Shown here in pieces: positions 1-64,000 of a DNA stretch of 64,000 nt; position 1 is the stretch's first letter, and each line of letters begins with the position of its first letter. The DNA is from a virus. Below the pieces are notes generated by a model. It worked only from the letters and a program-made list of their open reading frames with translations, ran no database searches and was not told the origin of the DNA. The translations under genes were made by a program, and so were the position numbers. The stretch lies in the IMG/VR virus record IMGVR_UViG_3300035670_000099, positions 1-64,000 of that record; one strand, given 5' to 3'.

Positions 1-4
1 GCTT

Positions 5-388
5 CTACTCTATCTCCACCTCCCCAAAATAATCTCTTAACTCTTTAACACTCTCTCTGTCTACTATCGCTCCGCTTAAATTAGCTCCCTCTACTATCAC
101 TCCATGCAAACTCGCTCCTCTTAAATCTGCTCCATGTAAACTCGCTCCTGTTAAGTTCGTGTTTGTTAAGTCTGCATACATTAAATTTGCGTTAGATAGA
201 TTTGCTCCTGTCAAGTCGGCTCCCACCAGCTTGGCAAATCTCAAGTCAGTAAAATTGAACGACGCAAATGATGCGTCTGCTCCTGTTAGATTTGCTCCAC
301 TCATGTCAACGAAGTCAAACCGCAAGTTCTGCAAGTTGACTCCAACTAGACTCTCCCCACTCAAATCTGTGCTGTTCAAATCTCTCAT
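5..388 (-). CDS. Pentapeptide-repeat protein
   Basis: This 127-residue protein is almost entirely A(D/N)LXX pentapeptide repeats (LSGANLTGADAS, LVGADLTGANLSNANL), which fold as a right-handed square beta-helix. The family is very common in cyanobacteria, and a few members mimic DNA and inhibit gyrase, but no function can be assigned here. The ATG is preceded by GGAGAG and overlaps the stop of the upstream pentapeptide gene as ATGA, so the two are translationally coupled. The short C-terminal tail (YFGEVEIE) resembles the tail of its neighbour (YFGEPK), pointing to gene duplication. Confidence 0.85.
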   Translation of the reverse strand: MRDLNSTDLSGESLVGVNLQNLRFDFVDMSGANLTGADASFASFNFTDLRFAKLVGADLTGANLSNANLMYADLTNTNLTGASLHGADLRGASLHGVIVEGANLSGAIVDRESVKELRDYFGEVEIE

Positions 389-759
389 TTTGGCTCTCCA
401 AAGTAATTAGTAATGTTTGTTATGTCGATTGTTGCGTTGAACAAATTTGCACCTTCTAAGTTAGCTCCTGTTAAATTTGCTCCTGTTAAATCAGCTTCTT
501 TTAAGTTTGCATACGCCAGATTTGCGTTGCTCAAATCAGCATTCACCAGATTGGTGTATCTGAAATCAGCTCCCCTGCAATCAGCATTGCTTAAATTGGC
601 ATTAGTCAAATCAGCATACTTGAAAGAAGTAAACTTTGCATCTACTCCACTTAAATTAGCTCCCCTTAGCTCTCCCATTGAAAAGCTGCTGTTAGACAAG
701 TCTTTTCCACTTAAATCTTGTCCAACAAAATCTTCTCCAAAATAATCTTGATTGTTCAT
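385..759 (-). CDS. Pentapeptide-repeat protein, paralogue of the next gene
   Basis: This is a 124-residue repeat protein starting at MNNQDYFGEDFVGQDLSG. The frame is open upstream to 921, but that stretch crosses a terminator and antisense-overlaps the preceding gene, so the ATG at 759 (AAGAG just upstream) is preferred; an ATG at 783 is the alternative. Repeats run from about residue 10 to residue 112 (ANLSGVDA, ADLTNANLSNADCRG), then a short YFGEPK tail. It forms a two-gene unit with the downstream paralogue. Function unknown. Confidence 0.8.
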   Translation of the reverse strand: MNNQDYFGEDFVGQDLSGKDLSNSSFSMGELRGANLSGVDAKFTSFKYADLTNANLSNADCRGADFRYTNLVNADLSNANLAYANLKEADLTGANLTGANLEGANLFNATIDITNITNYFGEPK

Positions 760-787
760 GTTGCTCTTATGCGGTGTTGACATTAAA

Positions 788-815
788 AAACCTGGAAATC
801 GTCCAGGTGCGTTTT
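788..815 (-). terminator. Rho-independent terminator
   Basis: On the minus strand ACCTGGA and TCCAGGT form a short hairpin followed by TTTTTT. It lies directly after the stop of the 94-residue gene at 816 and separates it from the pentapeptide pair. Confidence 0.75.
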
Positions 816-1100
816 TTAGATTGTTATTACCTTTCCCCTGTTGGGGCCAGACATGATAGTCGCCTTTCCTGGGAAGTATTTCGACACCTTCGCACAATCT
901 GTCGTGCGTGTGTCTGTGCATCCGACTACGGCAGCGTCGAGAAATCCGCTGTAGTCGAGTATGTTGCCTGACTCATTTACAAACTCAACAACGATTAGGT
1001 TCTCGTTATTGAGTTTGATTTGTTCTCCGATGAACTTGTGGCAGTCATCGGATGAACGGAGATTCAAGCTGGACGGTACTTGAATTTTTTTATAGTACAT
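816..1100 (-). CDS. Hypothetical protein, 94 aa
   Basis: No family recognised. The start is the ATG at 1100 (MYYKKIQVPSSLNLRSSDDC) because AAAGGAGA sits just upstream. A longer reading to 1160 would overlap the previous gene. The protein is soluble and ends SGPNRGKVITI, a glycine/lysine turn often seen in small beta-barrels, but that is only an impression. A terminator follows at once, so it ends the transcript that begins at the promoter near 1510. Confidence 0.65.
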   Translation of the reverse strand: MYYKKIQVPSSLNLRSSDDCHKFIGEQIKLNNENLIVVEFVNESGNILDYSGFLDAAVVGCTDTRTTDCAKVSKYFPGKATIMSGPNRGKVITI

Positions 1101-1110
1101 GATTTCTCCT

Positions 1111-1479
1111 TTAGTGGTAGCAGTCGTCAATGTCCAGATTTGGATCTGGAATGTACACAACTTCTGGGTGACTCCAAATCAAACCCTTCTGCTGATTCCA
1201 GAAGTTAGCGACGTTAAAGCCGCTTCCTTTTTCTGGAACGACATCAAACTGCAACTCCCACGGGGTGGGCTTAATTGCCACCGCGTGATAGGTGTGTTTG
1301 CCAGTTTTCCAGCGCAGTCTTCCCACATGCTCCATTGCTGGAGCAGCAAAGAATGCCGCTTCATCACTGACTTCGACATCAGTGTCAAAGTCATCACCTT
1401 CTGACTGGGCAGCGGCAGCGAATAATTCGTGCCACTCATTTTCGACATAGGTGTATTCCAACTCTTGGTAGAATTTCAC
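1111..1479 (-). CDS. Hypothetical acidic protein, 122 aa, GTG start
   Basis: The GTG at 1479 is preceded by GGAGACGAAAGCA, an acceptable ribosome-binding site. The protein (MKFYQELEYTYVENEWHEL) is acidic in its first half, has a stretch rich in aromatic and charged residues (GSGFNVANFWNQQKG), and ends DIDDCYH. I recognise no domain. It is the first gene behind the promoter at 1508-1536. Confidence 0.65.
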   Translation of the reverse strand: MKFYQELEYTYVENEWHELFAAAAQSEGDDFDTDVEVSDEAAFFAAPAMEHVGRLRWKTGKHTYHAVAIKPTPWELQFDVVPEKGSGFNVANFWNQQKGLIWSHPEVVYIPDPNLDIDDCYH

Positions 1480-1507
1480 TGCTTTCGTCTCCGTTCACTA
1501 CTCTTTT

Positions 1508-1536
1508 ATCATAAACTACTTTTATTTTATCGTCAA
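1508..1536 (-). promoter_or_regulatory. Sigma70-type promoter, copy 1 of a repeated element
   Basis: On the minus strand this reads TTGACG, 17 bases, TATGAT, upstream of the GTG-start gene. The spacer (ATAAAATAAAAGTAGTT) and the upstream TTTTTCTAAACCCC are shared almost base for base with the promoters at 3318 and 4031, and the spacer with 7117. The match extends beyond the hexamers. Confidence 0.8.
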
Positions 1537-1564
1537 GGGGTTTAGAAAAAAAATGTTTTGGATG

Positions 1565-1651
1565 CAAAAAGTGCTTTACAGCTAATCCAAATTACAACTT
1601 TTAGTTTCCAAAACCCTTGCAAAATCAACAAAAAGTGCTTTACAGCTAATC
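1565..1651. repeat. 23-bp direct repeat, two copies
   Basis: CAAAAAGTGCTTTACAGC plus TAATC occurs at 1565-1587 and again at 1629-1651, 64 bases apart, with no mismatch. The second copy contains the stop codon of the candidate small gene at 1646. The rest of this interval (1537-1645) holds nothing else I can identify. Confidence 0.85.
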
Positions 1652-1783
1652 TTTCTCCTTTTGCTTTTCCATTTCGCGCATTAGCTCCTGCAAAGCTATT
1701 GCTAATGCGCGTAACTCTTTGAGTGTTTGAGCGTCTATGATGATTTCACAGACTAACTCTCCACTCTCTGCACCAGCTTTCAA
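1646..1783 (-). CDS. Candidate small protein, 45 aa, TTG start
   Basis: A minus-strand frame out of phase with the preceding gene encodes LKAGAESGELVCEIIIDAQT followed by LKELRALAIALQELMREMEK and QKEKD. The second half is a clean amphipathic helix or coiled coil with coding-like composition. The only start I see is the TTG at 1783, inside the end of the upstream gene and without a strong ribosome-binding site. It could instead be reached by a frameshift from that gene. The start is uncertain. Confidence 0.4.
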   Translation of the reverse strand: MKAGAESGELVCEIIIDAQTLKELRALAIALQELMREMEKQKEKD

Positions 1784-2036
1784 ACTCTGGTGATTGCATC
1801 GTCATTCCATGAGGCAACACATACCTTGCCTCAATCTCAGTCTTGTATAAGTGCCTCCCATTAACAGCTTTAGCAGCTGCTAATCCAGCCTTGGTGGCTG
1901 GAAAGTATCTATTCTGTTCTTCTAGCTCGTCATCGCCTAAGACGATGACAGAAACACAATAGCATGGGATTAGTCTGTCTTTGAAGACAGACAATCTATT
2001 GGCATGCCATTGTGCTGGACGTTCTAATGCTTTCAT
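1746..2036 (-). CDS. Hypothetical protein, 96 aa, downstream of a hammerhead ribozyme
   Basis: The start is the ATG at 2036 (MKALERPAQWHANRLSVFKD) because CAGGAGAAAA lies directly upstream; the frame further up runs through the ribozyme. The sequence has a YFPATKAGLAAAKA segment and ends EFESWCREWRVSL. I recognise no family. Ribozyme cleavage would leave an mRNA with a 5' hydroxyl end about 30 nucleotides before this start codon. Confidence 0.7.
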   Translation of the reverse strand: MKALERPAQWHANRLSVFKDRLIPCYCVSVIVLGDDELEEQNRYFPATKAGLAAAKAVNGRHLYKTEIEARYVLPHGMTMQSPEFESWCREWRVSL

Positions 2037-2061
2037 TTTTCTCCTGTGGGTGTAAACAGCT

Positions 2062-2118
2062 CCCACGACTGCCTTTCGGCAGTTTCGTCTACCGCTGCTA
2101 GTAGACTCGTCAGGTGGG
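2062..2118 (-). ncRNA. Type I hammerhead self-cleaving ribozyme
   Basis: The minus-strand RNA contains every invariant hammerhead element in order. These are stem I 5' strand CCCAC, core CUGACGA, stem II GUCUAC/GUAGAC closing the loop UAGCAGCG, core GAAA, stem III ACUGCC/GGCAGU with a GAAA tetraloop, cleavage nucleotide C, and stem I 3' strand GUGGG. Because stem I is the open helix this is a type I ribozyme. Cleavage is predicted between plus-strand positions 2067 and 2066. It sits between the stop of the 387-residue gene (2123) and the ribosome-binding site of the 96-residue gene, so it should cut that bicistronic mRNA between the two genes. Confidence 0.92.
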
Positions 2119-2122
2119 TGGA

Positions 2123-3286
2123 TTATTTTGCTGCCCACTTCTCAAATGATTTAACAGGTAACGAGCGCTTCTGTCTGTCAAGCACGTATTCATCATACGC
2201 ATTCAGAATACTCGTTTTAGCCGCTATCTTGGCTTCTTTCTCGCCAAGTCTTAGCTCTATTTGTGCCAGGACAGCAGCTTCATCACTGCCTAGCTCCTTG
2301 GATTTATAGCGATCAACGGCATTTAGTCCGTTCCTGCGATCGTCCATTGACTCGATAACTTGTCCCATCTCTGGGTTCCAGAAATAGGAGACAACGTAAT
2401 CGTCTCCCACCCAAAAACGCTGCTTACCAGCGTTTCTTTTTATTTTTGCAAACCAGTCGGGTACTGGTACTGCTGCTGCTTTCTTTGCAGCTTCTTCTTT
2501 TCTCTGTATATCGTATTGTTCATTGAGCATTCTTTGATGCTCAATCGTTTTGACAAATCCATCCCATGTCATATTCTCCCGTTGGAGAAATTCGTACACC
2601 CATTTCTGGATATACTTTAATACTTCTTTCTCACTCCAGATGTGAGTGAAGTTTTCATCCGCCCAGACGGTAGTGCCATCTTTATGGCGGTATTCATAAC
2701 GAGTTTCATAATCGTTATGAATATAGGTGTTATTACGCATACCGTCTCCTTCCACTAGAGATGGTATGGCTATTTCTTTCTTTCTCCCTGTTGGAGAGAA
2801 TCTTTGTCCCCAGTACTTTCTTGGTAGATTATTTACTACCGAACCAACTGCTTCCTCGATTGAGGAAGCAGCGATAATAGCTGCTTTGTATCCTGGACAC
2901 GCGTACTTATCCCAGTCGGATAAGCACGCAAAGTTTTTCTCTACTTCTTCTAGTAGAGAATTTTTACTTTCATCTTCCCAGCTAATCAACTGGGAAATTC
3001 TATCAGCATCAGTATCTATGCTTCCATAGATACTGATTTCTACTTCTTCCCAGTTTATATCTTCTGGGTTTTGGGATATTGTTAATATCCCGTTTATTAG
3101 CTTCCCATTTAAATGGGAAGCTAGTCTCTTTTGTATGTCTATGTGTAACTGATTACACTTTATTTTATAACTCATTTGTTCCTCCAATAATTTCTCAGCG
3201 TCCAGCAGTGGGAGGATATACCGCCGGCATCCAGCTTTTACTAGCACTGTGTATTTTGCTATTTGTCTCTGAATCGCCGTCGTCAT
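2123..3286 (-). CDS. Hypothetical protein, 387 aa
   Basis: A large soluble protein (MTTAIQRQIAKYTVLVKAGC) with no domain I can name. It is rich in aromatic and charged residues, has an HKDGTTVWADENFTHIWSEK region near residue 200, a WVGDDYVVSYFW strand-like segment near 290, and a helical C terminus (LDRQKRSLPVKSFEKWAAK). Its start is supported by the promoter at 3318-3347 and an AGGAGTAGGAAG ribosome-binding site. The hammerhead ribozyme begins five bases after its stop codon, so its mRNA would end in a 2',3'-cyclic phosphate inside the ribozyme. Confidence 0.7.
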   Translation of the reverse strand: MTTAIQRQIAKYTVLVKAGCRRYILPLLDAEKLLEEQMSYKIKCNQLHIDIQKRLASHLNGKLINGILTISQNPEDINWEEVEISIYGSIDTDADRISQLISWEDESKNSLLEEVEKNFACLSDWDKYACPGYKAAIIAASSIEEAVGSVVNNLPRKYWGQRFSPTGRKKEIAIPSLVEGDGMRNNTYIHNDYETRYEYRHKDGTTVWADENFTHIWSEKEVLKYIQKWVYEFLQRENMTWDGFVKTIEHQRMLNEQYDIQRKEEAAKKAAAVPVPDWFAKIKRNAGKQRFWVGDDYVVSYFWNPEMGQVIESMDDRRNGLNAVDRYKSKELGSDEAAVLAQIELRLGEKEAKIAAKTSILNAYDEYVLDRQKRSLPVKSFEKWAAK

Positions 3287-3317
3287 CTTCCTACTCCTGA
3301 ACTTTGTTTACTCCTTT

Positions 3318-3347
3318 AATATAAACTACCTTTTATTTTATTGTCAA
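3318..3347 (-). promoter_or_regulatory. Sigma70-type promoter, copy 2 of the repeated element
   Basis: On the minus strand: TTGACA, 18 bases, TATATT, preceded by TTTTTCTAAACCCC exactly as in copy 1. It drives the 387-residue gene, the ribozyme and the gene after it. Confidence 0.8.
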
Positions 3348-3374
3348 GGGGTTTAGAAAAATTTCTTTTTTAAT

Positions 3375-3398
3375 AACCCACCCCTTGGGTGGGTTTAC
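3375..3398 (-). terminator. Terminator hairpin after the 198-residue gene
   Basis: AACCCACCC and GGGTGGGTT form a perfect 9-bp stem with a three-base loop, followed on the minus strand by an AT-rich tract with few U residues. It lies 4 bases beyond the stop codon at 3400. Confidence 0.65.
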
Positions 3399-3399
3399 T

Positions 3400-3996
3400 T
3401 TAATCTCTATCGTCCCAATGACTAACTCTTGTCTCTCTGTTGGGTTTTATCCACTCCATTGACTGGATTTCTTCCAACTCCAAGAACTGCTCTCTCCACT
3501 TCATCAGTTCTTGTTCATCCACCATCTCCGCATCAGCAGAGTTGATTGACATTATCATCTCTTTTATCGTCATGTACTCACACACGACAATCTCTACACT
3601 GTTGTCATACTTCACTATCCCTATGTCTGGGCCGTCTCTTAACACCATCCTGATTTTGAGTTTGTGTGTTAATACATCAGATAAGAAGTCTCTAGCAGCA
3701 AACCGGAAATTTAAATACGCCGCTAAAGCAATGATTTGCCCCCTCCTGGGGGAGAGTTCTCCCGCCACAGCAGGTAGTTCCTCAGCTTCCTCTACCGTCT
3801 CTAGAACGTATTCCAGAGACGGTGCATAGCACTCGTCTACTTGCTCAAAGCTGAGTCTTCCATCACAATAAGTCATTCTTACTGCATATTGCTTCATCGC
3901 TATGACTGCGCATAGCTTGTGAAATGCAGTATTTTCCCCGCTAAGGGAGAATTTTTTAACCAATTCTTGAGATTGTTTATAGCTTAATGTCTTCAT
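3400..3996 (-). CDS. Hypothetical protein, 198 aa
   Basis: The protein begins MKTLSYKQSQELVKKFSLSG; an N-terminal helical half is followed by a region with regular strands (HKLKIRMVLRDGPDIGIVKY, VEIVVCEYMTIKEM). No family recognised. It is a single-gene transcription unit, between the promoter at 4031-4059 and the terminator at 3375. AAGAGAGGGAATT before the ATG is the ribosome-binding site. Confidence 0.65.
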   Translation of the reverse strand: MKTLSYKQSQELVKKFSLSGENTAFHKLCAVIAMKQYAVRMTYCDGRLSFEQVDECYAPSLEYVLETVEEAEELPAVAGELSPRRGQIIALAAYLNFRFAARDFLSDVLTHKLKIRMVLRDGPDIGIVKYDNSVEIVVCEYMTIKEMIMSINSADAEMVDEQELMKWREQFLELEEIQSMEWIKPNRETRVSHWDDRD

Positions 3997-4030
3997 AATT
4001 CCCTCTCTTGTCTAAAATATTTATTCTTTC

Positions 4031-4059
4031 AAGATAAACTACTTTTTATTAATTGTCAA
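4031..4059 (-). promoter_or_regulatory. Sigma70-type promoter, copy 3 of the repeated element
   Basis: On the minus strand: TTGACA, 17 bases, TATCTT. Upstream TTTTTCTAAA and the spacer end AAAAAGTAGTT match copies 1 and 2. It drives the 198-residue gene. Confidence 0.8.
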
Positions 4060-4076
4060 GCACTTTAGAAAAATTT

Positions 4077-4106
4077 TTTACACCAAAAACTAATATCTGC
4101 TATAAT
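4077..4106 (+). promoter_or_regulatory. Strong plus-strand promoter with extended -10
   Basis: TTTACA, 18 bases, then TGCTATAAT, a consensus extended -10. It points into a 90-base interval with no plus-strand open frame, so it most likely serves a small RNA. Confidence 0.6.
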
Positions 4107-4111
4107 ATATA

Positions 4112-4206
4112 CACCCTGCTGCTTGCGAAGTTTCAAGTTCCACTTAAAATACGCCTAAACGCAATCTATTGATATGCTACAGGCATAGCAAGAGCGGGGT
4201 TTTTAA
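4112..4206 (+). ncRNA. Candidate small RNA of about 90 nt
   Basis: Transcription from the extended -10 promoter would begin near 4112. The RNA would end at AGAGCGGGG followed by TTTTT (4193-4203). Its two ends are partly complementary (CCCTGCTGCTTGC near 4114 with GCAAGAGCGGGG near 4187, with bulges), so it may fold into a closed rod, with a local ATGCTA/TAGCA hairpin near the 3' end. I see no coding frame or known RNA family. Its 3' end meets the stop codon of the HigA-like gene on the other strand. Confidence 0.4.
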
Positions 4207-4472
4207 TTAGACAGTAACATTCGGTACTGAAATTCTCTATTAAGCCAAAAGCTAGATGTACTACCAAGCACTTGTTCTAGTCTAGCTGCCACATCTTTAT
4301 CGATTAACGCTTCACCACCAATTAATTGATTTGTATATTCAATTGTGTAATTCAATTGCTGTGACAACTGCTCTATTGTCCAGCCGCGCTCTTCTGCTAT
4401 ATCCAATATTGTGTCCCCTGGGGGAGAAATCCAGCTGTTAGTAATTTGCATGGTTAATTGCTTGGTGAGCAA
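4203..4472 (-). CDS. HigA-like / XRE helix-turn-helix regulator
   Basis: An 82-89 residue protein with a HigA-type motif: SPPGDTILDIAEERGWTIEQ followed by LSQQLNYTIEYTNQLIGGEA. The ending is typical of HigA antitoxins (AARLEQVLGSTSSFWLNRE). The TTG at 4472 has AGGAG five bases upstream; an ATG at 4451 is possible but lacks one. No HigB toxin gene is adjacent, so it is more likely a stand-alone phage regulator. It diverges from an antirepressor-like gene across an inverted repeat it may bind. Confidence 0.7.
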   Translation of the reverse strand: MLTKQLTMQITNSWISPPGDTILDIAEERGWTIEQLSQQLNYTIEYTNQLIGGEALIDKDVAARLEQVLGSTSSFWLNREFQYRMLLSN

Positions 4473-4500
4473 AACTCTCCTAAGAAAGTTTTGCTACAAT
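4468..4500. promoter_or_regulatory. Inverted repeat over a divergent promoter (candidate operator)
   Basis: AGCAAAACT and AGTTTTGCT are perfect 9-bp arms around a 10-base centre (4468-4495). The right arm overlaps TTTTGCTACAAT, an extended -10 for the plus-strand gene at 4533. The left arm overlaps the TTG start of the HigA-like gene, whose ribosome-binding site lies in the centre. Confidence 0.6.
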
Positions 4501-4532
4501 AGTAAAATCCACCCTTTTTTGGAGCTACTATC

Positions 4533-5324
4533 ATGAAATCTATTATAGCACAGATTGATCTTGGTTTTGCAACAGTTGAAGGATTAATGTTGCCAGACGG
4601 AACTTATGCTGTTTCTGTCCCTCAGATTGCTAAGTTGTTTTCGTTAGAATCTTCAAATGCTGCTAGAGATGTTAAAAATTTAGTCAAAAATAGCACTTTA
4701 GTTAATCTCGTCAACTGTGGACAAGAAAAACAGAGCAAACCTAGTCACAGTAAGGATTCCAGACTCGTCATAGAAGAAGAATTATTTTCGGCTAACACTG
4801 AAAAAGATGTTACTTTTGATATTGTCCGTCAAACACAAATAGAAGGACAAAGACATAAAATTAACATCATTTCCTTGGAAGATTTTTCTAAAGTTATATA
4901 TGAACTGCAAAAGAAAGGTAATCCTGTTGCAGATGCTTTCTTGCGAGCGCTAATAATAGAAGGAATAGAACGCAGGTTTGATAAAGCATTTGGCAAGTTT
5001 GTAGAAGAACAAGAACGCAATAGCAGAATACGACTTCGGATGGAACGTATATTAGCTAGAACAGAATGGACTGATACTTTGATGAACAGAAGTCTAAAAT
5101 TGTATGGAGTAAAGCCAAAAGCACAAGACTACCAAAGATGGACTGTTTACGTAAACAAGATGTTGTTTAATCAACCACACTTTCAATGTGATAGAGACAC
5201 TATGAGTGAAGAAGAACAGAAAATAATAAAAGCATTTGAGACAACGGCTAGCTTTAAAGCTAAAAAATATCCAAATGCTACTCCGGACGAGATAATAACT
5301 ATGGCTGTAAATGTCTTTCTGTAA
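4533..5324 (+). CDS. Antirepressor-like phage protein, 263 aa
   Basis: The N terminus (MLPDGTYAVSVPQIAKLFSL) resembles the DNA-binding N-terminal part of phage antirepressor proteins, where a short sheet is followed by a helix-turn-helix-like segment that recognises the protein's own site. The middle (IISLEDFSKVIYELQKKGNP) and a helical C-terminal half (residues 130-263) are less familiar. GGAGCTACTATC precedes the ATG. It faces the HigA-like regulator across an operator-like palindrome, suggesting a genetic switch. The family call rests on resemblance only. Confidence 0.5.
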   Translation: MKSIIAQIDLGFATVEGLMLPDGTYAVSVPQIAKLFSLESSNAARDVKNLVKNSTLVNLVNCGQEKQSKPSHSKDSRLVIEEELFSANTEKDVTFDIVRQTQIEGQRHKINIISLEDFSKVIYELQKKGNPVADAFLRALIIEGIERRFDKAFGKFVEEQERNSRIRLRMERILARTEWTDTLMNRSLKLYGVKPKAQDYQRWTVYVNKMLFNQPHFQCDRDTMSEEEQKIIKAFETTASFKAKKYPNATPDEIITMAVNVFL

Positions 5325-5330
5325 ATAATC

Positions 5331-5362
5331 AAAAAGCCTAGGACGTATCCTAGGCTTTGTTC
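5331..5362. terminator. Bidirectional terminator
   Basis: AAAGCCTAGGA and TCCTAGGCTTT form a perfect 11-bp stem with a CGTA loop, flanked by A and T runs. It lies between the convergent genes ending at 5324 and 5364. Confidence 0.85.
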
Positions 5363-5363
5363 G

Positions 5364-5885
5364 TTAACCGTTAACTATCTTTTCCCATTTTTTGAGATCA
5401 TCCAGATGAATCTCATCAAATGTCTGGTATTTGTCTTCATAGATATAGTATTTCCAATCATTCAAACTTTTGGTTGTCTCCTCTGGATTATTCTTAATTG
5501 CCAAGATATACAGCTTATCTGGCAAAACTTTATGAAATAAGAAGTCTTGTATATAGACTCCAGGGTGCCAATGTTTGACAGCATTTCTGACATCTTGCGA
5601 TAATGTTTTGGAGCAAGATTCAATAACAATTGATCTGTTTGTGTGACAGATTAACCAATTGCTTTTTTCTTCTGGACTAATGTTGAAGATGTTATCAGCC
5701 ACATCGGATTGACTAACACCATTAAAATATAAGTCAACTTTCTGTTCTTTCTTGAAAATCACTTGCAAAGGTTTTTCGCCCTTTGCTTTGTGTTCCCACA
5801 CCTGATAGTCACCGCAATTGATTTTGCGGCACTCGTAATGGGTTAATGTTTTTACCGTTCCAGTGCCGTTGATATATACAAACAT
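5364..5885 (-). CDS. Hypothetical protein, 173 aa
   Basis: A soluble protein (MFVYINGTGTVKTLTHYECR) with no domain I recognise. It contains strand-like segments (PLQVIFKKEQKVDLYFNG) and an HWHPGVYIQDFLFHKV region in the middle. It is alone in its unit, between a perfect consensus promoter (5912-5940) and the terminator at 5331. AAGAGGTAACACA before the ATG is the ribosome-binding site. Confidence 0.65.
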   Translation of the reverse strand: MFVYINGTGTVKTLTHYECRKINCGDYQVWEHKAKGEKPLQVIFKKEQKVDLYFNGVSQSDVADNIFNISPEEKSNWLICHTNRSIVIESCSKTLSQDVRNAVKHWHPGVYIQDFLFHKVLPDKLYILAIKNNPEETTKSLNDWKYYIYEDKYQTFDEIHLDDLKKWEKIVNG

Positions 5886-5911
5886 TGTGTTACCTCTTAA
5901 ATATTACTTAG

Positions 5912-5940
5912 ATTATAATATTAAAAACAAAAACTGTCAA
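5912..5940 (-). promoter_or_regulatory. Consensus sigma70 promoter
   Basis: On the minus strand: TTGACA, 17 bases, TATAAT, both hexamers perfect, 27 bases before the start codon of the 173-residue gene. Confidence 0.85.
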
Positions 5941-5954
5941 TAGATTTATAATAA

Positions 5955-5977
5955 AAACCTCCTAAAAAAGGAGGTTT
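5955..5977 (-). terminator. Terminator after the third pentapeptide gene
   Basis: AAACCTCCT and AGGAGGTTT form a 9-bp stem followed on the minus strand by TTATT. It lies 5 bases past the stop at 5982. Confidence 0.75.
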
Positions 5978-5981
5978 AATT

Positions 5982-6362
5982 TTAGTTCCAAAATCTTGTT
6001 TTATTAAAACTCGCGTTATCCAAATTAGTTTTTTGAATAGTGCAACGCCTTAAATCTGCTTTTTTCAGATTGGCATTTTTGAATATTGTCCCATTCAAAT
6101 CAGAGTAAGACAAAATTGCTTCCTCTAAATTAGCGTCTGTAAAATTAGCATTTTTTAAATCAGCGCCTTTTAATATAGCACCATTCAATTTAGCGTTAAC
6201 TAAAATGGCATTACTTAAAACAGCGCCTGTTAAATTAGCGTTTGTCAAGTTAGCGTTTGTTAAGTCAGCACTTGTCAAATTAGCACCTATCAAATTAGCA
6301 TTTGATAAGTCGTATCCTTTCAAGTCAGCGTAACTTAAGTCAGTGTATTCGAGACTTTCCAT
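5982..6362 (-). CDS. Pentapeptide-repeat protein, 126 aa
   Basis: Residues 5 to 118 are continuous pentapeptide repeats (YADLKGYDLSNANLIGANLT, NANLTGAVLSNAILVNAKLN), giving about 22 units in a right-handed beta-helix. It is separate from the pair at the left edge and differs from it by a lysine- and asparagine-richer composition. The ATG at 6362 follows AAGGATTAAACAAAT. Function unknown; gyrase inhibition is one precedent in the family. Confidence 0.85.
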   Translation of the reverse strand: MESLEYTDLSYADLKGYDLSNANLIGANLTSADLTNANLTNANLTGAVLSNAILVNAKLNGAILKGADLKNANFTDANLEEAILSYSDLNGTIFKNANLKKADLRRCTIQKTNLDNASFNKTRFWN

Positions 6363-6396
6363 ATTTGTTTAATCCTTAATTATCTTAACTATTTTA

Positions 6397-6798
6397 TCAA
6401 AAATTTTTGACATATTTCTTAGCGTAAGTTTTGTATTTAACCACCTCCTTTAAATAAGTTTCTGGTGCAATAATCACAACTTCTGTTCTGTCTTCATGCT
6501 TGGTAAGTGATTCTACAAGTCCTTCCACAAGTGCTTTAAATGCTGTTTTTTGCCTATCATTAGAAACTAATTGGGAAAACATACTATCCAAGTTCTTGAA
6601 TACTCCAACGCTTTTATTTAAGTCTGTGGAAAATAGCATTATTCCCCATTGTTGTATCCACCGTTGTTCGGTATAGTTTTCCTCAATCAGTATTCTAGTA
6701 ATAATATGTCTTCTTACAGGTGTTAATATCTCTACTACTGTGTGTCCTGGGTAAATTGCAGCTACATCAATTTCTTGAGTGTAAACACTTACAGTCAT
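6397..6798 (-). CDS. Hypothetical protein, 133 aa
   Basis: The start is the ATG at 6798 (MTVSVYTQEIDVAAIYPGHT), preceded by AGGTAGATAT. The longer frame to 6876 would overlap the preceding gene. The protein looks like a mixed alpha/beta domain (VVEILTPVRRHIITRILIEE, TEVVIIAPETYLKEVVKYKT) and ends in lysines. No family recognised. It is co-transcribed with the 88-residue gene upstream. Confidence 0.6.
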   Translation of the reverse strand: MTVSVYTQEIDVAAIYPGHTVVEILTPVRRHIITRILIEENYTEQRWIQQWGIMLFSTDLNKSVGVFKNLDSMFSQLVSNDRQKTAFKALVEGLVESLTKHEDRTEVVIIAPETYLKEVVKYKTYAKKYVKNF

Positions 6799-6823
6799 AT
6801 ATCTACCTATAGTTTTGACATTA

Positions 6824-7090
6824 CTATAGCTTGTTTTGCCAATGGTTGCCAAATACTCTAATACCACCAGAAGCAAAAGACATTATGGCTATGGTTAATG
6901 CCAATTTATTGAATATTTCAGCAGCAGCATTTTCCTTCTTTCTTGCATCAGCAAGTAGCGTGTCACCAAGAGACTCAATTAATTCTTCTATGTTGCCTGA
7001 AATAGGTGGTAAATAACCTAATTTCTTTATCTGAAGCACATGTAAAGGCACTGCGCACTTCAAAAACGTTAATACTTGGTTTTCCATCAT
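6824..7090 (-). CDS. Hypothetical protein, 88 aa
   Basis: Mostly helical (MMENQVLTFLKCAVPLHVLQ; IEELIESLGDTLLADARKKE), ending with a hydrophobic segment (LALTIAIMSFASGGIRVFG) that could be one weak membrane helix. AAGGAGATATT before the ATG is a strong ribosome-binding site, and the gene is first behind the promoter at 7117-7145. No homologue recognised. Confidence 0.6.
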   Translation of the reverse strand: MMENQVLTFLKCAVPLHVLQIKKLGYLPPISGNIEELIESLGDTLLADARKKENAAAEIFNKLALTIAIMSFASGGIRVFGNHWQNKL

Positions 7091-7116
7091 AATATCTCCT
7101 TAATTACTCGTTATTC

Positions 7117-7145
7117 AATATAAACTACTTTTATTTTAATGTCAA
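7117..7145 (-). promoter_or_regulatory. Sigma70-type promoter, copy 4 of the repeated element
   Basis: On the minus strand: TTGACA, 17 bases, TATATT. The spacer AAAATAAAAGTAGTT is identical to copy 1; the upstream TTTTTCAGAAAAC is instead shared with the plus-strand promoter at 45544. Confidence 0.8.
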
Positions 7146-7196
7146 GTGTTTTCTGAAAAATATTTTAAATTTACACAACATTTATTACTCAATAAT

Positions 7197-7237
7197 CTAA
7201 AAAAAACAACATTAGCTAGTCTAATATTGTTTTTCTT
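7197..7237. terminator. Hairpin with flanking A and T runs
   Basis: AACAACATTAG pairs with CTAATATTGTT (one mismatch, or a G-U pair in minus-strand RNA), with A-rich and T-rich flanks. It lies in the 190-base gap before the methylase gene and probably insulates it from the minus-strand units to the left. It could act in either direction. Confidence 0.5.
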
Positions 7238-7283
7238 ATGTTAATCTAGTTTTTGTATTCATGTAATTCAATTTATTTTAAAA

Positions 7284-8126
7284 ATGAAACCATTAATTAG
7301 TTATTACGGCGGCAAACAAAGATTAGCATCTAAAATTGTTTCTTATTTACCAAACCATAATATTTATGTTGAGCCATTTTGTGGTGGCGCAGCAGTTCTT
7401 TTTGCTAAAGGTATTCCATATACAAATAGAAAATGTACATACAAAGAAGTAATTAATGATACTCAAGAATTACTAATAAATATGTATAGACAAGCTATTT
7501 TACATAAAGATGAATTTGAAATAATGATACAATCTACGATGTTTTCACAATCTGATCACAAAAGATCAAGAACAATCTTAAAAAATCCTCAAGAATACAA
7601 TGACTTAGATAAGGCGTGGGCTTATTTTTTTAATATCAATACTTCTTTTGCAAATAAATTATTCGGAGGATGGGGAATCTCTCGCGATCCAAATAGTTGT
7701 CCATCCCAAGAATGGATTAATCATAAACAAAGAATTTCTGCTATTTTAAATAGAATATCTGCTATTCATGCTTCTTGTGAAGATGCTTTGGATTGCATAA
7801 AAAGATGGGATAGTCCTAACACTTTGTTTTATGTAGACCCACCATACATAAATACAGATTGTGGACATTATAAAAAATATTCAATTGAAGATTATAGAAA
7901 TTTGTGTAATTTATTAGATACAATTCAAGGTAAATATGTTTTATCCGGTTATCAACAAGAAATCGAACCAAAATCTTTTCATCAAAAAATTAATTTTAAA
8001 GCAACAATGAGTGCAACAGGAGCAGGTAAAACTAGATTGCAAAAAAAGGTAAACAGTAAAAATGAGCGAGTTGAAATTATATATGTTCATGATAAAGATG
8101 CAAAAATTTTTAATTTAGAAAATTGA
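7284..8126 (+). CDS. dam: Dam-like (D12 class) DNA adenine N6-methyltransferase
   Basis: Residues 5-10 (SYYGGK) and 29-36 (VEPFCGGA) form the S-adenosylmethionine site. The catalytic DPPY motif is in FYVDPPYINT near residue 190. The order (FxGxG-like motif first, DPPY later) and the 280-residue length fit the D12 alpha class, which methylates adenine, commonly in GATC. The phage may use it to mask its DNA from host restriction. It lies upstream of an SSB-like protein and a ParB-like protein, a pairing common in phages. Target specificity cannot be read from the sequence. Confidence 0.9.
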   Translation: MKPLISYYGGKQRLASKIVSYLPNHNIYVEPFCGGAAVLFAKGIPYTNRKCTYKEVINDTQELLINMYRQAILHKDEFEIMIQSTMFSQSDHKRSRTILKNPQEYNDLDKAWAYFFNINTSFANKLFGGWGISRDPNSCPSQEWINHKQRISAILNRISAIHASCEDALDCIKRWDSPNTLFYVDPPYINTDCGHYKKYSIEDYRNLCNLLDTIQGKYVLSGYQQEIEPKSFHQKINFKATMSATGAGKTRLQKKVNSKNERVEIIYVHDKDAKIFNLEN

Positions 8127-8194
8127 AATTTTAAACACCAACTATTGTCAATATGTTTGTGATATACTAAATAAGTAACATTTGTATTAATACT

Positions 8195-8452
8195 ATGAAC
8201 TCAGCTGTAATTCAAGGTGTGGTAATGGACACACCAAAAAGCATGTTAATTAACAACAAACCAGCCATAGAGTTTGTTGTATCTGTTCCTTCCCTTAGAA
8301 AGGAGGAAAAGCCGTATCTATTACGTGCCAAAGGCATGGAGATACTAGGAATTGACATTGATGACAATGTCATTTTAGAGGGAAGAATATTGATTAACCA
8401 GGAGACAAAAAAGTCTGAATTGATGTTTAAAAATGCACAAATAGTTAAGTAA
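8195..8452 (+). CDS. Small OB-fold / SSB-like protein, 85 aa
   Basis: The pattern AVIQGVVMDTPKSMLINNKP, with alternating hydrophobic strands, then VILEGRILINQETKKSELMF, is that of a short OB-fold similar to single-strand binding proteins. It is shorter than SSB and lacks an acidic C-terminal tip. It may bind single-stranded DNA in replication or recombination. A strong bidirectional terminator follows. Confidence 0.5.
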   Translation: MNSAVIQGVVMDTPKSMLINNKPAIEFVVSVPSLRKEEKPYLLRAKGMEILGIDIDDNVILEGRILINQETKKSELMFKNAQIVK

Positions 8453-8466
8453 CATTTACAAACTAC

Positions 8467-8490
8467 ACCCCTGAGATTACTCAGGGGTTA
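8467..8490. terminator. Bidirectional terminator
   Basis: ACCCCTGAG and CTCAGGGGT make a perfect 9-bp stem with an ATTA loop, between the convergent genes ending at 8452 and 8491. Confidence 0.8.
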
Positions 8491-8799
8491 TTAGTTATTT
8501 ATTTTTTTGTGATTTTTCCAAAGTTGCTGTACATATTTCATATAATCAGGCAAAGCAACAGTCCAATGAATTCCAAATATTGATTGTGCCAACATTATAG
8601 CTTTAGTGGATGGATCTACATACATAGGGACGTGAGTTCTTAGATTAGCTTTGCAATTGTAGATAAGTATTTGAGATTTATCATTGCTAATTTCAAGTTG
8701 CGTAAACAAGTTAGTTTGTTTATTCAAACTAACCAAAAATTCATAAATTTCCTCTACTCCAAGGAAAGACACTTCAGCTAAATGTTTGTAAGGCAACAT
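8491..8799 (-). CDS. Hypothetical protein, 102 aa
   Basis: A soluble protein (MLPYKHLAEVSFLGVEEIYE) with no recognised family. TTAGGAGTGTAACAT before the ATG supplies the ribosome-binding site. It diverges from the ParB-like gene; the roughly 40-base spacer is AT-rich and must hold both starts. Confidence 0.6.
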   Translation of the reverse strand: MLPYKHLAEVSFLGVEEIYEFLVSLNKQTNLFTQLEISNDKSQILIYNCKANLRTHVPMYVDPSTKAIMLAQSIFGIHWTVALPDYMKYVQQLWKNHKKINN

Positions 8800-8838
8800 T
8801 ATGTTACACTCCTAATAAATGTTAAATAAACTTGAACA

Positions 8839-9417
8839 ATGATTAAAGTATCACAAATAGAACAATGGGAACTTAGTCGTATTATTCCCTATGAAGCAAA
8901 CGCAAAATTACATCCAGATGAGCAGCTAGAGCAGATAGCAGCATCAATAGCTGAGTTTGGATTTTTAGATCCAATAGCTGTGGATGAATCTAACGTTATT
9001 CTAGAAGGGCATGGTAGACTTGCAGCAGCGACTAGACTAAAGATTAAAACAGTCCCTGTCATTGTCATAGCTGGCTTGTCTAAAGCACAAAAAAGTGCAT
9101 ATAGACTCGCGCATAATAAGTTGACAATGAATTCCGGATTTAATCCGGAAGTACTTCGGAAGGAACTAGAATTTTTGGATTCAGTGGAGTTCAACATTGA
9201 ACTAACTGGATTTAGTTTAGATGACTTGAACTTTGATGACTTCCCTGAGTGGGAGGAAGAGTCCAGCAAAGAAGAATCCAGTGGTGATTACACCACTATC
9301 AAAATAACTGTTAGTCCAGAAGAAAAAGACTTGTTATTTGATATTATCGGAATTAAGAAAAATAACTCATCAGCGACAGAAATTGGTAGTGCTTTGATGA
9401 GTTATTTGAATCAATAA
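8839..9417 (+). CDS. ParB/Srx-fold nuclease-like protein
   Basis: Residues 10-90 match the ParB/Spo0J N-terminal domain: LSRIIPYEANAKLHPDEQLE, then IAASIAEFGFLDPIAVDE and the signature ILEGHGRLAAATRLKIKTVP. This fold binds CTP in chromosome partition proteins and acts as a nuclease or as the front half of methyltransferases in phages. The acidic linker near residue 140 and the C-terminal segment are not familiar. With the Dam-like gene nearby, it may act in DNA modification or replication rather than partition. Confidence 0.8.
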   Translation: MIKVSQIEQWELSRIIPYEANAKLHPDEQLEQIAASIAEFGFLDPIAVDESNVILEGHGRLAAATRLKIKTVPVIVIAGLSKAQKSAYRLAHNKLTMNSGFNPEVLRKELEFLDSVEFNIELTGFSLDDLNFDDFPEWEEESSKEESSGDYTTIKITVSPEEKDLLFDIIGIKKNNSSATEIGSALMSYLNQ

Positions 9418-9423
9418 AATGTA

Positions 9424-9753
9424 TTAAAAAACAACTTCCTCTTCTTGTTTTTTACCACCTAGTAGTTCAATCTGATCTACTAGAATCACCACTTTAGTCC
9501 TTTCTTCTCCTGACTTAGTGTCAAGCCAGGATTCTGTTTTAAATGCTCCTTTGACAGCGATTTGGCTGCCTTTCCTGACATAATTTGTTATTATGTCTCC
9601 TGTCTTTCCCCACGCCTCAATGTTGAACCAGTCTGTTACTTCTTTATTGCGAGTAACAGCTAAGCTAGTAGTGACTTTTACACTACCGCCTTCAAAATAT
9701 TTCACAGTTGGATCTTGTCCAACACGTCCTACCAATGTAACGGTGTTAATCAT
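9424..9753 (-). CDS. ssb: Single-stranded DNA-binding protein
   Basis: A typical bacterial SSB OB-fold: MINTVTLVGRVGQDPTVKYF, then DWFNIEAWGKTGDIITNYVR and GSQIAVKGAFKTESW. At 109 residues it consists of the core domain plus a very short acidic end (EEEVVF), so the long linker and DDDIPF-like tip of host SSB are largely absent. It coats single-stranded DNA during replication. It is co-directional with the DUF262-like gene upstream. Confidence 0.9.
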   Translation of the reverse strand: MINTVTLVGRVGQDPTVKYFEGGSVKVTTSLAVTRNKEVTDWFNIEAWGKTGDIITNYVRKGSQIAVKGAFKTESWLDTKSGEERTKVVILVDQIELLGGKKQEEEVVF

Positions 9754-9773
9754 AATTTTGTCGATATTGTACT

Positions 9774-10175
9774 TTAATTAAAACACATTTTATCTAAAGT
9801 GTCAATAGATATCGTAGTATCTAACATAACGACACATTCAATTATGGTTTTATTAAATTGCCTTTTCTTTTTTAGTGGCAAATTATTGAATTTAAGATTT
9901 AACAAACCATCGGTTGTGTTTGTCAGGACAAATTTGTCATCAACAAAATTGACTATTGTTTTAACAAATTGAATACTAGAATTAATGGGCAATACTTCCC
10001 TAGTATTTTCTAGTAAAAATATTGATGGCACTGGAAATCCAAACAATATATTTTCTATAGCACGTGATTGTTTAACCACGTCCCATTCCACGCAATTAGG
10101 CACAACAAGAACGCCTTTGTCAATTTGTTGCACCAACGATTCTATAGTGTGCAACTGATTATTTAAGTACTGCAT
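9774..10175 (-). CDS. Stand-alone DUF262-like protein (GmrS-like fold)
   Basis: Residues 8-60 follow the DUF262 pattern: HTIESLVQQIDKGVLVVPNC, WDVVKQSRAIENILFGFPVP, SIFLLE. DUF262 is the N-terminal NTPase-like half of GmrSD-type modification-dependent restriction enzymes and shares the ParB-type fold. Here the canonical catalytic motif is changed (PNCVEWD instead of PxxQRxxxW) and no DUF1524 HNH half follows. At 133 residues it is probably not a nuclease; it may be a decoy, a regulator or a remnant. A promoter (TTGACA, 18, TATTGT) lies at 10201-10230. Confidence 0.6.
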   Translation of the reverse strand: MQYLNNQLHTIESLVQQIDKGVLVVPNCVEWDVVKQSRAIENILFGFPVPSIFLLENTREVLPINSSIQFVKTIVNFVDDKFVLTNTTDGLLNLKFNNLPLKKKRQFNKTIIECVVMLDTTISIDTLDKMCFN

Positions 10176-10200
10176 GTTAATCAGTGTAATTTTAGTTTCT

Positions 10201-10230
10201 ACAATAAATTAAACATTTGTTTTGTGTCAA
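10201..10230 (-). promoter_or_regulatory. Sigma70-type promoter for the DUF262-like gene and SSB
   Basis: On the minus strand: TTGACA, 18 bases, TATTGT, 26 bases before the ATG. It lies in the divergent interval shared with the ribonucleotide reductase gene, whose own promoter I cannot fix. Confidence 0.7.
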
Positions 10231-10321
10231 TATGTTATATAAAATAAAATTTATTTTACAATCTACCAATAGAGACATTACTTGGTTTACAGTAAAATAG
10301 TTGTTGCATGAAAAAATCAAA

Positions 10322-13300
10322 ATGTCAGAAGATTTTGGTGCGTTAACTGGCAATCCAGTGTTCTTTAGAACATATAGCAGATTAACAGGACACGGAAGAG
10401 AGTCATGGGAGGAGATGTGCAAACGTTCCGTTGACGGATTAGCAAAGCTGGGGAAATTTACCCCAGAAGAAATAGAACTAGTCGCCAGAATGCAGAAAAG
10501 CATAAAAGCATTGCCATCTGGAAGATGGCTATGGGTAGGCGGCACAGAGTGGCTGGATAAGCCACAGAATTACAGTGGAGCATACAATTGTACGTCCACA
10601 AATTTAACCAACTGGGATGCTTTTGCATTCATGATGGATTTAGCCATGATGGGATGTGGCACAGGCGCTGTAATTGAGCCTAAATATTATCAGCAATTAC
10701 CTACCATCAAAAATAGAATAGACATTGAGATTATTGACAAAATAGGCGAAACCCCACCATCTGAAAGGCTGGACGAGACAGTAACTGTCTTGACAGAAGA
10801 CAGTTTTACGATAAAAGTCGGAGACAGCAGACAAGGATGGGTGGAAGCATACAAGCAATTACTCCAAGTAGCTTCTGATGACACCTTTAATGGAGTTGTG
10901 GTAGTCAAAGTGTCATTAGCCAATGTACGCCCCGCTGGGGAGAAATTAAAACAATTTGGTGGTGTTGCCAATCCAGTGAAATTAGAGAATTTGTTTTATA
11001 GATGTGCAAACATCTTAAACAAAGCACATGGTAGAAAACTAACGTCACTGGAATGCTGCTTGCTGATTGATGAAGCAGCAAGCACTATAGTGGCTGGGAA
11101 CATTAGACGCTCAGCGGGCATGCGCCAGTTCACTTCTAGTGATAACGTAGCTGCTAACGCTAAAGCAAATCTATGGGAGCAAACACCAACTGGAGAATGG
11201 AGAATAGATCCAGAGAAAGATGCTTTGCGCATGGCAAATCACACCAGAGTTTTTCACCAAAAGCCTACTTATGAGGAGGTGTTTGATTCAGTAACGAGTC
11301 AATATTGGAGTGGTGAAGGAGCAATACAGTGGGCGGGTGAAGCTGTCGCCAGAGCAAATGCAGATTTATTGATTACCCAAAAGCTAAAAGCAAAGTTTTT
11401 GACTGCTTACGAGAATGGTGAAGCTAAGCAATGGATAAGAAAGCATTATCCAGACATGCCACATGCGGAGATAGAACATAGAGTAAGTACATATGGATTA
11501 AATCCATGTGTTACTGCTGATACATGGATTCACACAGAAAAAGGAGCGAGGCAAGTTAAAGACTTGATAGGCAAACAAACAAGTGTTTACGTTGATGGAG
11601 AATTATTTAGCACCACACCTGAAGGTTTTTGGCTAACAGGAATCAAGCCTGTGCTAAAAGTAATTACTCAAGAAGGATATGAGTTGCGTTTAACTGACAA
11701 TCATCAGCTACTCAAAGTTACTGCTCAGACTCAGCATAAACAATATTCTGAGTGGACTGAAGCTAAAGATTTAAGTCCAGGACATTATATTTTAGTCCAC
11801 AACCATCGTGAAGCACAGCATTGGGACAGTTTTGGAACTTTTGACGAAGGCTGGTTAATTGGCAATTTAATTGGCAATGGCAGCATCTCATCAACGCAAT
11901 GGGGAAAAACAGCACTTTTACGATACTGGGAAGATTCTCAAGATGAGATGGGAAGACATGCTGTTGCTCTACTTAAAAAAACTGTTGATTATGCCGGAAC
12001 TACAGAATCTGGACATTACTATAAACAGCAGAATTATCGAGTAGTTCAATCAACAGGATTAGCTAGATTAGCTGCTAATTATGACGTTACGTTGGATAAT
12101 AAAATGCCAACAGGTAAAATTGAAGAAGCAAGTTATGAGTTTTACCGTGGTTTTTTACGTGGCTTATTTGATGCTGATGGCAGCGTGCAAGGGAATCAAC
12201 AAAAAGGCATTAGCATCAGATTGTCACAAAGCAATCTAGAGACTTTGAAAATAGTCCAAAGAATGCTGGCGAGATTAGGTATTATCTCAACAATTTATCA
12301 AAAAGCACAACATGAACTTGTTATCAGCAATGATAATGTCTGCGTCTTCCAAGACATTATTGGATTTCAAAAACCTGACAAAGTAAATCGCTTAAATGAA
12401 TTAATTACCAGATATGAGCCAAAATTAAATCGTGAGCGATTTGTAGTTAAAATCAAAGAGATTATACCCGATGGAGTAGAAGCAGTTTTTGACTGTACTG
12501 TTCCGGGAGTTTCTCGATTTGATGGTAATGGAATTGTCACCCATAATTGTGGTGAGATTATTGGTAGTAATTTCCACTGTGTTAGTGGTGACACGCTGCT
12601 AATTACCAAAGATGGATTACACGCAATCAAAGATGTTGTAGGATGCGATGTTGAAATTTGGAATGGTAGGAATTGGAGTCAAGTACAGCCATTCAAAACT
12701 GGCAGTTCTCGCGTTCTTTATCGTGTACGATTTGCGGATGGTACGTATTTAGATGCTACCGAATATCATAGATTCTTTGTTAAGGATAGGTTTGGCAAAG
12801 AATACAAAGAAGTACAGACAAAAGACTTAATGGATGCAAGCAAGTATCGTATTCACACCAAGCCATTTACTATTCAATATGATGATGGATTGGATATTGA
12901 TACTAATTATGCTTATAGCTTGGGAGTAGCCGTAGGAGATGGCACCACAGACAAAGACAACAACGCAAAAATAAGATTGTATGGCAAAAAAATTGCTTTG
13001 TCTGTGGCAGGCAATAAGTCTCCCATCAGGGAATATGAATACGTTACAAACTTCACTGATGTTACAAATTTAAGCTTTTCTGGGGAATTTCTGAAGAGTC
13101 TTAAAACCAAACCAGAAGCATTAAACATCATAGCAAGTTGGAATCGTGAAGCAATTTTGCATTTTATTGCTGGTTTAGCAGATACAGATGGAACAAATAG
13201 TAGCGGCAATGGTATTAGAATCTACATCTCTGATTATGACAGAGCGTATAGAATACAATTGTTGCTAATTAAGTGTGGTATTCGTTCTTCTGTCAATCTT

Positions 13301-15730
13301 TGCGCTTACAAAGGAGCAGTTACAAATTATGGTGTTAGAAGTAAAGATTTGTACTCTGTACAAGTAACTGATTGTGGTAAAATCCCTTGTCAGCGATTAG
13401 ACGTAAGCCAAGGTAGAGTACCTAAATGTAAAGGCAAATGGCAAGTTATCAGGAGTGTGGAGCAATTACCGGGATTGCATGACACTTACTGTTTTAATGA
13501 ACCACAATATCATGAAGGTGTATTTGGAAACACGTTGACTGGAAATTGCAATTTGTCAGAGATACACTTAAATCAGCTCAATCCTACTGACTACAAAGAA
13601 CAAGAAGATGCTTTTAAAGCAGCTTCACTCTCAGTAGCTGCATTGCTTCACCATAGATTCACCGAGCCTATTTATCAAGAATCTAGAGAGTTAGATCCTA
13701 TTGTTGGTGTTTCCTTCACCGGATTATTTGACTTTTTTGTTCATGCTTTTGGAGCAGAATGGCTTCACTGGTGGCAACAAGAGAGAGAAGACAATGAGCA
13801 AGGCAGGATATTTAAACAAAAAGAACAGGAGTATTTATCTAGATGGAAAGACATAGTGCATCAAACTGTTTGGGAATATTGTGATAAACACAATCTTAAA
13901 CGTCCTAATCGTTGTACTACTGTCCAGCCCAGTGGGTGTCTAGATCGCACTGCATTAAGAATTTTTGATCAGGGATTACTTTATGCGGATGAATTGATAG
14001 CACCTGGCAGCGGTGAAGCTACTAATTTGAAACTAAGTGTTCGTGAAGGAGTGTCTGTCACCACTGGAATTGCTAATCAACCATTGCAGTTAATTAAAGT
14101 CAATCTGAACAATGGACGTGTTTTACGTATGACTCCAAACCATCGTCTTTCTATTGATGGAAACTGGATTTATGCGTCTGACATGGCTCCTGGAATGAAG
14201 ATTGATTTTAGTCTTGGAGAATATCAAAACAGCCAAGAGACTTCACTACTTGATATAGATCAATTTAGCTATACAAGAGAAGCAAAACAATTAGAGTCTG
14301 GGCATAATCGTGGTGGCATCACAGCAACTATCATTAAAACGCCCAAGATAATGTCTCCTGACTTAGCTTATTTTATTGGAGCATTATTTGGAAATGGATG
14401 TTTAAGTGCAACTGGACATCGTATTAGGTTTTCTAGTAATAGTTATAAATTGCTAGAAAGACTACAACAAATAGCACAAAATCTGTTTGTTTTAAATGGG
14501 AGAATCAACAAATACTCTGGCAGAGAAGCTTATGAATTAAGCATTTCTAGTGTTCAGCTTTATGATTGGTTGCAATTGAATGGAATAGCTAAAACAGAGA
14601 AAAGTCTAAATCTTGACAGAATACCATTAGCTATTCGTTGTTCCTCCAAGCAAAGTATTCTATCGTTCTTTTGTGGATTGATTGACACTGATGGATGCAT
14701 TAGAGTTAATGGCTCAATGTCCATTGACAGCGCTAGTGAAGAGTTCATTAGAAACCTTCAACAAATAGGTGAAGCTGTAGGATTGTGCTTCTCCATATTC
14801 CATAACACTGAAGGGGAGAACAACCAAGCACAGAAAAATATGTGGGGTTTATGTTTAAGCCGCATGTTATCTAAACCTGATGCTTTAGATTATCTAAACG
14901 AAAATAGTCAAAAAGCTGAGATTCGTCCTATTCCTTCACTCAAGAGAAGTTATAAATTTGATCCATATCTCATTGAATCTGTGGTGTGGGAAGAAACTCC
15001 TGATTACAGCTACGACTTTGCGGTGCAAGGAGAGGACGACAATGATTCATGGTATTGGCAAGGAGCGATTAAATCACACAACACAAAGTCTTTGCTAACT
15101 GGCGCTTCTCCTGGTTGGCATCCTCCCAAAGCACAACAATTTATCCGTCGGATTACTTTCCGTAAGAACGATCCAGTAGCATTGGCATGCATAGACTTTG
15201 GGTATAACGTAGTTCCATCACAATCAGATAAAGATGAAAATGGTAACTTATTAGACAATCCTTTTGATGAACGTTGCACAGAATGGTTAGTAGAAATACC
15301 AGTAGCAGTATCTTGGGCAAATCTACCAGGAGTTGATGTTGATATTTCTAAATTCTCGGTGTTGGCACAGTTTGATTTTTATATGCAAGTGCAGAAGTAT
15401 TACACAACTCATAATACTTCAGCCACACTTGAACTACGCCAGAACGAAATTGGTGCTTTAAGTAGAGCTATATATGACTCAATCAAGAACAATGACGGGT
15501 ATATTTCTGCTGCTATCCTTAGTCGCTTTGATGATTTCCAGTCTTATCCTAGATTGCCTTTTGAGCCTATTAGCAAGGACAAATACTTGCAGTTGGTAGA
15601 AGAAGTAAATCAAAGAAGAACTAATGATTCTTTCTTAGATGCTTTGCATAAGTATGATAATGGGTTTGATGAACAATCAGGCCCTGCCCCATGTGATTCA
15701 GACAAGTGTCTTTTACCAGAGTCAAAGTGA
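10322..15730 (+). CDS. nrdJ: Adenosylcobalamin-dependent (class II) ribonucleoside-triphosphate reductase with three inteins
   Basis: The enzyme reduces ribonucleoside triphosphates to deoxy forms using a B12-derived radical and needs no oxygen or second subunit. The 1802-residue precursor holds three inteins (347, 323 and 382 residues), leaving a 750-residue mature enzyme, the size of monomeric Lactobacillus-type reductase. Family landmarks are LPSGRWLWVGGTEW, SGAYNCTSTNL (redox cysteine), the split radical site GLNP-CGEIIGSNFH-CNLSEIHL, TTVQPSG-TKSLLTGASPGWHPP, and the C-terminal CDSDKC that passes electrons in. The ATG at 10322 is preferred over a TTG at 10301. The next gene overlaps its stop. 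Confidence 0.95.
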   Translation: MSEDFGALTGNPVFFRTYSRLTGHGRESWEEMCKRSVDGLAKLGKFTPEEIELVARMQKSIKALPSGRWLWVGGTEWLDKPQNYSGAYNCTSTNLTNWDAFAFMMDLAMMGCGTGAVIEPKYYQQLPTIKNRIDIEIIDKIGETPPSERLDETVTVLTEDSFTIKVGDSRQGWVEAYKQLLQVASDDTFNGVVVVKVSLANVRPAGEKLKQFGGVANPVKLENLFYRCANILNKAHGRKLTSLECCLLIDEAASTIVAGNIRRSAGMRQFTSSDNVAANAKANLWEQTPTGEWRIDPEKDALRMANHTRVFHQKPTYEEVFDSVTSQYWSGEGAIQWAGEAVARANADLLITQKLKAKFLTAYENGEAKQWIRKHYPDMPHAEIEHRVSTYGLNPCVTADTWIHTEKGARQVKDLIGKQTSVYVDGELFSTTPEGFWLTGIKPVLKVITQEGYELRLTDNHQLLKVTAQTQHKQYSEWTEAKDLSPGHYILVHNHREAQHWDSFGTFDEGWLIGNLIGNGSISSTQWGKTALLRYWEDSQDEMGRHAVALLKKTVDYAGTTESGHYYKQQNYRVVQSTGLARLAANYDVTLDNKMPTGKIEEASYEFYRGFLRGLFDADGSVQGNQQKGISIRLSQSNLETLKIVQRMLARLGIISTIYQKAQHELVISNDNVCVFQDIIGFQKPDKVNRLNELITRYEPKLNRERFVVKIKEIIPDGVEAVFDCTVPGVSRFDGNGIVTHNCGEIIGSNFHCVSGDTLLITKDGLHAIKDVVGCDVEIWNGRNWSQVQPFKTGSSRVLYRVRFADGTYLDATEYHRFFVKDRFGKEYKEVQTKDLMDASKYRIHTKPFTIQYDDGLDIDTNYAYSLGVAVGDGTTDKDNNAKIRLYGKKIALSVAGNKSPIREYEYVTNFTDVTNLSFSGEFLKSLKTKPEALNIIASWNREAILHFIAGLADTDGTNSSGNGIRIYISDYDRAYRIQLLLIKCGIRSSVNLCAYKGAVTNYGVRSKDLYSVQVTDCGKIPCQRLDVSQGRVPKCKGKWQVIRSVEQLPGLHDTYCFNEPQYHEGVFGNTLTGNCNLSEIHLNQLNPTDYKEQEDAFKAASLSVAALLHHRFTEPIYQESRELDPIVGVSFTGLFDFFVHAFGAEWLHWWQQEREDNEQGRIFKQKEQEYLSRWKDIVHQTVWEYCDKHNLKRPNRCTTVQPSGCLDRTALRIFDQGLLYADELIAPGSGEATNLKLSVREGVSVTTGIANQPLQLIKVNLNNGRVLRMTPNHRLSIDGNWIYASDMAPGMKIDFSLGEYQNSQETSLLDIDQFSYTREAKQLESGHNRGGITATIIKTPKIMSPDLAYFIGALFGNGCLSATGHRIRFSSNSYKLLERLQQIAQNLFVLNGRINKYSGREAYELSISSVQLYDWLQLNGIAKTEKSLNLDRIPLAIRCSSKQSILSFFCGLIDTDGCIRVNGSMSIDSASEEFIRNLQQIGEAVGLCFSIFHNTEGENNQAQKNMWGLCLSRMLSKPDALDYLNENSQKAEIRPIPSLKRSYKFDPYLIESVVWEETPDYSYDFAVQGEDDNDSWYWQGAIKSHNTKSLLTGASPGWHPPKAQQFIRRITFRKNDPVALACIDFGYNVVPSQSDKDENGNLLDNPFDERCTEWLVEIPVAVSWANLPGVDVDISKFSVLAQFDFYMQVQKYYTTHNTSATLELRQNEIGALSRAIYDSIKNNDGYISAAILSRFDDFQSYPRLPFEPISKDKYLQLVEEVNQRRTNDSFLDALHKYDNGFDEQSGPAPCDSDKCLLPESK
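11507..12547 (+). other. Intein 1 (347 aa) with LAGLIDADG endonuclease
   Basis: It starts at Cys (CVTADTWIHTEKGARQVKDL), directly after extein GLNP, and ends VTHN before the extein Cys of CGEIIG. Block B-like DNHQLLKV and terminal blocks F/G (EAVFDCTVPGVSRFDGNGIV, then THN) are present. Two dodecapeptide motifs (LIGNLIGNGS; GLFDADGS at 12161) mark a homing endonuclease that looks intact. The +1 residue is the catalytic radical cysteine of the reductase. Confidence 0.92.
12578..13546 (+). other. Intein 2 (323 aa) with LAGLIDADG endonuclease
   Basis: It starts CVSGDTLLITKDGLHAIKDV after extein SNFH and ends LTGN before extein CNLSEI. The usual penultimate histidine is replaced by glycine (GN instead of HN), a known but less common arrangement that can slow asparagine cyclisation. 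Endonuclease motifs are SLGVAVGDGT and GLADTDGT (13172). Only ten extein residues separate it from intein 1. Confidence 0.9.
13937..15082 (+). other. Intein 3 (382 aa) with LAGLIDADG endonuclease
   Basis: It starts CLDRTALRIFDQGLLYADEL after extein TTVQPSG and ends IKSHN; the +1 residue is threonine (TKSLLTG). Block B is RMTPNHRLSI. Endonuclease motifs are IGALFGNGC and GLIDTDGC (14675). The insertion point is a highly conserved active-site loop of class II reductases. Confidence 0.92.
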
Positions 15731-16272
15731 AAAATAACAGCAAACAATTAGGAGTTTTAGCAGTTCATGATGGAGATCATAAAACTGCTATCAAACACTA
15801 TTCAGATGCCCTTGCTACTGAAAAAAGTGTTGATTTATTACGTGAAAGAGCTAAATCCTATGCTGCTTTAAAGAAGCTGGATAATGCTATCAAAGACTAC
15901 ACTACAGCTATCAACATTCAGCTAGATAATTCGGCTCTTTATTGTGAGAGAGCTGAACTTTATATCAAAAAAGCTGACTATAATGCTGGACTGGAAGACT
16001 GTAATGATGCCTTGGAAATTAATCCTAAATGCCCAATTGCTTTGCTACTAAAAGGACTAATACTAGTCAAATTAGGAAGTATTAATGATGGCATGAGTTG
16101 CATCAATAATTGTTTACAAATCAACAAGTGGTATGCCAGAGCATATTACGAAAGAGCAATATTGATGGAGGGGATTGACAAAGAAAAAGCCAAGTTGGAT
16201 TATTACCAAGCTGCTCATATTGGCTATCCAAATGCACTGAAAAGGTACAGAATATTAGCAGGTACTAATTAA
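15727..16272 (+). CDS. Tetratricopeptide-repeat protein
   Basis: At least four helical TPR units span most of the 181 residues: DGDHKTAIKHYSDALATEKS, LDNAIKDYTTAINIQLDNSA, ADYNAGLEDCNDALEINPKC and a degenerate copy ending YARAYYERAILMEG. TPRs are protein-binding scaffolds; the partner is unknown. The GTG at 15727 overlaps the reductase stop (GTGA), suggesting coupled translation; a GTG at 15706 is the alternative. A terminator follows. Confidence 0.8.
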   Translation: MKNNSKQLGVLAVHDGDHKTAIKHYSDALATEKSVDLLRERAKSYAALKKLDNAIKDYTTAINIQLDNSALYCERAELYIKKADYNAGLEDCNDALEINPKCPIALLLKGLILVKLGSINDGMSCINNCLQINKWYARAYYERAILMEGIDKEKAKLDYYQAAHIGYPNALKRYRILAGTN

Positions 16273-16278
16273 ATTTTT

Positions 16279-16316
16279 ACAGCAAAGACTTAGTTGGATC
16301 TTTGCTGTATTTTTTT
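16279..16316 (+). terminator. Rho-independent terminator of the reductase-TPR unit
   Basis: ACAGCAAAGA and TCTTTGCTGT form a perfect 10-bp stem followed by ATTTTTTT. Confidence 0.85.
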
Positions 16317-16358
16317 GGCAATTGATATACAATAAGAAACGTATTGACAGGAGGTAAC

Positions 16359-17030
16359 ATGAAGCTTTTAATAATTGACACAGAGACAACAGGATTATCT
16401 GAGGAAGATGCTCCCATTGAAGTGGCAGGCATCTTCTATTTAGTAGGGCAAGGAATCATAAGTCAAGTTAGCACTATCGTATCTAGTGTTATACCTAACT
16501 TTGCTGTTCAAATCAACAAAATTCAACAGGAGTTGATTGATGTTGGTACAAATAATCAGATAATCACTGTCTTGAATGACATGGCAAATGAATGTGATTA
16601 TGTATTAGCACACAATGCACAGTTTGATAAACAAGCTTGTGCTAAAATTCCTGGTTTAAATATTCACCAAAAGTGGGTGGATAGTCAGTACATAAACTTT
16701 CCAAATAGTCAGTACTGCAAGACTAACGGCTTGCACAATTTAGCTATAGCGCACAATGTGCCAGTTATAGATACGCACAGAGCGTTGGATGACTGTAGAT
16801 TGCTGAGTAAATTGTTAGATACAGTTGCTAATTTAGAACAAGAAATCTTATTAGCAGCAGAACCTAGAGTTTTGGTTAAAAGTCTAGAACCATATCCAGC
16901 AACACTGACTAAACAAGCTGGTTTTAGGTGGAATGCTAATACTAAAACATGGGCAAAACACATCAAAGAAAAGGAGATTGCTGATTTACCTTTTCAAGTT
17001 AAAATAATAGGCACAGACATAAATGATTGA
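16359..17030 (+). CDS. DnaQ-family 3'-5' exonuclease
   Basis: All three DEDD motifs are visible: ExoI IIDTETTGL (residues 5-13), ExoII VLAHNAQFDKQ near residue 88, and ExoIII THRALDDCRLL near residue 145, whose histidine marks the DEDDh (DnaQ/epsilon) type. A C-terminal appendage (QAGFRWNANTKTWAKHI) is often seen in phage versions. It could proofread for the host polymerase or process ends. GGAGGTAAC precedes the ATG. It begins a three-gene overlapping run. Confidence 0.88.
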   Translation: MKLLIIDTETTGLSEEDAPIEVAGIFYLVGQGIISQVSTIVSSVIPNFAVQINKIQQELIDVGTNNQIITVLNDMANECDYVLAHNAQFDKQACAKIPGLNIHQKWVDSQYINFPNSQYCKTNGLHNLAIAHNVPVIDTHRALDDCRLLSKLLDTVANLEQEILLAAEPRVLVKSLEPYPATLTKQAGFRWNANTKTWAKHIKEKEIADLPFQVKIIGTDIND

Positions 17031-17238
17031 ATACAATTCTCGTGTTTACCCAATCAAAAAGCATAAAGTAAGTGCTGCTGATAAAGGCAAGTTATCGGTG
17101 TCTTTACCCAAAGCTTTGATTGACAGAATTAGATATATCGCTCAGAAAGCAAATGTTGAGCCGTCTAATGTAATGTGGGTTGCTTTTGAAGAATGGCTAA
17201 CCAACCATCCCGATGCACCAAATCTCAAAGATGAATAA
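17023..17238 (+). CDS. Small ribbon-helix-helix-like protein, 71 aa
   Basis: The stretch KLSVSLPKALIDRIRYIAQK, then ANVEPSNVMWVAFEEWL, has the strand-helix-helix pattern of CopG/Arc DNA-binding proteins. It starts at an ATG overlapping the stop of the exonuclease gene. It may autoregulate this unit; no operator is apparent. Confidence 0.6.
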   Translation: MIEYNSRVYPIKKHKVSAADKGKLSVSLPKALIDRIRYIAQKANVEPSNVMWVAFEEWLTNHPDAPNLKDE

Positions 17239-17506
17239 ATACATCGACATTCTTAAACAGTTTAGATTCCTCCTAGGAATCAATGAGGAATTAGAACAAG
17301 TGGAAACATTCTCTGAATTATTATCAGAAATGCTTGCTTGTGAAGCAGTGCTATTAGACAAAGATTGTATAACACTTGTGCTGGAAGGAAAGGAAAGTGA
17401 CAACCCAGAAAGTGTTATTAAGCAATTGTTGGTTGAACATCTTATCTACTCAAAAGAAGCTGTAGAAAATCCAAGTATTATTGACGCAATTATGCAGCTT
17501 GTTTAA
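17231..17506 (+). CDS. Hypothetical protein, 91 aa
   Basis: An acidic, largely helical protein (MNKYIDILKQFRFLLGINEE; ESVIKQLLVEHLIYSKEAVE). The ATG at 17231 overlaps the preceding stop by eight bases. No family recognised. A terminator follows. Confidence 0.6.
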   Translation: MNKYIDILKQFRFLLGINEELEQVETFSELLSEMLACEAVLLDKDCITLVLEGKESDNPESVIKQLLVEHLIYSKEAVENPSIIDAIMQLV

Positions 17507-17514
17507 TATTTTGT

Positions 17515-17546
17515 AAAGCACTACTATTAACGTAGTGTTTTATTTT
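17515..17546 (+). terminator. Rho-independent terminator
   Basis: GCACTAC pairs with GTAGTG around TATTAAC, followed by TTTTATTTTTT. It ends the exonuclease unit. Confidence 0.75.
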
Positions 17547-17557
17547 TTATATATCCC

Positions 17558-17586
17558 TTGACGTAGTGTTGTCAATAAGTTATAGT
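17558..17586 (+). promoter_or_regulatory. Sigma70-type promoter
   Basis: TTGACG, 17 bases, TATAGT, 26 bases before the ATG at 17613. It drives the run of small genes up to 19586. Confidence 0.75.
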
Positions 17587-17612
17587 AAATATTAAAAGTT
17601 CACTGATAAAGT

Positions 17613-17831
17613 ATGTATTACTTCGCAAATGTAGAAAAAACCAAAGGTAAGAGTCATTTAGTTGACTCTAATTACAACATCAGCCAAGATGCTGCGTTAG
17701 CAGTGTTAAGTCTAGGATTAGTTGGAGCTATTCCTGACGCTGTTGTATTTAGAGAAGTACTTGATGCTGACACCATTAAGTATCATGTCGAAGCCCCTCA
17801 AGAAGAATGGGATAAATGGAGGAAAATATGA
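17613..17831 (+). CDS. Hypothetical protein, 72 aa
   Basis: MYYFANVEKTKGKSHLVDSN is followed by a hydrophobic patch (AALAVLSLGLVGAIPDAVVF) and an acidic tail. No homologue recognised. It is first in a tightly overlapping run of small genes. Confidence 0.6.
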   Translation: MYYFANVEKTKGKSHLVDSNYNISQDAALAVLSLGLVGAIPDAVVFREVLDADTIKYHVEAPQEEWDKWRKI

Positions 17832-18253
17832 AGTACGTTGTTAATTATGATGATTTACACCTTAAAGATTGGCTAAATGCTAATCCTGATGTGTGGGAAC
17901 AATTCATCAAGAAACACAAAAATGGAAAGTTTTTCATAGCGCTCAAAGACAGATTTGATGCGTGTGTTTTTTATGAAACTAAATCTCAGTGGGGAGATTT
18001 TATCTATGGAGTCCAGCTTCATCCTCCTTTAGAGAAAGAAGAATTTGGTTTTCTAGATATTGAACAAATAGAAAATCGTTTTCACTCTCATTGCTTAATG
18101 CTTATAGAGAAAGCAGCAAATCCTGCATCTAAAGAGCAGCAAAAGCAGGAATACATCACTTACATAGAACTCTATGGAGTTGAAAAACTCGCACAAGTGG
18201 TGGGAGAAAATAAAGTTAGGCAAGTTTTAGGAGATTATGCAATTTATTGCTGA
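17828..18253 (+). CDS. DWLNANPDVWEQF-family protein, 141 aa
   Basis: The N terminus (LKDWLNANPDVWEQFIKKHK) is shared almost word for word with the next gene, so the two are products of a partial duplication. The rest, including HPPLEKEEFGFLDIEQIENR and a helical C terminus, is unique. GGAGGAAAAT precedes the ATG, which overlaps the stop of the previous gene. The family is unknown to me. Confidence 0.65.
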   Translation: MKYVVNYDDLHLKDWLNANPDVWEQFIKKHKNGKFFIALKDRFDACVFYETKSQWGDFIYGVQLHPPLEKEEFGFLDIEQIENRFHSHCLMLIEKAANPASKEQQKQEYITYIELYGVEKLAQVVGENKVRQVLGDYAIYC

Positions 18254-18497
18254 CGATAAAAAAATTCAGGATTGGCTAAATGCTAATCCTGACGTGTGGG
18301 AACAGTTCATTAAAGAATATCCAGAATATTCTCACACAACTTTTGATAAAGCTATTTTCTTTACAGAAGAAATGTCGGAAAATAGCGATTATTCAATGGC
18401 AACTTTTGTCGGATTTGAACCAAGAATCAAAACATCTGATGGGTGGTTCTTATCTGATTGTTTCTTAGATTTTTGCAAAAGGAGATGGGATGATTAA
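18237..18497 (+). CDS. DWLNANPDVWEQF-family protein, 86 aa
   Basis: Residues 10-26 (IQDWLNANPDVWEQFIK) repeat the start of the preceding gene; the remainder differs and ends FLDFCKRRWDD. It overlaps the previous gene by 17 bases and the next by 8, so all are probably translated from one mRNA. Function unknown. Confidence 0.65.
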   Translation: MQFIADDKKIQDWLNANPDVWEQFIKEYPEYSHTTFDKAIFFTEEMSENSDYSMATFVGFEPRIKTSDGWFLSDCFLDFCKRRWDD

Positions 18498-19089
18498 AGT
18501 AGATTGCTTTGGCACTGAATTAGTCGTTGATATTCTAATGGACAAGAATCAAATGGCAATATTAAATCTTTCTCCATTAGAAGATTATATCTGGGCAAAA
18601 ATATTTTATGAACTTGGATGGAATGTGCCAGATCCATCCAACATAGCAAAGTCTTGTTTTGCCTATTCAATGGATAAGAAAGAAAGAAGCTTTGTACTCT
18701 TTTTGGAATACAAAGAGGATTGCCTTAGGCATGTTTACAGTCAACTACAAAGCAAAATGAAACTCCGCTTAGATTACAATCCAAACGAGTTTAGATGGGA
18801 TTTACCATACGTTAGAGGAACGTATGACTACCATTACTTTAGATTACTGGAAACTCCAGCTAGTATGTACGTTGACGTAAATCACTACAGAGGCTGGGAG
18901 AATCAAGCGTGGTTTGAGCAGCTTTCTGAAATCAACGATAACAAGACGAAAGAGCAATCTTTCAAGGAAGAAAAGGAAAAACTAAAACAATTTTTCCTTG
19001 AACTCGCTTTAAACAAGCTAGATATTGACTTGTCTAAATACACTTACTTGGACAACGCAAACACTTTGGTATGGACATGTACGCAATAA
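18490..19089 (+). CDS. Hypothetical protein, 199 aa
   Basis: It begins MIKVDCFGTELVVDILMDKN. The protein is rich in aromatic residues (YVRGTYDYHYFRLLETPASM) with a charged helix near residue 160 (KTKEQSFKEEKEKLKQFFLE). AAAAGGAGATGG before the ATG is a good ribosome-binding site. No family recognised. Confidence 0.6.
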   Translation: MIKVDCFGTELVVDILMDKNQMAILNLSPLEDYIWAKIFYELGWNVPDPSNIAKSCFAYSMDKKERSFVLFLEYKEDCLRHVYSQLQSKMKLRLDYNPNEFRWDLPYVRGTYDYHYFRLLETPASMYVDVNHYRGWENQAWFEQLSEINDNKTKEQSFKEEKEKLKQFFLELALNKLDIDLSKYTYLDNANTLVWTCTQ

Positions 19090-19217
19090 TTGAAAACAAA
19101 CAACTCAAAGAAGCTAGTCCTGGCATCACCAGAGATTTAGCTATCATCGCTTTAAATTTGGCAAAAGCAGGTAAATTGCCAAACGCGTCTTTCAAGAAAG
19201 ACAAAGATGCTTATTAA
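19077..19217 (+). CDS. Small protein, 46 aa
   Basis: MYAIIENKQLKEASPGITRD then LAIIALNLAKAGKLPNASFK and KDKDAY. Composition is coding-like, and the start overlaps the end of the preceding gene as elsewhere in this run; an in-frame ATG at 19071 would add two residues. The following 84 bases (19218-19301) hold only broken frames. Confidence 0.5.
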   Translation: MYAIIENKQLKEASPGITRDLAIIALNLAKAGKLPNASFKKDKDAY

Positions 19218-19301
19218 TCAAAGCACCTAAAGAGTCTTGGAAAAAGCACAGCGTAGATTAGACAGATTTTCGGAAAACTTCAATGGCACCTGGATACCTT
19301 A

Positions 19302-19586
19302 ATGCAGCAATACGTTGAAATCAAAACAAATGGAGAGTTAGTCAATGGCGCTCTCCAATTAAATCAGCTAGCAATTAAAACGTTGTTAGATTTGATTGGT
19401 GATGGCAGTAATCCTGATTTACAGACAGAATATGGTTTCTTTCGTGTACTGCCAACAGCTTTTATCAGACAAGATCTTCTCTACAAGCAAAAAGACAAAA
19501 TCTGCATGCACGATGCGGAACTTAGCTATTTTGTTATAGCTAACGATAAAACATGGGATAATTTATTGTCAGAAACGGAACAATAA
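19302..19586 (+). CDS. Hypothetical protein, 94 aa
   Basis: MQQYVEIKTNGELVNGALQL is followed by a leucine-rich helix (LNQLAIKTLLDLIGDG) and an FRVLPTAFIRQDLLYKQKDK segment. No family recognised. The ribosome-binding site is poor, so it may rely on coupling. A terminator follows. Confidence 0.6.
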   Translation: MQQYVEIKTNGELVNGALQLNQLAIKTLLDLIGDGSNPDLQTEYGFFRVLPTAFIRQDLLYKQKDKICMHDAELSYFVIANDKTWDNLLSETEQ

Positions 19587-19608
19587 ATACAACTAACACG
19601 ACTTCAAT

Positions 19609-19639
19609 GCACTTAGACTCACCAGCTAAGTGCTTTTTT
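19609..19639 (+). terminator. Rho-independent terminator
   Basis: GCACTTAG and CTAAGTGC form an 8-bp stem, followed by TTTTTT. It ends the small-gene run. Confidence 0.8.
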
Positions 19640-19739
19640 ATTTGGTATAAAAATTTTTTGAAAAAAAAACAAAACCAGTGTCCGTTCACTGCTGGTTCTG
19701 TTATGATAAATTTATTCTTTGTTAATGGATATATTATAA

Positions 19740-20948
19740 ATGACTTTTGTGTTTCCGGGGAGAGTAATTGCATATTCTCCAGAAGTATCAAAAAAATTAG
19801 GATCTGTCACCGCTGCCATCCTAGTAGGACAGTTAGAATTTTGGTTTAGCAAGTATAAGACATTTTGGAAGTTCTTAGAACCAAACAATTCTGAGAACTA
19901 TAGAGAAGGCGACTCTTGGACAGAAGAACTAGCAATGTCTAAAGCAGAGTTCAAGACTGCTTTTAGCAAAGTAGGGATAAAGTACGCCTCCCAAAAAGAG
20001 TATGAAGATGCAGAGAATAAGTTCATTAAAGACGGTAAAGAATATCTTTATTGTTCTTACACGAATAAGATGACGCATATCACCTGGTATGAGCGCAATG
20101 ATGCCAAGGTGGAAAGATTTTGGATAGACACGTTCTTTGTGGATAGAAGCACTCTTAAAGAGCGCCCATTCTTGTTTAATGAACTACAAGACAAGAAAGA
20201 GACAAGAGCGCTCACACCCGTACTTGGTGTGAGGCGGGATTTGCCACAATCACAATCTCGCTTTCCCGAAAGCAAGAAAGTTGATCTCGATTCATATACA
20301 GAGATCAATGCAAAGAAAAAAAATAAATATAAGAAAGATGTTGTGGACAAGACTCAGAATAAGTCTGAGGAAAAGTCGGAAGTCCAAGAAGTAAAAAGTC
20401 TTTCTTTGGCAAAAACTCAAGAAGATAAGAATGTTGAAAGATTATCCGTTGATCAAGATAAACAAGTGCCGCCCGCGCCCGCGTCTTGTCAAGGCAAGGA
20501 TAGTCTTGGATTAAGCAATGATTATTATACGCGTCCAACACATCATATAAAAAAGACATCTATGAGCATTGCAACAGATGCTTGGATGGCTGGAAGCAAG
20601 CAAAATGTTAAAGCTTCGTTTGCTGAATGGGTGTATAATGAGCGGCGAAAAAGCAACCCTAATACTAATTTGGCTGATATTGTTGCTGAGATTAAAAACA
20701 ATGCCGACGGCGCTGCTATTTGGTGGAAACAGTATCTTAAATACCAAGAAGAACAAGCCAAGCTAGAACAACTACAACAAGAGAAGTTGAAAGAGAAGGC
20801 ATTGGCTGAAGCCAAAGAAAAGCAAGCGCAATGGGAGATAGAACAAGAAGCTGAATCTCTTGGCATGACTACTCAAGAGTACGTTCTTTACAAAAATAAA
20901 AAAGCTGAAAAGGACTTAAAAGCTAAATTCAATGAGTGGGGTTTCTAA
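19740..20948 (+). CDS. Putative replication initiator (O-like), next to DnaB
   Basis: The N terminus (VFPGRVIAYSPEVSKKLGSV, TAAILVGQLEFWFSK) resembles the winged-helix front of phage replication proteins. A low-complexity lysine/glutamate linker spans roughly residues 190-255. The last 150 residues include WMAGSKQNVKASFAEWVYNE and a long coiled coil (QEEQAKLEQLQQEKLKEKAL). Placement directly before the DnaB helicase matches phages where an initiator or loader delivers the helicase. The call rests on context and a partial resemblance. Confidence 0.5.
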   Translation: MTFVFPGRVIAYSPEVSKKLGSVTAAILVGQLEFWFSKYKTFWKFLEPNNSENYREGDSWTEELAMSKAEFKTAFSKVGIKYASQKEYEDAENKFIKDGKEYLYCSYTNKMTHITWYERNDAKVERFWIDTFFVDRSTLKERPFLFNELQDKKETRALTPVLGVRRDLPQSQSRFPESKKVDLDSYTEINAKKKNKYKKDVVDKTQNKSEEKSEVQEVKSLSLAKTQEDKNVERLSVDQDKQVPPAPASCQGKDSLGLSNDYYTRPTHHIKKTSMSIATDAWMAGSKQNVKASFAEWVYNERRKSNPNTNLADIVAEIKNNADGAAIWWKQYLKYQEEQAKLEQLQQEKLKEKALAEAKEKQAQWEIEQEAESLGMTTQEYVLYKNKKAEKDLKAKFNEWGF

Positions 20949-20953
20949 TTCCA

Positions 20954-20982
20954 TTGACAGTGTGTTTTTATTGTGTTAGATT
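20954..20982 (+). promoter_or_regulatory. Sigma70-type promoter for dnaB
   Basis: TTGACA, 17 bases, TAGATT, 28 bases before the ATG of the helicase gene. Confidence 0.7.
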
Positions 20983-21009
20983 GCTGGTGGTGTTTACCGT
21001 GGTGTTAGC

Positions 21010-22314
21010 ATGGACGTTACAATAATAAATTCTCCGGAGTCGGAGAGAGAACTTCTAAGTTATGTGTTAGTGCATGGCAACTTGGATATAGTTGAAAAAT
21101 ACGAGATACAGGAAGAAGATTTTTATGTGTTGGATTACAAAAAGCTATTTAAAGTATTTAAGACTTTAAATAATCAAGGCAAGCGCATTGACTTAATGGA
21201 AGTCAGCAATTTCTTAACTACAAATTCTGTTAAGTTAGTGGCGGAGCCGAAAGCATTAATAGCATCTATTCTGGATAGTGCGTATTACAATCCAGAGTCA
21301 GCAGCGTCTATAGTTAAGGACAAATCGCTCAGGAGGCGGATTATGTCAGCTGCTGAATTCGCAAAGAAAGAGTCCAACAACTTGCTTGTTGAGCCACAGG
21401 ACTTATTGGCATCTATGCAAGAGGAGTTGCTAAAAGTTGAAAGGCAAGTTCATGGGGACAGATATCAGCTGTACTCTGCTAATAAACTTGCTGTAAGCGT
21501 GTTTGATTACTTGACTTCAGAGCATCAAAAATTGCCTAATTTAGGCTGGTATTCACTTGATAATATACTAGAAGGCATTCGTCCGTGCGTGTACCTTGTA
21601 GCTGGCGGTACAGGCATGGGGAAAACGTCTTTTATGTTAGCTATGGCAATGCAATTGATGAAGCTGCATGGATTGCCTGCATTGTACTTTACTCCTGAAA
21701 TGACACAGGAGCAGTTTGCAACGAGAATGTTGTCAAACATTACTGGGATAAATTCTAGTGATTTGTTGCAGATTGGGAGAAATGAGCAACATCATAAGTG
21801 GGATGCAATTGTTCAAGGCATTGCACAGTTAGGGGATTTACCATTGTATGTGAACGATAATAGCTCACCTAGCATGGCAATTATTGAGTCAGATATTAGG
21901 AAAGTGATAGCTCAGCGTGGTGAGAAGATGGCTGTATTTGTGGATTATTTACAGCAATTGCCACCCGTTTCTAAAGATGGTGATTCTGCATCTGAGCTAG
22001 GACGACGGATGCAACTACTTGATAATATTTCTAAGAAATATCAAGTACCGCTATTTGTTGGTTGTCAGATTAATCGTAGTAACGCTACTACACAGGACAA
22101 ACGTCCTGATTTGTTTAGTATCCGTGGTAGTGGAGAGATCGCGGAAAAGGCAGCCGTTATCTTAGGATTGTTTCGTTCTGCTTATTATAGTAAAGATCCA
22201 GGAGATTATAGCTTTGAAGTTTCAGTGTTAAAACATCGATGGGGAAGGATGGGAGAGACTGCATATTTACGATGTGATTTAGGCACTTCATCTTTCTGGG
22301 ATGCAACAGTGTAG
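21010..22314 (+). CDS. dnaB: Replicative DNA helicase, DnaB family
   Basis: The 434-residue length is usual for DnaB. An N-terminal dimerisation domain (SPESERELLSYVLVHGNLDI to about residue 125) is followed by the RecA-like motor: Walker A GGTGMGKTS near residue 200, FTPEMTQEQFATRML, Walker B VFVDYLQQLP near 310, and GCQINRSNATTQDKRPD. It unwinds the phage DNA as a hexameric ring at the fork. It does not carry inteins, unlike many cyanobacterial DnaB proteins. Confidence 0.95.
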   Translation: MDVTIINSPESERELLSYVLVHGNLDIVEKYEIQEEDFYVLDYKKLFKVFKTLNNQGKRIDLMEVSNFLTTNSVKLVAEPKALIASILDSAYYNPESAASIVKDKSLRRRIMSAAEFAKKESNNLLVEPQDLLASMQEELLKVERQVHGDRYQLYSANKLAVSVFDYLTSEHQKLPNLGWYSLDNILEGIRPCVYLVAGGTGMGKTSFMLAMAMQLMKLHGLPALYFTPEMTQEQFATRMLSNITGINSSDLLQIGRNEQHHKWDAIVQGIAQLGDLPLYVNDNSSPSMAIIESDIRKVIAQRGEKMAVFVDYLQQLPPVSKDGDSASELGRRMQLLDNISKKYQVPLFVGCQINRSNATTQDKRPDLFSIRGSGEIAEKAAVILGLFRSAYYSKDPGDYSFEVSVLKHRWGRMGETAYLRCDLGTSSFWDATV

Positions 22315-22328
22315 CTTCTGTTGTTAAA

Positions 22329-22373
22329 CCTGCATTACTGTCAATATAATTAAAAAATAATGACAAATGCAGG
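22329..22373. promoter_or_regulatory. Inverted repeat spanning a promoter -10 and a ribosome-binding site
   Basis: CCTGCATT-AC-TGTCA (22329-22343) is complementary to TGACA-AATGCAGG (22361-22373), broken only by a two-base bulge. The 17-base loop holds the -10 TATAAT (22345-22350, with TTGTTA 18 bases upstream), and the right arm ends in the AGG that serves the ATG at 22380. It could be an operator, or an mRNA hairpin that hides the ribosome-binding site. Confidence 0.6.
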
Positions 22374-22379
22374 TATCTC

Positions 22380-22676
22380 ATGACAGAAGAAGAAAGAGAC
22401 TTAAGAAGGCGGGAAGCCCAAAAACGTTACTATGAGCGTTCCAAGCGTGGATATAAGCCATCTAGATGCAGTAAGTGTGGAGCTAGACTTAAAATTGATT
22501 CTAAGCACGCTCCTATTTGCTGGGGCTGTTGGTACAAAACTGACGAAGGCAAAGAGTATTTGCGAGACAAGCAACGTCTTTGCAGAAAGAGAAAAAAGTC
22601 AGATAATCTATTGACAATTACTAGAAAAAATACTATAGTAGATGAAACGATTAGTGTAGGTGTAGTATGGAATTAA
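22380..22676 (+). CDS. Small zinc-ribbon protein, 98 aa
   Basis: A highly charged N-terminal helix (MTEEERDLRRREAQKRYYER) leads to a CSKCG...CWGCW pair, a four-cysteine zinc ribbon at about residues 30-55, followed by a basic tail (DKQRLCRKRKKSDNLL). It probably binds nucleic acid. The start lies next to the inverted repeat at 22329-22373, which may control it. It overlaps the ERF gene by ten bases. Confidence 0.65.
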   Translation: MTEEERDLRRREAQKRYYERSKRGYKPSRCSKCGARLKIDSKHAPICWGCWYKTDEGKEYLRDKQRLCRKRKKSDNLLTITRKNTIVDETISVGVVWN

Positions 22677-23392
22677 TAAAAGCATTGATAGCAGCGGAAG
22701 AAGAGTTTGAACCAATCATCAAAGACTGCCGTAACAAGGCACAGAATTTTACGTATGCTTCTATGGAAGCAATCAATCAGGCTATTAAACCTGCTTTACG
22801 CAAGAATGGCTTAAATGTCATGTTTATCAATAGTCAAGAAGCGGATGAAGAAAATCCCACCTTGACACTTGTGTTGACTCACAAGTCGGGGGAGAAGATG
22901 GAAAGTTCAATGAGACTTACGCCATCAATTATGAAGAATAAAGATGGCAGGGAAATCCAAACATATGCTCAAGCTTTGGCTGCTGCTAATACATCAGCTA
23001 AAAGACTGCTGTTGACAAGTATGTTGAATCTTTCTTTGGAGGAAGATGAGGACAGTGTATTTAATCCTGCTGAAATGCAGGCTCATAGAGTTCCGCATCG
23101 GGCTTTACCACAGCAGCAGCAAAAAACATTTGAGAAAATATCGTCAGAGCAGCTTTTGACATTGAATCAGTTGCTTTACAAAAAAGGAATGGTGAACGAT
23201 AAATTCCAAGCAGACGATGCTCAGAGAGTAGCTGCGTCTTCTGTCATTAAAGAAGTCTGTGGAGGTATATTTGCAAGAGCTGATATTCCTCAGAAGCATT
23301 TTCAGGCATTGCTTACCAAACTAGATGCTATACCAGATGCATTAGAATCTTCTGAGGACACGAAAGAAGAAGACATAAGTAAGTGGATATAG
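22667..23392 (+). CDS. ERF-family single-strand annealing protein
   Basis: The N-terminal 130 residues fit the ERF family: FTYASMEAINQAIKPALRKN, then LTLVLTHKSGEKMESSMRL and REIQTYAQALAAANTSAKRL. ERF proteins anneal complementary single strands in phage recombination and genome circularisation. The C-terminal part (from about 140) is a glutamine/aspartate-rich, variable region. It is the last gene of the helicase unit and is followed by a terminator. Confidence 0.85.
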   Translation: MELIKALIAAEEEFEPIIKDCRNKAQNFTYASMEAINQAIKPALRKNGLNVMFINSQEADEENPTLTLVLTHKSGEKMESSMRLTPSIMKNKDGREIQTYAQALAAANTSAKRLLLTSMLNLSLEEDEDSVFNPAEMQAHRVPHRALPQQQQKTFEKISSEQLLTLNQLLYKKGMVNDKFQADDAQRVAASSVIKEVCGGIFARADIPQKHFQALLTKLDAIPDALESSEDTKEEDISKWI

Positions 23393-23402
23393 AGTAATTT
23401 TT

Positions 23403-23433
23403 ACCCGCTCTTGTTTAAGAGCGGGTATTTTTT
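23403..23433 (+). terminator. Rho-independent terminator of the helicase-ERF unit
   Basis: ACCCGCTCTT and AAGAGCGGGT form a perfect 10-bp stem with a GTTT loop, then ATTTTTTT on the plus strand. Confidence 0.88.
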
Positions 23434-24545
23434 TAGTTTCTTAATTGAATAGGCATTGTCAATCTGATATTCTTGTCTAAATCGTCTACATTGGTTAAAA
23501 TTACTGGACTTAACGGCTGATTTAGCTTAATTAATACTTCCTCCCCATCTAATGATTTTAATCCATCCAGGAGGTATTTTAAATTGAATGCAGTTGTTAC
23601 AGAGTCGCCAGATATTTGAACTGACTCAATAGCATCAACAGCAGAGCCAAGTTGTGGTTCTTCACTACTAATTTCTAATCTTTGATTACCAGCATCAAAC
23701 ACAACTTTAGCTATATTGTTGCGACTATCAGCCATAACACTAACTCTCTCCAATGCGCCGATAAAGTCTTTTTTGGGAGCGATAACAGAAGTTGCAAATT
23801 CTTTTGGGATTAGTCTTGAGTAGCTTGGGTATGTGCCTTCTAGAATTTTAGTTACTATTGTTATTTCTGCTGTTTGGAAGTAAGCAGTGTAATCTTTCAT
23901 AGTAAAACTTAGCTCATCATAAGCCTTAACAATCCTGGAAATTTCTGTTAAGACTTTAGCTGGAATTGTTACTTCCATTGTTTCTAATTCTTTGTCATGA
24001 GCAAATTTATGTACAGATAATCTATGTCCGTCTGTACTAGCTAGTGTGATAAATAAATCAGAGACAGTAATATTTACTCCTTGTAGAATTTGCTTTGTCT
24101 CATCTGTTGATGCGGAGAACAATACGGCTTTTAAGCCCTGTAGAAAAGACTCTGCTGGTAATTTAAGTTTGTCATCTTCATCTTGAACCATTGGTATTTC
24201 TGGATATTCTGACGCACTTAGTGCGTTGATTTTCACCTTTCCAGTTTTGTGTTTGATAATTACTGTACTATCATCCAAAGTAACGGATAAATCGCATAAT
24301 TGAATACGATTTACTGTATCTAACAACAAACTTGCTGGTAAGCAAATTGAACCATTTGTATCTGTGCTACAATTGATTCTAGCTGTTATCCCAAAACTTA
24401 AATCGAATCCAGTGATAGTAAGCAAGTCGTCTTTAGCTGTTAACAATACCGTGCCTAATATTGGATGGGTGGGACGACTTGGGACGGCTTTAGAAACCAT
24501 TTGTAAAGCATTAGCCAGCATTTTTTGGTTAACGTGAAATTTCAT
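23433..24545 (-). CDS. dnaN: DNA polymerase III beta subunit (sliding clamp)
   Basis: The 370-residue length and the three-domain pattern match bacterial DnaN: MKFHVNQKMLANALQMVSKA, VPSRPTHPILGTVLL, TDGHRLSVHKF and the terminal VILTNVDDLDKNIRLTMPIQ. A ring of two subunits tethers polymerase to DNA. A phage copy with no phage polymerase in view suggests that it rebuilds or outcompetes the host replisome. It is a single minus-strand gene between plus-strand blocks. Confidence 0.93.
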   Translation of the reverse strand: MKFHVNQKMLANALQMVSKAVPSRPTHPILGTVLLTAKDDLLTITGFDLSFGITARINCSTDTNGSICLPASLLLDTVNRIQLCDLSVTLDDSTVIIKHKTGKVKINALSASEYPEIPMVQDEDDKLKLPAESFLQGLKAVLFSASTDETKQILQGVNITVSDLFITLASTDGHRLSVHKFAHDKELETMEVTIPAKVLTEISRIVKAYDELSFTMKDYTAYFQTAEITIVTKILEGTYPSYSRLIPKEFATSVIAPKKDFIGALERVSVMADSRNNIAKVVFDAGNQRLEISSEEPQLGSAVDAIESVQISGDSVTTAFNLKYLLDGLKSLDGEEVLIKLNQPLSPVILTNVDDLDKNIRLTMPIQLRN

Positions 24546-24579
24546 TTTGTGTTAAAAAATAAAGGTGTCATTTAATTAT

Positions 24580-26085
24580 ATGATAAATGTCAAGTTAAAT
24601 CCTAAAAATAAAACAAAAATTAAACAAAAAACTATTGATATCTTGACACAAGATGGGAGATCTAATTCACTGGATAATTTTTACCAAGTCCCTAGGAAGT
24701 ATGGAGATTTTTTAGAAGAATGTTGTCGTATACGTTCTGGTAATAAATTTATTCCATTTATGCCATTTGATTATCAAAAAGTTGTTAGTGACTTGATTGA
24801 TGACTACCGTGGCATAATGATTTTTAAGACAAGACAATTAGGATTAACAGAATGTATTTCTGCTAAGTTCTTGCACAAAGCATTATTAAATCCAGCGTAT
24901 GCTTCTGCTGTTTTATCGTTGGGACAAAAAGAGTCGTCTAACATTGCTGTACGTATTCAATCAATGCCTGCTAACGTAAAAGATCTTAAATTTTTAACTA
25001 AATCTAAAACTGAAATTCACTTCCAGAATGCTGGTAAAATATGGTTTCGTCCAGCCACAGATAATGCTACGCGTTCTTTGGAATCTGTTAGTGATATTTT
25101 TTATGATGAAGCTGCTTTTCCTCCAAATTTTAGTGAGATTTATGCCTCATCAACACCATCTCAAGAAGCGGTAGGGGAGAATGCTAGAACTATAATGGCT
25201 ACTACAATGTCACAACTAGGTAAGTTATCGACATTTTGGCAAATGTTCAATAGCGCTAATCCTGTGGATGCAGAATCTATAATTCAACGGATAAAGTTGG
25301 GGAAAGAAGAGCCATGTTATTGGTGGATAGATGACAATGGTTGGGCGAAAGTTATTATCCACTGGAAAGCACACCCTGTATATTCTTCTGTACCTGACTT
25401 CTTAGAGAAAACTAAGAAGAAACACAAGCTAACAGATGATGCTTTGAACAGAGAATATAATTTAGGCATTCCTGACTCAGGTGGTGCATTATTCAGTTAT
25501 GAATATGTCTCTAAATGCGCAGTCGGTAGTTGGCAATTACCAAACAAAGATAGATATTATATGGCTGCTTTAGATCCAAATTTTGGTGGTACAGACTATT
25601 GGGAATATTTGATTATTGACATTACAGAAACTCCTTATCAAGTAGTTGCAGAATATAGAGAAAACTCTAGACAATCTTTGTATTGTATAGACAAAACGCT
25701 GGAGTTATCTGATGCCTATAATCCAGTTTTAACAGTGATAGAACATAATTCAGGTGGTGCTATTATTGCAGCTGAAATCTCCAAATTGAGGCGTAATTTA
25801 TCAATTGAAACTGTAGCTACTACCAACGTATCTAAAGTGCAAAATACAGATAGATTAGCGTTAGCTTTAGAAAAACAAGAAGTTATATTCCCCTACAATT
25901 GGGATGGATTAACAGAATTTGGCGCGTTCTCTTTGCAAAGCAGAAAAGCTATGTACGGACATGACGACTGTGTTATGTGCCTTGCTATTGCTTTTGCTAA
26001 ATTAGATGTTGCTTTAAGACGCAAAGGTACTGCCCTAGAAGGAGATCTAGGAACTATCGCGGGACGTAAAAGCAGATTTAGATAA
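24580..26085 (+). CDS. terL: Terminase large subunit
   Basis: The packaging motor has an ATPase half with an atypical Walker A (MIFKTRQLGLTE near residue 85) and Walker B-glutamate (SDIFYDEAAFPP near residue 175). The RNase H-like nuclease half carries acidic motifs MAALDPNFGG, VIEHNSGGAI and GHDDCVMCLAIAFAKLDVAL. It cuts concatemers and pumps DNA into the prohead through the portal. The ATG at 24580 is preferred to a GTG at 24565. I found no clear small terminase gene beside it. Confidence 0.92.
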   Translation: MINVKLNPKNKTKIKQKTIDILTQDGRSNSLDNFYQVPRKYGDFLEECCRIRSGNKFIPFMPFDYQKVVSDLIDDYRGIMIFKTRQLGLTECISAKFLHKALLNPAYASAVLSLGQKESSNIAVRIQSMPANVKDLKFLTKSKTEIHFQNAGKIWFRPATDNATRSLESVSDIFYDEAAFPPNFSEIYASSTPSQEAVGENARTIMATTMSQLGKLSTFWQMFNSANPVDAESIIQRIKLGKEEPCYWWIDDNGWAKVIIHWKAHPVYSSVPDFLEKTKKKHKLTDDALNREYNLGIPDSGGALFSYEYVSKCAVGSWQLPNKDRYYMAALDPNFGGTDYWEYLIIDITETPYQVVAEYRENSRQSLYCIDKTLELSDAYNPVLTVIEHNSGGAIIAAEISKLRRNLSIETVATTNVSKVQNTDRLALALEKQEVIFPYNWDGLTEFGAFSLQSRKAMYGHDDCVMCLAIAFAKLDVALRRKGTALEGDLGTIAGRKSRFR

Positions 26086-26090
26086 GGAAA

Positions 26091-26112
26091 GCCCTGTTGA
26101 AGAGAAGGGCAT
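26091..26112 (+). other. Short hairpin between terL and portal
   Basis: GCCCT and AGGGC pair around a 12-base loop right after the TerL stop. No U run follows, so it is a possible processing or stability element rather than a terminator. Confidence 0.3.
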
Positions 26113-26151
26113 AGAGAGGGATAAAATTATTGTACCAAAAATTTTCTATAT

Positions 26152-26180
26152 TACAGTTTTGCGTATATGTAACATATAAT
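26152..26180 (+). promoter_or_regulatory. Possible promoter before the portal gene
   Basis: TTACAG, about 18 bases, TATAAT (26175-26180), 30 bases before the portal ATG. The -35 is weak, so this is a tentative call. Confidence 0.45.
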
Positions 26181-26210
26181 TAAAATTATATTATTTAATA
26201 ACATTTTTGT

Positions 26211-27482
26211 ATGGTTAATTACGGAAAAATATTTAGCAAACTTTGGCAATTTTTTAGAGGCTCTAATAATCTAGAAGGCATTAGGCAATCTGTTATTTAT
26301 CCGCACACTCAAACTAAAAATTATTTCGATTTACCAGAAACGCCTATACGTCCGGTACACGGTGATTTGAATATATCTTACGAACTTCTGGAGATGTATT
26401 ATTGGAGTTATGAATACAGGCACTCCATTGATACTATCGCATCTGATTGCTTCCAGGAAGTTGAAGGACAAGTCAGCAGTTGGTATGTCAATCCTACTTT
26501 AAGTGATGGCACAGTTGTTAGTCCAGAAGTGCTGGAAATAGCCAAAGAGCTATCAGAGTACAGATATGGTAAAGAACTAGTATTAGGCGGTGATTTTTTA
26601 ATTAGAGCAGCGATAGAAGCGTTAGCGTTTGGCGACAGTTTCGTTGAATTAGGCATTGGTAAAACAGGAATTGGTAATAATGATTGGGACATTGTTTCTA
26701 GTCAGTATTTACCTACTTTCTCTGTATTTGTGGAAAAGACTAGCAGTAATCAAACAGTAAGTTATATTCAACGTACAAGAGTCATGCCATCGGAGGATGA
26801 TATTCAATTCAATCCTGTTAAAATACTGCATTTTAAATACAAATCTAGAGGATTGTATGGCAATTCTATTGGATTTCCTTCTATAGAAACATGGCGTAAA
26901 TTCAAAGAGTGTTCTGTGGCATTAGAGACAGCAGCGCGAGATGTGGGGATTACTCCATGGTTGCATATTTTGCCAGAAGACAAGACGGAACAAGACAGAA
27001 TAGATTACATGCAGCGTCATGAATCTATGTCAGCAAGTGGTATTATTACCAATTTGTATTTACTGTCTGGCTCTGATGTTAAAAAAGCTGCTGGAACAAG
27101 TGGTGATTCATTAGCTCCTTTAATTGATTATTGGCTAAAGCTAAGATATCAATGCATTCCTCCTAGAGTGCCTGCATGGATATTTCCAGGATTAGCAGAA
27201 TCCACAGGTTCTAGAGATATTCATGGACAGCCAGCGTTAACTTATAGTCGTCTAATTGGTGAAGTCCGTTCCTTGATTGGAGAGCAAGTTAGATGGGCAA
27301 TTTGTCTAAAAATGGTATTAAGATATGGATACGATTTTTACATTGCTAACAGGCATTTTGATGTCAAATGGCCTAAGTGGGTATTAACTCCTAACTCTGA
27401 ATACACACAAGTCATGGGTGAGTTTGCTTCTCCTACTGATATTCCAACAACTACAGAATCTCCGGAGTCATATGGAAACTAA
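26211..27482 (+). CDS. Portal protein
   Basis: A 423-residue protein with portal-type features: an N-terminal helical region, YYWSYEYRHSIDTIASDCFQ, then QFNPVKILHFKYKSRGLYGN and SIGFPSIETWRKFKECSVAL (the clip/stem region), and LIDYWLKLRYQCIPPRVPAW. Twelve copies form the DNA channel at one capsid vertex. It follows terL and precedes the minor head protein, the standard order. The C terminus overlaps the next small gene. Confidence 0.88.
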   Translation: MVNYGKIFSKLWQFFRGSNNLEGIRQSVIYPHTQTKNYFDLPETPIRPVHGDLNISYELLEMYYWSYEYRHSIDTIASDCFQEVEGQVSSWYVNPTLSDGTVVSPEVLEIAKELSEYRYGKELVLGGDFLIRAAIEALAFGDSFVELGIGKTGIGNNDWDIVSSQYLPTFSVFVEKTSSNQTVSYIQRTRVMPSEDDIQFNPVKILHFKYKSRGLYGNSIGFPSIETWRKFKECSVALETAARDVGITPWLHILPEDKTEQDRIDYMQRHESMSASGIITNLYLLSGSDVKKAAGTSGDSLAPLIDYWLKLRYQCIPPRVPAWIFPGLAESTGSRDIHGQPALTYSRLIGEVRSLIGEQVRWAICLKMVLRYGYDFYIANRHFDVKWPKWVLTPNSEYTQVMGEFASPTDIPTTTESPESYGN

Positions 27483-27645
27483 TTTTATTCCAACTGAACA
27501 ATCAAATTTAGAGCCGTTAGAAACATTACTAAGACGTGCTTTAATCTTCCCTGAAGATGTTGACAAATACATTGAAGATTGGGACGAAAATAATCCAGAT
27601 TATGCCGGATTACTCAATGCTGAAATTTTACCAGAGGAGACATAA
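27472..27645 (+). CDS. Small acidic protein between portal and minor head genes, 57 aa
   Basis: METNFIPTEQSNLEPLETLL is followed by RRALIFPEDVDKYIEDWDEN, a strongly acidic sequence. The ATG lies inside the end of the portal gene and its stop overlaps the next start as TAATG, so it is translated within the head operon. I do not recognise it; a head-assembly accessory or scaffold fragment is possible. Confidence 0.6.
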   Translation: METNFIPTEQSNLEPLETLLRRALIFPEDVDKYIEDWDENNPDYAGLLNAEILPEET

Positions 27646-28343
27646 TGGATTTTGCGTTTGATCCAAAAACTCAAAGATTTAGATATACTTCTGGTATTTT
27701 TGCTGGTAAATTTGTGTCTAGAGCAGATGTCCAAGAAATTATAGAAAATGGAATTAAACGATTAAAAACTGATATAAAAACTGTAACTGAATTATTATTA
27801 AATAATAAAATCAGTGTAAGTACTTGGGAATCTACTATGGCTGAGATTATCAAGAAAGGAGACACACAATCTTATCTAGCAGGCAAAGGAGGTAAGTACA
27901 TTTTTAAATCTAGAGACAAAGGCATTGTAGGTAAAGCCTTAGCTGAGGAATATGCTTACTTACGTCGTTTCTCTCAAGAAATTAAAAATGGCAATTTATC
28001 ACCTTCTCAGATAAAAGACAGAGCCAACAAGTATGGAGATTCTTTCTATAAATTCTATGAAAGAGGACGCGCTGAATCTCACAAAGAAGCTGGATTTAGA
28101 TGGGAGAAATGGATAATTGGTGCTTACAACAATGTTTGTCCAGATTGCATAGCTTATTCATTATCTGGTTGGCAATTAATTGGACACTTCCCACCAATTG
28201 GTGTGGCAACAGCATGTAAAATGCGTTGTAGATGCCATAAAGACTATTCTAGTAATGTTAGTAAACCTGATTTAAATTTATTAAATTCAAGACAAGGATG
28301 GATTAATCATGCTGCAAATTATGGAACTTACAAAGTCTGCTAA
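27645..28343 (+). CDS. Minor head (SPP1 gp7-like head morphogenesis) protein
   Basis: A helical front is followed by the gp7/Mu gpF signature: RGRAESHKEAGFRWEKWII, then the paired cysteines of NVCPDCIAYS and GVATACKMRCRCH. Such proteins bind the portal and are injected with or help deliver DNA. The AGAGGAGA ribosome-binding site and TAATG overlap tie it to the genes before it. Confidence 0.82.
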   Translation: MDFAFDPKTQRFRYTSGIFAGKFVSRADVQEIIENGIKRLKTDIKTVTELLLNNKISVSTWESTMAEIIKKGDTQSYLAGKGGKYIFKSRDKGIVGKALAEEYAYLRRFSQEIKNGNLSPSQIKDRANKYGDSFYKFYERGRAESHKEAGFRWEKWIIGAYNNVCPDCIAYSLSGWQLIGHFPPIGVATACKMRCRCHKDYSSNVSKPDLNLLNSRQGWINHAANYGTYKVC

Positions 28344-29013
28344 ACGTGTTTTATATATGGGAACTCCTATTCCAGAAGATTTAGATAAAATCAAATCATT
28401 GACAAAGCAAGAATGGGAAGCTGATGAATGGTTTATTGTTCCTTTAAGAGCATCTGATAATTTGGTAAGTCGCAATTACAAAGTATGGCATGACAATGTT
28501 TTAGAACAAATGCCACAGCAATTAATTGGTAAAAGTTTACTTAAAAATCATGATTGGGATAATGTAGAAAATTCTACTGGTTTTATTTTAGATGCTTTTT
28601 TAGCTAATGACTCTTTGCCAGAATATAGTCAAGATAAAATGTACAAAAACTTATCTTTTATTAAAGACAAAGGATATAAATGTGTTTACTGTATTGCTGC
28701 TATCCATGCTTCAAAAGCACAAGATATCATGGATATTAAGACAATGCGGATTAGTAAATGTTCTACTGGTGGTGTCTTATCTGAAGTAGATATTATTTGC
28801 CCAAACTGTTCTGCTGAATATGGTAGAGAAGTTAGCTTTTTTGAAGTAGACGAATATGGCAATTATATCTGTCCTCATCAAATACCAGGTGGATATGATT
28901 ATGACGAGGACGACGAATTAGCTGATTACGCTATTTGGAATGGAGTGTTCGATGGAGTCGAATTGTCCTTGGTTGTTTGCGGCAATCTGTTCAAAGCTGA
29001 AATCATTAGATAG
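28309..29013 (+). CDS. Probable prohead maturation protease
   Basis: Features seen in phage prohead proteases are present: FIVPLRASDNLVSRNYKVW, a candidate catalytic His in LLKNHDWDN with GFILDAFL after it, then SKCSTGGVLSEVDIICPNCS and a late C-HQIPGGYDY zinc-like block that recurs in T4-type and XkdF-type proteases. It would trim capsid and scaffold during assembly. Its position after portal and minor head genes fits. The last 96 bases overlap, on the opposite strand, the end of the fibre-island gene. Confidence 0.5.
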   Translation: MLQIMELTKSAKRVLYMGTPIPEDLDKIKSLTKQEWEADEWFIVPLRASDNLVSRNYKVWHDNVLEQMPQQLIGKSLLKNHDWDNVENSTGFILDAFLANDSLPEYSQDKMYKNLSFIKDKGYKCVYCIAAIHASKAQDIMDIKTMRISKCSTGGVLSEVDIICPNCSAEYGREVSFFEVDEYGNYICPHQIPGGYDYDEDDELADYAIWNGVFDGVELSLVVCGNLFKAEIIR

Positions 29014-29313
29014 TTCCTCTAATTCTTCACTAGAAATTAATTGATAAGTCACAGGCATAATAATCTGTGGTAATATCAAATCTCCTACATCTTCCTGTGT
29101 TGGAACTGGGAAGATGTAAAAATCTTTGAACTCTTTAATCTCCGCCCATGTCGTAGTTTTAACAGCATTTATATCCGGCTCTCCTGTCTCCGCATTCACA
29201 GATATTATGCCTTCTGGCGTGACTAATTCTGGTGGAAACATAGATGCTAAAGTGACATTAATATAATTTAATGCCGTTTGTGCGTCTTCTTTGTTTGTGA
29301 ATTTGTAATACAT
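28918..29313 (-). CDS. Hypothetical protein at the end of the fibre island, 131 aa
   Basis: MYYKFTNKEDAQTALNYINV and a proline-bearing middle (FYIFPVPTQEDVGDLILPQI) are followed by an acidic tail. It starts one base after the adhesin stop codon, so it is the last gene of the minus-strand fibre transcript, a position often held by small fibre-assembly proteins. Its 3' end overlaps the protease gene by 96 bases in opposite orientation. Confidence 0.55.
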   Translation of the reverse strand: MYYKFTNKEDAQTALNYINVTLASMFPPELVTPEGIISVNAETGEPDINAVKTTTWAEIKEFKDFYIFPVPTQEDVGDLILPQIIMPVTYQLISSEELEELSNDFSFEQIAANNQGQFDSIEHSIPNSVIS

Positions 29314-29314
29314 A

Positions 29315-31120
29315 TTAAACAGAAGCTAATTGAATGTTGGAGGAAGTTAAGCCATTAGTTGTGTAATTGAACTCTTGGAAACTTCCATAGAATCCTAATC
29401 TTAATAATACTTCAGTTTCATTAACTGCGGTAGTTGTAACCATAATACTAATTATTGGTAATTCAGTAGTAGTATCTGTGGATATTCGTAAGTTTGTAGC
29501 AGTAATCGATATTCTTTTAACATATCCATAAAGAGTTCCTATGTATACAGTAGCATTTGTAACATTTATCGAATTAAGAGTAATTGTTTTTGCGTTACTG
29601 AACATAACACATATTATGCCATTTATTGTCTGAGTTGTTAAATTAGTTATTGTTTGATTGCTAGTTTGATTGGTAGCTAAAGTTACTGGAGTCCATGCGG
29701 ATACATTGCTACTACTAACAGTTAAACCACTATTAGATCTATAACTTCTAGTTACTTCAGTTGTTAAAGTAGTTGGTGCTGCTCCTAATGGAATAGTTAA
29801 ACTTTTCTTAGCCACAATCCAGTAATATGCTTTTTGCCCTGATACTGTTCCGTTTGAAAAGTTGTATTGTACTCCATTTAATAATTCATTGGTGTTTCTT
29901 AATGCTTGCTCCCATGTCTTCCACCTATTGTTGTAAGTATCTATTTCAGCTGCGTGCTGAGTTCTCATTTGCTGTAAATCAATGTTACCACTTAAATAAC
30001 TGTCGATTATTGCATTCCAATTAGAAATCGTGTCTTGTGTGTTGGTTTCGTTAAGATCAGCCTCTGGGCGACGGTTTTCGTGAGTTAATATTGCTGGGAC
30101 ATCATTAAAAATGCTTGAAACATTTATTGATTTACTAAGATTGTTTGCAAATCCAGCTGCTATTGATATTAAAATATTGTCTAGTGATAACGGTGTTAAT
30201 GGGCAATTCCGCCAAGCAAATTCCATACTACTCACATTCCGAGTATTAAGTGCAGGGAATGATGTTAATGAGGTGTTGTCCCAAGTCGCATACATAGTAT
30301 ATACATTTTGAGTATTAATCGATGGGAATGATATTAATGAGCCGCAATATTGCCAAGCAGTTTGCATTCTACCCACATTTTGAGTATTAAGCAATGGGAA
30401 TGATGTTAATGAGGTGCAACCATACCAAGCAAGTAGCATATCAGTCACATTCTGAGTATTAAGCAATGGGAATGATGTTAATGAGCTGCAACCATACCAA
30501 GCCGCATACATACTAGTCACATTCTGAGTATTAAGCAATGGGAATGAGCTAACACGACAAGCAAAAAAACTGTTATTAGATTTAGTTACCCAAAAATTGT
30601 CAAGTGTAATCGCATTACTGTATTTAAGATTTTGGGATTTGCTTCCAAAATAATTTTCTATAACAGATCTATGATTTGGGTTAGATGTAATAACAATTCC
30701 TATAACTTTTAGAAAAGCATTTGAAGTGCCTGGTTGAAAATTTGCTTTAGTCCAAACATTTAAAATAGTATTAGCACCAACACTAATAGCAAAATCAAGC
30801 ACACCATGATCTGCATCAGCAATATAAACAGTTCCATTAAAAGCATTTGTCCCAAAATTTATTAAGAAATTTCTAATAGGACTCATGTTTATAGTTCTTA
30901 ATCCAGTGCCAGTAGCAGGATTATAAATTGGCTGTTCACTACCAACAGTTTGTGTAGCTGGTACATTATTAACACTCCTATCCCCCCAGCTGGTTATATT
31001 ATTAGTGCCAGAAGCTAATGTAATTGTAGAAGTAGCTGTAGCATCATAAAATCTTAATACTTCAGGGAGTATTGATGATATATCAGCTGTTGCGTTTGTT
31101 TTAATTGCGATTTTGCCCAT
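29315..31120 (-). CDS. Tail-associated adhesin with BspA-type (DUF285) repeats
   Basis: The 601-residue protein has a central block (about residues 193-312) of five 24-residue repeats: FPLLNTQNVTSMYAAWYGCS and near copies. These match the bacterial surface-protein BspA/DUF285 repeats, which form leucine-rich-like solenoids and bind proteins or cell surfaces. The C-terminal part is a threonine-rich beta region ending TTNGLTSSNIQLAS. Lying in the fibre island, it is a candidate receptor-binding protein. Repeat-number changes would be easy. Confidence 0.75.
   Translation of the reverse strand: MGKIAIKTNATADISSILPEVLRFYDATATSTITLASGTNNITSWGDRSVNNVPATQTVGSEQPIYNPATGTGLRTINMSPIRNFLINFGTNAFNGTVYIADADHGVLDFAISVGANTILNVWTKANFQPGTSNAFLKVIGIVITSNPNHRSVIENYFGSKSQNLKYSNAITLDNFWVTKSNNSFFACRVSSFPLLNTQNVTSMYAAWYGCSSLTSFPLLNTQNVTDMLLAWYGCTSLTSFPLLNTQNVGRMQTAWQYCGSLISFPSINTQNVYTMYATWDNTSLTSFPALNTRNVSSMEFAWRNCPLTPLSLDNILISIAAGFANNLSKSINVSSIFNDVPAILTHENRRPEADLNETNTQDTISNWNAIIDSYLSGNIDLQQMRTQHAAEIDTYNNRWKTWEQALRNTNELLNGVQYNFSNGTVSGQKAYYWIVAKKSLTIPLGAAPTTLTTEVTRSYRSNSGLTVSSSNVSAWTPVTLATNQTSNQTITNLTTQTINGIICVMFSNAKTITLNSINVTNATVYIGTLYGYVKRISITATNLRISTDTTTELPIISIMVTTTAVNETEVLLRLGFYGSFQEFNYTTNGLTSSNIQLASV
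30185..30544 (-). repeat. Five tandem 72-bp repeats encoding BspA-type units
   Basis: Five direct repeats of about 72 bases sit inside the adhesin gene; the three at the right-hand end (30330-30544) are nearly identical in sequence, for example CATTCTGAGTATTAAGCAAT recurring. Only the leftmost two have drifted. Confidence 0.8.
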
Positions 31121-31136
31121 TGGTTTCTCCTTTTAA

Positions 31137-33434
31137 TTAATATGCAGCTCCAACGCCTTCAAATAAGTAAGTAAAGGCAGCAATATTTCTGTATTCAACA
31201 CCATTTGCATCACTATGAGTCACAATAACTGTTTGTTCCAAGGTATTAGTATATGTATTTGTTGTTATCGCTTCGGTAGTTGTTGAAGGAAACTCATAAT
31301 TAAACACTGCTGTTTGGCTGCTGCCGGCACCAATATCATTATTAACGCTTCCTTTTAACACTGTAACAGATTGATTATTGGATGATTTATCTACAACAAT
31401 CGAAGGTGTTGCATTACTAAGGGGAAGAGTTACAGCATTAACTCTTACAGTATCTCCTATAGATATATTATTAAAAACTGCGCTATTTGCGGATAAAGTA
31501 AAGTAACTTCCCCCTGCTCCAGCGGCATAAGTGTTGTCTGCTGCTATTGTTAATCCAGAAATAGACGATTGATTTTTAACTGCATTTAGATTAAATGTGA
31601 TGGTTAAAGTGCCATTATTAACACTTGTCCAAACAGATAAAGGACTTCCTATTCTTCTTAATTCAGGAGAGCTGCTACTTCCAGTCCATCCAGATAGAGT
31701 TATATCACCACCTACAGTATTAACTATACTTGTGTATCTTGATTGTTTTTTAAAACAGATAAGAGCATTTGCTATAAAATAATTTGTCCAATTTGTTTGT
31801 GATGCTTCTGGTATTCCTTTTAATGTTATTCTGCATTGTGTGGTAGTAGGAAAAGTTAATTCACTGTTAACAAGTGCGCTACCAGCAAAATTTACAGCAT
31901 TTCCAAGTCCTAAAGGAGTGCTTCCACCGTTGAAGCTAAAACCAAAATTAGCTTGATAAGGTAAAGTTACCAAACCACCTAATTTTGTATGATTCCAGTT
32001 AGAATATAACTTTATTGCAGACACTTGCGCTATTGCTAATTCACCATATTCTGATGTTAGATAATTTACTCCACTAGGATAACTATAATACAATCCATGA
32101 GTTATGTTTGTTCTACTTGGATTGAACAGTTCTCTAAATCCAGTAAAGACAATGCCAGTATTGTTTGTTCCAGTATATTTACTAAAATAAAGATATCTAA
32201 GTTTTCGCATTGCGCTAACTTTAAATGCATAAAGACTAAGCGACAAATCAGAATATAATTCCTCAAGATTTATGCATTTATGTAAATTATTTACTATTGA
32301 ATTAACATCGAAAGAACCTTCTATAATCAAAGATTTTAGACTTTGTAAAGGTAGTGGTGCTATACCAATTCCTGGGCCGAATCTAGACTGAGTAGGACTA
32401 TTTGAACTCCTTAATTGTAGTTCTTCCAACTTACTTAAATTTGTTCTTAATGTTGTATTATTTGCTCTAAATCTAGTCAAACTAGTTTCTGTACCTGTCA
32501 TTTGACAGATAATTTTTAATCCTCTTATTTCAGTAAAATTATTAAATTTTAGTTTAACAACAATAGGAACTTGAGCGCCTATAACTTTGTCATTAGGTGT
32601 TGTTTTGTAACTATTATCAAGTTGATCAATAACTCTATTTGATTCATCCGGAAACTCTATTGTAAATGAGGCGTTTTGCTGTAATTTAACATCAAGTCTT
32701 GTCAATGTGCTTGCTATTGCTGGATTAATTTGTTCAGGAGTGTAATAATAATTTTGTGAACTATTTGTTAATCCATTGCATAAAATCCAAATTTCTTTAT
32801 TATCCCAGTCTGGAACAGTCACATTAAATCCAGAGCCTCCTTCTAATCCAAGATTAATGATTGAATTGCCTTCGTATCCACAAGCAGCTACTACATATAA
32901 ATGTGCATCTGTGTAAGATATTGTTTTCTTGGCTAATTGAGTAGTATCGGCATAATAGGTTACTTGATCTCCTTTCACTACGATAGATAAATTATTTATT
33001 CCAGGCTTAGGGAGAACTTGAGTTAATGTATTTTCGTGAACAATCCATAAGCTATCGTTATTTGTCATTGGACTATGGATAAAACCATAAGCAACAGATC
33101 TAGCAATTGTGTTGATATGTGTTGCGTATAAAGGTGGTATTCCAACTGTAAATCCACAAATAGCACTTAATGGATTGCTAGCTGTATTGTTTTGAAATCC
33201 AAACTCAAGTCTGCCATCATACGTGGCTTTGGCAAGACGTAAATTTAGCATTTTCCACTCAGCAGAGCTGACAAAAGGATTATTGTATCCGCTTCTACTG
33301 CTATTTCCGTAAAATAATGTCCATATGGTGCCATCGACTCCGCCAATAGCATTATTTTGATCAGGAATTTGTGTATGTTTATAAACAAATTGTCCGTTTG
33401 TATTTGTGTTTCTAGTTAAACTATTTGTAGCCAT
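31137..33434 (-). CDS. Tail fibre protein, paralogue A (765 aa)
   Basis: A beta-rich phage surface protein. The N terminus (MATNSLTRNTNTNGQFVYKH, TIWTLFYGNSSRSGYNNPFV) leads to a concanavalin-like segment, a leucine-patterned middle (LEELQLRSSNS, LKSLIIEGSFDVNSIVNNLH), and a C-terminal block (VFNNISIGDTVRVNAVTLPL) ending FEGVGAAY. It is similar throughout to paralogue B immediately upstream. It is probably a receptor-binding fibre or a host-range alternative to it. Confidence 0.75.
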   Translation of the reverse strand: MATNSLTRNTNTNGQFVYKHTQIPDQNNAIGGVDGTIWTLFYGNSSRSGYNNPFVSSAEWKMLNLRLAKATYDGRLEFGFQNNTASNPLSAICGFTVGIPPLYATHINTIARSVAYGFIHSPMTNNDSLWIVHENTLTQVLPKPGINNLSIVVKGDQVTYYADTTQLAKKTISYTDAHLYVVAACGYEGNSIINLGLEGGSGFNVTVPDWDNKEIWILCNGLTNSSQNYYYTPEQINPAIASTLTRLDVKLQQNASFTIEFPDESNRVIDQLDNSYKTTPNDKVIGAQVPIVVKLKFNNFTEIRGLKIICQMTGTETSLTRFRANNTTLRTNLSKLEELQLRSSNSPTQSRFGPGIGIAPLPLQSLKSLIIEGSFDVNSIVNNLHKCINLEELYSDLSLSLYAFKVSAMRKLRYLYFSKYTGTNNTGIVFTGFRELFNPSRTNITHGLYYSYPSGVNYLTSEYGELAIAQVSAIKLYSNWNHTKLGGLVTLPYQANFGFSFNGGSTPLGLGNAVNFAGSALVNSELTFPTTTQCRITLKGIPEASQTNWTNYFIANALICFKKQSRYTSIVNTVGGDITLSGWTGSSSSPELRRIGSPLSVWTSVNNGTLTITFNLNAVKNQSSISGLTIAADNTYAAGAGGSYFTLSANSAVFNNISIGDTVRVNAVTLPLSNATPSIVVDKSSNNQSVTVLKGSVNNDIGAGSSQTAVFNYEFPSTTTEAITTNTYTNTLEQTVIVTHSDANGVEYRNIAAFTYLFEGVGAAY

Positions 33435-33530
33435 TGATTTTGTCCTGTATTTTTAGAATTGTTTTGCAGTTTAACAATATTGCTTTTAAGTAAAAAAATA
33501 GAAGTAACTAAAACATTATAAAACATTTGG

Positions 33531-35855
33531 TTAATATCCTCCCCCAACGCCTTCGAACATGTAAGCAAAGGCAGCAGCCATATTTATGTAACTGCCTCCT
33601 GAAGGATTCCAAGTTACAATAACTGTCTCATCTATATTATTGGTATATGTCAATGTATCTGTTATTGCTTCGGTGGTTGCTGAAGGAAATTCATAATTAA
33701 ACACTGCTGTTTGGTTGTTGCCGGCACCAATATCATTATCAACGCTTCCTTTTAACACTGTAACAGTCTGATTATTGGAGGATTTATCTACAACAATCGA
33801 AGGTGTTGCATTGCTAAGGGGAAGAGTTACAGCATTAACTCTTACAGTATCTCCTATAGATATATTATTAAAAACTGCGCTATTTGCGGATAAACTAAAG
33901 TAACTAACTCCTGTTATGCCAGCATTATAAGCATTATCTGTTGTTATGTTTAAACCAGAAATAGATGATTGGTTTTTGATTGGCTTTAGATTGAATGTAA
34001 TATCTAAATTGCTATTAGCAATGTTCCAAGCGTATGAAGTATTGCCTACCCTTCTTAGTTCATGATTAGTGCTAGTATCTTTCCATCCAGACAAAGTCAC
34101 ACCATTGACTATTTGATCATATCTAGGCTGCTTTTTAAAACAAATCAAGACATTTTCCGTAAAAAACCACACCCAACTTGCTACTGATGTTTGCTCTATT
34201 CCTTTTAATGTTATTTTGCATTGTGTGCCACTGTTAATAAAGCTTAATTCGCCATTAACTAATTGCCTTCCAGCATAATTTGGATTATTTCCAAGCCCCA
34301 AAGGATTGGCTCCACCATTAAAAATAAATCCAAAATTAAGCATTCCAATAAATGTTGTGTAGTTAGGAGTTGCAGTATTATTAAAGCCTAGTTTTGTGTG
34401 ATTCCAGCCATATAATTTTATTGCAGAAACTTGTGCTGTTGCTAATTCAGCATATTCTGGGACTAAAATATTTTCACCACCACTAGGATAAGTATAATAC
34501 AATCCATGAGTTATATTTATATTGCTTGTTCTATTTGGATTAAACAATTCTCTAAATCCAGAAAAAGTAATACCAGTTGTGCCTAATCCAGTGAATTTAC
34601 TAAAATAAAGATATCTAAGTTTTCGCATTGCACTGATTTTAAATGCATAAAGACTAAGAGATAAATCAGAATATAATTCCTCAAGATTTACACATTTATG
34701 CAAATTATTTACTATCGAATTAACATCAAAAGAACCTTCTATAATCAAAGATTTTAGATTCTGTAAAGGCAATGGTGCTATACCAATTCCTGGTGCAAAT
34801 CTAGACTGAGTAGGACTAGCTGAGCTTCTTAATTGTAATTCTTCTAAATTGTTTAAGTTTGCTCTTAATGTTGTATTATCTGTTCTAAATCTAGTCAAAC
34901 TAGTTTCTGTGCCTGTCATTTGACAGATAATTTTTAATCCTTTTATATCAGAAAAATTATTAAATTTTAGTTTAACAACAACAGGGATTTGAGCATTTAT
35001 TGTCTTGTTATTGGGTGTTGTTTTGTAATTATTATCGGATTGAGTAATAGCGGTAGTTGATTCATCCGGAAACTCCATTGTAAATGAGGCATTTTGTTGC
35101 AACTTAACATCAAGTCTTGTTAATGTGCTTGCTGCTATTGGGTTAGTTGTCTCATGAGGAGTATTGTAATAATTCTGAGAACTATTTGTTAATCCGTTAC
35201 ACAAAATCCAAATTTCTTCATTATCCCAATCCGGAAGACTTGCATCAAATCCGCTACCATTTTCTAAGCCAACATTTACGATTGAATTTCCTGCATATCC
35301 GCATGCGCCTACTACATATAAATGCGCATCTGTATAAGTTATTGTTCTTGTACTTAATTCAGTATCTCCTGTTTTGTAGGTTACTTGATTCCCTTCTATT
35401 GTGATAGACAAATTATCTATTCCGTAAGTGCCAGACAATTGGCTTATAGTGTTTTCATGTACAATCCATAACGAGCCGTCGTCTGCCATGGGATTGCGGA
35501 TAAAGCCATAGGCAACAGATCTAGCAATTGTATTGATATGTGTTGCGTATAAGGGAGGTATTCCAGCTGTAAATCCACAAATAGCACTTAATGGATTGCT
35601 GCTGTTGTTGCTAAAGCCAAACTCTAGTTTGCCGTTATACGGAGATTTAGTAAGACGTAAATTTAGCATCCTCCACTCAGCGGAACTGACAAAAGGATTA
35701 TTATATCCACTTCTACTGCTATTTCCGTAAAACAATGTCCATATACTGCCGTCTTGTCCATAAACAGAATTATTCTGATCAGGAATTTGTGTGTGTCTAT
35801 AAACAAATTGTCCGTTAACGTTTCCGCTAGTTCTAGTTAAGCTATTTGTAGCCAT
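33531..35855 (-). CDS. Tail fibre protein, paralogue B (774 aa)
   Basis: It has the same architecture as paralogue A (MATNSLTRTSGNVNGQFVYR, YNNPFVSSAEWRMLNLRLTK) and ends MFEGVGGGY. The first 230 residues and the C-terminal 130 are most alike; the middle third varies, as expected for a receptor-contact region. The start follows the TAATG-type overlap with the gene upstream. The preceding interval 33435-33530 shows no clear promoter. Confidence 0.75.
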   Translation of the reverse strand: MATNSLTRTSGNVNGQFVYRHTQIPDQNNSVYGQDGSIWTLFYGNSSRSGYNNPFVSSAEWRMLNLRLTKSPYNGKLEFGFSNNSSNPLSAICGFTAGIPPLYATHINTIARSVAYGFIRNPMADDGSLWIVHENTISQLSGTYGIDNLSITIEGNQVTYKTGDTELSTRTITYTDAHLYVVGACGYAGNSIVNVGLENGSGFDASLPDWDNEEIWILCNGLTNSSQNYYNTPHETTNPIAASTLTRLDVKLQQNASFTMEFPDESTTAITQSDNNYKTTPNNKTINAQIPVVVKLKFNNFSDIKGLKIICQMTGTETSLTRFRTDNTTLRANLNNLEELQLRSSASPTQSRFAPGIGIAPLPLQNLKSLIIEGSFDVNSIVNNLHKCVNLEELYSDLSLSLYAFKISAMRKLRYLYFSKFTGLGTTGITFSGFRELFNPNRTSNINITHGLYYTYPSGGENILVPEYAELATAQVSAIKLYGWNHTKLGFNNTATPNYTTFIGMLNFGFIFNGGANPLGLGNNPNYAGRQLVNGELSFINSGTQCKITLKGIEQTSVASWVWFFTENVLICFKKQPRYDQIVNGVTLSGWKDTSTNHELRRVGNTSYAWNIANSNLDITFNLKPIKNQSSISGLNITTDNAYNAGITGVSYFSLSANSAVFNNISIGDTVRVNAVTLPLSNATPSIVVDKSSNNQTVTVLKGSVDNDIGAGNNQTAVFNYEFPSATTEAITDTLTYTNNIDETVIVTWNPSGGSYINMAAAFAYMFEGVGGGY

Positions 35856-38506
35856 TAATTTTGCCCTGTAATTACTGAAAGTGTTCCGCTGCCTGTGTTA
35901 ACAATATGCAATGGATTTGTTGCGGTAGGAGTTGCTATATTAAAATTTGATGTTCCTACGTTTGCTTGCCAGCTAATTTGTTCAGTTGTTTTACTAAGCA
36001 ATTCTCCCAAATGCTTTAAGAAAAATAATATTAAATCCTGTGACTCTATTTGATTAGTAAAACTATCATAACTTGTTGCAAAAAATTCTCTATATTCTTG
36101 GAATGCGTGAGTCAAATCTATTTGTTTAGCACCACCTCCTATAACTATATTTGATACTATATCTCCTACTGGCTGAAAACCGTCTTTGCTTACTAGAGCA
36201 GTTATACCAGCAGCTAATAGATTGCCTTTTAGGAATGAATTAGCTGATGTTAAATCAATAAAAGTTCCACCTGAATTTAATTCTAGGACAACTTGAGTAG
36301 AATTATATAATAACGAATTTAAGTTTGGATCTACAACTATACCTATACTAGGAGCATTAGTTAATATTGTGTTTACAGTACTTGCGTAATTGCGTTTACT
36401 TATTACATTTGAGTTAGTTGTGCTTGCTACATACACAATATCTACACTGTCTACAGCGACAATAATGTCTGGATTTGACAGACTATGGCTAAAACTAAAC
36501 TCACTACTATTTGTGTATTGGCTACCACTAAATCTTGTTAGACAAGAAACACTCCCAGATGACAAGGAAATAAATAGTTTAAGTTGGCTGTATGCTATTC
36601 CTAGAACAGAAGAAGCATTGTTAAAAGACGACTCTAAATCAGGAGCTGTTGTAGTCGTAGCAGAATAGATATTAACATTATTTTGCAGTGCAACAAAAAA
36701 TCTATTATCAGCAGCTAATACTTGGGCAGTCAGAGGAACAGTCAATCCAGTAACACTATAAATTAGTGATGGAGATAAAAATCCTCTTGGGTTAATTGTG
36801 TCATCCGTGATGTTCCATACGGTAAAACCTGAGGAATTAGTAATTATTAACCTATCTTGCAGAACACTGTTGACAGTGACAGAAGAAAAAGCCAAATCTA
36901 TTGCATTAGAACTGTTGGTGAGAAAGCTATCAATAATATCTCCAGTGCTTCCATTGATTGCTAAAATAGCATTACTTATGGTAGTTGCTACGTACAAAAT
37001 ATCGTATTTTTGTACATATAATATATTCCTAGCGTTGCAATCTACTGTTTTAATTAAAGTTTGTAATGTAGTTGAGATAAATGATATTTTGCCTGATAGT
37101 GAATCAACAACATAAAGTAAATTCTGACTATCATATTGTTCTTGTACAGTAGGTTCTAATTTTATAGTAGATGAATTAGATTCATTAAGTCTATATCTTC
37201 TAATTGTTAATTCTGTAGGAACATTAGCTGTAGCTGTTAGATATTTTGGAAAATGTCTAGTGTAGTTTCTTTTTTCATTTAAAGAATCTTTAGTTAATAA
37301 TCCAAATATAAAAGACTCCTTGAAAGGAATTAATTCTTTAAATTGTCCAGCAGCAGAAAACATTTTTATTACTGCTGTACTTGCCCCTACTCTAGTGACT
37401 GACGTTCCGTATTTACTTAACTTACTAACACTTGAAAAACTAACACCTGAAAATGATGGGGTTGTAGAGTGAAAAAAAGTTAAAGGAAGTGCTGACGCGT
37501 TCCTTTCTGGAAATTGATTCAATGTGTCTGAAATGCCTATTTTATGGAACATTGTCCATGTATGTCTTCCCGCTCGTTTATCAGGAATATAAGCATAAAA
37601 CTTAACAGCACTGCCATCATAACTTCCTATTTCAATGGCAAACATTGTTACATAGGAAAAATCTATTACATGTCCAGATACTCCGCTACCATCTAATTTA
37701 TCAACAAATTCATTTCTATAAAAAACTTGATCTATAGTCTTATTGGGAGTTGTAATTCTAGAATCTGTATATCTTCTAACAACTTTAAAATTGTCTCCAG
37801 CGCCAGATCCGCTAATCTCGATAAACCAACCAGTTTCAGATGAATAAATTCCACATCTTGATAAACAGCTTTCGTTTTTATGCTCTCTTTTAAGTCCAAA
37901 AGAAACAAAAACATTGGCTGCTACATCACAGTCAAATACTTGCTTGGTGGCACAAGTAACATACCTTCTGGCGGTGCTGCCAATGTCATACTTAGAATCT
38001 ATAATTAAATCAATTGCAGAATTATCGTAATCTTCATAAGAAATAATCCCTTCATATTCGTCTTGTATTGACTGACTTCCTATACTCCAAACGCCTTTGT
38101 AATAAGGAAATAAATCATTACTGATAGCATTACCAGAAGTGGATGGCAATTCATTTTTCTTAATATCATTTCCGTCTACACTTCCATATTGTATTACCCA
38201 ATCGTTAGGATCTATTCCATAAGAATGCGTGTCAGCAAATACTATTTGACGTTTATCTTCAATTGGATAACCAAAAATCGTTTCTTCAATTGGCTCTGGA
38301 AGTGGGATCGCTCTGTTAATTGTTACAAATGTGCCTTCTGTACTCAATACAGCAGGATAATGTTTTGGAGTGCTTGAAGGCTTAAGTCCTAAATCTTCAC
38401 GAGACTCTCCTAGATCTTCGGGTAAATGTACAAGTTTTGGCCTTTTAAGTCCTGGATCTTCAAGAGACTCTCCTAAATCTTCGGGTAAATATACAAATTC
38501 TGGCAT
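35855..38506 (-). CDS. Tail protein with beta-propeller-like repeats, 883 aa
   Basis: The first 40 residues are a tandem repeat (VYLPEDLGESLEDPGLKRPK, LVHLPEDLGESREDLGLKPS). Residues 65-110 (IFGYPIEDKRQIVFADTHSY) match the gene upstream, suggesting a common attachment module. The C-terminal half has repeated YVTN-like blades (LLYVVDSLSGKISFISTTLQ, ILYVATTISNAILAINGSTG) indicating a seven-bladed-type propeller. It is likely a tail or baseplate-linked adhesin. It overlaps both neighbours by a base or two. Confidence 0.65.
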   Translation of the reverse strand: MPEFVYLPEDLGESLEDPGLKRPKLVHLPEDLGESREDLGLKPSSTPKHYPAVLSTEGTFVTINRAIPLPEPIEETIFGYPIEDKRQIVFADTHSYGIDPNDWVIQYGSVDGNDIKKNELPSTSGNAISNDLFPYYKGVWSIGSQSIQDEYEGIISYEDYDNSAIDLIIDSKYDIGSTARRYVTCATKQVFDCDVAANVFVSFGLKREHKNESCLSRCGIYSSETGWFIEISGSGAGDNFKVVRRYTDSRITTPNKTIDQVFYRNEFVDKLDGSGVSGHVIDFSYVTMFAIEIGSYDGSAVKFYAYIPDKRAGRHTWTMFHKIGISDTLNQFPERNASALPLTFFHSTTPSFSGVSFSSVSKLSKYGTSVTRVGASTAVIKMFSAAGQFKELIPFKESFIFGLLTKDSLNEKRNYTRHFPKYLTATANVPTELTIRRYRLNESNSSTIKLEPTVQEQYDSQNLLYVVDSLSGKISFISTTLQTLIKTVDCNARNILYVQKYDILYVATTISNAILAINGSTGDIIDSFLTNSSNAIDLAFSSVTVNSVLQDRLIITNSSGFTVWNITDDTINPRGFLSPSLIYSVTGLTVPLTAQVLAADNRFFVALQNNVNIYSATTTTAPDLESSFNNASSVLGIAYSQLKLFISLSSGSVSCLTRFSGSQYTNSSEFSFSHSLSNPDIIVAVDSVDIVYVASTTNSNVISKRNYASTVNTILTNAPSIGIVVDPNLNSLLYNSTQVVLELNSGGTFIDLTSANSFLKGNLLAAGITALVSKDGFQPVGDIVSNIVIGGGAKQIDLTHAFQEYREFFATSYDSFTNQIESQDLILFFLKHLGELLSKTTEQISWQANVGTSNFNIATPTATNPLHIVNTGSGTLSVITGQN
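38370..38500 (-). repeat. Internal tandem repeat at the start of the propeller-tail gene
   Basis: Two copies of a roughly 78-base unit (around 38385-38430 and 38450-38495) share long stretches such as GAGACTCTCCTA and ATCTTCGGGTAAAT. They encode the duplicated LPEDLGES segments. Confidence 0.7.
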
Positions 38507-40455
38507 TATTGTACTCCATAAACAAGACTACAAGAGACTATTGCATCTGCATCTGCTGATGATACCAAACTTCTTGCTATAACCATTAACGTGTCTCCAG
38601 CATTGTTAGGTGTAACATTCTCAGCGCGTCCTAATAACTCTCTTTGAGGATCGAAAATTTCTCTTAAATCAAATTCAACACCTTGGTTATTGCCGCAGTA
38701 AAAAGCTCCTATTAATTTTTCTTGTCCAGTTATGCTGGTTGGATATCCGTTAGATACATTAATTGTTGTAGTAGTAAACTGTCCTTGACTAGCGCTTGCT
38801 ACGGCAACTGGATCTAAATCACTATTTAATGTTTGGGCATACCATGTTGGGGTAGTATTAAAGTAACTACTTGCAGCTAGCGCGTGAGAGCCTTTAACTA
38901 AATAAAATTCTGTGTTTTGTGTTGAACTGACATACAATTTAATAGGATACGCTCTTGATTTTTGTGGACGTTGTGCATCAGCCCCAGCAATAGTACTGTT
39001 ATACACAAATGGCTTTAGAGCTATTGCCAACATTGGGGTGTACTTGTCATTTACCACTGTAATACCAGTTGCAGATGCTGATTCAATAGTTGCAGGACGT
39101 GGATCTCCTCCATCAATCCAAACAGATACTCCAAATCTGTCTAAAAATACGCTGTCGTTAATAGTAGCAGTTGTTGCATTTGCTTTTTTACCAATTCTGT
39201 ATGTAATTGGCATATCTGGATTAGACATACTCGGAGTGGGTAAAGTGTCTCCAATCCTAATTTCATGTCCTGTTACCCACCTTGTAGCACCATTGTACGG
39301 AGGATTTTGATCTGGAATATACATCAATCCTCTACCACCAGCTCCACCATACCAGCTTCTTTGTATAAGAAACATACAAAGATTTGAACGCTCATTAGCA
39401 AATATTGTTGTACTTGCGGTAATATTGCTTGTTAAATCTCGCGATAGAGTAAATTGTGTTCCACTAGGATTAATAGCGGTAATATATGTATTGGGTTGAA
39501 TACCACTTCCGCGAATAGTCATTCCTACTTTTAAAGGAATCTCATTAAGTACTGTTATAGTGTTTAGATTAACGTTACCACTAGCATTATTAAATTCATA
39601 GCTATCTGAAATAAAAGATACTTGTCTTGCAGATTTTCCTCTTGTGCCATCAGCTGCTGGTGTTCCATCAGCGTCTTTACCAGTATATCTATCTCTGTTA
39701 AAACTAACAGATCTACTTGTATCTAAAGTCGTAAAAGCTATTTCTTCCCATGTATTTGTATTTATATAAGATGTGTCTGCACCATCAGTGTCAACTAAAT
39801 AAGCAGGACGGTACATTGTTGTTTGATTAACAAGTCTTCCTAAGTTAGCAGTATTTTCATACACGTCTCCTTGTACTACGCCTGTAGGAGTATTTTCCGG
39901 CATTGCTGAAGTACGCCTAAAGAATAGTAAATAATTATGCCAAGGGGTGTAACTTCCAGCAGAAGTTCCTTTTCTAGTTAATACTCTCCATCCGTATCCA
40001 TCGCTTTTAGTGAATTCTCCCCATTCAATTACACAATTCTCTATTACAGGCCCAATGCTACACTGGACAGCTTGCGATATGGAGATTTGTTTGCCAGGCT
40101 GGTATTTGTAAGCAAATTTGCTTTGATGAGTGGAAATTGAAGTATCTCCACCTCCCCCAACTTTTATATTTACACAACTTCTGGATGGCAAATACGTTAC
40201 ACTACCTCCTGGATTGTTCCCCCACACAGAAGAATCAATGCCATAGTTAGGTAGTTCTTGTAATAAAAATTGTCTTTGTTCTGTAATAGGAAAACCAAAC
40301 ATTGATGCTTTTACATCACTAGGTATTGCAGCAGCATCCAATACATTTAACGCTGGTTGATCTGATGCTAATACAACAGATATTGACTCTGATGCTTGTT
40401 TTCTTCCTGGTGTGATAGGAATACTTCTAGAAACTATAACTCTATCATCGCTCAT
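38506..40455 (-). CDS. Structural tail/fibre protein, 649 aa
   Basis: The N terminus (MSDDRVIVSRSIPITPGRKQ, then ASESISVVLASDQPALNV) is a motif found in phage and cyanophage fibre-attachment proteins. MFGFPITEQRQFLLQELPNY pairs with the similar module of the following gene. A beta-rich body with glycine-rich turns (GGAGGRGLMYIPDQNPP) follows. The function, probably a fibre or minor tail structural protein, is inferred from context. Confidence 0.6.
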   Translation of the reverse strand: MSDDRVIVSRSIPITPGRKQASESISVVLASDQPALNVLDAAAIPSDVKASMFGFPITEQRQFLLQELPNYGIDSSVWGNNPGGSVTYLPSRSCVNIKVGGGGDTSISTHQSKFAYKYQPGKQISISQAVQCSIGPVIENCVIEWGEFTKSDGYGWRVLTRKGTSAGSYTPWHNYLLFFRRTSAMPENTPTGVVQGDVYENTANLGRLVNQTTMYRPAYLVDTDGADTSYINTNTWEEIAFTTLDTSRSVSFNRDRYTGKDADGTPAADGTRGKSARQVSFISDSYEFNNASGNVNLNTITVLNEIPLKVGMTIRGSGIQPNTYITAINPSGTQFTLSRDLTSNITASTTIFANERSNLCMFLIQRSWYGGAGGRGLMYIPDQNPPYNGATRWVTGHEIRIGDTLPTPSMSNPDMPITYRIGKKANATTATINDSVFLDRFGVSVWIDGGDPRPATIESASATGITVVNDKYTPMLAIALKPFVYNSTIAGADAQRPQKSRAYPIKLYVSSTQNTEFYLVKGSHALAASSYFNTTPTWYAQTLNSDLDPVAVASASQGQFTTTTINVSNGYPTSITGQEKLIGAFYCGNNQGVEFDLREIFDPQRELLGRAENVTPNNAGDTLMVIARSLVSSADADAIVSCSLVYGVQ

Positions 40456-41579
40456 TGTAAATCACTCCAACTATCTGTAAATGTACAATTCCCTTCCATA
40501 ACTCTAACAGTGTCTCCGTTATTCAATCTAACTAATATTTCATATCCATATTCTCCATCCATATCGTAAAATTCAGCGCTGTTTACGTATAATTCTAAAC
40601 TAATTGTGTTGAATGGTATTACTCCAACCATGAATTTGGAATAAGGAGGGATGATAACATTACCTTCGGGTGCCAAAAGTTTTACTGTTGGTGTGGTTAA
40701 TGCAGTAGGAGGGATTCCTACAAAATTTTCCTTGAAAGCTACTGCTCCTACATATTTCCATTCTTTATCAACATTAGAATAAGATTGAACATACAATCTT
40801 GTATTTGCAGTCATTGCGGGTAAACCTAAATACCAGCCTTGGATGCTTACATCTACTCCTGTTGTATTAGTTGAGTCAATCGCTATATCCGCACTTCCGT
40901 TATTTAAGTAACCAACAGTATTTGTAACATAACAGTTGTAGCCATTAAGAGTGCCAGCGACAACTGTTTCTCTAATTTCAATACTTGTTTGTCCAGCATT
41001 TACAGTGTTTGCTACTGTAACTCCTGTTACTAATGTACCACTTGTAAAAGCAAGTATACTGCCAGCGGGGATTTGTTGAGTTACGCCTGTTACAGTTAAC
41101 GCATTTTGTGTGTTGCTAGTTATATTTACGGTAAAATTGCTTGCTATGTTAGCATGAAACGCAGCCACTGATGCAGAACGATTGAATATTCTAGCTTCAC
41201 TAACTGTTTTAGTTGCATTAGAACTTAAAACAAGAGTAGAGTCAGTGACAGCATCTACTTTAGCAATTGCAACAGCGCCTTCAACAATTACTTTATCCCC
41301 AACTCTAACAGGCAGTAAAGACAATATTTTACTTTTGTCAGCTGTAGCAGGATATGCTTTAATTTGTACATTTGGGGTGTTAATTGTAGTAGATGCAGTA
41401 AATCGTTTAACTAAACTAAATCCCGGAGATTTACGTCGAACTTCTCCAAATACCAAAGCATTTGCAAAGTTCATGCCATAACTACCTGTTACAGTTAAAT
41501 TAAATCTAGCTGTCTCACCTTTTTTAAGTAATAAATCTAATTTTTGTGTATTAAACTGAGGTTTAAATGGTTCAGTCAT
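40452..41579 (-). CDS. Structural protein of the fibre island, 375 aa
   Basis: Beta-rich with threonine/valine strands (LDLLLKKGETARFNLTVTGS, GDKVIVEGAVAIAKVDAVTD) and no signal peptide. It looks like a baseplate or fibre-base protein. The C-terminal half includes VKLLAPEGNVIIPPYSKFMV. It overlaps the XRE gene by eight bases and the next gene by four, so it belongs to the same minus-strand transcript. Confidence 0.55.
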   Translation of the reverse strand: MTEPFKPQFNTQKLDLLLKKGETARFNLTVTGSYGMNFANALVFGEVRRKSPGFSLVKRFTASTTINTPNVQIKAYPATADKSKILSLLPVRVGDKVIVEGAVAIAKVDAVTDSTLVLSSNATKTVSEARIFNRSASVAAFHANIASNFTVNITSNTQNALTVTGVTQQIPAGSILAFTSGTLVTGVTVANTVNAGQTSIEIRETVVAGTLNGYNCYVTNTVGYLNNGSADIAIDSTNTTGVDVSIQGWYLGLPAMTANTRLYVQSYSNVDKEWKYVGAVAFKENFVGIPPTALTTPTVKLLAPEGNVIIPPYSKFMVGVIPFNTISLELYVNSAEFYDMDGEYGYEILVRLNNGDTVRVMEGNCTFTDSWSDLQ

Positions 41580-41778
41580 AATCTAATTCCAATAAATAAG
41601 ACGGACTAATTTCCAATACTTTAGCTATCTTTTTAATTAAGCAAGCACGTTTAATTCCATTACTTTCCGCCCTAACGAGAGTCATGCGGCTAACTCCAAT
41701 ACAATTTGCTAGTTGTTGGCAACTAAAACCTTTCTCAATTCTACATTTTTTTAAATAGCTTCCCTGCCTTTTGGACAT
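41572..41778 (-). CDS. XRE-family helix-turn-helix regulator, 68 aa
   Basis: A compact Cro/CI-type domain: QGSYLKKCRIEKGFSCQQLA, then NCIGVSRMTLVRAESNGIKR. It heads the minus-strand fibre-island transcript and diverges from the capsid gene. An 11-bp perfect palindrome at 41841-41869, between the two, is its most likely operator, so it may repress the fibre genes, the head genes, or both. Confidence 0.8.
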   Translation of the reverse strand: MSKRQGSYLKKCRIEKGFSCQQLANCIGVSRMTLVRAESNGIKRACLIKKIAKVLEISPSYLLELDYD

Positions 41779-41840
41779 AATTTAATACCATAAAAGATAC
41801 AGCTACAATAATTATTGCCATTATAATTAGCGAGAATAGT

Positions 41841-41869
41841 TTAAGCTAAAAACAAGTGTTTTAGCTTAA
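41841..41869. promoter_or_regulatory. Perfect 11-bp inverted repeat before the capsid gene
   Basis: TTAAGCTAAAA and TTTTAGCTTAA flank a 7-base centre (ACAAGTG), ending 4 bases before the capsid ATG. It is either a binding site for the XRE protein or an mRNA 5' hairpin that stabilises capsid mRNA. Confidence 0.65.
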
Positions 41870-41873
41870 TTGT

Positions 41874-43622
41874 ATGTCACGGAAATTTATAAAAGAATTA
41901 TCAGAACAGCAAGTCATAGATTCAATTAATCAAGCAAAAAGAGAAAAAATGTCAGACAAACCAAAAGGATTTGCTATTGCCAACTCCGTCAAGATTCAAG
42001 ACAGCGTATCAGTAGAATCTACTACAGATGTTTCAGCTCCTGCACCTACTCCTGCTCCTGAGCATGATGCGCCGAAGCCTTTATCTTTGGACGATGTTGA
42101 ACGTGTTTTATCTGTTCATTTAGATAAAATGCAATCTTCTTTAGAAGCGGAAAAACAAGCTAAAGCAGAATTGGAAGCTGCTTTACAAAAAGAACGTGCT
42201 GAAAAGGACGCTCTTAAATCTCAATTAGATACAGCGAGATTAGCTGAAAAAGTATTAAATGATATTGGTAGAATGCAAGGAAAAACTGAAAGCGTTTTTG
42301 TTCCTAATGTTAATAGAGTAATAACATCTAAAGCAGATGCGCCACAAGGTGCTTTAAAAGATTGGTTTAACATTTTTGATGACTGCTCCAAAGTCATCAA
42401 AGTACGCGCCAATGGCTCTCAGTATGTTACTCAAGACAACAGGCAGTTGAATCAATTTGTTAAAGAAAACAAAGCAGCTGTTATTAAAGACTTAGAGTCT
42501 TGGGCAAAAGCCAATGGTATGTTGCGTGGTTCTTCTACCATTTCCAAAGATGCTGCAACAGTTGGTGGAGACATCCAAGGCGGCTTTTTGTCTGTTTTGT
42601 CATCAATTATGCGTACTAACAATCGTCAAGGATTTATCTTTTGGCAATTTGCTAATACTGTAATTGATTTTGGCAAAGGATTGGGGGACAACATTAAGAT
42701 TCCTAGAGCGGCTTATTTACCCGCTCCTAACGCTCCTGAAGACAGATTATTGTCAAGTGCTGGTGCGTATACTCGTATTGACTCTGGTAATCAAAATTTG
42801 TCCACTGGAGTTGTAACAGCTCAGTTAAGTGAATGGGGTTTAGGACGTAATTCCCAATATCCTCCTGTTACTTTAGTTAGCTTTGTGACTGCCTATTCAA
42901 TGATTGAACTATTGTCAATTTTGAATAGAAACTTAATGCGAGATTACTACGCATGGGAAGATTTGCAGATTAGAAGCTTGTGGACTGGCACAACTCGTGT
43001 TGTTTATAATGACAAGAACGCTGTTACTACTTCTATTGGTGATGTTGCTACTGCTGGAGATGATGGAACTTTATCTCGCAAATTCTTAGCGTCTCTGTAT
43101 GGTTACATGAAAGAACTACAGATTCCTCCATTTGCTGGTAACAAGTATGGCTTGGTAGTTAACAGCACAGCTTTAACTCAATTGAAGATTAGCTATGACA
43201 CTTTGTGGCATGCTGCTACTCCTAGTGAATTGCAAGCTTTGACAGAGTTCTTGAATCCTGTTCTAATCTCTCCTGGCGAGACAGATAAACTAACTGGATA
43301 TTGTGGAGATTTTGAGAACTTCATGATTTTCGAGACTAATGCTTATGGTGTTGGTGGTAGCGGCGCTCCTGGTGTTCAAACAGAAAGCAGCAAAGTCACT
43401 CACACTAGCTTTGCTTTTGGTGCTGACACAATCGGACGTGGCATCGGCACTGAAATGGAAGTTCGCTTTGATGATGACACTGATTTTGGACGTGCTACTA
43501 GAACTATCTGGCGCTCTGAAGAAGGATTTGTCCAGATGGATGTTGATGGTGCAGGAGACAGTAGTGCTGTTCCACAACAACTTAGAGTTATCAAAGTTAA
43601 CACACTCAAAACTGCAATTTAA
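41874..43622 (+). CDS. Major capsid protein with N-terminal scaffold-like region
   Basis: The first about 130 residues are a proline-rich stretch and a coiled coil (DKMQSSLEAEKQAKAELEAA, LQKERAEKDALKSQLDTARL) that resembles a delta/scaffold domain removed by the prohead protease. The remainder (SIMRTNNRQGFIFWQFANTV, PPFAGNKYGLVVNSTAL, FENFMIFETNAYGVGGSGAP) resembles the N4-gp56-type capsid proteins of HK97 fold. The 582-residue length fits scaffold plus capsid. Downstream connector genes follow in standard order. Confidence 0.78.
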   Translation: MSRKFIKELSEQQVIDSINQAKREKMSDKPKGFAIANSVKIQDSVSVESTTDVSAPAPTPAPEHDAPKPLSLDDVERVLSVHLDKMQSSLEAEKQAKAELEAALQKERAEKDALKSQLDTARLAEKVLNDIGRMQGKTESVFVPNVNRVITSKADAPQGALKDWFNIFDDCSKVIKVRANGSQYVTQDNRQLNQFVKENKAAVIKDLESWAKANGMLRGSSTISKDAATVGGDIQGGFLSVLSSIMRTNNRQGFIFWQFANTVIDFGKGLGDNIKIPRAAYLPAPNAPEDRLLSSAGAYTRIDSGNQNLSTGVVTAQLSEWGLGRNSQYPPVTLVSFVTAYSMIELLSILNRNLMRDYYAWEDLQIRSLWTGTTRVVYNDKNAVTTSIGDVATAGDDGTLSRKFLASLYGYMKELQIPPFAGNKYGLVVNSTALTQLKISYDTLWHAATPSELQALTEFLNPVLISPGETDKLTGYCGDFENFMIFETNAYGVGGSGAPGVQTESSKVTHTSFAFGADTIGRGIGTEMEVRFDDDTDFGRATRTIWRSEEGFVQMDVDGAGDSSAVPQQLRVIKVNTLKTAI

Positions 43623-43636
43623 TATTGATATTTCCT

Positions 43637-43864
43637 ATGACAGAACAAGATGAGAAGGAAATAATTCAAGAAGCCAAAGAGGTAAAGGAGCCAAGGAAAA
43701 AAACATCTACGGCTCCTACCCCAGCTTTTCAGCATCCTGGCTTTGACTCACAATTCAAATGTTTGTTGTGTGGGCAATTTAGAACTAACTTGGTTGGTAC
43801 AATATTTTGCCCAGAGTATTTAAAAGAATGTCCTAGATTTGTGGAGGATAGACGCAATGCCTAA
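43637..43864 (+). CDS. Small zinc-finger-like protein, 75 aa
   Basis: MTEQDEKEIIQEAKEVKEPR is followed by FKCLLCGQFRTN and FCPEYLKECPRF, two cysteine pairs consistent with zinc binding. The acidic helix at the N terminus is followed by a proline-rich linker. Found directly after the capsid gene, it may be a head-decoration or assembly factor. The ATG at 43637 is preferred. Confidence 0.6.
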   Translation: MTEQDEKEIIQEAKEVKEPRKKTSTAPTPAFQHPGFDSQFKCLLCGQFRTNLVGTIFCPEYLKECPRFVEDRRNA

Positions 43865-44372
43865 GTTAAATACAATACCAACTAGAGTCCAAGATGACTC
43901 CATTGGTGGAATCGTTAAAGTTATTTATGATTTTGCTGATGTAGGTGGAAAAGTTGGCAATATTCCTTTGGAATTAGAGTTACCAGTTGGAACTATAATT
44001 TATGGTGGCTTTATAGATGTTGTGACTGCTATAGCAGGCGGCGCTAATGCTACGTTTGGATTAAGTTTTATCGATAACGCAAAATATGCAGTGGGTTCAT
44101 CAGCAACGCCACAAGTTCTTTATGGTGCTACAAACGCAACAATTGCAACAGGAGTTACAAGATTGTTTAGTACTGGAACTAGTGCTGTAACTTCTGTTCC
44201 TTCAGGAACAACCAGCATTACTTTAACTACTAACACATTCCAATCTCCAGCTCTTAAATTAACAACTGGAGGAACTGGTGGAACAAAATGCGTACTTAAT
44301 GCAGTAGTAGCTACTGCTGATTTAACTGCTGGCAAAGCTAATATTTATCTGCAATACTTCGGGGTTGCTTAA
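43857..44372 (+). CDS. Capsid-associated beta-rich protein, 171 aa
   Basis: The start MPKLNTIPTRVQDDSIGGIV has GTGGAGGATAGACGCA upstream. The body is small-residue and threonine-rich (PVGTIIYGGFIDVVTAIAGG, ALKLTTGGTGGTKCV), typical of a beta-sandwich decoration or head-stabilising protein. It lies between the capsid and connector genes, a common place for one. No specific family is assigned. Confidence 0.5.
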   Translation: MPKLNTIPTRVQDDSIGGIVKVIYDFADVGGKVGNIPLELELPVGTIIYGGFIDVVTAIAGGANATFGLSFIDNAKYAVGSSATPQVLYGATNATIATGVTRLFSTGTSAVTSVPSGTTSITLTTNTFQSPALKLTTGGTGGTKCVLNAVVATADLTAGKANIYLQYFGVA

Positions 44373-44373
44373 T

Positions 44374-45087
44374 ATGCCGTGGCTCTCTAATCAAGACTGT
44401 ATTAGTTATGCTCCCAGCATTACTTTGACTGGAGAGCCATTGACTACTGCAATAACTTTAGCTCAAAGTTTAGTGGAAGGAGTTAATGGCTCTAATCGTC
44501 CATTAGCTCTAACAGAATTTACTAAAATTTTGTCTATACCAAATACTGGAAGAGTGATTGTGCCAATACGTCCACTACTTCCTTCTCCTGCTCCTGTAAT
44601 AGAATTAAGAGGGAGTGATACTCCGCCTCGCTTTGGTGTTTATTCTTTACAAGAATGGGAATTACTTACTTTAGATAAAGATTATATTATTGATTACGAT
44701 AACAATGAAGTTGGCTTATTGTCTCTTAGTCGAGTGTTAAGACATGAGTATTTTTATCATACTGGATTTAGAAGATATAGTCGCAGTCCAACAGTTCCTA
44801 GATTAAAAAAACAACTTAAAATTACTTATTATTCTGGTTTTAATTTTACAACTAACACAGAGGAAGTTGTAATACTAAAACGTGCTTTAGCTAGTATTGT
44901 GGCTATGAGAATTTCTCCTCAATCACAGGGAGTAAAATCTGTAGATGTTTCTGACGAGAAGTACAAAGTAGAGTATGCATCACAGTCAGATTATCTTGGA
45001 ATAAGTGGCAACAAAACTAGTGGTAGCCCAATAAATGAGTTATTATCAATATTTAGAAAATATCGCCCAAGTGAGTACACGTCATGA
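44374..45087 (+). CDS. Head-tail connector protein (adaptor, gp6-like)
   Basis: A helical connector pattern is present: TTAITLAQSLVEGVNGSNRP, VPIRPLLPSPAPVIELRGSD, LKITYYSGFNFTTNTEEVVI and LKRALASIVAMRISPQSQGV. Adaptor proteins sit beneath the portal and start the neck. The gene lies between the capsid group and the next small neck gene; the ATG at 44374 has GGGGTTGCTT before it. Confidence 0.7.
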   Translation: MPWLSNQDCISYAPSITLTGEPLTTAITLAQSLVEGVNGSNRPLALTEFTKILSIPNTGRVIVPIRPLLPSPAPVIELRGSDTPPRFGVYSLQEWELLTLDKDYIIDYDNNEVGLLSLSRVLRHEYFYHTGFRRYSRSPTVPRLKKQLKITYYSGFNFTTNTEEVVILKRALASIVAMRISPQSQGVKSVDVSDEKYKVEYASQSDYLGISGNKTSGSPINELLSIFRKYRPSEYTS

Positions 45088-45524
45088 ATATTGAGCAACT
45101 TGTCAGTGGCGCGTTAGAACATTTGCCCGATAATTATTTTAGTACAGTTAATTTAGAGTTAAAATTCAACGTTGGCAGTGGTAGTTTTACAGTAGATCCA
45201 GAGACTGGGAATTATGTTCAATCATCTACTCCTACTACACTATTAGTTTCTGCAACTGAATACAAAGATCCAAAAGTGCTGCAAATGCCTGGCAGCTACA
45301 GTACTAGCTTAATCCAAGTCGAAGGACGGCTGAGTAATCCAAAATTGATGCCAACTACAATCACTGTTCAATCTGTTGGTACAGCTAAACTAACCAACAA
45401 CGATGGTTCTATATTTCAAGGAACTTGGAAGTTCATAGCTATTACACAGAATAGAATAAATGCTTACACAACTAAAAGAGGTACGTTAATACGAGGTACT
45501 ATAACGCTGCCAACAGCAGTCTAA
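45084..45524 (+). CDS. Neck/head-completion protein, 146 aa
   Basis: A beta-rich small protein (LVSGALEHLPDNYFSTVNLE, TFQGTWKFIAITQNRINAY-like C terminus) overlapping the connector gene by four bases (ATGA). Its place between the adaptor and tail genes suggests a head-closure or stopper protein. Assignment is from context. Confidence 0.5.
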   Translation: MNIEQLVSGALEHLPDNYFSTVNLELKFNVGSGSFTVDPETGNYVQSSTPTTLLVSATEYKDPKVLQMPGSYSTSLIQVEGRLSNPKLMPTTITVQSVGTAKLTNNDGSIFQGTWKFIAITQNRINAYTTKRGTLIRGTITLPTAV

Positions 45525-45543
45525 ATAATTTTTCAGAAAACTA

Positions 45544-45572
45544 TTGACAGCAATAAAATAGGATGCTATATT
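45544..45572 (+). promoter_or_regulatory. Sigma70-type promoter of the leader RNA
   Basis: TTGACA, 17 bases, TATATT. The upstream TTTTTCAGAAAAC is identical to that of promoter copy 4 at 7117-7145, so this plus-strand promoter belongs to the same repeated family. Confidence 0.8.
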
Positions 45573-45603
45573 AATTTTATTCGATAAGCAATAGGCAAAT
45601 TCT

Positions 45604-45654
45604 ATGGTATTTGATTATGATTATCCCGAACGGGATAAAAAAGACAAACAGTAA
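45604..45654 (+). CDS. Leader micro-ORF, 16 aa
   Basis: ATG GTA TTT GAT TAT GAT TAT CCC encodes MVFDYDYPERDKKDKQ then TAA, about 24 bases after the expected transcription start, with AATAGGCAAATTCT before it. It is rich in Tyr/Asp/Lys codons and precedes a hairpin that can hide the next ribosome-binding site. This is how a leader-peptide attenuator would look; whether it is translated is unknown. Confidence 0.4.
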   Translation: MVFDYDYPERDKKDKQ

Positions 45655-45697
45655 GCTCTAACTTACTAACTTGCAATAGCTACACCACAACACAAAT

Positions 45698-45725
45698 GGG
45701 GCCTCCGCAAGGAGGTTTTTTTATT
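45698..45725 (+). promoter_or_regulatory. Hairpin sequestering the GGAGG ribosome-binding site of the DUF3310 gene
   Basis: GCCTCC, loop GCAA, then GGAGG followed by seven T and an ATG at 45726. The stem traps the Shine-Dalgarno sequence, and the T run makes it look like a terminator. It may act as a transcription attenuator, a translation switch, or both. Confidence 0.6.
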
Positions 45726-45944
45726 ATGTCAAACGTAGATCACCCACAGCATTACACAACAAGTTCAGTTGAATGCATTGATGCAATTGCAGCAGCTTTA
45801 TCTCCGGAAGAGCTAAGAGGATTCATCAAAGGCAATGTCATCAAATACTTATGGAGAAGCGAACACAAGAATGGTAATGAAGATTTACAGAAAGCTTTAT
45901 GGTACTTAAATTGGTATGTCAATAAAATCAAAAATCCATCATAG
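45726..45944 (+). CDS. DUF3310 protein, 72 aa
   Basis: It matches the DUF3310 family of phage proteins: HPQHYTTSSVECIDAIAAAL, then FIKGNVIKYLWRSEHKNGNE and DLQKALWYLNWYVNKI. The motif is widespread in phages and plasmids, but its role is not settled; annotations as nucleotide kinase-like exist. Translation depends on the GGAGG trapped in the preceding hairpin. It converges with and overlaps the sigma-factor gene by 17 bases. Confidence 0.8.
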   Translation: MSNVDHPQHYTTSSVECIDAIAAALSPEELRGFIKGNVIKYLWRSEHKNGNEDLQKALWYLNWYVNKIKNPS

Positions 45945-46887
45945 AGTTTTTGTGTAATTTTCCATTTACCACCTTATATTGCTTTAGCCAGTTATAGGCA
46001 GTAGATTGGCAAACACCTAAATAGAGTTTACACCATGCGAATGATTTGCCATTAGAAAGTGCGTTTAAGACTGTTATTTTGACATTGTCATCGTAAGAAG
46101 GCCTGCCAATTTGTAATGGATTTTCAACAAACTGACTTTGGCAACTTTTGCATAAATATTGCTGCCTATTTCCTCTTTTCCCGTTCTTGACAACATTTTT
46201 GCTTAAACAGCTAGGACAAACAACAATATCGTTGACTACATTTTTAAGTAGTTCTATACCTTCAGATTCTAGTTGTTTAATTTGGTATACTGACAAATTT
46301 AATAATGACTTAATATCTTGTATTTTATAATCTTCAATATAAATTAATCTAAGTATTTGTGCGTGCTTGCTTGGAATTTTAGCTAGTATTATCTCTAATT
46401 CATCGATAGTAGAGTTATCAAAGTAACTGATTTCAGGAAGTTCTATGTGAATTTTATCATGAGCTATCGCAGCTTCTTTGGCGGTTAATTCTGAAATAGT
46501 CAAGTCCCTAGCTGATTGTTCATAAGTAATACCTTTCTTTTTAGCATTACGCATTATTTTCTGATAAATGTCTTGGATGTTCCTAGGGATTTTAACTAAT
46601 CTGTCTTTGTCCCGCAGGAACATTAACATATATCCATTTATGAAAGGAACAGCAAAGCTGGACAGCTTTTTAGATTTCTCAGGATTATATCTTTCAATAG
46701 CTTGGATTAATCCTAGACACCCAATTTGTACTAAATCCTCTAATGGAACAGAGCAAGACTTCTGGACTTTTTGAGCAACAGAGTAGACAAGTCCTAAATT
46801 TTTTTCTACAATCTTATTTCTTATTTTTATGTCTTTACTCTCGTAGTATTTGATTAGCAGCTGTTGGTTAACATCAAAATTCATCAC
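45928..46887 (-). CDS. Sigma70-family factor fused to a transposase-type zinc-ribbon/HTH (InsA-like) domain
   Basis: Residues 23-104 form sigma region 2 (LGLVYSVAQKVQKSCSVPLE, LVQIGCLGLIQAIERYNPEK, SSFAVPFINGYMLMFLRD), ending in ...VKIPRN. Region 3 follows (TYEQSARDLTISELTAKEAA) and region 4 covers 170-216 (LRLIYIEDYKIQDIKSLLNL). After this comes a zinc ribbon with C224, C227, C246 and C249 (VVCPSCLSKNVVKNGKRG, YLCKSCQSQF) and then an HTH (GRPSYDDNVKITVLNALSNG, KSFAWCKLYLGVCQSTAYNW), as in IS1 InsA. It should replace host sigma factors; the extra DNA-binding domain is unusual. The start is the ATG at 46887 or 46884. Confidence 0.85.
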   Translation of the reverse strand: MMNFDVNQQLLIKYYESKDIKIRNKIVEKNLGLVYSVAQKVQKSCSVPLEDLVQIGCLGLIQAIERYNPEKSKKLSSFAVPFINGYMLMFLRDKDRLVKIPRNIQDIYQKIMRNAKKKGITYEQSARDLTISELTAKEAAIAHDKIHIELPEISYFDNSTIDELEIILAKIPSKHAQILRLIYIEDYKIQDIKSLLNLSVYQIKQLESEGIELLKNVVNDIVVCPSCLSKNVVKNGKRGNRQQYLCKSCQSQFVENPLQIGRPSYDDNVKITVLNALSNGKSFAWCKLYLGVCQSTAYNWLKQYKVVNGKLHKNSMMDF

Positions 46888-46958
46888 ATTAACACAAATG
46901 TTACATATTTATGTTACTTTAAAAATGGCAACTTTATAGGTAAACTATTCAGGAAACT

Positions 46959-47366
46959 ATGAAAGCTATTTGGAATAAAAATATTAATATTTCTCCTAAA
47001 ACTGCTACTTATACTTGGAGTGCAAATTACGCTCCTATTGTTCATGAAGGCGGTACAAGAAAGGATGGGAGTGATTTTCCTGCTCGTCCCTGGGTTTGGA
47101 AAACCGTAGGATTAAATGGACAGGAAAGACGTTATGATATTGTACAAGATTTCAATGATAAAATACGTACAGCGAATAGTTTCGATCAATTGTTTGAGGA
47201 CATTGCAAATAAACTTGATAGTGAATTTAGGAAGACTATAGAAGCTGAAATATTTACATGGGATGCAGCGACAAAAAGGAAAAATGGCATCACAGTTACG
47301 TCTCCAAGAGATATTGTTGATTTAGGATTTTTAAGAAACTCTCAATCTAAGTCTATACAGCCATGA
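46959..47366 (+). CDS. HK97 gp10-like tail completion protein
   Basis: The signature YAPIVHEGGTRKDGSDFPAR followed by PWVWK matches gp10-type proteins (Y-A-x-VH-G and P-A-RP). They complete the head-tail joint. The C-terminal segment TSPRDIVDLGFLRNSQS is seen in relatives. The next gene overlaps by four bases. Confidence 0.72.
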   Translation: MKAIWNKNINISPKTATYTWSANYAPIVHEGGTRKDGSDFPARPWVWKTVGLNGQERRYDIVQDFNDKIRTANSFDQLFEDIANKLDSEFRKTIEAEIFTWDAATKRKNGITVTSPRDIVDLGFLRNSQSKSIQP

Positions 47367-47737
47367 ATGTAGCTGAATTAAACACACAACTAAGAACGCT
47401 ATTAAGCACAGAGTTAGGAGTATACAGCAATGGTACTCCTAGTATTTGGGTGTATGGTTCAACAAGCAGTCCACCATCTGTAAGTAATGGACTGGAGTGT
47501 TTAATACGTCAGAATCCGATTGGATATGCCGGCGGATCTAGTGCTGGGCAAAGATATAAACCGCAGCAGTGGGAGATAATTCTTAAGAACTGGAAGCGAG
47601 ATTCTAATTTAATAAAAGCAATATCTAAAATAGAGCAACGTTATTGTGTTATGTCTTTGACACACATACCATTTAGCAATGAATTTATAGAACAGGCAAC
47701 TATTTTTATTAAAGATCCAATTTTCATTAACACTTAG
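47363..47737 (+). CDS. Tail terminator/completion-like protein, 124 aa
   Basis: MNVAELNTQLRTLLSTELGV, then QQWEIILKNWKRDSNLIKAI and a C-terminal strand pattern, resemble short tail-completion proteins (gpU-like fold) that cap the tail tube. The overlap with the preceding gene and position before the tube genes support this; sequence similarity alone is weak. Confidence 0.5.
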   Translation: MNVAELNTQLRTLLSTELGVYSNGTPSIWVYGSTSSPPSVSNGLECLIRQNPIGYAGGSSAGQRYKPQQWEIILKNWKRDSNLIKAISKIEQRYCVMSLTHIPFSNEFIEQATIFIKDPIFINT

Positions 47738-47775
47738 TCTTGGCAACTATTAAGAAAGAAATATAGGGGATTTAT

Positions 47776-48756
47776 ATGCCTTTAGCAACTAGTTCTTTAA
47801 TATTACAGAATACAAGCTTAGATTTGATTTTATTACCACTTGATGCAAATTATGGTGTACCTAGTCGTACAGTTTCTTTTGCTACTTTAGCGTTGCAAGC
47901 AAACGAAAATATTGGAGATACCTCTATTAGTGTTTTATCAAGCACTACAGATACTCCTGTTTTTTTGCGCCAAGGAACTTCTTTATCATTTAGTGGTAGT
48001 ACTGCCGCTCCATTTAGGAGGCAAGTAATTGTCAATGAAGACAAAGTTGTTGGGACATCAGCTACTACTTTAAGTGTGACTCCTTTGTTGCGTCCTCTCG
48101 TTTCTGGAAGCGATCCAATAGGAATAGCAATTGTTCCTTTTGTGTCTAATCACGCTAATTTAGTGATTGAGTGTAATACGAGTAATGGTTCGCCAACTAT
48201 TACTACTACTAACTCTTTTGCCGACGTTGAAGTTGGTGATTTTGTTACTGGCGCTGGAGGCACTGGAATACCAGCCAATGCGTATGTTGTGTCAAAAGCA
48301 AGTAATACGTCTTTAACTATTAGCGCAAATGTTACTGCTGATGGCACCGGCGTAAATTTAACTTTTATTTCTCGTATTACTCCAACACCATTAACTGGTA
48401 TCCAAACGCTTGATTTAAATAATCAAGAAACTCAAGTTGATACTACTCACTTTGCCTCTGGCGCTGGAACTGAAGCTGCAATTGTTAGATTTAATAGAAG
48501 TTACTCAGCATCTGGCATTGCGTTAATTGGTGATGAAGCGCTAGAAAGAATTGTAAAAAGAGTAGCTGGTTTTGATAATGCTTTCTTAGGCAGAGAAGTA
48601 TATGCTGTTTCAACCACTTCGGATGGTGAATCTATCCATGGTGTTGCAAAAATTATGGCATTAAACTTGCCTGCCAACCAAAACGAAGTTAAGAAATACT
48701 CTTTTACTCTTATGTATCAAGGCAATGCTGCTTGGGTACAACCTTACTCTTATTAG
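47776..48756 (+). CDS. Major tail (tube) protein, paralogue 1, with inserted domain
   Basis: The core is shared with the next two genes: IQTLDLNNQETQVDTTHFAS, then AAIVRFNRSYSASGIALIGD and NLPANQNEVKKYSFTLMYQG. Between residues about 125 and 210 it carries an extra beta-rich domain (IECNTSNGSPTITTTNSFAD) absent from the others, perhaps exposed on the tail surface. AGGGGATTTAT precedes the ATG. Tube proteins stack as hexameric rings. Confidence 0.78.
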   Translation: MPLATSSLILQNTSLDLILLPLDANYGVPSRTVSFATLALQANENIGDTSISVLSSTTDTPVFLRQGTSLSFSGSTAAPFRRQVIVNEDKVVGTSATTLSVTPLLRPLVSGSDPIGIAIVPFVSNHANLVIECNTSNGSPTITTTNSFADVEVGDFVTGAGGTGIPANAYVVSKASNTSLTISANVTADGTGVNLTFISRITPTPLTGIQTLDLNNQETQVDTTHFASGAGTEAAIVRFNRSYSASGIALIGDEALERIVKRVAGFDNAFLGREVYAVSTTSDGESIHGVAKIMALNLPANQNEVKKYSFTLMYQGNAAWVQPYSY

Positions 48757-48767
48757 GAGAATGAATC

Positions 48768-49553
48768 ATGCCTTTAGCTACCGCGTCTCAGATTTTACAG
48801 TCTTTTTCTCTCGAGATGATGCTTTTGCCATTAGATACTTTTGGTGCTGCCAATAGATCTTCTACTGGGTATCCTTCTGCAACTATTACCACAACTGGTG
48901 CTGCTGTAGGCGCTACTTCTTTAAGCATAAGTGCTAGTTCTAGTATTGGCTCTTCAACAAGCTTTGCTATTAATGCTGGAACAGCTTTATCTTTTGCCCC
49001 TGCTAGTAATATAAAGTCTAGACAACAAGTTGTAGTAACTCAAGATGTTCAAAGTCTTACAACTTCATCTACGTCAGTTTCTATTTCTCCATTACTTCGC
49101 CCAATAGCAGCCTCATCAACTGCTACTTTAATTTATCAAACAGACGCTAATATTAGTGCTGGCGCTACAAAGCTATTGCCATTAAGTGGTATTCAAACAA
49201 TGGACTTGAACAATCAAGAAACTCAAGTTGATACTACTCACTTTGGCTCTGGCGCTGGCACTGAAGCTGCAATTGTTAGATTCAATAGAAGTTATTCTGT
49301 ATCTGGAATTGCATTAATTGGTGATGAATGTTTAGAAACTGTTGTTAAAAGAGCAGCTGGTTTTGATAACGCTAGACTTGGCAGAGAAGTGTATGCAATT
49401 ACAACAATGCCTGATGGAGAAAGAATTGCTGGTGTTGCAAAAATCATGGCATTGAACTTGCCTGCCAACCAAAACGAAGTTAAGAAATACTCTTTCACAT
49501 TGATGTATCAAGGTTCTATTTACGAATGGACTGCTCCTTACTCTAATTTTTAG
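48768..49553 (+). CDS. Major tail (tube) protein, paralogue 2
   Basis: It is closely similar to paralogue 1 in the first 30 residues (MPLATASQILQSFSLEMMLL) and the last 130 (IQTMDLNNQETQVDTTHFGS through KIMALNLPANQNEVKKY) but lacks the insert. The ribosome-binding site is TTAGGAGAATGAATC. This basic form may be the true tube subunit. Confidence 0.78.
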   Translation: MPLATASQILQSFSLEMMLLPLDTFGAANRSSTGYPSATITTTGAAVGATSLSISASSSIGSSTSFAINAGTALSFAPASNIKSRQQVVVTQDVQSLTTSSTSVSISPLLRPIAASSTATLIYQTDANISAGATKLLPLSGIQTMDLNNQETQVDTTHFGSGAGTEAAIVRFNRSYSVSGIALIGDECLETVVKRAAGFDNARLGREVYAITTMPDGERIAGVAKIMALNLPANQNEVKKYSFTLMYQGSIYEWTAPYSNF

Positions 49554-49581
49554 TATGGCTTACTAAAAGCTAGGGGGATAA

Positions 49582-50310
49582 ATGGCTTCTACTTCGCAAC
49601 CACTAAGAAGTTGCTGCTTAGAAATATTGCTGCTTGACGTTAATTCTGATGGCAGCACTATTACTGATTTGTTTAAGACAGAAATAGAAGTAGTAGAGAC
49701 GGCAAACATCTCTGCTACTTCTGTTAAACTGCGCAGTTATACTGATGTATTCTTACCTGCTGGCACTTCTCTATCTTTTGTTAATCCAGACGCTGACGGC
49801 ATAAATACATACAGAAAGCAAATTATATTAACAGAAGACACAACGATAGAAGAATTTACTACAACTGTTAAAATCTATCCTTTACCTTATTCTTTGCGGC
49901 AGGGTGACATAGCAGAAGCCATAGAAGGAATTTTGCCATTATTTGGATTGCAAACAATTGATTTATCTTCCCAAGAAACTCAAGTAGAAACAACAAATTT
50001 TCGCTCTGGAAAAGGCGTAAATAATGCTTTTGTAAGATTAGCTAAAACATGTAATGTCACTGGCATAGCATTGGCAGGAGATAGAGCATTAGAAACTATA
50101 GTAAAACCAGTTGGTATTTTCTCTAGTGAACTATTTGGCAGGGATGTATATGTAGCTGTTACAATGCCAAATGGCGAGCGATTTGAAGGTATAGCTAAAA
50201 TAGGATCTATGGCATTACCAGCTAATCAAAATGATGTCCAAAAATTCAGCTTTACTTTACTATTCCAAGGTGAAGATTTTGTTTGGCATCCTCCCTTCAT
50301 TTTTAGTTAA
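49582..50310 (+). CDS. Major tail (tube) protein, paralogue 3 (diverged)
   Basis: Similar architecture but diverged: LFGLQTIDLSSQETQVETTN, then FVRLAKTCNVTGIALAGDRA and KIGSMALPANQNDVQKFSFT. The N-terminal half differs (residues 1-110). It may form a tube-tip or terminal ring rather than the main tube. CTAGGGGGATAA precedes the ATG. Confidence 0.7.
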   Translation: MASTSQPLRSCCLEILLLDVNSDGSTITDLFKTEIEVVETANISATSVKLRSYTDVFLPAGTSLSFVNPDADGINTYRKQIILTEDTTIEEFTTTVKIYPLPYSLRQGDIAEAIEGILPLFGLQTIDLSSQETQVETTNFRSGKGVNNAFVRLAKTCNVTGIALAGDRALETIVKPVGIFSSELFGRDVYVAVTMPNGERFEGIAKIGSMALPANQNDVQKFSFTLLFQGEDFVWHPPFIFS

Positions 50311-50353
50311 TCCATGATATTATTATTGTGCAACTAATTTGGTACAACAATAA

Positions 50354-50596
50354 TTGAAAATACTAACTGATAACACACGAGTGCTAGCAATTCTGGTAAA
50401 CTGTAGACAAAACGGCAATAAATTATTGTGTGGAGCAGCAGTTTTTAAGGGCGGATTATCAGGAAACATAAAAGTATACGATATATCAGATCCCTCTGTC
50501 TCGTTTACTATCAAAGTCCCGGAGTCAGTTGCTTTAGTTGCTACAACAGAAACATTTGCTGATTACTACGATTCGTTTGAACTATTATTGGTGTAA
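50354..50596 (+). CDS. Hypothetical tail-region protein, 80 aa, TTG start
   Basis: MKILTDNTRVLAILVNCRQN with strand-like hydrophobic segments. The TTG at 50354 follows an AT-rich hairpin-like stretch (ATTATTGT/ACAATAAT at 50322-50354); the ribosome-binding site is poor, so the start is uncertain. It lies between the tube genes and the chaperone. Function unknown. Confidence 0.5.
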   Translation: MKILTDNTRVLAILVNCRQNGNKLLCGAAVFKGGLSGNIKVYDISDPSVSFTIKVPESVALVATTETFADYYDSFELLLV

Positions 50597-50601
50597 TAAA
50601 C

Positions 50602-51366
50602 ATGCTGCCATTAATTCAAAAAAAAAGTTTACCAGAAATCATCAAAGTCGGAACTGATGAATCTGGATATTTGTATTTAGCTAAAACAAAATCTATCACA
50701 GTTGGGGAGAGGCAAGAACTATCTGAACACGAAAGAAAGCGTGGACAAGGTAGCGTAATGGCATCAAATCTAATTAACAAAATTGCCAAAGAAAAAAGCA
50801 TCAGCACAGTTGAAGCACGTAATCTACTTGGTGGTATTGATAACTTAGATAATAGTCAAATTGTGGAAGAATATGCCAAAGAATTTTACGATTTGTCTAC
50901 ATTTATTGGCTCTGCTGACTTAGATATTAAAGTTGCTGTAGCGCATATCATTATTAAGAATAGAGTTGCTTACCCAATCAAAGTTGCTGTAGATGGCAAC
51001 ATAAATGACAAGAAGTTAACAGTTGAACCATTAACAGTTAATTTAACACATAGGCAAGGCATTAGAATAGGCAGTAGCTACATTATTGCTGAAGGAAATT
51101 ATGAAATAGATAACACGTTGATTAAAACGCAGCCATTACCAGCTTCTATTAAAGCAGGCAGCGTTGGATTTTTGTCATCCAATTATTTCTATGTGCTTGG
51201 AAGTTCTGAGTGGACATTAGAAATGACTAAGCAGCTAGATGAAATTCTTATTAACGATATTTATGACTTTTTCCAAAATGAATCTAACAGATGGGAATCT
51301 GTAGAGACAGTTGTACAAGATGAGCCGGGGGAGGACAAGACTCAACTAGCGTTACCGATGGAATAG
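50602..51366 (+). CDS. Tail assembly chaperone, short (G-like) product
   Basis: A 254-residue, mostly helical protein (MLPLIQKKSLPEIIKVGTDE; LTHRQGIRIGSSYIIAEGNY) in the place of lambda gpG, between tube genes and the tape measure. It ends VVQDEPGEDKTQLALPME. Near the end it carries a GGGGG slippery run (51327-51331) and overlaps, in the -1 frame, a second long frame, as expected for a G/GT frameshift pair. Confidence 0.7.
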   Translation: MLPLIQKKSLPEIIKVGTDESGYLYLAKTKSITVGERQELSEHERKRGQGSVMASNLINKIAKEKSISTVEARNLLGGIDNLDNSQIVEEYAKEFYDLSTFIGSADLDIKVAVAHIIIKNRVAYPIKVAVDGNINDKKLTVEPLTVNLTHRQGIRIGSSYIIAEGNYEIDNTLIKTQPLPASIKAGSVGFLSSNYFYVLGSSEWTLEMTKQLDEILINDIYDFFQNESNRWESVETVVQDEPGEDKTQLALPME

Positions 51367-51737
51367 ATTGGAAAAAACTGTATTGGCGTATTCAATCTTA
51401 TCAAATCAAAGATAGAAGATTTAGTGACTGGGAAACTTATTTGCAGCAGCCAGATTATGTAGTATTTGAATGTATTACTGAGATGGAATCTTTACGCATG
51501 GCTCAGTCAAACATTGACTCTAGAGTTCATGCAATTGGCTGGGCTGGACTATTCAATGGATTTAAAGGAAAGGAAGATCCATCTATTGATTACACTGAAT
51601 TGCTGCCTTTTCCAAATCAAGCCCACAATCCAAAATGCAAATTGAGTGATGTCACAAAAGCGATTATTAACGAAGCTATACGTAAAAAAGATTTACCATT
51701 GATTTCGTTGACTAGCTTAGCTCTACTGTTAAATTAA
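51324..51737 (+). CDS. Tail assembly chaperone, frameshift extension (T-like)
   Basis: The -1 frame is open from 51324, immediately after a TGA at 51321-51323, to a stop at 51737, and encodes DGIDWKKLYWRIQSYQIKDR, then ESLRMAQSNIDSRVHAIGWA. It has no good start codon of its own. Slippage on CCG GGG GAG (51325-51333) joins it to the preceding gene, giving a fused product of about 378 residues. It matches the lambda gpGT arrangement. The fusion is predicted, not shown. Confidence 0.72.
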   Translation, partial: AGGGQDSTSVTDGIDWKKLYWRIQSYQIKDRRFSDWETYLQQPDYVVFECITEMESLRMAQSNIDSRVHAIGWAGLFNGFKGKEDPSIDYTELLPFPNQAHNPKCKLSDVTKAIINEAIRKKDLPLISLTSLALLLN

Positions 51738-51767
51738 AAAGCACTGCTGATAAATGCAGTGCTTTTT
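51736..51767. terminator. Strong bidirectional terminator
   Basis: AAAAAGCACTGC and GCAGTGCTTTTT form a 12-base stem around TGATAAAT. It closes the plus-strand tail operon and also stops minus-strand transcripts from the right. Confidence 0.9.
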
Positions 51768-51771
51768 AGTG

Positions 51772-51930
51772 TTATATAATTATTGCTCCAAACATTAATG
51801 CCGCCGATTCTAAGGACGATTCAATTGTTAGCTTTTTGCCATCGCTGGCGTAGATTTTTCCACCAACACTCCTGACATAATCAATGAAAGCATTCAGGCT
51901 TTCTTTGTGTTCAAATATAACCTGAGTCAT
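51772..51930 (-). CDS. Small protein, 52 aa
   Basis: MTQVIFEHKESLNAFIDYVR, then SVGGKIYASDGKKLTIESSL, ending MFGAIII. The start overlaps the stop of the upstream gene as TAATG, and a terminator follows directly, so it is the last gene of the minus-strand unit. It is coding-like and I recognise no family. Confidence 0.6.
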   Translation of the reverse strand: MTQVIFEHKESLNAFIDYVRSVGGKIYASDGKKLTIESSLESAALMFGAIII

Positions 51931-52295
51931 TAGTCATTTGATGCCCATTGCAAGAAATTATAGAATTCTAACGCCCACTCTAGAAAGTTGTAAACAACGT
52001 TTCTAACAGCTTCCTGATTGCTTCTTTGCTCAGGAGATAATGTCTCTCCCCCAAAGAAAGAAAGAGTCTCCTCAGAGAAATTTTGCCATGGTGAGATGGC
52101 GTGATCGAATTCCTTGTCAGAATCAATGCCAATTTTGACGTTTTGCTTGATTTGTTCAACTATCAAGCTATCCAAATCGGACGTTAATTCGGCAAATTGT
52201 TCCTCTTCAGTATATCTTTGCCACAAATTGAAATCATCTGATTTAATTATCTCTCCAAAATCAAATGAATCGTACTCAGTGACTACTTCAATCAT
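51930..52295 (-). CDS. Hypothetical acidic protein, 121 aa
   Basis: The ATG at 52295 (MIEVVTEYDSFDFGEIIKSD) is preceded by AAAGGAGGG, so the longer frame to 52340 is rejected. Acidic helices (SLIVEQIKQNVKIGIDSDKE) and an aromatic tail (FLEWALEFYNFLQWASND) are seen; no family recognised. Translation is coupled with both neighbours. Confidence 0.62.
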   Translation of the reverse strand: MIEVVTEYDSFDFGEIIKSDDFNLWQRYTEEEQFAELTSDLDSLIVEQIKQNVKIGIDSDKEFDHAISPWQNFSEETLSFFGGETLSPEQRSNQEAVRNVVYNFLEWALEFYNFLQWASND

Positions 52296-52665
52296 ACAAT
52301 TTCCCTCCTTTGTTTGTTCTCTTTGTACGATTTGTTTCAATTATCTCACCATCATGAAGCACTACTAAACATGCTTCATCTGTTGAGTATATGGTTTTGC
52401 CCCCAGTGGCAGGGCATAACAACAACACAAGAATATCAGTGCTGTTGTCTTTGGCTGGGATAATTTCATTGTCCACTAGCTCAACTTCTCCTTGTGTCCA
52501 GCCGACTCCATCAGGGAGAACTCCCTTGGGAACAAAGTCGTCGTACCCATGATACGAAACTTGAATTTCTGGCGATACATTGATGTCCGTCCCTTGACAT
52601 TTGCCATCCAGCGTTTGTATGCCGGCAAATTTAATTCCAAACTCATCGATAGTGTATGTATTCAT
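52288..52665 (-). CDS. Hypothetical protein, 125 aa
   Basis: MNTYTIDEFGIKFAGIQTLD is followed by VPKGVLPDGVGWTQGEVELV and a hydrophobic ILVLLLCPATGG stretch; the tail is basic (TNRTKRTNKGGKL). AGGAGGAAGAGG precedes the ATG. No family recognised. Confidence 0.6.
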   Translation of the reverse strand: MNTYTIDEFGIKFAGIQTLDGKCQGTDINVSPEIQVSYHGYDDFVPKGVLPDGVGWTQGEVELVDNEIIPAKDNSTDILVLLLCPATGGKTIYSTDEACLVVLHDGEIIETNRTKRTNKGGKLYD

Positions 52666-52865
52666 TCCTCTTCCTCCTTCAATATTGTTTGTGCTACCAT
52701 TAGCAGCGAATATGCTTGCTGCTGAATTTCTTGTTCATCTGTAAACAGATATTTACAGTATGCGTAGGCAAGTGAGCCACCTTGCTCACTGCTTACATCA
52801 ATTCCTTGCTCTTTAGCAAAGCTAACGAATAGATATATATCTTCCAAGTTCATGCCAAAATTCAA
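52662..52865 (-). CDS. Hypothetical protein, 67 aa
   Basis: MNFGMNLEDIYLFVSFAKEQ, then LAYAYCKYLFTDEQEIQQQA and a run of glutamates at the end. A second ATG at residue 5 is possible. It is the first gene behind the promoter at 52881-52909. No family recognised. Confidence 0.55.
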   Translation of the reverse strand: MNFGMNLEDIYLFVSFAKEQGIDVSSEQGGSLAYAYCKYLFTDEQEIQQQAYSLLMVAQTILKEEEE

Positions 52866-52880
52866 AACTCAATCCATCTA

Positions 52881-52909
52881 ATAGTAGATGATTTTCAGGA
52901 TAATGTCAA
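52881..52909 (-). promoter_or_regulatory. Sigma70-type promoter
   Basis: On the minus strand: TTGACA, 17 bases, TACTAT, 15 bases before the 67-residue gene, driving four small genes. Confidence 0.75.
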
Positions 52910-52918
52910 TAGATTATC

Positions 52919-53233
52919 TTATTTTTTCTTATGCAATTGCTTATAATTACGCTGTAGCATTTTAGTGAAAGCTGGAGTATTTTTATTTTTCCAGACTGGA
53001 TTATCTTTATTAGTTAACCAATTAGTAGTAGAGTGGCATATATTTTTATGACAGTATTTGCATACGGGGAAGATGTTAATTCCGTATCTGTCTCCTGACT
53101 TTCTATAGCTAGAATGATGTATTTCTTGACTGTCATTGATTTTGCAGCAACAACACTTACCACCAACATTGCTATGCGCTATTGCTGCTTTCTTTTTATA
53201 CTTCTTTAGATTGCCATATCTTTGCTGATACAT
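52919..53233 (-). CDS. HNH endonuclease-like protein, 104 aa
   Basis: A basic, compact HNH-type domain: cysteines in GGKCCCCKIND, then EIHHSSYRKSGDRYGINIFP and VCKYCHKNICHSTTNW. The His pair and zinc cysteines are present. Free-standing HNH proteins act as homing or packaging-linked nucleases. It overlaps the M15 endolysin stop (TAATG), and no intron boundary is seen next to it. Confidence 0.7.
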   Translation of the reverse strand: MYQQRYGNLKKYKKKAAIAHSNVGGKCCCCKINDSQEIHHSSYRKSGDRYGINIFPVCKYCHKNICHSTTNWLTNKDNPVWKNKNTPAFTKMLQRNYKQLHKKK

Positions 53234-53973
53234 TAATAAGGGAATATTACTCTACCACTTGGGCGTATATCAGCATGGAAAAATCCTTTATTTCTTCCCA
53301 TAAATACAGCATCTCCTAGTCCTGTAAAATTGGAGGACAAAAGCACTTGCCAAAGTCTTCTAAAATCACCATTAACTGGTTGCATATCTAATGCTTTGAA
53401 ATAAATATGCTGACTATTCCTAGCACCACCAATAGATTTGTTTACAGCAGGTGGACGATAGCCGGAAGTAATTCTAATTGGTGAGCCAAATTTATCTCTG
53501 ACTTCTCCCCATGTTCTAGCTAATCTGATAGCGTTCGCCACATGCTCCGACGATATAGGAACTCTTGTGCAGTCTTTAGTAGCTTCTCCCCAAGTCAGTG
53601 GAACATTATCAACAATTAATGTATTTGCATACACTATTTTTCCACCTGGCAGCATCATACTTGGTTGACTATCAACTTTGTCTGTTTCACTTGCCGCGCA
53701 TTCTTCTTTATCTTGAAGTTCTAATAGTTCCTTTGCAGTTGTAACACCAAGAAATAGAGGATACTCAAGATTTTTATCAGACTTAAAATCTATAAATGCT
53801 TGCTTGGTGTTGTTCCCAACAATGCCATCTACAGTAATTTTAAGCAAAGATTGAATTTCTTTAACTAATTCTACTGGTAATTCGGAAATATGAATTGCAG
53901 TAGAATTAGTGCTTATGAATTTCTCAAGATTTTGCATGACTGGTAAAGATAATATCAATACCAATCTTAGCAT
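53233..53973 (-). CDS. Endolysin: peptidoglycan-binding domain plus M15 peptidase
   Basis: A PG_binding_1-like helical unit (SELPVELVKEIQSLLKITVD, GIVGNNTKQAFIDFK) at about residues 30-75 precedes an M15_3-type peptidase: GYRPPAVNKSIGGARNSQHI and KALDMQPVNG carry the His/Asp zinc ligands, and GLGDAVFMGRNKGFFHADIR the last His. It cleaves peptide bonds in host cell walls. The first ATG (MLRLVLILSLPVMQN) adds a hydrophobic helix; an ATG at 53937 would remove it. No holin was recognised. Confidence 0.82.
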   Translation of the reverse strand: MLRLVLILSLPVMQNLEKFISTNSTAIHISELPVELVKEIQSLLKITVDGIVGNNTKQAFIDFKSDKNLEYPLFLGVTTAKELLELQDKEECAASETDKVDSQPSMMLPGGKIVYANTLIVDNVPLTWGEATKDCTRVPISSEHVANAIRLARTWGEVRDKFGSPIRITSGYRPPAVNKSIGGARNSQHIYFKALDMQPVNGDFRRLWQVLLSSNFTGLGDAVFMGRNKGFFHADIRPSGRVIFPY

Positions 53974-54609
53974 TTAAGAGTTGGAAAAGCCTATCTTTTT
54001 ATTTGCCCGATTGATTTGACATATCGCTTCCTCTAATTTCTCAGAAGTGCCGTATATGCTATTCCTGTTGTCAAATGTTTGGACATATTTTACAGCAGCA
54101 CGAAATTTGTACTGAAATATTTGCCATGCTTGTTTTGTTCCTGCCGCTCCAAGATTTAAGTTGGCATCACATAAATTCTTGAGTTTTATTGCTTTCTCTC
54201 TAACACCTTCTTCTAAAAGCATTATAGAAGAAATTGGATTGTACGCAAAAATTTCCCACACTAATGCATCATCAATTAATAGATTAATGTATCTTAGCGC
54301 TTTATTACTGTCTTGATAAAATATTTTCCAGACATATTTTATGGCAGTTTCTCCAACAGGAAATGCTTCATAAACTTGTTTAATATCCAAAGCGACACTT
54401 CTAGTTTTTTCGTTGATTGCAAAGACTGATGCAGCAGGAGGAAAATATTCAAAAATCTCCCATACTAATTTGTTTTTTCTCAGCCCCTCGCTGATTATTT
54501 CAGCCTTAATCTTCTCAGAGTCATAAGAGAAGAAATACGGATCTTGTAAATCGATATCTTCCAACAGCTCTTGCAGATTTTTTGTCTTTTCTTTTGTCTT
54601 TCTAGTCAT
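53974..54609 (-). CDS. Protein with four WxIF helical repeats, 211 aa
   Basis: The start is the ATG at 54609 (MTRKTKEKTKNLQELLEDID), since the longer frame would begin within the promoter. Four repeats of about 40 residues carry VWEIFEYFPPAA, VWKIFYQDSNKALRY, VWEIFAYNPISSI and AWQIFQYKFRAAVKY. It looks like an all-helical solenoid. I do not know the family. It is transcribed with the endolysin gene after it (TAAATG junction). Confidence 0.6.
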   Translation of the reverse strand: MTRKTKEKTKNLQELLEDIDLQDPYFFSYDSEKIKAEIISEGLRKNKLVWEIFEYFPPAASVFAINEKTRSVALDIKQVYEAFPVGETAIKYVWKIFYQDSNKALRYINLLIDDALVWEIFAYNPISSIMLLEEGVREKAIKLKNLCDANLNLGAAGTKQAWQIFQYKFRAAVKYVQTFDNRNSIYGTSEKLEEAICQINRANKKIGFSNS

Positions 54610-54635
54610 GCGTTTATATCCAAAACAATTAGCTA

Positions 54636-54664
54636 ATAATACAGCAAAAAACACATAACGTCAA
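54636..54664 (-). promoter_or_regulatory. Sigma70-type promoter of the endolysin unit
   Basis: On the minus strand: TTGACG, 17 bases, TATTAT. It is back to back with the plus-strand promoter at 54691-54719. Confidence 0.75.
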
Positions 54665-54690
54665 TAGTTTTAGGAATAGTGATATATCTA

Positions 54691-54719
54691 TTGACAAAAT
54701 AGCCAAAATGCTTTACTGT
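54691..54719 (+). promoter_or_regulatory. Sigma70-type promoter of the helicase gene
   Basis: TTGACA, 17 bases, TACTGT. Transcription would start near 54726, almost at the first ATG (54724), so an ATG at 54745 is the more likely start, giving a short leader. Confidence 0.75.
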
Positions 54720-54744
54720 TAGAATGTGTAGCTATTTTCCATTT

Positions 54745-56466
54745 ATGCTAAGAGACTATCAACAGTCAGCAATTAACCGGATATACCAGTTATTCAGAAA
54801 CAACATAACCAGTGTTATGTTGTACGCTCCTACGGGTGCAGGCAAAACGCATATCAGCAGCAAGATTATCGCTGATTGCTTGTCTAAGAACAGGAGAATT
54901 TTATTTTTAGTCCACAGGACTAAGTTAATTGAACAGACAATATCTACTCTGGTTAAAAGCTATGGAGTGAAACTAGAGCAGATAGGCGTTATAGCGCCTA
55001 ATTACAAGTCGGATTATAAATGTCCGGTTCAGATATCCATGGTGCAAACTATCCAAAACAGACAATATCCAGAAGACATCGGATTACTAATTGTGGATGA
55101 AGCCCATACCACTGCTTATTTCAGTGTGTTTGAAAAGTTACTAAATCATTACAGTGGCGGCATTTGGACACAATCTAAATGCTTTGTACTTGGTTTATCT
55201 GCTTCACCATGGAGAACTAAAAAGAGAGAAGGTTTTTGTAGATTCTTCCAAGCGATGGTACGCGCGCCATATCCAGAAGAATTGATTAAGCAAGGACATT
55301 TATGCAGCGCTAGACATTTTGGCTGGGGTGGATTAATTGATTACTCTAAACTCGATGTTGGAGCAGCTGGAGATTTTACCCAAAACAGTTTAGAGGTTGT
55401 TTGTAATAGCGAATATAACAAAGTTATTATAGACAAATTTCTTAAGTTATGCCCCACCAGGAAGACGATAGCTTTCTGTGCTGGTGTTAAACAATCCATA
55501 GATTTATCTGAACAATTCAATAGTGCTGGCATTAAAGCTAGTGTTGTTACCGGTGAAACTCCGGAATTTGTCCGGAAAGACATCTACAATCAATTTAAAC
55601 GTGGAGACATTCAAGTTATTAGTAGCGTATCTGTATTGTGTGAGGGCTTTGATGAGACTAGCTGTAATGCTGCAATTATTGCCCGTCCTACTAAATCTAG
55701 AGCATTATTGGTGCAGATGTGTGGTAGAGCATTAAGATTGCATCCTGATAAACAAGATGCTTATTTATTAGACTTTGGGGATAATTTTAAACGACTTGGA
55801 TTACCTGTCTCTAAATTCCCCACACCATTGTGTCCAACGTTTAAGAAAGCAGAAGAAATGCCAGTTAAAGAATGTCCTAACTGTTCTGCAATACTGCCAA
55901 TTTTTGCTATGATTTGTCCTGATTGTGGACACTTGTTTGTGAAAGAGGAAGAAGAAGACACTCCAGATACTTTGCCTGAGTTTGGAGAGATATTCTCCAA
56001 AGAACAACAAGAACAAATATCTTATCTAAGAGGACAACTACTACGTGCTTACAAAGCTGAAAGAGATATTGGGAGAGTCACGTGGTTGTTCACAGAAAGA
56101 TATAATTTTTTGCCTCCACAGCATTGGTATTTAGACGCTATTTTTAGACGTGGTAGAAATGTCCATCCCACAGTCAGAAAGACAGATGAACAAGCATTAC
56201 TACGTTTCTTTAAGAAGACTAAACCTACTGCCAGTTCTGGTTGGTTAGGAGAACAATTTAGGCGAGAATTTGGCAAAGGATATTATGACTTTGATACAAT
56301 CAACTGGAAAGATGTTTTAGGAGTTCCCGAGCATAGTAATTACAGTTACAAAGACGTAACTGATTTGTATAGACAAAAAATAGTACAAGCCTCTCCAGAA
56401 GATGCTTCGCTCTTAAACTTCTGTCTGGAAGAGGCATTGAAAATATTGAATTCGTCAGCCTATTGA
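54745..56466 (+). CDS. Superfamily II DEAD/DEAH-type helicase with zinc ribbon
   Basis: Starting at MLRDYQQSAINRIYQLF, the usual helicase front, it shows motif I APTGAGKTHI, motif Ia LFLVHRTKLIE, motif II VDEAHTTAYF, motif III LSASPWRT, motif V SVLCEGFDETSCNAAI and motif VI QMCGRALRLHP. A four-cysteine zinc ribbon (KECPNCSAIL...ICPDCGHLF) near residue 385 follows, then an unassigned C-terminal region. It probably unwinds DNA in replication or repair. It is transcribed alone. Confidence 0.88.
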   Translation: MLRDYQQSAINRIYQLFRNNITSVMLYAPTGAGKTHISSKIIADCLSKNRRILFLVHRTKLIEQTISTLVKSYGVKLEQIGVIAPNYKSDYKCPVQISMVQTIQNRQYPEDIGLLIVDEAHTTAYFSVFEKLLNHYSGGIWTQSKCFVLGLSASPWRTKKREGFCRFFQAMVRAPYPEELIKQGHLCSARHFGWGGLIDYSKLDVGAAGDFTQNSLEVVCNSEYNKVIIDKFLKLCPTRKTIAFCAGVKQSIDLSEQFNSAGIKASVVTGETPEFVRKDIYNQFKRGDIQVISSVSVLCEGFDETSCNAAIIARPTKSRALLVQMCGRALRLHPDKQDAYLLDFGDNFKRLGLPVSKFPTPLCPTFKKAEEMPVKECPNCSAILPIFAMICPDCGHLFVKEEEEDTPDTLPEFGEIFSKEQQEQISYLRGQLLRAYKAERDIGRVTWLFTERYNFLPPQHWYLDAIFRRGRNVHPTVRKTDEQALLRFFKKTKPTASSGWLGEQFRREFGKGYYDFDTINWKDVLGVPEHSNYSYKDVTDLYRQKIVQASPEDASLLNFCLEEALKILNSSAY

Positions 56467-56467
56467 A

Positions 56468-56632
56468 TTAACATTTCTCCCAAAGTATGTTTGCTTTAAG
56501 CAGATTCACAGCTTGCAATTTACTTAATGCAGTAACAACTACTGTGGGAGGATAACTTGAAAATTGTTTAAGAATCTCGCCGTAATTGCGAGGTTCATTA
56601 CAAAATTTGACTAGCTCTTGTTCTAAATCCAT
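56468..56632 (-). CDS. Small winged-helix-like protein, 54 aa
   Basis: MDLEQELVKFCNEPRNYGEI, then LKQFSSYPPTVVVTALSKLQ and AVNLLKANILWEKC. The helix-turn-helix pattern with a trailing wing-like strand suggests a small DNA-binding protein. It is convergent with the helicase, whose stop lies one base from its own. Only a weak ribosome-binding site is seen, but a consensus promoter precedes it. Confidence 0.55.
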   Translation of the reverse strand: MDLEQELVKFCNEPRNYGEILKQFSSYPPTVVVTALSKLQAVNLLKANILWEKC

Positions 56633-56658
56633 AACAATGGTAAAAATGGTACTCTAAA

Positions 56659-56686
56659 ATTATACTATAATCCATTGACATGTCAA
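56659..56686 (-). promoter_or_regulatory. Consensus promoter overlapping a 12-bp palindrome
   Basis: On the minus strand: TTGACA, 16 bases, TATAAT. The -35 lies within the perfect palindrome TTGACATGTCAA (56675-56686), which also offers a -35 on the plus strand, where no gene follows. Confidence 0.75.
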
Positions 56687-56707
56687 ATTTAAAATTTATT
56701 TAAAGCA

Positions 56708-56733
56708 AAGCCTGTGTTGATTGGCACAGGCTT
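56708..56733 (-). terminator. Terminator of the tail-tip operon
   Basis: AAGCCTGTG and CACAGGCTT form a 9-bp stem next to AT-rich flanks, 4 bases after the stop at 56737. The U run is poor, so efficiency is uncertain. Confidence 0.6.
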
Positions 56734-56736
56734 AAA

Positions 56737-57117
56737 TTATTTAACATCATAGACTAAAAAGTTAGAACTCCATTCCAAAATGGATAGCAACATCTTTTGA
56801 AAAAAAATTATAAATAATGATTTGACTTTTACTACTGACTTAAAGATATTGATTTTAATGTTCCTGATTTCAAAAGTAACTGCATGAGATGCATCATCAA
56901 CTGAAACCAAGACAATTGACTTGATTTTAGATGGTTCAAATTTATCTGTCTGCATGTTATTAGAGCGTAAAAAAGCAATAAATCTAGGATAATGTTCAGT
57001 TATCAATATCCAGATATCGTCTTGACAAGATATAAATAAATCATATCCTTCTTCACTTTGAAAACCTGAGATTGAGCAGTATTCAAGTATTTCTTTGATA
57101 GGATTAAGATTATTCAT
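56737..57117 (-). CDS. Hypothetical protein, 126 aa
   Basis: MNNLNPIKEILEYCSISGFQ, then strand-rich segments (IKSIVLVSVDDASHAVTFEI) and a hydrophobic C-terminal region (VKSLFIIFFQKMLLSILEWS). The last gene of the minus-strand tail-tip run, overlapping the K-like gene by four bases. No family recognised. Confidence 0.55.
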   Translation of the reverse strand: MNNLNPIKEILEYCSISGFQSEEGYDLFISCQDDIWILITEHYPRFIAFLRSNNMQTDKFEPSKIKSIVLVSVDDASHAVTFEIRNIKINIFKSVVKVKSLFIIFFQKMLLSILEWSSNFLVYDVK

Positions 57118-57884
57118 TCAAAACTCCTGTGTCTGCATATATATCGTGTTGCATGTTTCCAGTAAGTGCCACCATAAACAAACAATTCGCTAGTTCTTTC
57201 ACCTCCTAGATTATGTAAACCAGTGTTATTGTCATCAATTATTATGCTTACATGGTGAGGCTGTATGTTATTTAAACTCATAACAATGACATCATTTTTT
57301 TGATGTAATTCTCCAAATTCTAACTTACGGAAATTAGCTTTTTGGAAATTCTCTTCTATCAAATTCCAAGAAGAAGATGTTGTTTCTTGCAAAGAAAACC
57401 CACGGGGAAAATCAGGTAAAGATATATCTAACATTCCTTTATAATAAGCTCTAAGCAAGCTAAAGCAGTCAGTCCTATTGTAAACAAATGGCCACTTTAA
57501 ATAATAGTTGACTTCTTTGGGAGAACCGTCAATAAACAAAGGAAATGGATTAGCTAAATTTGCTGGATCAAACAAGTCCCAGGATTCAAAAGCAGAATGG
57601 TACAGAATATATTTTATCTTACTGGATTTTGCATTACAAATATCTGGCGGGCTTAGATATTCGCTTTGTTCTGTCTTCCAGTGAGTGTGGTAAACACCTT
57701 GGATGTCATTGTATCCAACTATTAAATCTAGTTCGTCCGGTTCAATAACAAATGCTTCATGCTTGTTCTCAGCAGCATTTGTACATCTATACGGCACGTC
57801 TTCCACAATGACACCGCAAACTTCTTGCTCTGGAAACTCCTTCGCGTGTTCAATTATATGCTCTTTTATATAAGCAGATATCAT
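57114..57884 (-). CDS. Lambda gpK-like tail assembly protein (JAMM + NlpC/P60)
   Basis: The first 110 residues are a JAMM/Mov34 protease-like domain: EVCGVIVEDV with Glu, and GVYHTHW with SEYLSPPDICNA giving HxH and Asp. The rest is NlpC/P60: RTDCFSLLRAYYKGM with the catalytic Cys, and HHVSIIIDDN with the His. Such proteins sit in the tail tip and may cut the wall at infection. It overlaps the genes on both sides. Confidence 0.85.
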   Translation of the reverse strand: MISAYIKEHIIEHAKEFPEQEVCGVIVEDVPYRCTNAAENKHEAFVIEPDELDLIVGYNDIQGVYHTHWKTEQSEYLSPPDICNAKSSKIKYILYHSAFESWDLFDPANLANPFPLFIDGSPKEVNYYLKWPFVYNRTDCFSLLRAYYKGMLDISLPDFPRGFSLQETTSSSWNLIEENFQKANFRKLEFGELHQKNDVIVMSLNNIQPHHVSIIIDDNNTGLHNLGGERTSELFVYGGTYWKHATRYICRHRSFE

Positions 57885-58255
57885 ACTCTTGGTGGGTAAA
57901 CTTTAGAAATTATGCTGGCGTTAGATCTTACTTGAGTACTTGTTATTTTAGTAGAGATTGTGTATTGATTTTCTCCAACTGTGGTTACAGTCCATTCATC
58001 ACAAACACACTCTTTAAGATCTTCACCGGTGGGACTCCACTCAAAAGAAGATAAAGAGTACTGTCGTAAATCAGCTAAAATAACATCTAATTCAGGCTTG
58101 CTATACACTGGACTGCGCACATCCCATTCACAATATGGTGATATGCCCTGCGTTAAAATTTGGCTGTAATTATCCCCTAATCTTGTTTTAATAGTTGGGA
58201 TAATTGTGTTTTTAGATAACTGCCACAATGGCGATAATTCCAGCACTAAGCTCAT
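57881..58255 (-). CDS. Lambda gpM-like minor tail protein, 124 aa
   Basis: Matches the Phage_min_tail pattern: LSPLWQLSKNTIIPTIKTRL, GDNYSQILTQGISPYCEWDV and SLSSFEWSPTG, with a final beta segment (TVTTVGENQYTISTKITST). The conserved GD-Y-Q-Gi motif is clear. It forms part of the tail-tip complex. A second gpM-like gene occurs at 62197. Confidence 0.72.
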   Translation of the reverse strand: MSLVLELSPLWQLSKNTIIPTIKTRLGDNYSQILTQGISPYCEWDVRSPVYSKPELDVILADLRQYSLSSFEWSPTGEDLKECVCDEWTVTTVGENQYTISTKITSTQVRSNASIISKVYPPRV

Positions 58256-58767
58256 AAGACAAAATATCCGATTGTGTAATTAAACGCAGAAGCAGCACTT
58301 GAGACAATATTCAAAGCAGTGTTAGCTGTTAGCTTAAATTCTCTATTTGCTGCAAGACTTATATCTTTGACAGAACCTTGAGAGGACAAATAAAAGCGAA
58401 TTCTGTCTGTAGATCCATCTCGAATAGTAATAGTCTGAGCGGTAGTACCTTCTAATTCAACTCTAATGAAAGACACATAAATACTTACTCCCGCTCCTGG
58501 CGCTGCTATTGCTGCTGTAGTAGTAGCAGTACTTGCAGTACCAGTTACAAATAGCATTGTTGGCGATACATTAGTTTTTGCTAGTAATCTTTTTGCTAAA
58601 GAGATTAAACTTGCTGATGCAGTGTCTGATGTAGCAGCAGTGTCACCTTTGTCTCCAATAGCTGTTGACTCAAATTGCATCACATCTGGATCATTGGCAG
58701 TCCCAGATCCTGAAGTTGTAGCTCTTTCCCGTTGTTGCCCGGCTCCGTCGATATATTTAACTGGCAT
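58252..58767 (-). CDS. Tail-tip-associated small-residue-rich protein, 171 aa
   Basis: MPVKYIDGAGQQRERATTSG, then a Ser/Thr/Ala-rich beta region (LFVTGTASTATTTAAIAAPG; LEGTTAQTITIRDGSTDRIR). It looks like a jelly-roll- or decoration-like structural protein and is placed among the tail-tip genes. No specific family assigned. Confidence 0.5.
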   Translation of the reverse strand: MPVKYIDGAGQQRERATTSGSGTANDPDVMQFESTAIGDKGDTAATSDTASASLISLAKRLLAKTNVSPTMLFVTGTASTATTTAAIAAPGAGVSIYVSFIRVELEGTTAQTITIRDGSTDRIRFYLSSQGSVKDISLAANREFKLTANTALNIVSSAASAFNYTIGYFVL

Positions 58768-58768
58768 A

Positions 58769-59242
58769 TTAAAAATCTAAAGCAATGAATGAGTTTATTT
58801 TAGCACTTAACTTTAAGCTGTACGTTGTGTAATCCACAATAATAAATGACTCAGCCCAATCAGATGGATTTGTGTTGCTAAAAAATGTTGCCTTGACTCT
58901 TGCATAATAAGTAGCTTTGGGCATATTTGAAAACGTGGCAAATGTCTCTATTGTGTTTTGAGTCATTTCCCATGCTCCTGTCAATCCTTTCTTAATCTCT
59001 ACAACATATCCAATTGTCCATGGAGAATTTTGCAAAGAACCATTAATTGTCTGTTGAGGTGGAAGCCAAGAAACATAAATATCAAAAAAGTTTGCTCCTT
59101 CCGTGATTGGAATACCATCAGCTGATAGTTTACCAATTGGATTAGTTGATACTGTAACTTCTCTTGGAACTACATTAACGTTGGGAGCATTAGAAGACAC
59201 TCGTTGAGGCAACGAATCAAAAGCCCATTGTACTGGTGTCAT
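58769..59242 (-). CDS. Fibronectin type III-like protein downstream of gpJ
   Basis: Strands and spacing resemble a fibronectin type III unit: PITEGANFFDIYVSWLPPQQ, NSPWTIGYVVEIKKGLTGAW, TYYARVKATFFSNTNPSDW. In lambda such domains lie within gpJ itself; here they are a separate 157-residue gene overlapping its end. It may extend the tail-tip receptor-binding unit. Confidence 0.6.
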   Translation of the reverse strand: MTPVQWAFDSLPQRVSSNAPNVNVVPREVTVSTNPIGKLSADGIPITEGANFFDIYVSWLPPQQTINGSLQNSPWTIGYVVEIKKGLTGAWEMTQNTIETFATFSNMPKATYYARVKATFFSNTNPSDWAESFIIVDYTTYSLKLSAKINSFIALDF

Positions 59243-61173
59243 ATTGTTGACATACTATCAATAAAACTATATTTAGTACTATCATATTCTGATGCAGTAA
59301 TTTCATGCATACCTTCAATCGTTTCTGAAACAGGCACTCTATTTATTACTCGATATTGTTTAGGAACAACAGAATTGCCGGATAATATCCAGTTAGATTC
59401 AGGTGGCGGTGCTGCACTAAAAGCAGAAGTTACTGTGACAACTGAAGTTGTATTAGCAGTGTTTTCTATTGTTTCTTGTTGCCAAGTACCATCACTCAAA
59501 GTAACACTAATTTGGTATGTTTGCCCTGCCACTAACGTCACTGGACTATCTAGATTAATTGTGGTTGTAGTAGCTGAAACAATCAATCCTCCAGCACGCA
59601 TTTCTAATCGTTCAGAGTCAGATATAGTAATAATATCTCCTGGCTTTATAAAAGCTGCATAAGCCCTAGCTTTAAATGTTACTGTCTCTTGTTCTAATCT
59701 ATCAGAAATTAAAGCTGCTACTCCTGCTCGTCTTGCTTGTCCTCTGCTAGTACATGCAATAGCTTCTAATTCTAGTTCTTTAATTCCCCATTTTTGTATA
59801 GCAATTGGATCTTCTACCATCTCAACTGTTTTGCGGTAAAAATCAGCTGGATTTAGCCAACTTACTAATGCTACAGTTTTTTTGGATTTTAGCCCAACTC
59901 TGCTATATATAAAAACTCCATCTTCAACATCCGCTTGCGTAAATTGGTATTTTATAGCATCTGGTTTATCTGCAATAAATGTTATCGTTCCAGCCTGCCA
60001 ATAAGCAAATCCTCTAAATATTGTTATCAAAGATTCCAGTACTTGGTATGCTTCTGTTTTGGCTTGTAAGACAATATTACATTGAAATCTTGGCTCATAA
60101 ATTGGGCTACCATTTGTGCTATATCCGCTTGGAACTAATTCATTACAGTATTTACTAATCTCGTATAATCCCCATTTATCTATTTGTTTAGTATCAATAT
60201 ACTTGCCAAGTCCATATCTAGTATTTGTAATTAAATCATATAAAATCCATGCTGGATCTGAAACAGCTACGTTTGGTGTTTGAAAAACTCCATTCCAAAC
60301 GCCATCATAGACAATACGTCTATTCAATCCATCTATTATGGCATTACTTGGAACTTGTACTAATCTCCCAAATACTTCAAATAAGACATTTGGAACTGAG
60401 CTAAACCCAGATGTATCAAACGAAAAAGCTGCTAAAGCTGTATTTGGATAATTTAATTTTTTGTTTGTAATTTTTGCGTAAGAAACAAACGACATATTGC
60501 GTTGGTATCCAGCCTTTTCGGTTTCTGCATTATCTAAAGTAAGTTTGATAACTTTAATAGATAAATTACCCAACCCAGTAACTGGAGGAAATCTAAATCT
60601 ATAATCAAATTCTGTTGGGCTTGAATAACGCCCAGAAACTACATTGTAATAAGTAAATAATGTTTCATAAGCATTATTTACTTCTCGTTGTATAATAATT
60701 TGAAATTCTATATTAGTTGTTTCAATATTACCATTATCTGGATTCTGTCTTTGCATTTGAAAAGACAATTTTACTTTAACTTCATCAGGAATACCACCTT
60801 GAATTTGTTGAGTAACACCAAGATTATTTCCTTCTCCATTCCATTCTACTGCTGAATTTACAGATATTTCGTTTGAAATAGTATCTCCAAATCCAAATAA
60901 TTCAATTGGTGATTGAATTTGGGTTCCTGCACGATAATCGAATTGAACATTCTTGAAATTATCACTATTATCTTCATTTTTGACTGGAGTTTCATCCAGA
61001 TAAACTCTAGTCAATGGATTTGTTCCAAAACCTTGTATTGGGCCTTCTGATATTGCTCCTAAAATGTAAGCAACTGAAGTACTGGTTCCTGTTATTCTAG
61101 CAACATTAGGAGTTCCTCTTCCTCCTTTACCGCCGCCACTTCCTTGGATTTTTTTATGTTTTTTGTGTTTCAT
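59239..61173 (-). CDS. Lambda gpJ-like tail tip attachment protein
   Basis: The 644-residue protein carries the J family front (RITGTSTSVAYILGAISEGP, IQGF, VYLDETPV) and the central hub motif PAWILYDLITNTRYGLGKY, followed by FIADKPDAIKYQFTQADVED. It forms the central tip that contacts the host. It is shorter than lambda J, the host-binding end being carried by the next gene. The basic, glycine-rich N terminus (HKKIQGSGGGKGGRGT) is usual. Confidence 0.85.
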   Translation of the reverse strand: MKHKKHKKIQGSGGGKGGRGTPNVARITGTSTSVAYILGAISEGPIQGFGTNPLTRVYLDETPVKNEDNSDNFKNVQFDYRAGTQIQSPIELFGFGDTISNEISVNSAVEWNGEGNNLGVTQQIQGGIPDEVKVKLSFQMQRQNPDNGNIETTNIEFQIIIQREVNNAYETLFTYYNVVSGRYSSPTEFDYRFRFPPVTGLGNLSIKVIKLTLDNAETEKAGYQRNMSFVSYAKITNKKLNYPNTALAAFSFDTSGFSSVPNVLFEVFGRLVQVPSNAIIDGLNRRIVYDGVWNGVFQTPNVAVSDPAWILYDLITNTRYGLGKYIDTKQIDKWGLYEISKYCNELVPSGYSTNGSPIYEPRFQCNIVLQAKTEAYQVLESLITIFRGFAYWQAGTITFIADKPDAIKYQFTQADVEDGVFIYSRVGLKSKKTVALVSWLNPADFYRKTVEMVEDPIAIQKWGIKELELEAIACTSRGQARRAGVAALISDRLEQETVTFKARAYAAFIKPGDIITISDSERLEMRAGGLIVSATTTTINLDSPVTLVAGQTYQISVTLSDGTWQQETIENTANTTSVVTVTSAFSAAPPPESNWILSGNSVVPKQYRVINRVPVSETIEGMHEITASEYDSTKYSFIDSMSTI

Positions 61174-61175
61174 GG

Positions 61176-62198
61176 TTAAGAACCACCATGCTCATATTCT
61201 ACATACGAAACTTTCCAATGTATTTCTACTTTTTGGGAATAATCGTAATTTTGAGATAATCCAGATGTCACTGCTCTAACACGAATTGTCCAAGGGTTGA
61301 CATTTGTATTGACAAGAGAAGAACTGCACACAGCACTACCAAGCCCATCGTCATAAACGCAATTATATGGAGTTAAAGATACATCCTCTGTCAAAAATCC
61401 TTGTGAGTTAAAAATTAATTTATTTCCAGATATAATAAAACGAGAATTATAAGTATCTCCATCCCCTTGCACTAAAGAGAAAGTAACAGGAGAGTTATTT
61501 GGATCTCCCAAGAATTGAAGAGTAGCAAGTTCACTATTTGCTTGGTATAAATTAGGATCAAATGAAGCTTGATCTCCTAATAAAGTTTGACTTTGAAATC
61601 TTATCTGAAGTGGATTACCACTAATTGAACTATCTACTCTACTTGAAATAACATACATACCTGTTTGTATTCTCCCATACACAATAGGCATTCTACCGCC
61701 TTCTTGTGTGTTGTTAGGCAATCCTCCTATTGATTTACTCGTTGGCTCCTCTTCCGGCTTGGCTGGCTTAAATAAAGAGCTAATACCAGCAAGTAGTAAA
61801 ATACTTCCTAATAAAATTGTGGTGCTAGATTTAAGAATATGTGATCCCCAAATTGGAATTCCACCTGGAACCCAAATAGCTAAAGCAAACATTGCAGCAG
61901 CGCCGAGCCACATCCACCAATTGTCTCCACTGCCAGCAAGCACAGGGACAATTCTAATGTTACGTACTTTCTTAGATATTGGGCAGCTAAGCTTGTCAAT
62001 TTTATCGTTAGTTATGTTTTCATGTCCAACAACTATGCGATATCTTACGCCGCGATTTTCAGCATCTTGTAAATAACTTAAAAAATTGCTAAAATTAGCT
62101 TTTAAAGCACGAAGTACTTCAGCAACTGATTCTACTGCTAAATCAAGTTTGCTTGTAAATAAATCGCCTAATTCACCTTCTAGGAAGACAGAGATCAT
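61176..62198 (-). CDS. Lambda gpI-like tail assembly protein with membrane segments
   Basis: The first 110 residues carry the gpI/ubiquitin-like pattern (AVESVAEVLRALKANFSNFL, YRIVVGHENI). Two hydrophobic segments follow (WWMWLGAAAMFALAIWVPGG; TTILLGSILLLAGISSLFK), typical of gpI, then a beta-rich extension after about 160 (RMPIVYGRIQTGMYVISSRV). AAAGGA precedes its ATG, which shares two bases with the plus-strand start at 62197. Confidence 0.75.
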   Translation of the reverse strand: MISVFLEGELGDLFTSKLDLAVESVAEVLRALKANFSNFLSYLQDAENRGVRYRIVVGHENITNDKIDKLSCPISKKVRNIRIVPVLAGSGDNWWMWLGAAAMFALAIWVPGGIPIWGSHILKSSTTILLGSILLLAGISSLFKPAKPEEEPTSKSIGGLPNNTQEGGRMPIVYGRIQTGMYVISSRVDSSISGNPLQIRFQSQTLLGDQASFDPNLYQANSELATLQFLGDPNNSPVTFSLVQGDGDTYNSRFIISGNKLIFNSQGFLTEDVSLTPYNCVYDDGLGSAVCSSSLVNTNVNPWTIRVRAVTSGLSQNYDYSQKVEIHWKVSYVEYEHGGS

Positions 62199-62526
62199 GA
62201 GTTATCCTATTATTCCTTTGGTTCCAAATTGGGACAGCACAAAGTCAGAGCAATCAAATATTATTGTAACTAAATACCAGCCTAACACAATTGAGGCAAG
62301 ATCATCAAGAACTAAAATCAATACCACAAATGTTACTTTCTCCGTGTCTGTTAATATAACTAATGGAACTGCTGTAGACACATTCTTGAGAGAACGTAAT
62401 GGCAAAGCATTTAGAGTGGAAAATGACACTATGCTTTACTCTTGTACAGAATGGACTATACAAGCATTGGGAGAAGGTGTTGATTTATTCTCAGCTACAT
62501 TTGAACAAGTTAGGAGATTTTTATGA
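62197..62526 (+). CDS. gpM-like minor tail protein, plus-strand copy, 109 aa
   Basis: MSYPIIPLVPNWDSTKSEQS, then VTFSVSVNITNGTAVDTFLR and MLYSCTEWTIQALGEGVDLF, resemble gpM-like minor tail proteins; the YSCTEWT piece recalls ECVCDEWTVT in the minus-strand copy. TAGGAAGACAGAGATC precedes the ATG, whose AT pair lies inside the divergent gpI-like start. It is translationally coupled to gpL. Confidence 0.65.
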   Translation: MSYPIIPLVPNWDSTKSEQSNIIVTKYQPNTIEARSSRTKINTTNVTFSVSVNITNGTAVDTFLRERNGKAFRVENDTMLYSCTEWTIQALGEGVDLFSATFEQVRRFL

Positions 62527-63254
62527 TTCCAAATTTATTAAGTTTAAATCCAGATTCATTTATAGAATTATATGAGATATATAAATACAGAGTGGAAGAT
62601 ATAAATAAAGATGAAGCTGCACAAAATCCTAACGTGCCATCAACGATGATTGAAACAATTAGGATTGGTAGTATAGCCATGGATGAAAACACACCATGGG
62701 TTGTCTTTGAAGGCAAAACTTATTATGCAGTTGGATGTCAAGGAGAAGGATTTGATTTAATTGGACGTGGTACTATTCCTACTCCAACATTAACTGTATC
62801 TAACGTTGGTGGTATTTTGACTAAATGGCTAAAAGACAGTAGAGATCCAGCATACAGACTGGAAGGTACTCACGTCAAAAGACATGTGACTCAAAAAAGA
62901 TTTTTAGATGGACAAGTAGATGCTAATGCTGGGGTAAAAGAACTGCCAATACAAATTTATGTTATTGAACAGCTAGTAGAAGAGAACTATACTAACGCAA
63001 AATTCAGACTCGGATCTGCCTTTGACGTTGAGGGAATAACATTGCCAGCTAGAGTAATGGTGCGTAGCTGCACTTGGGTATATCGTAGTCCAGAATGCAG
63101 TTACGCTAATCCTGCAAAATTTACAATAAATAATGAGCCAACCCAAAATGCAAGTGAAGATTTCTGTGCAAAAACTATTGCAGCTTGTGAAACAAGATTT
63201 GGTGCAGGCAGTATATTACCATTTGGTGGATTCCCAGGATTAAATACTTACTAA
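62523..63254 (+). CDS. Lambda gpL-like minor tail protein (iron-sulphur type)
   Basis: The C-terminal part has the gpL signature of four conserved cysteines: VRSCTWVYRSPECSYANPAK, DFCAKTIAACETRFG, then SILPFGGFPGLNTY. The lambda relative binds a 4Fe-4S cluster through such cysteines. The N-terminal half (residues 1-110) forms the tail-tip beta ring. It overlaps the previous gene by four bases and the RHH gene by four at the 3' end. Confidence 0.85.
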   Translation: MIPNLLSLNPDSFIELYEIYKYRVEDINKDEAAQNPNVPSTMIETIRIGSIAMDENTPWVVFEGKTYYAVGCQGEGFDLIGRGTIPTPTLTVSNVGGILTKWLKDSRDPAYRLEGTHVKRHVTQKRFLDGQVDANAGVKELPIQIYVIEQLVEENYTNAKFRLGSAFDVEGITLPARVMVRSCTWVYRSPECSYANPAKFTINNEPTQNASEDFCAKTIAACETRFGAGSILPFGGFPGLNTY

Positions 63255-63439
63255 ACCTCGGATTCGTTGCGTTTTAATTTCATGTATATCTTTATCTTGT
63301 TCCGTAGTTCTAGCTCCTGTATTAATCCACTAACAACTAATCTATTTACGATTGAACTGATAGATTCTTCTGTTTCTTGATGGATTGATTGTAAAACAGC
63401 AAAAACATCAGTTGATACAGACACGGAAACTTGTTTCAT
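63251..63439 (-). CDS. Ribbon-helix-helix repressor, 62 aa
   Basis: The start MKQVSVSVSTDVFAVLQSIH follows AGAGGTAAT at 63439. A strand (QVSVSVS) and two helices (VFAVLQSIHQETEESISSIV, NRLVVSGLIQEL) form a CopG/Arc-type DNA-binding fold. Its promoter (TTGCTA, 18 bases, TATAGT) encloses a palindrome, so it most likely represses its own gene. Confidence 0.7.
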   Translation of the reverse strand: MKQVSVSVSTDVFAVLQSIHQETEESISSIVNRLVVSGLIQELELRNKIKIYMKLKRNESEV

Positions 63440-63470
63440 ATTACCTCTCATTGCTTACTAAATTAACTAT

Positions 63471-63486
63471 ACATTATGTATAATGT
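63471..63486. promoter_or_regulatory. Palindromic operator in the RHH promoter
   Basis: ACATTA, TGTA, TAATGT. It lies between the -35 (63490-63495) and -10 (63466-63471) of the minus-strand promoter, the usual place for autoregulation. Confidence 0.6.
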
Positions 63487-63495
63487 ACATAGCAA

Positions 63496-63520
63496 AAAAG
63501 TCCGACTTTAGTCGGACTAA
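63496..63520 (-). terminator. Hairpin between divergent regulator genes
   Basis: AGTCCGACT and AGTCGGACT form a perfect 9-bp stem with a two-base loop; on the minus strand it is followed by TTTTTT. It would stop transcripts coming from the right before the RHH promoter, and it sits just before the AAAGGAGG of the plus-strand gene, so it may also affect translation. Confidence 0.6.
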
Positions 63521-63534
63521 AGGAGGTAACATAC

Positions 63535-63816
63535 ATGGAAATTATAACTAAATTTAATCCTATCCCAGACAAATATTCCTCTTTGGATAGACTCATGTGT
63601 CCACTAGAATTTAAACAAAAGTGGAAATTAACGATAGACGAGATGTCTTGGGTGCTGCAAATTAGTCCGGATACTTTTAAGTCTTGGGCTGTACCTGAGA
63701 CAAGTGCCAAAAGCAGAAAAACACCTTTAATTGCTTTTGTTGCTTGCAAAGCATTAGATACTCTTTGGGAAAAGCAAGGTATGCCCAACGTTAGAATTTT
63801 GATGAATTTGCATTAA
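63535..63816 (+). CDS. Helix-turn-helix-like protein, 93 aa
   Basis: The middle (FKQKWKLTIDEMSWVLQISP, DTFKSWAV) has a helix-turn-helix spacing, and the C terminus is helical (LIAFVACKALDTLWEKQG). AAAGGAGGTAACATAC precedes the ATG. It diverges from the RHH gene and precedes a cluster of palindromic sites, so a regulatory role is likely. Confidence 0.6.
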   Translation: MEIITKFNPIPDKYSSLDRLMCPLEFKQKWKLTIDEMSWVLQISPDTFKSWAVPETSAKSRKTPLIAFVACKALDTLWEKQGMPNVRILMNLH

Positions 63817-63838
63817 AAACTAATTTAATTACGAAACT

Positions 63839-63895
63839 GTGTACTTTGTCCGCATTATTTGTGTACAAAGTACACTTGCTTTATATATACTTTGT
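63839..63895. promoter_or_regulatory. Cluster of TACTTTGT half-sites with inverted repeats
   Basis: GTGTACTTTGT (63839) is perfectly complementary to ACAAAGTACAC (63865-63875). GTGTAC-AAA-GTACAC (63861-63875) is also a palindrome, and TACTTTGT recurs at 63888. Three half-sites in 57 bases before the truncated gene look like operators. The remaining interval to 63968 contains short direct repeats (TTCCAGAAA twice, CGGAAGTAAG twice). Confidence 0.6.
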
Positions 63896-63968
63896 TTTTA
63901 TAGTTTAAGCATAGTTCCAGAAACATTCCAGAAATAGTTCGGAAGTAAGACGGAAGTAAGGAGGAAAA

Positions 63969-64000
63969 ATGGATACAGACATTTTGTATCCTGTTAAACA
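63969..64000 (+). CDS. Truncated gene at the right edge
   Basis: ATG at 63969 follows AAGGAGGAAAA and reads MDTDILYPVK to the window end. Too little is visible to identify it. It could be the tape measure or a regulator target; nothing in the sequence decides. Confidence 0.5.
   Translation, partial: MDTDILYPVK

Follow-up and report, generated by a model that had tools for sequence, protein, structure and literature searches.

The type I hammerhead ribozymes that phages and prophages carry, clustering around single genes, were published in 2011 (Perreault et al., PMC3088659), and that paper already describes phage-hammerhead pseudoknots of the kind considered below. The same paper describes HHphage, a hammerhead-like RNA of haloviruses HF1 and HF2 that lies 13 nt upstream of a phage gene and for which a transcript 5′ end was mapped at most three nt from the cleavage site. 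In engineered form, the insulator RiboJ combines the sTRSV hammerhead with a 23-nt hairpin (Clifton et al. 2018, PMC6206723), and with it both mRNA and protein are increased and the 5′ end becomes independent of the upstream sequence (PMC6206723). What hammerheads do in prokaryotes and phages is an open question according to a 2017 review (PMC6155905). The element analyzed here lies in a 64-kb viral window (the whole stretch of DNA examined, 64,000 nt of a 93.6-kb record) and, as intergenic phage hammerheads that are pseudoknotted and clustered were already on record in 2011, it belongs to a known kind.

Read from the sequence, a complete type I hammerhead with all conserved elements occupies positions 2118 to 2062 of the minus strand, and every core and stem element named in an earlier sequence-only reading of this DNA could be located. 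The features of the locus, in the order in which they would be transcribed and with the evidence for each, are the following:

2123–3286, minus strand: upstream gene, 387 aa, replaced in one relative, L010/L016 (open reading frame; relatives)
2062–2118, minus strand: type I hammerhead ribozyme, stem I open, stems II and III closed (sequence; RF00163, 23.1 bits; parser and chance control)
2114–2118, minus strand: stem I 5′ strand CCCAC (sequence; invariant in the compared family)
2107–2113, minus strand: catalytic core CUGACGA, C3 to A9 (sequence)
2087–2106, minus strand: stem II, GUCUAC 2106–2101 with GUAGAC 2092–2087, and loop II (sequence; covariation, 16 sequences)
2094–2098, minus strand: loop II strand GCAGC of the pseudoknot, partner GCUGU 2060–2056 (swap tests; per-pair counts)
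2068–2086, minus strand: GAA (G12, A13, A14) 2086–2084, then stem III (sequence; stem III covariation)
2066–2067, minus strand: predicted cleavage between C17 (2067) and G2066 (position from sequence; hammerhead chemistry)
2062–2066, minus strand: stem I 3′ strand GUGGG, predicted first five nt of the downstream mRNA (sequence)
2056–2060, minus strand: GCUGU, pseudoknot strand on the product side, within the loop of the product hairpin (swap tests; per-pair counts)
2046–2050, minus strand: second CCCAC, complement of GUGGG 2066–2062 (folding; conservation in relatives; covariation)
2041–2045, minus strand: AGGAG ribosome-binding site, directly 3′ of the predicted product hairpin (sequence)
1746–2036, minus strand: downstream gene, 96 aa, retained alongside the ribozyme (open reading frame; relatives)

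The core motif CUGANGA...GAA, the A15.1–U16.1 pair and H17 at the cleavage site are all canonical by sequence and parser, and the helices around the core comprise 5, 7 and 6 bp with stem I as the open end. Stem II also has a U2100–G2093 wobble pair, and stem III pairs ACUGCC (2083–2078) with GGCAGU (2073–2068) across a GAAA loop. On the minus strand, the 387-aa reading frame (3286–2123) is followed by 4 nt, the hammerhead, 25 nt and the 96-aa frame, whose ATG at 2036 lies 30 nt from the predicted cut; the resulting leader would read GUGGG-AGCUGUUUACA-CCCAC-AGGAG-AAAA, then AUG. These positions agree with the previously claimed class and strand, with cleavage at 2067/2066 between two co-directional genes, 25 bases to the next start and leader of about 30 nt, while the five bases claimed between stop codon (2125–2123) and stem I have to be corrected to 4 nt and the description of the flanking genes as "early" is unproven. 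Neither the 96-aa nor the 387-aa protein matched a family in PHROGs, Pfam or NCBIfam.

A strict type I parser returned this site as its sole match on both strands of the window (18 pairs, 5 + 7 + 6), and 60 Markov windows of equal size, used as a chance control, yielded one match in total, with 11 pairs only; no second hammerhead copy was found in the 93.6-kb record. The covariance-model check named in the earlier reading, a criterion that supports membership without defining it, gave a divided outcome, as RF00163 matches the element end to end with 23.1 bits (E = 0.0021 for 301 nt and 1.5e-4 for the record) but below its gathering score of 34, which is why a default Rfam scan of the region reported nothing. 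Since only two of the about 32 hammerheads parsed at ten phage loci, many of them in arrays between successive genes, score above this threshold, it is too strict for phage hammerheads and uninformative for them; the standard cut-off hides most of them, and their numbers are under-annotated. The low score would be compatible with a decayed or chance hammerhead that is inactive, as would the failure of 4 of 18 assayed consensus hammerheads to cleave, reported in PMC3088659. We nevertheless consider such an origin barely credible given the intact core, the very low chance expectation and the fact that both closed stems and the pseudoknot have changed in a compensatory manner.

These changes were followed in an alignment of 16 phage hammerheads that share a CCCAC/GUGGG stem I, the invariance of the stem I CCCAC in this family being due to its selection on that sequence. 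In total, 59 cells are changed on both sides (shuffled mean 16.5) and 88.6% of cells pair, and slid controls collapse. Both-sided changes affect five of the six pairs of stem II, where 100% of cells are paired, and five of six in stem III. This covariation indicates that the hammerhead fold is under selection and, together with the chance control, upholds the claim that the fold is real. The exact pattern built on the window's own stem II had no match on other viral contigs, and a pattern scan of genome contigs matched solely an unrelated type I hammerhead in Desulfoscipio geothermicus (L018). In another phage lineage, a type I hammerhead at 2157–2201 of L017 (minus strand), between two short genes, has an identical stem III hairpin, ACUGCCGAAAGGCAGU, with a different stem I and without a product hairpin.

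Among the relatives of the window, IMGVR 3300042908_001045 carries two diverged gene–hammerhead–gene copies near its two ends and 3300044825_003855 carries one. Stem II, GUCUAC/GUAGAC in the window, reads GUCCAU/AUGGAC, GUUCAU/GUGAAC or GUUCAU/AUGGAC in the relatives, differences that consist of compensatory changes and wobbles while the core is kept. In 3300044825_003855 (L010/L016) the upstream reading frame encodes a different, 188-aa protein while both the ribozyme and the 96-aa gene are retained, identifying ribozyme plus downstream gene as the co-inherited unit. The downstream CCCAC is present in every relative with this unit, although adjacent bases vary. In the 86-kb IMGVR_UViG_3300042908_001045, the copies of 387-aa gene, hammerhead and 96-aa gene are oppositely oriented (L008/L015 and L009/L014), and phage Cr-LKS4 likewise has a mirrored gene order near one end; at L008 2125–2218 (minus strand), close to the hammerhead of this relative, lies a marginal Rfam match to DUF3800-VIII RNA (40.3 bits, cut-off 40.2).

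Two phages of Cylindrospermopsis raciborskii, Cr-LKS4 and CrV-01T, encode large terminases with 71% identity to that of the present phage, and their structural genes, sigma factor, helicase and lambda-like tail genes follow a broadly similar strand order, which makes a filamentous cyanobacterium the probable host. No type I hammerhead was found in the 99 kb searched of each of these two cultured relatives. Elsewhere in the window, an 1809-aa frame (10301–15730, plus strand) matches ribonucleotide reductase at its start and an endonuclease family further along, which may represent an enzyme gene carrying an intein or a fusion of domains, and pentapeptide-repeat proteins flank the region (5–388, 385–921 and 5982–6362, minus strand).

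In the predicted tertiary contact, loop II GCAGC pairs with GCUGU shortly after the product's start, forming a 5-bp pseudoknot from loop II to the stem I side. The central contact pairs co-change in the 16 hammerheads (GGC:GCC, GAC:GUC, GGU:ACC), and the only three exceptions at these positions are the window's own family, in which a one-base offset of the register still allows 5 bp. Swapping partners abolishes the match, with z of 5.4 for 27 GTGGG sequences and 8.1 for 64 short-stem-I hammerheads among the matches listed; control positions show no signal (−0.9 and 0.7), and in the swap test hammerheads with a stem I of at least 6 bp give no pseudoknot signal. Neither this contact nor the product hairpin described below, the two features that bear on function, was noted in the earlier sequence-only reading.

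The 3′ strand of stem I, GUGGG, has two complements, namely the upstream CCCAC with which it forms the stem and a downstream CCCAC that ends at AGGAG. Since it is thus complementary to a sequence placed before the ribosome-binding site, the end created by the cut is expected to fold back into a hairpin at the 5′ terminus, and folding of the product alone indeed predicts one directly before this site (pairing probability of about 1, −7.1 kcal/mol). Such complements were sought in a collection of at least 249 non-redundant phage hammerheads, which stems from pattern scans fixing stem II or stem I sequences and is not a census, by swap and shuffle tests that treat sequences without a tree. Among the matches listed, CCCAC occurs at product nt 9–45 in 16 of 27 non-redundant GTGGG hammerheads, compared with 1.4 in shuffles, and the reverse motif is absent from the same 27. 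Again among the matches listed, CCGC lies downstream in 46 of the 69 members of the GCGG group (shuffle mean 13.1, maximum 22 of 500) and CCAC in 24 of the 28 members of the GTGG group (shuffles 8.3, maximum 15), the cross cells standing at 26% and 0%, CCGC being absent from the GTGG group. When each locus contributes a single hammerhead, the own partner is present at a frequency of 0.56 versus 0.28 when swapped (z 7.9), and 0.29 versus 0.16 (z 4.3) at nt 13–45, outside the pseudoknot strand, in both cases among the matches listed; the upstream mirror control is at 0.10, and the swap test on these matches gives no product-complement signal beyond nt 45. About half of the short-stem hairpin signal falls at positions that overlap the pseudoknot strand. 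Overall, these sequence comparisons indicate that the downstream complement covaries with stem I across the phage hammerheads collected. Target-site duplication, considered as a source of the flanking CCCAC repeats, was ruled out on the grounds of covariation between the repeat and the intervening stem I strand.

The signal has clear bounds. It is weak for hammerheads that belong to neither the GCGG nor the GTGG group (0.27 versus 0.14, among the matches listed), and those with a stem I of at least 6 bp lack it, so the product hairpin is not general. A first pooled test, based on the longest helix with G-U pairs allowed and covering every hammerhead, showed no more than a small excess; the short- and long-stem-I classes, which separate clearly, were mixed in it. 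The hairpin overlaps the ribosome site in only 4 of 61 cases with a recognizable site, among the matches listed. The long-stem class, devoid of the hairpin signal yet intergenic in phage arrays, lends weight to a reading in which the window element is an ordinary constitutive hammerhead of phage type whose only role is to separate two cistrons, its downstream CCCAC being incidental or shaped otherwise, and processing of long phage transcripts was indeed proposed in 2011 (Perreault et al., PMC3088659). Retention of CCCAC in relatives despite the changes around it, and a downstream complement that tracks the stem I sequence across groups, argue against a mere separator, which we regard as unlikely.

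Among the matches listed, 161 of the 232 hammerheads with enough flank have a co-directional stop at most 60 nt before them (median 6 nt) and 160 have a start codon with a ribosome site at most 90 nt after them (median cut to start 37 nt); both hold for 49% of the 232, as against 6% of random positions. On some contigs the hammerheads form arrays, with eight each in L110 and L088. Arrays of four to eight type I hammerheads were seen in L110, L088, L133, L028, L095 and L244, mostly with one ahead of each successive small phage gene, and nearly all are below the Rfam cut-off where scored. A relaxed parser did not find the previously tested PaP3 hammerhead in bases 1–45000 of 45503, so this phage was of no use as a comparison.

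We propose a model where the element acts as a pseudoknot-stabilized type I hammerhead that punctuates a phage mRNA of two genes, the cut freeing a strand for a capping hairpin, and we consider this model rather probable. The best reading of the locus is that the ribozyme would cut the mRNA and provide the downstream gene with a 5′-hydroxyl leader of about 30 nt. During co-transcriptional folding, stem I, the core and the loop II pseudoknot would form first, since the upstream CCCAC precedes the downstream one, and self-cleavage would follow between 2067 and 2066. Hammerhead cleavage leaves a 2′,3′-cyclic phosphate on the upstream and a 5′-OH on the downstream fragment. Stem III would close the 3′ end of the upstream mRNA, and GUGGG, freed from the short 5-bp stem I, would re-pair with the second CCCAC to form a hairpin at the 5′ extremity of the 96-aa mRNA, trapping the product and shielding its 5′-OH end, while the adjoining AGGAG would stay free for ribosomes. 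The likely benefit would be a stable, separately controlled downstream message, whatever gene sits upstream. Sequence and covariation support the fold, the pseudoknot, a complement ahead of the ribosome site and the retention of ribozyme and downstream gene together where the upstream gene has changed; cleavage in the cell, the order of events, stabilization and an effect on expression are inferred.

The order of these steps bears on a further alternative. In the uncut RNA, nested energies with the pseudoknot excluded are −27.5 kcal/mol for the active fold and −27.3 kcal/mol for the alternative hairpin, so that the hairpin might inhibit cleavage instead of following it. The element could then be a regulated switch, in which GUGGG:CCCAC pairing competes with stem I before the cut and translation, temperature or an RNA-binding protein decides, a scheme with which both this near-equality and a shorter-fragment fold that even favors the alternative hairpin are consistent. 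Fast co-transcriptional cleavage is more likely, however, because the upstream CCCAC is made first and the pseudoknot stabilizes the active fold, and no ligand or protein site is apparent; we therefore rate a switch as quite improbable. Returning to the punctuation model, a covarying product hairpin would offer a testable role for such hammerheads, namely a protected 5′ end for the downstream message. Whether the short-stem-I phage hammerheads as a large class are strand-exchange devices, in which a stem I strand would complete the ribozyme and then cap the cut 5′-OH mRNA with a hairpin immediately before the ribosome site, we judge to be evenly balanced.

Compared with described systems, the window element differs from the phage RF00163 hammerheads of PMC3088659, in the part covered here, by scoring below the Rfam cut-off and by the second complement of its product strand, placed ahead of the ribosome site, of which that part makes no mention. 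HHphage differs as a core variant from an archaeal virus, according to PMC3088659. RAGATH-1 (RF03152) has the core in common with the window element, which scores 18.4 bits against that model (cut-off 56.3) and in which the extra upstream helix of RAGATH-1 is not convincingly present. No report of a product hairpin in natural phage hammerheads was found in the open-access papers searched, and the hairpin could be a new feature common to a sub-class of hammerheads. The nearest functional analogue is RiboJ, by analogy of function and not of descent: both place a hammerhead in a 5′ leader, and the downstream product starts, in the window element by prediction, with a hairpin that precedes the ribosome site. 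Unlike RiboJ, the window element is natural, stands between two genes rather than behind a promoter, and would build its hairpin by re-using the ribozyme's own stem I strand. If the short-stem-I class does work by strand exchange, phages would have arrived at the RiboJ arrangement by themselves and would employ it between genes for stable single-gene messages.
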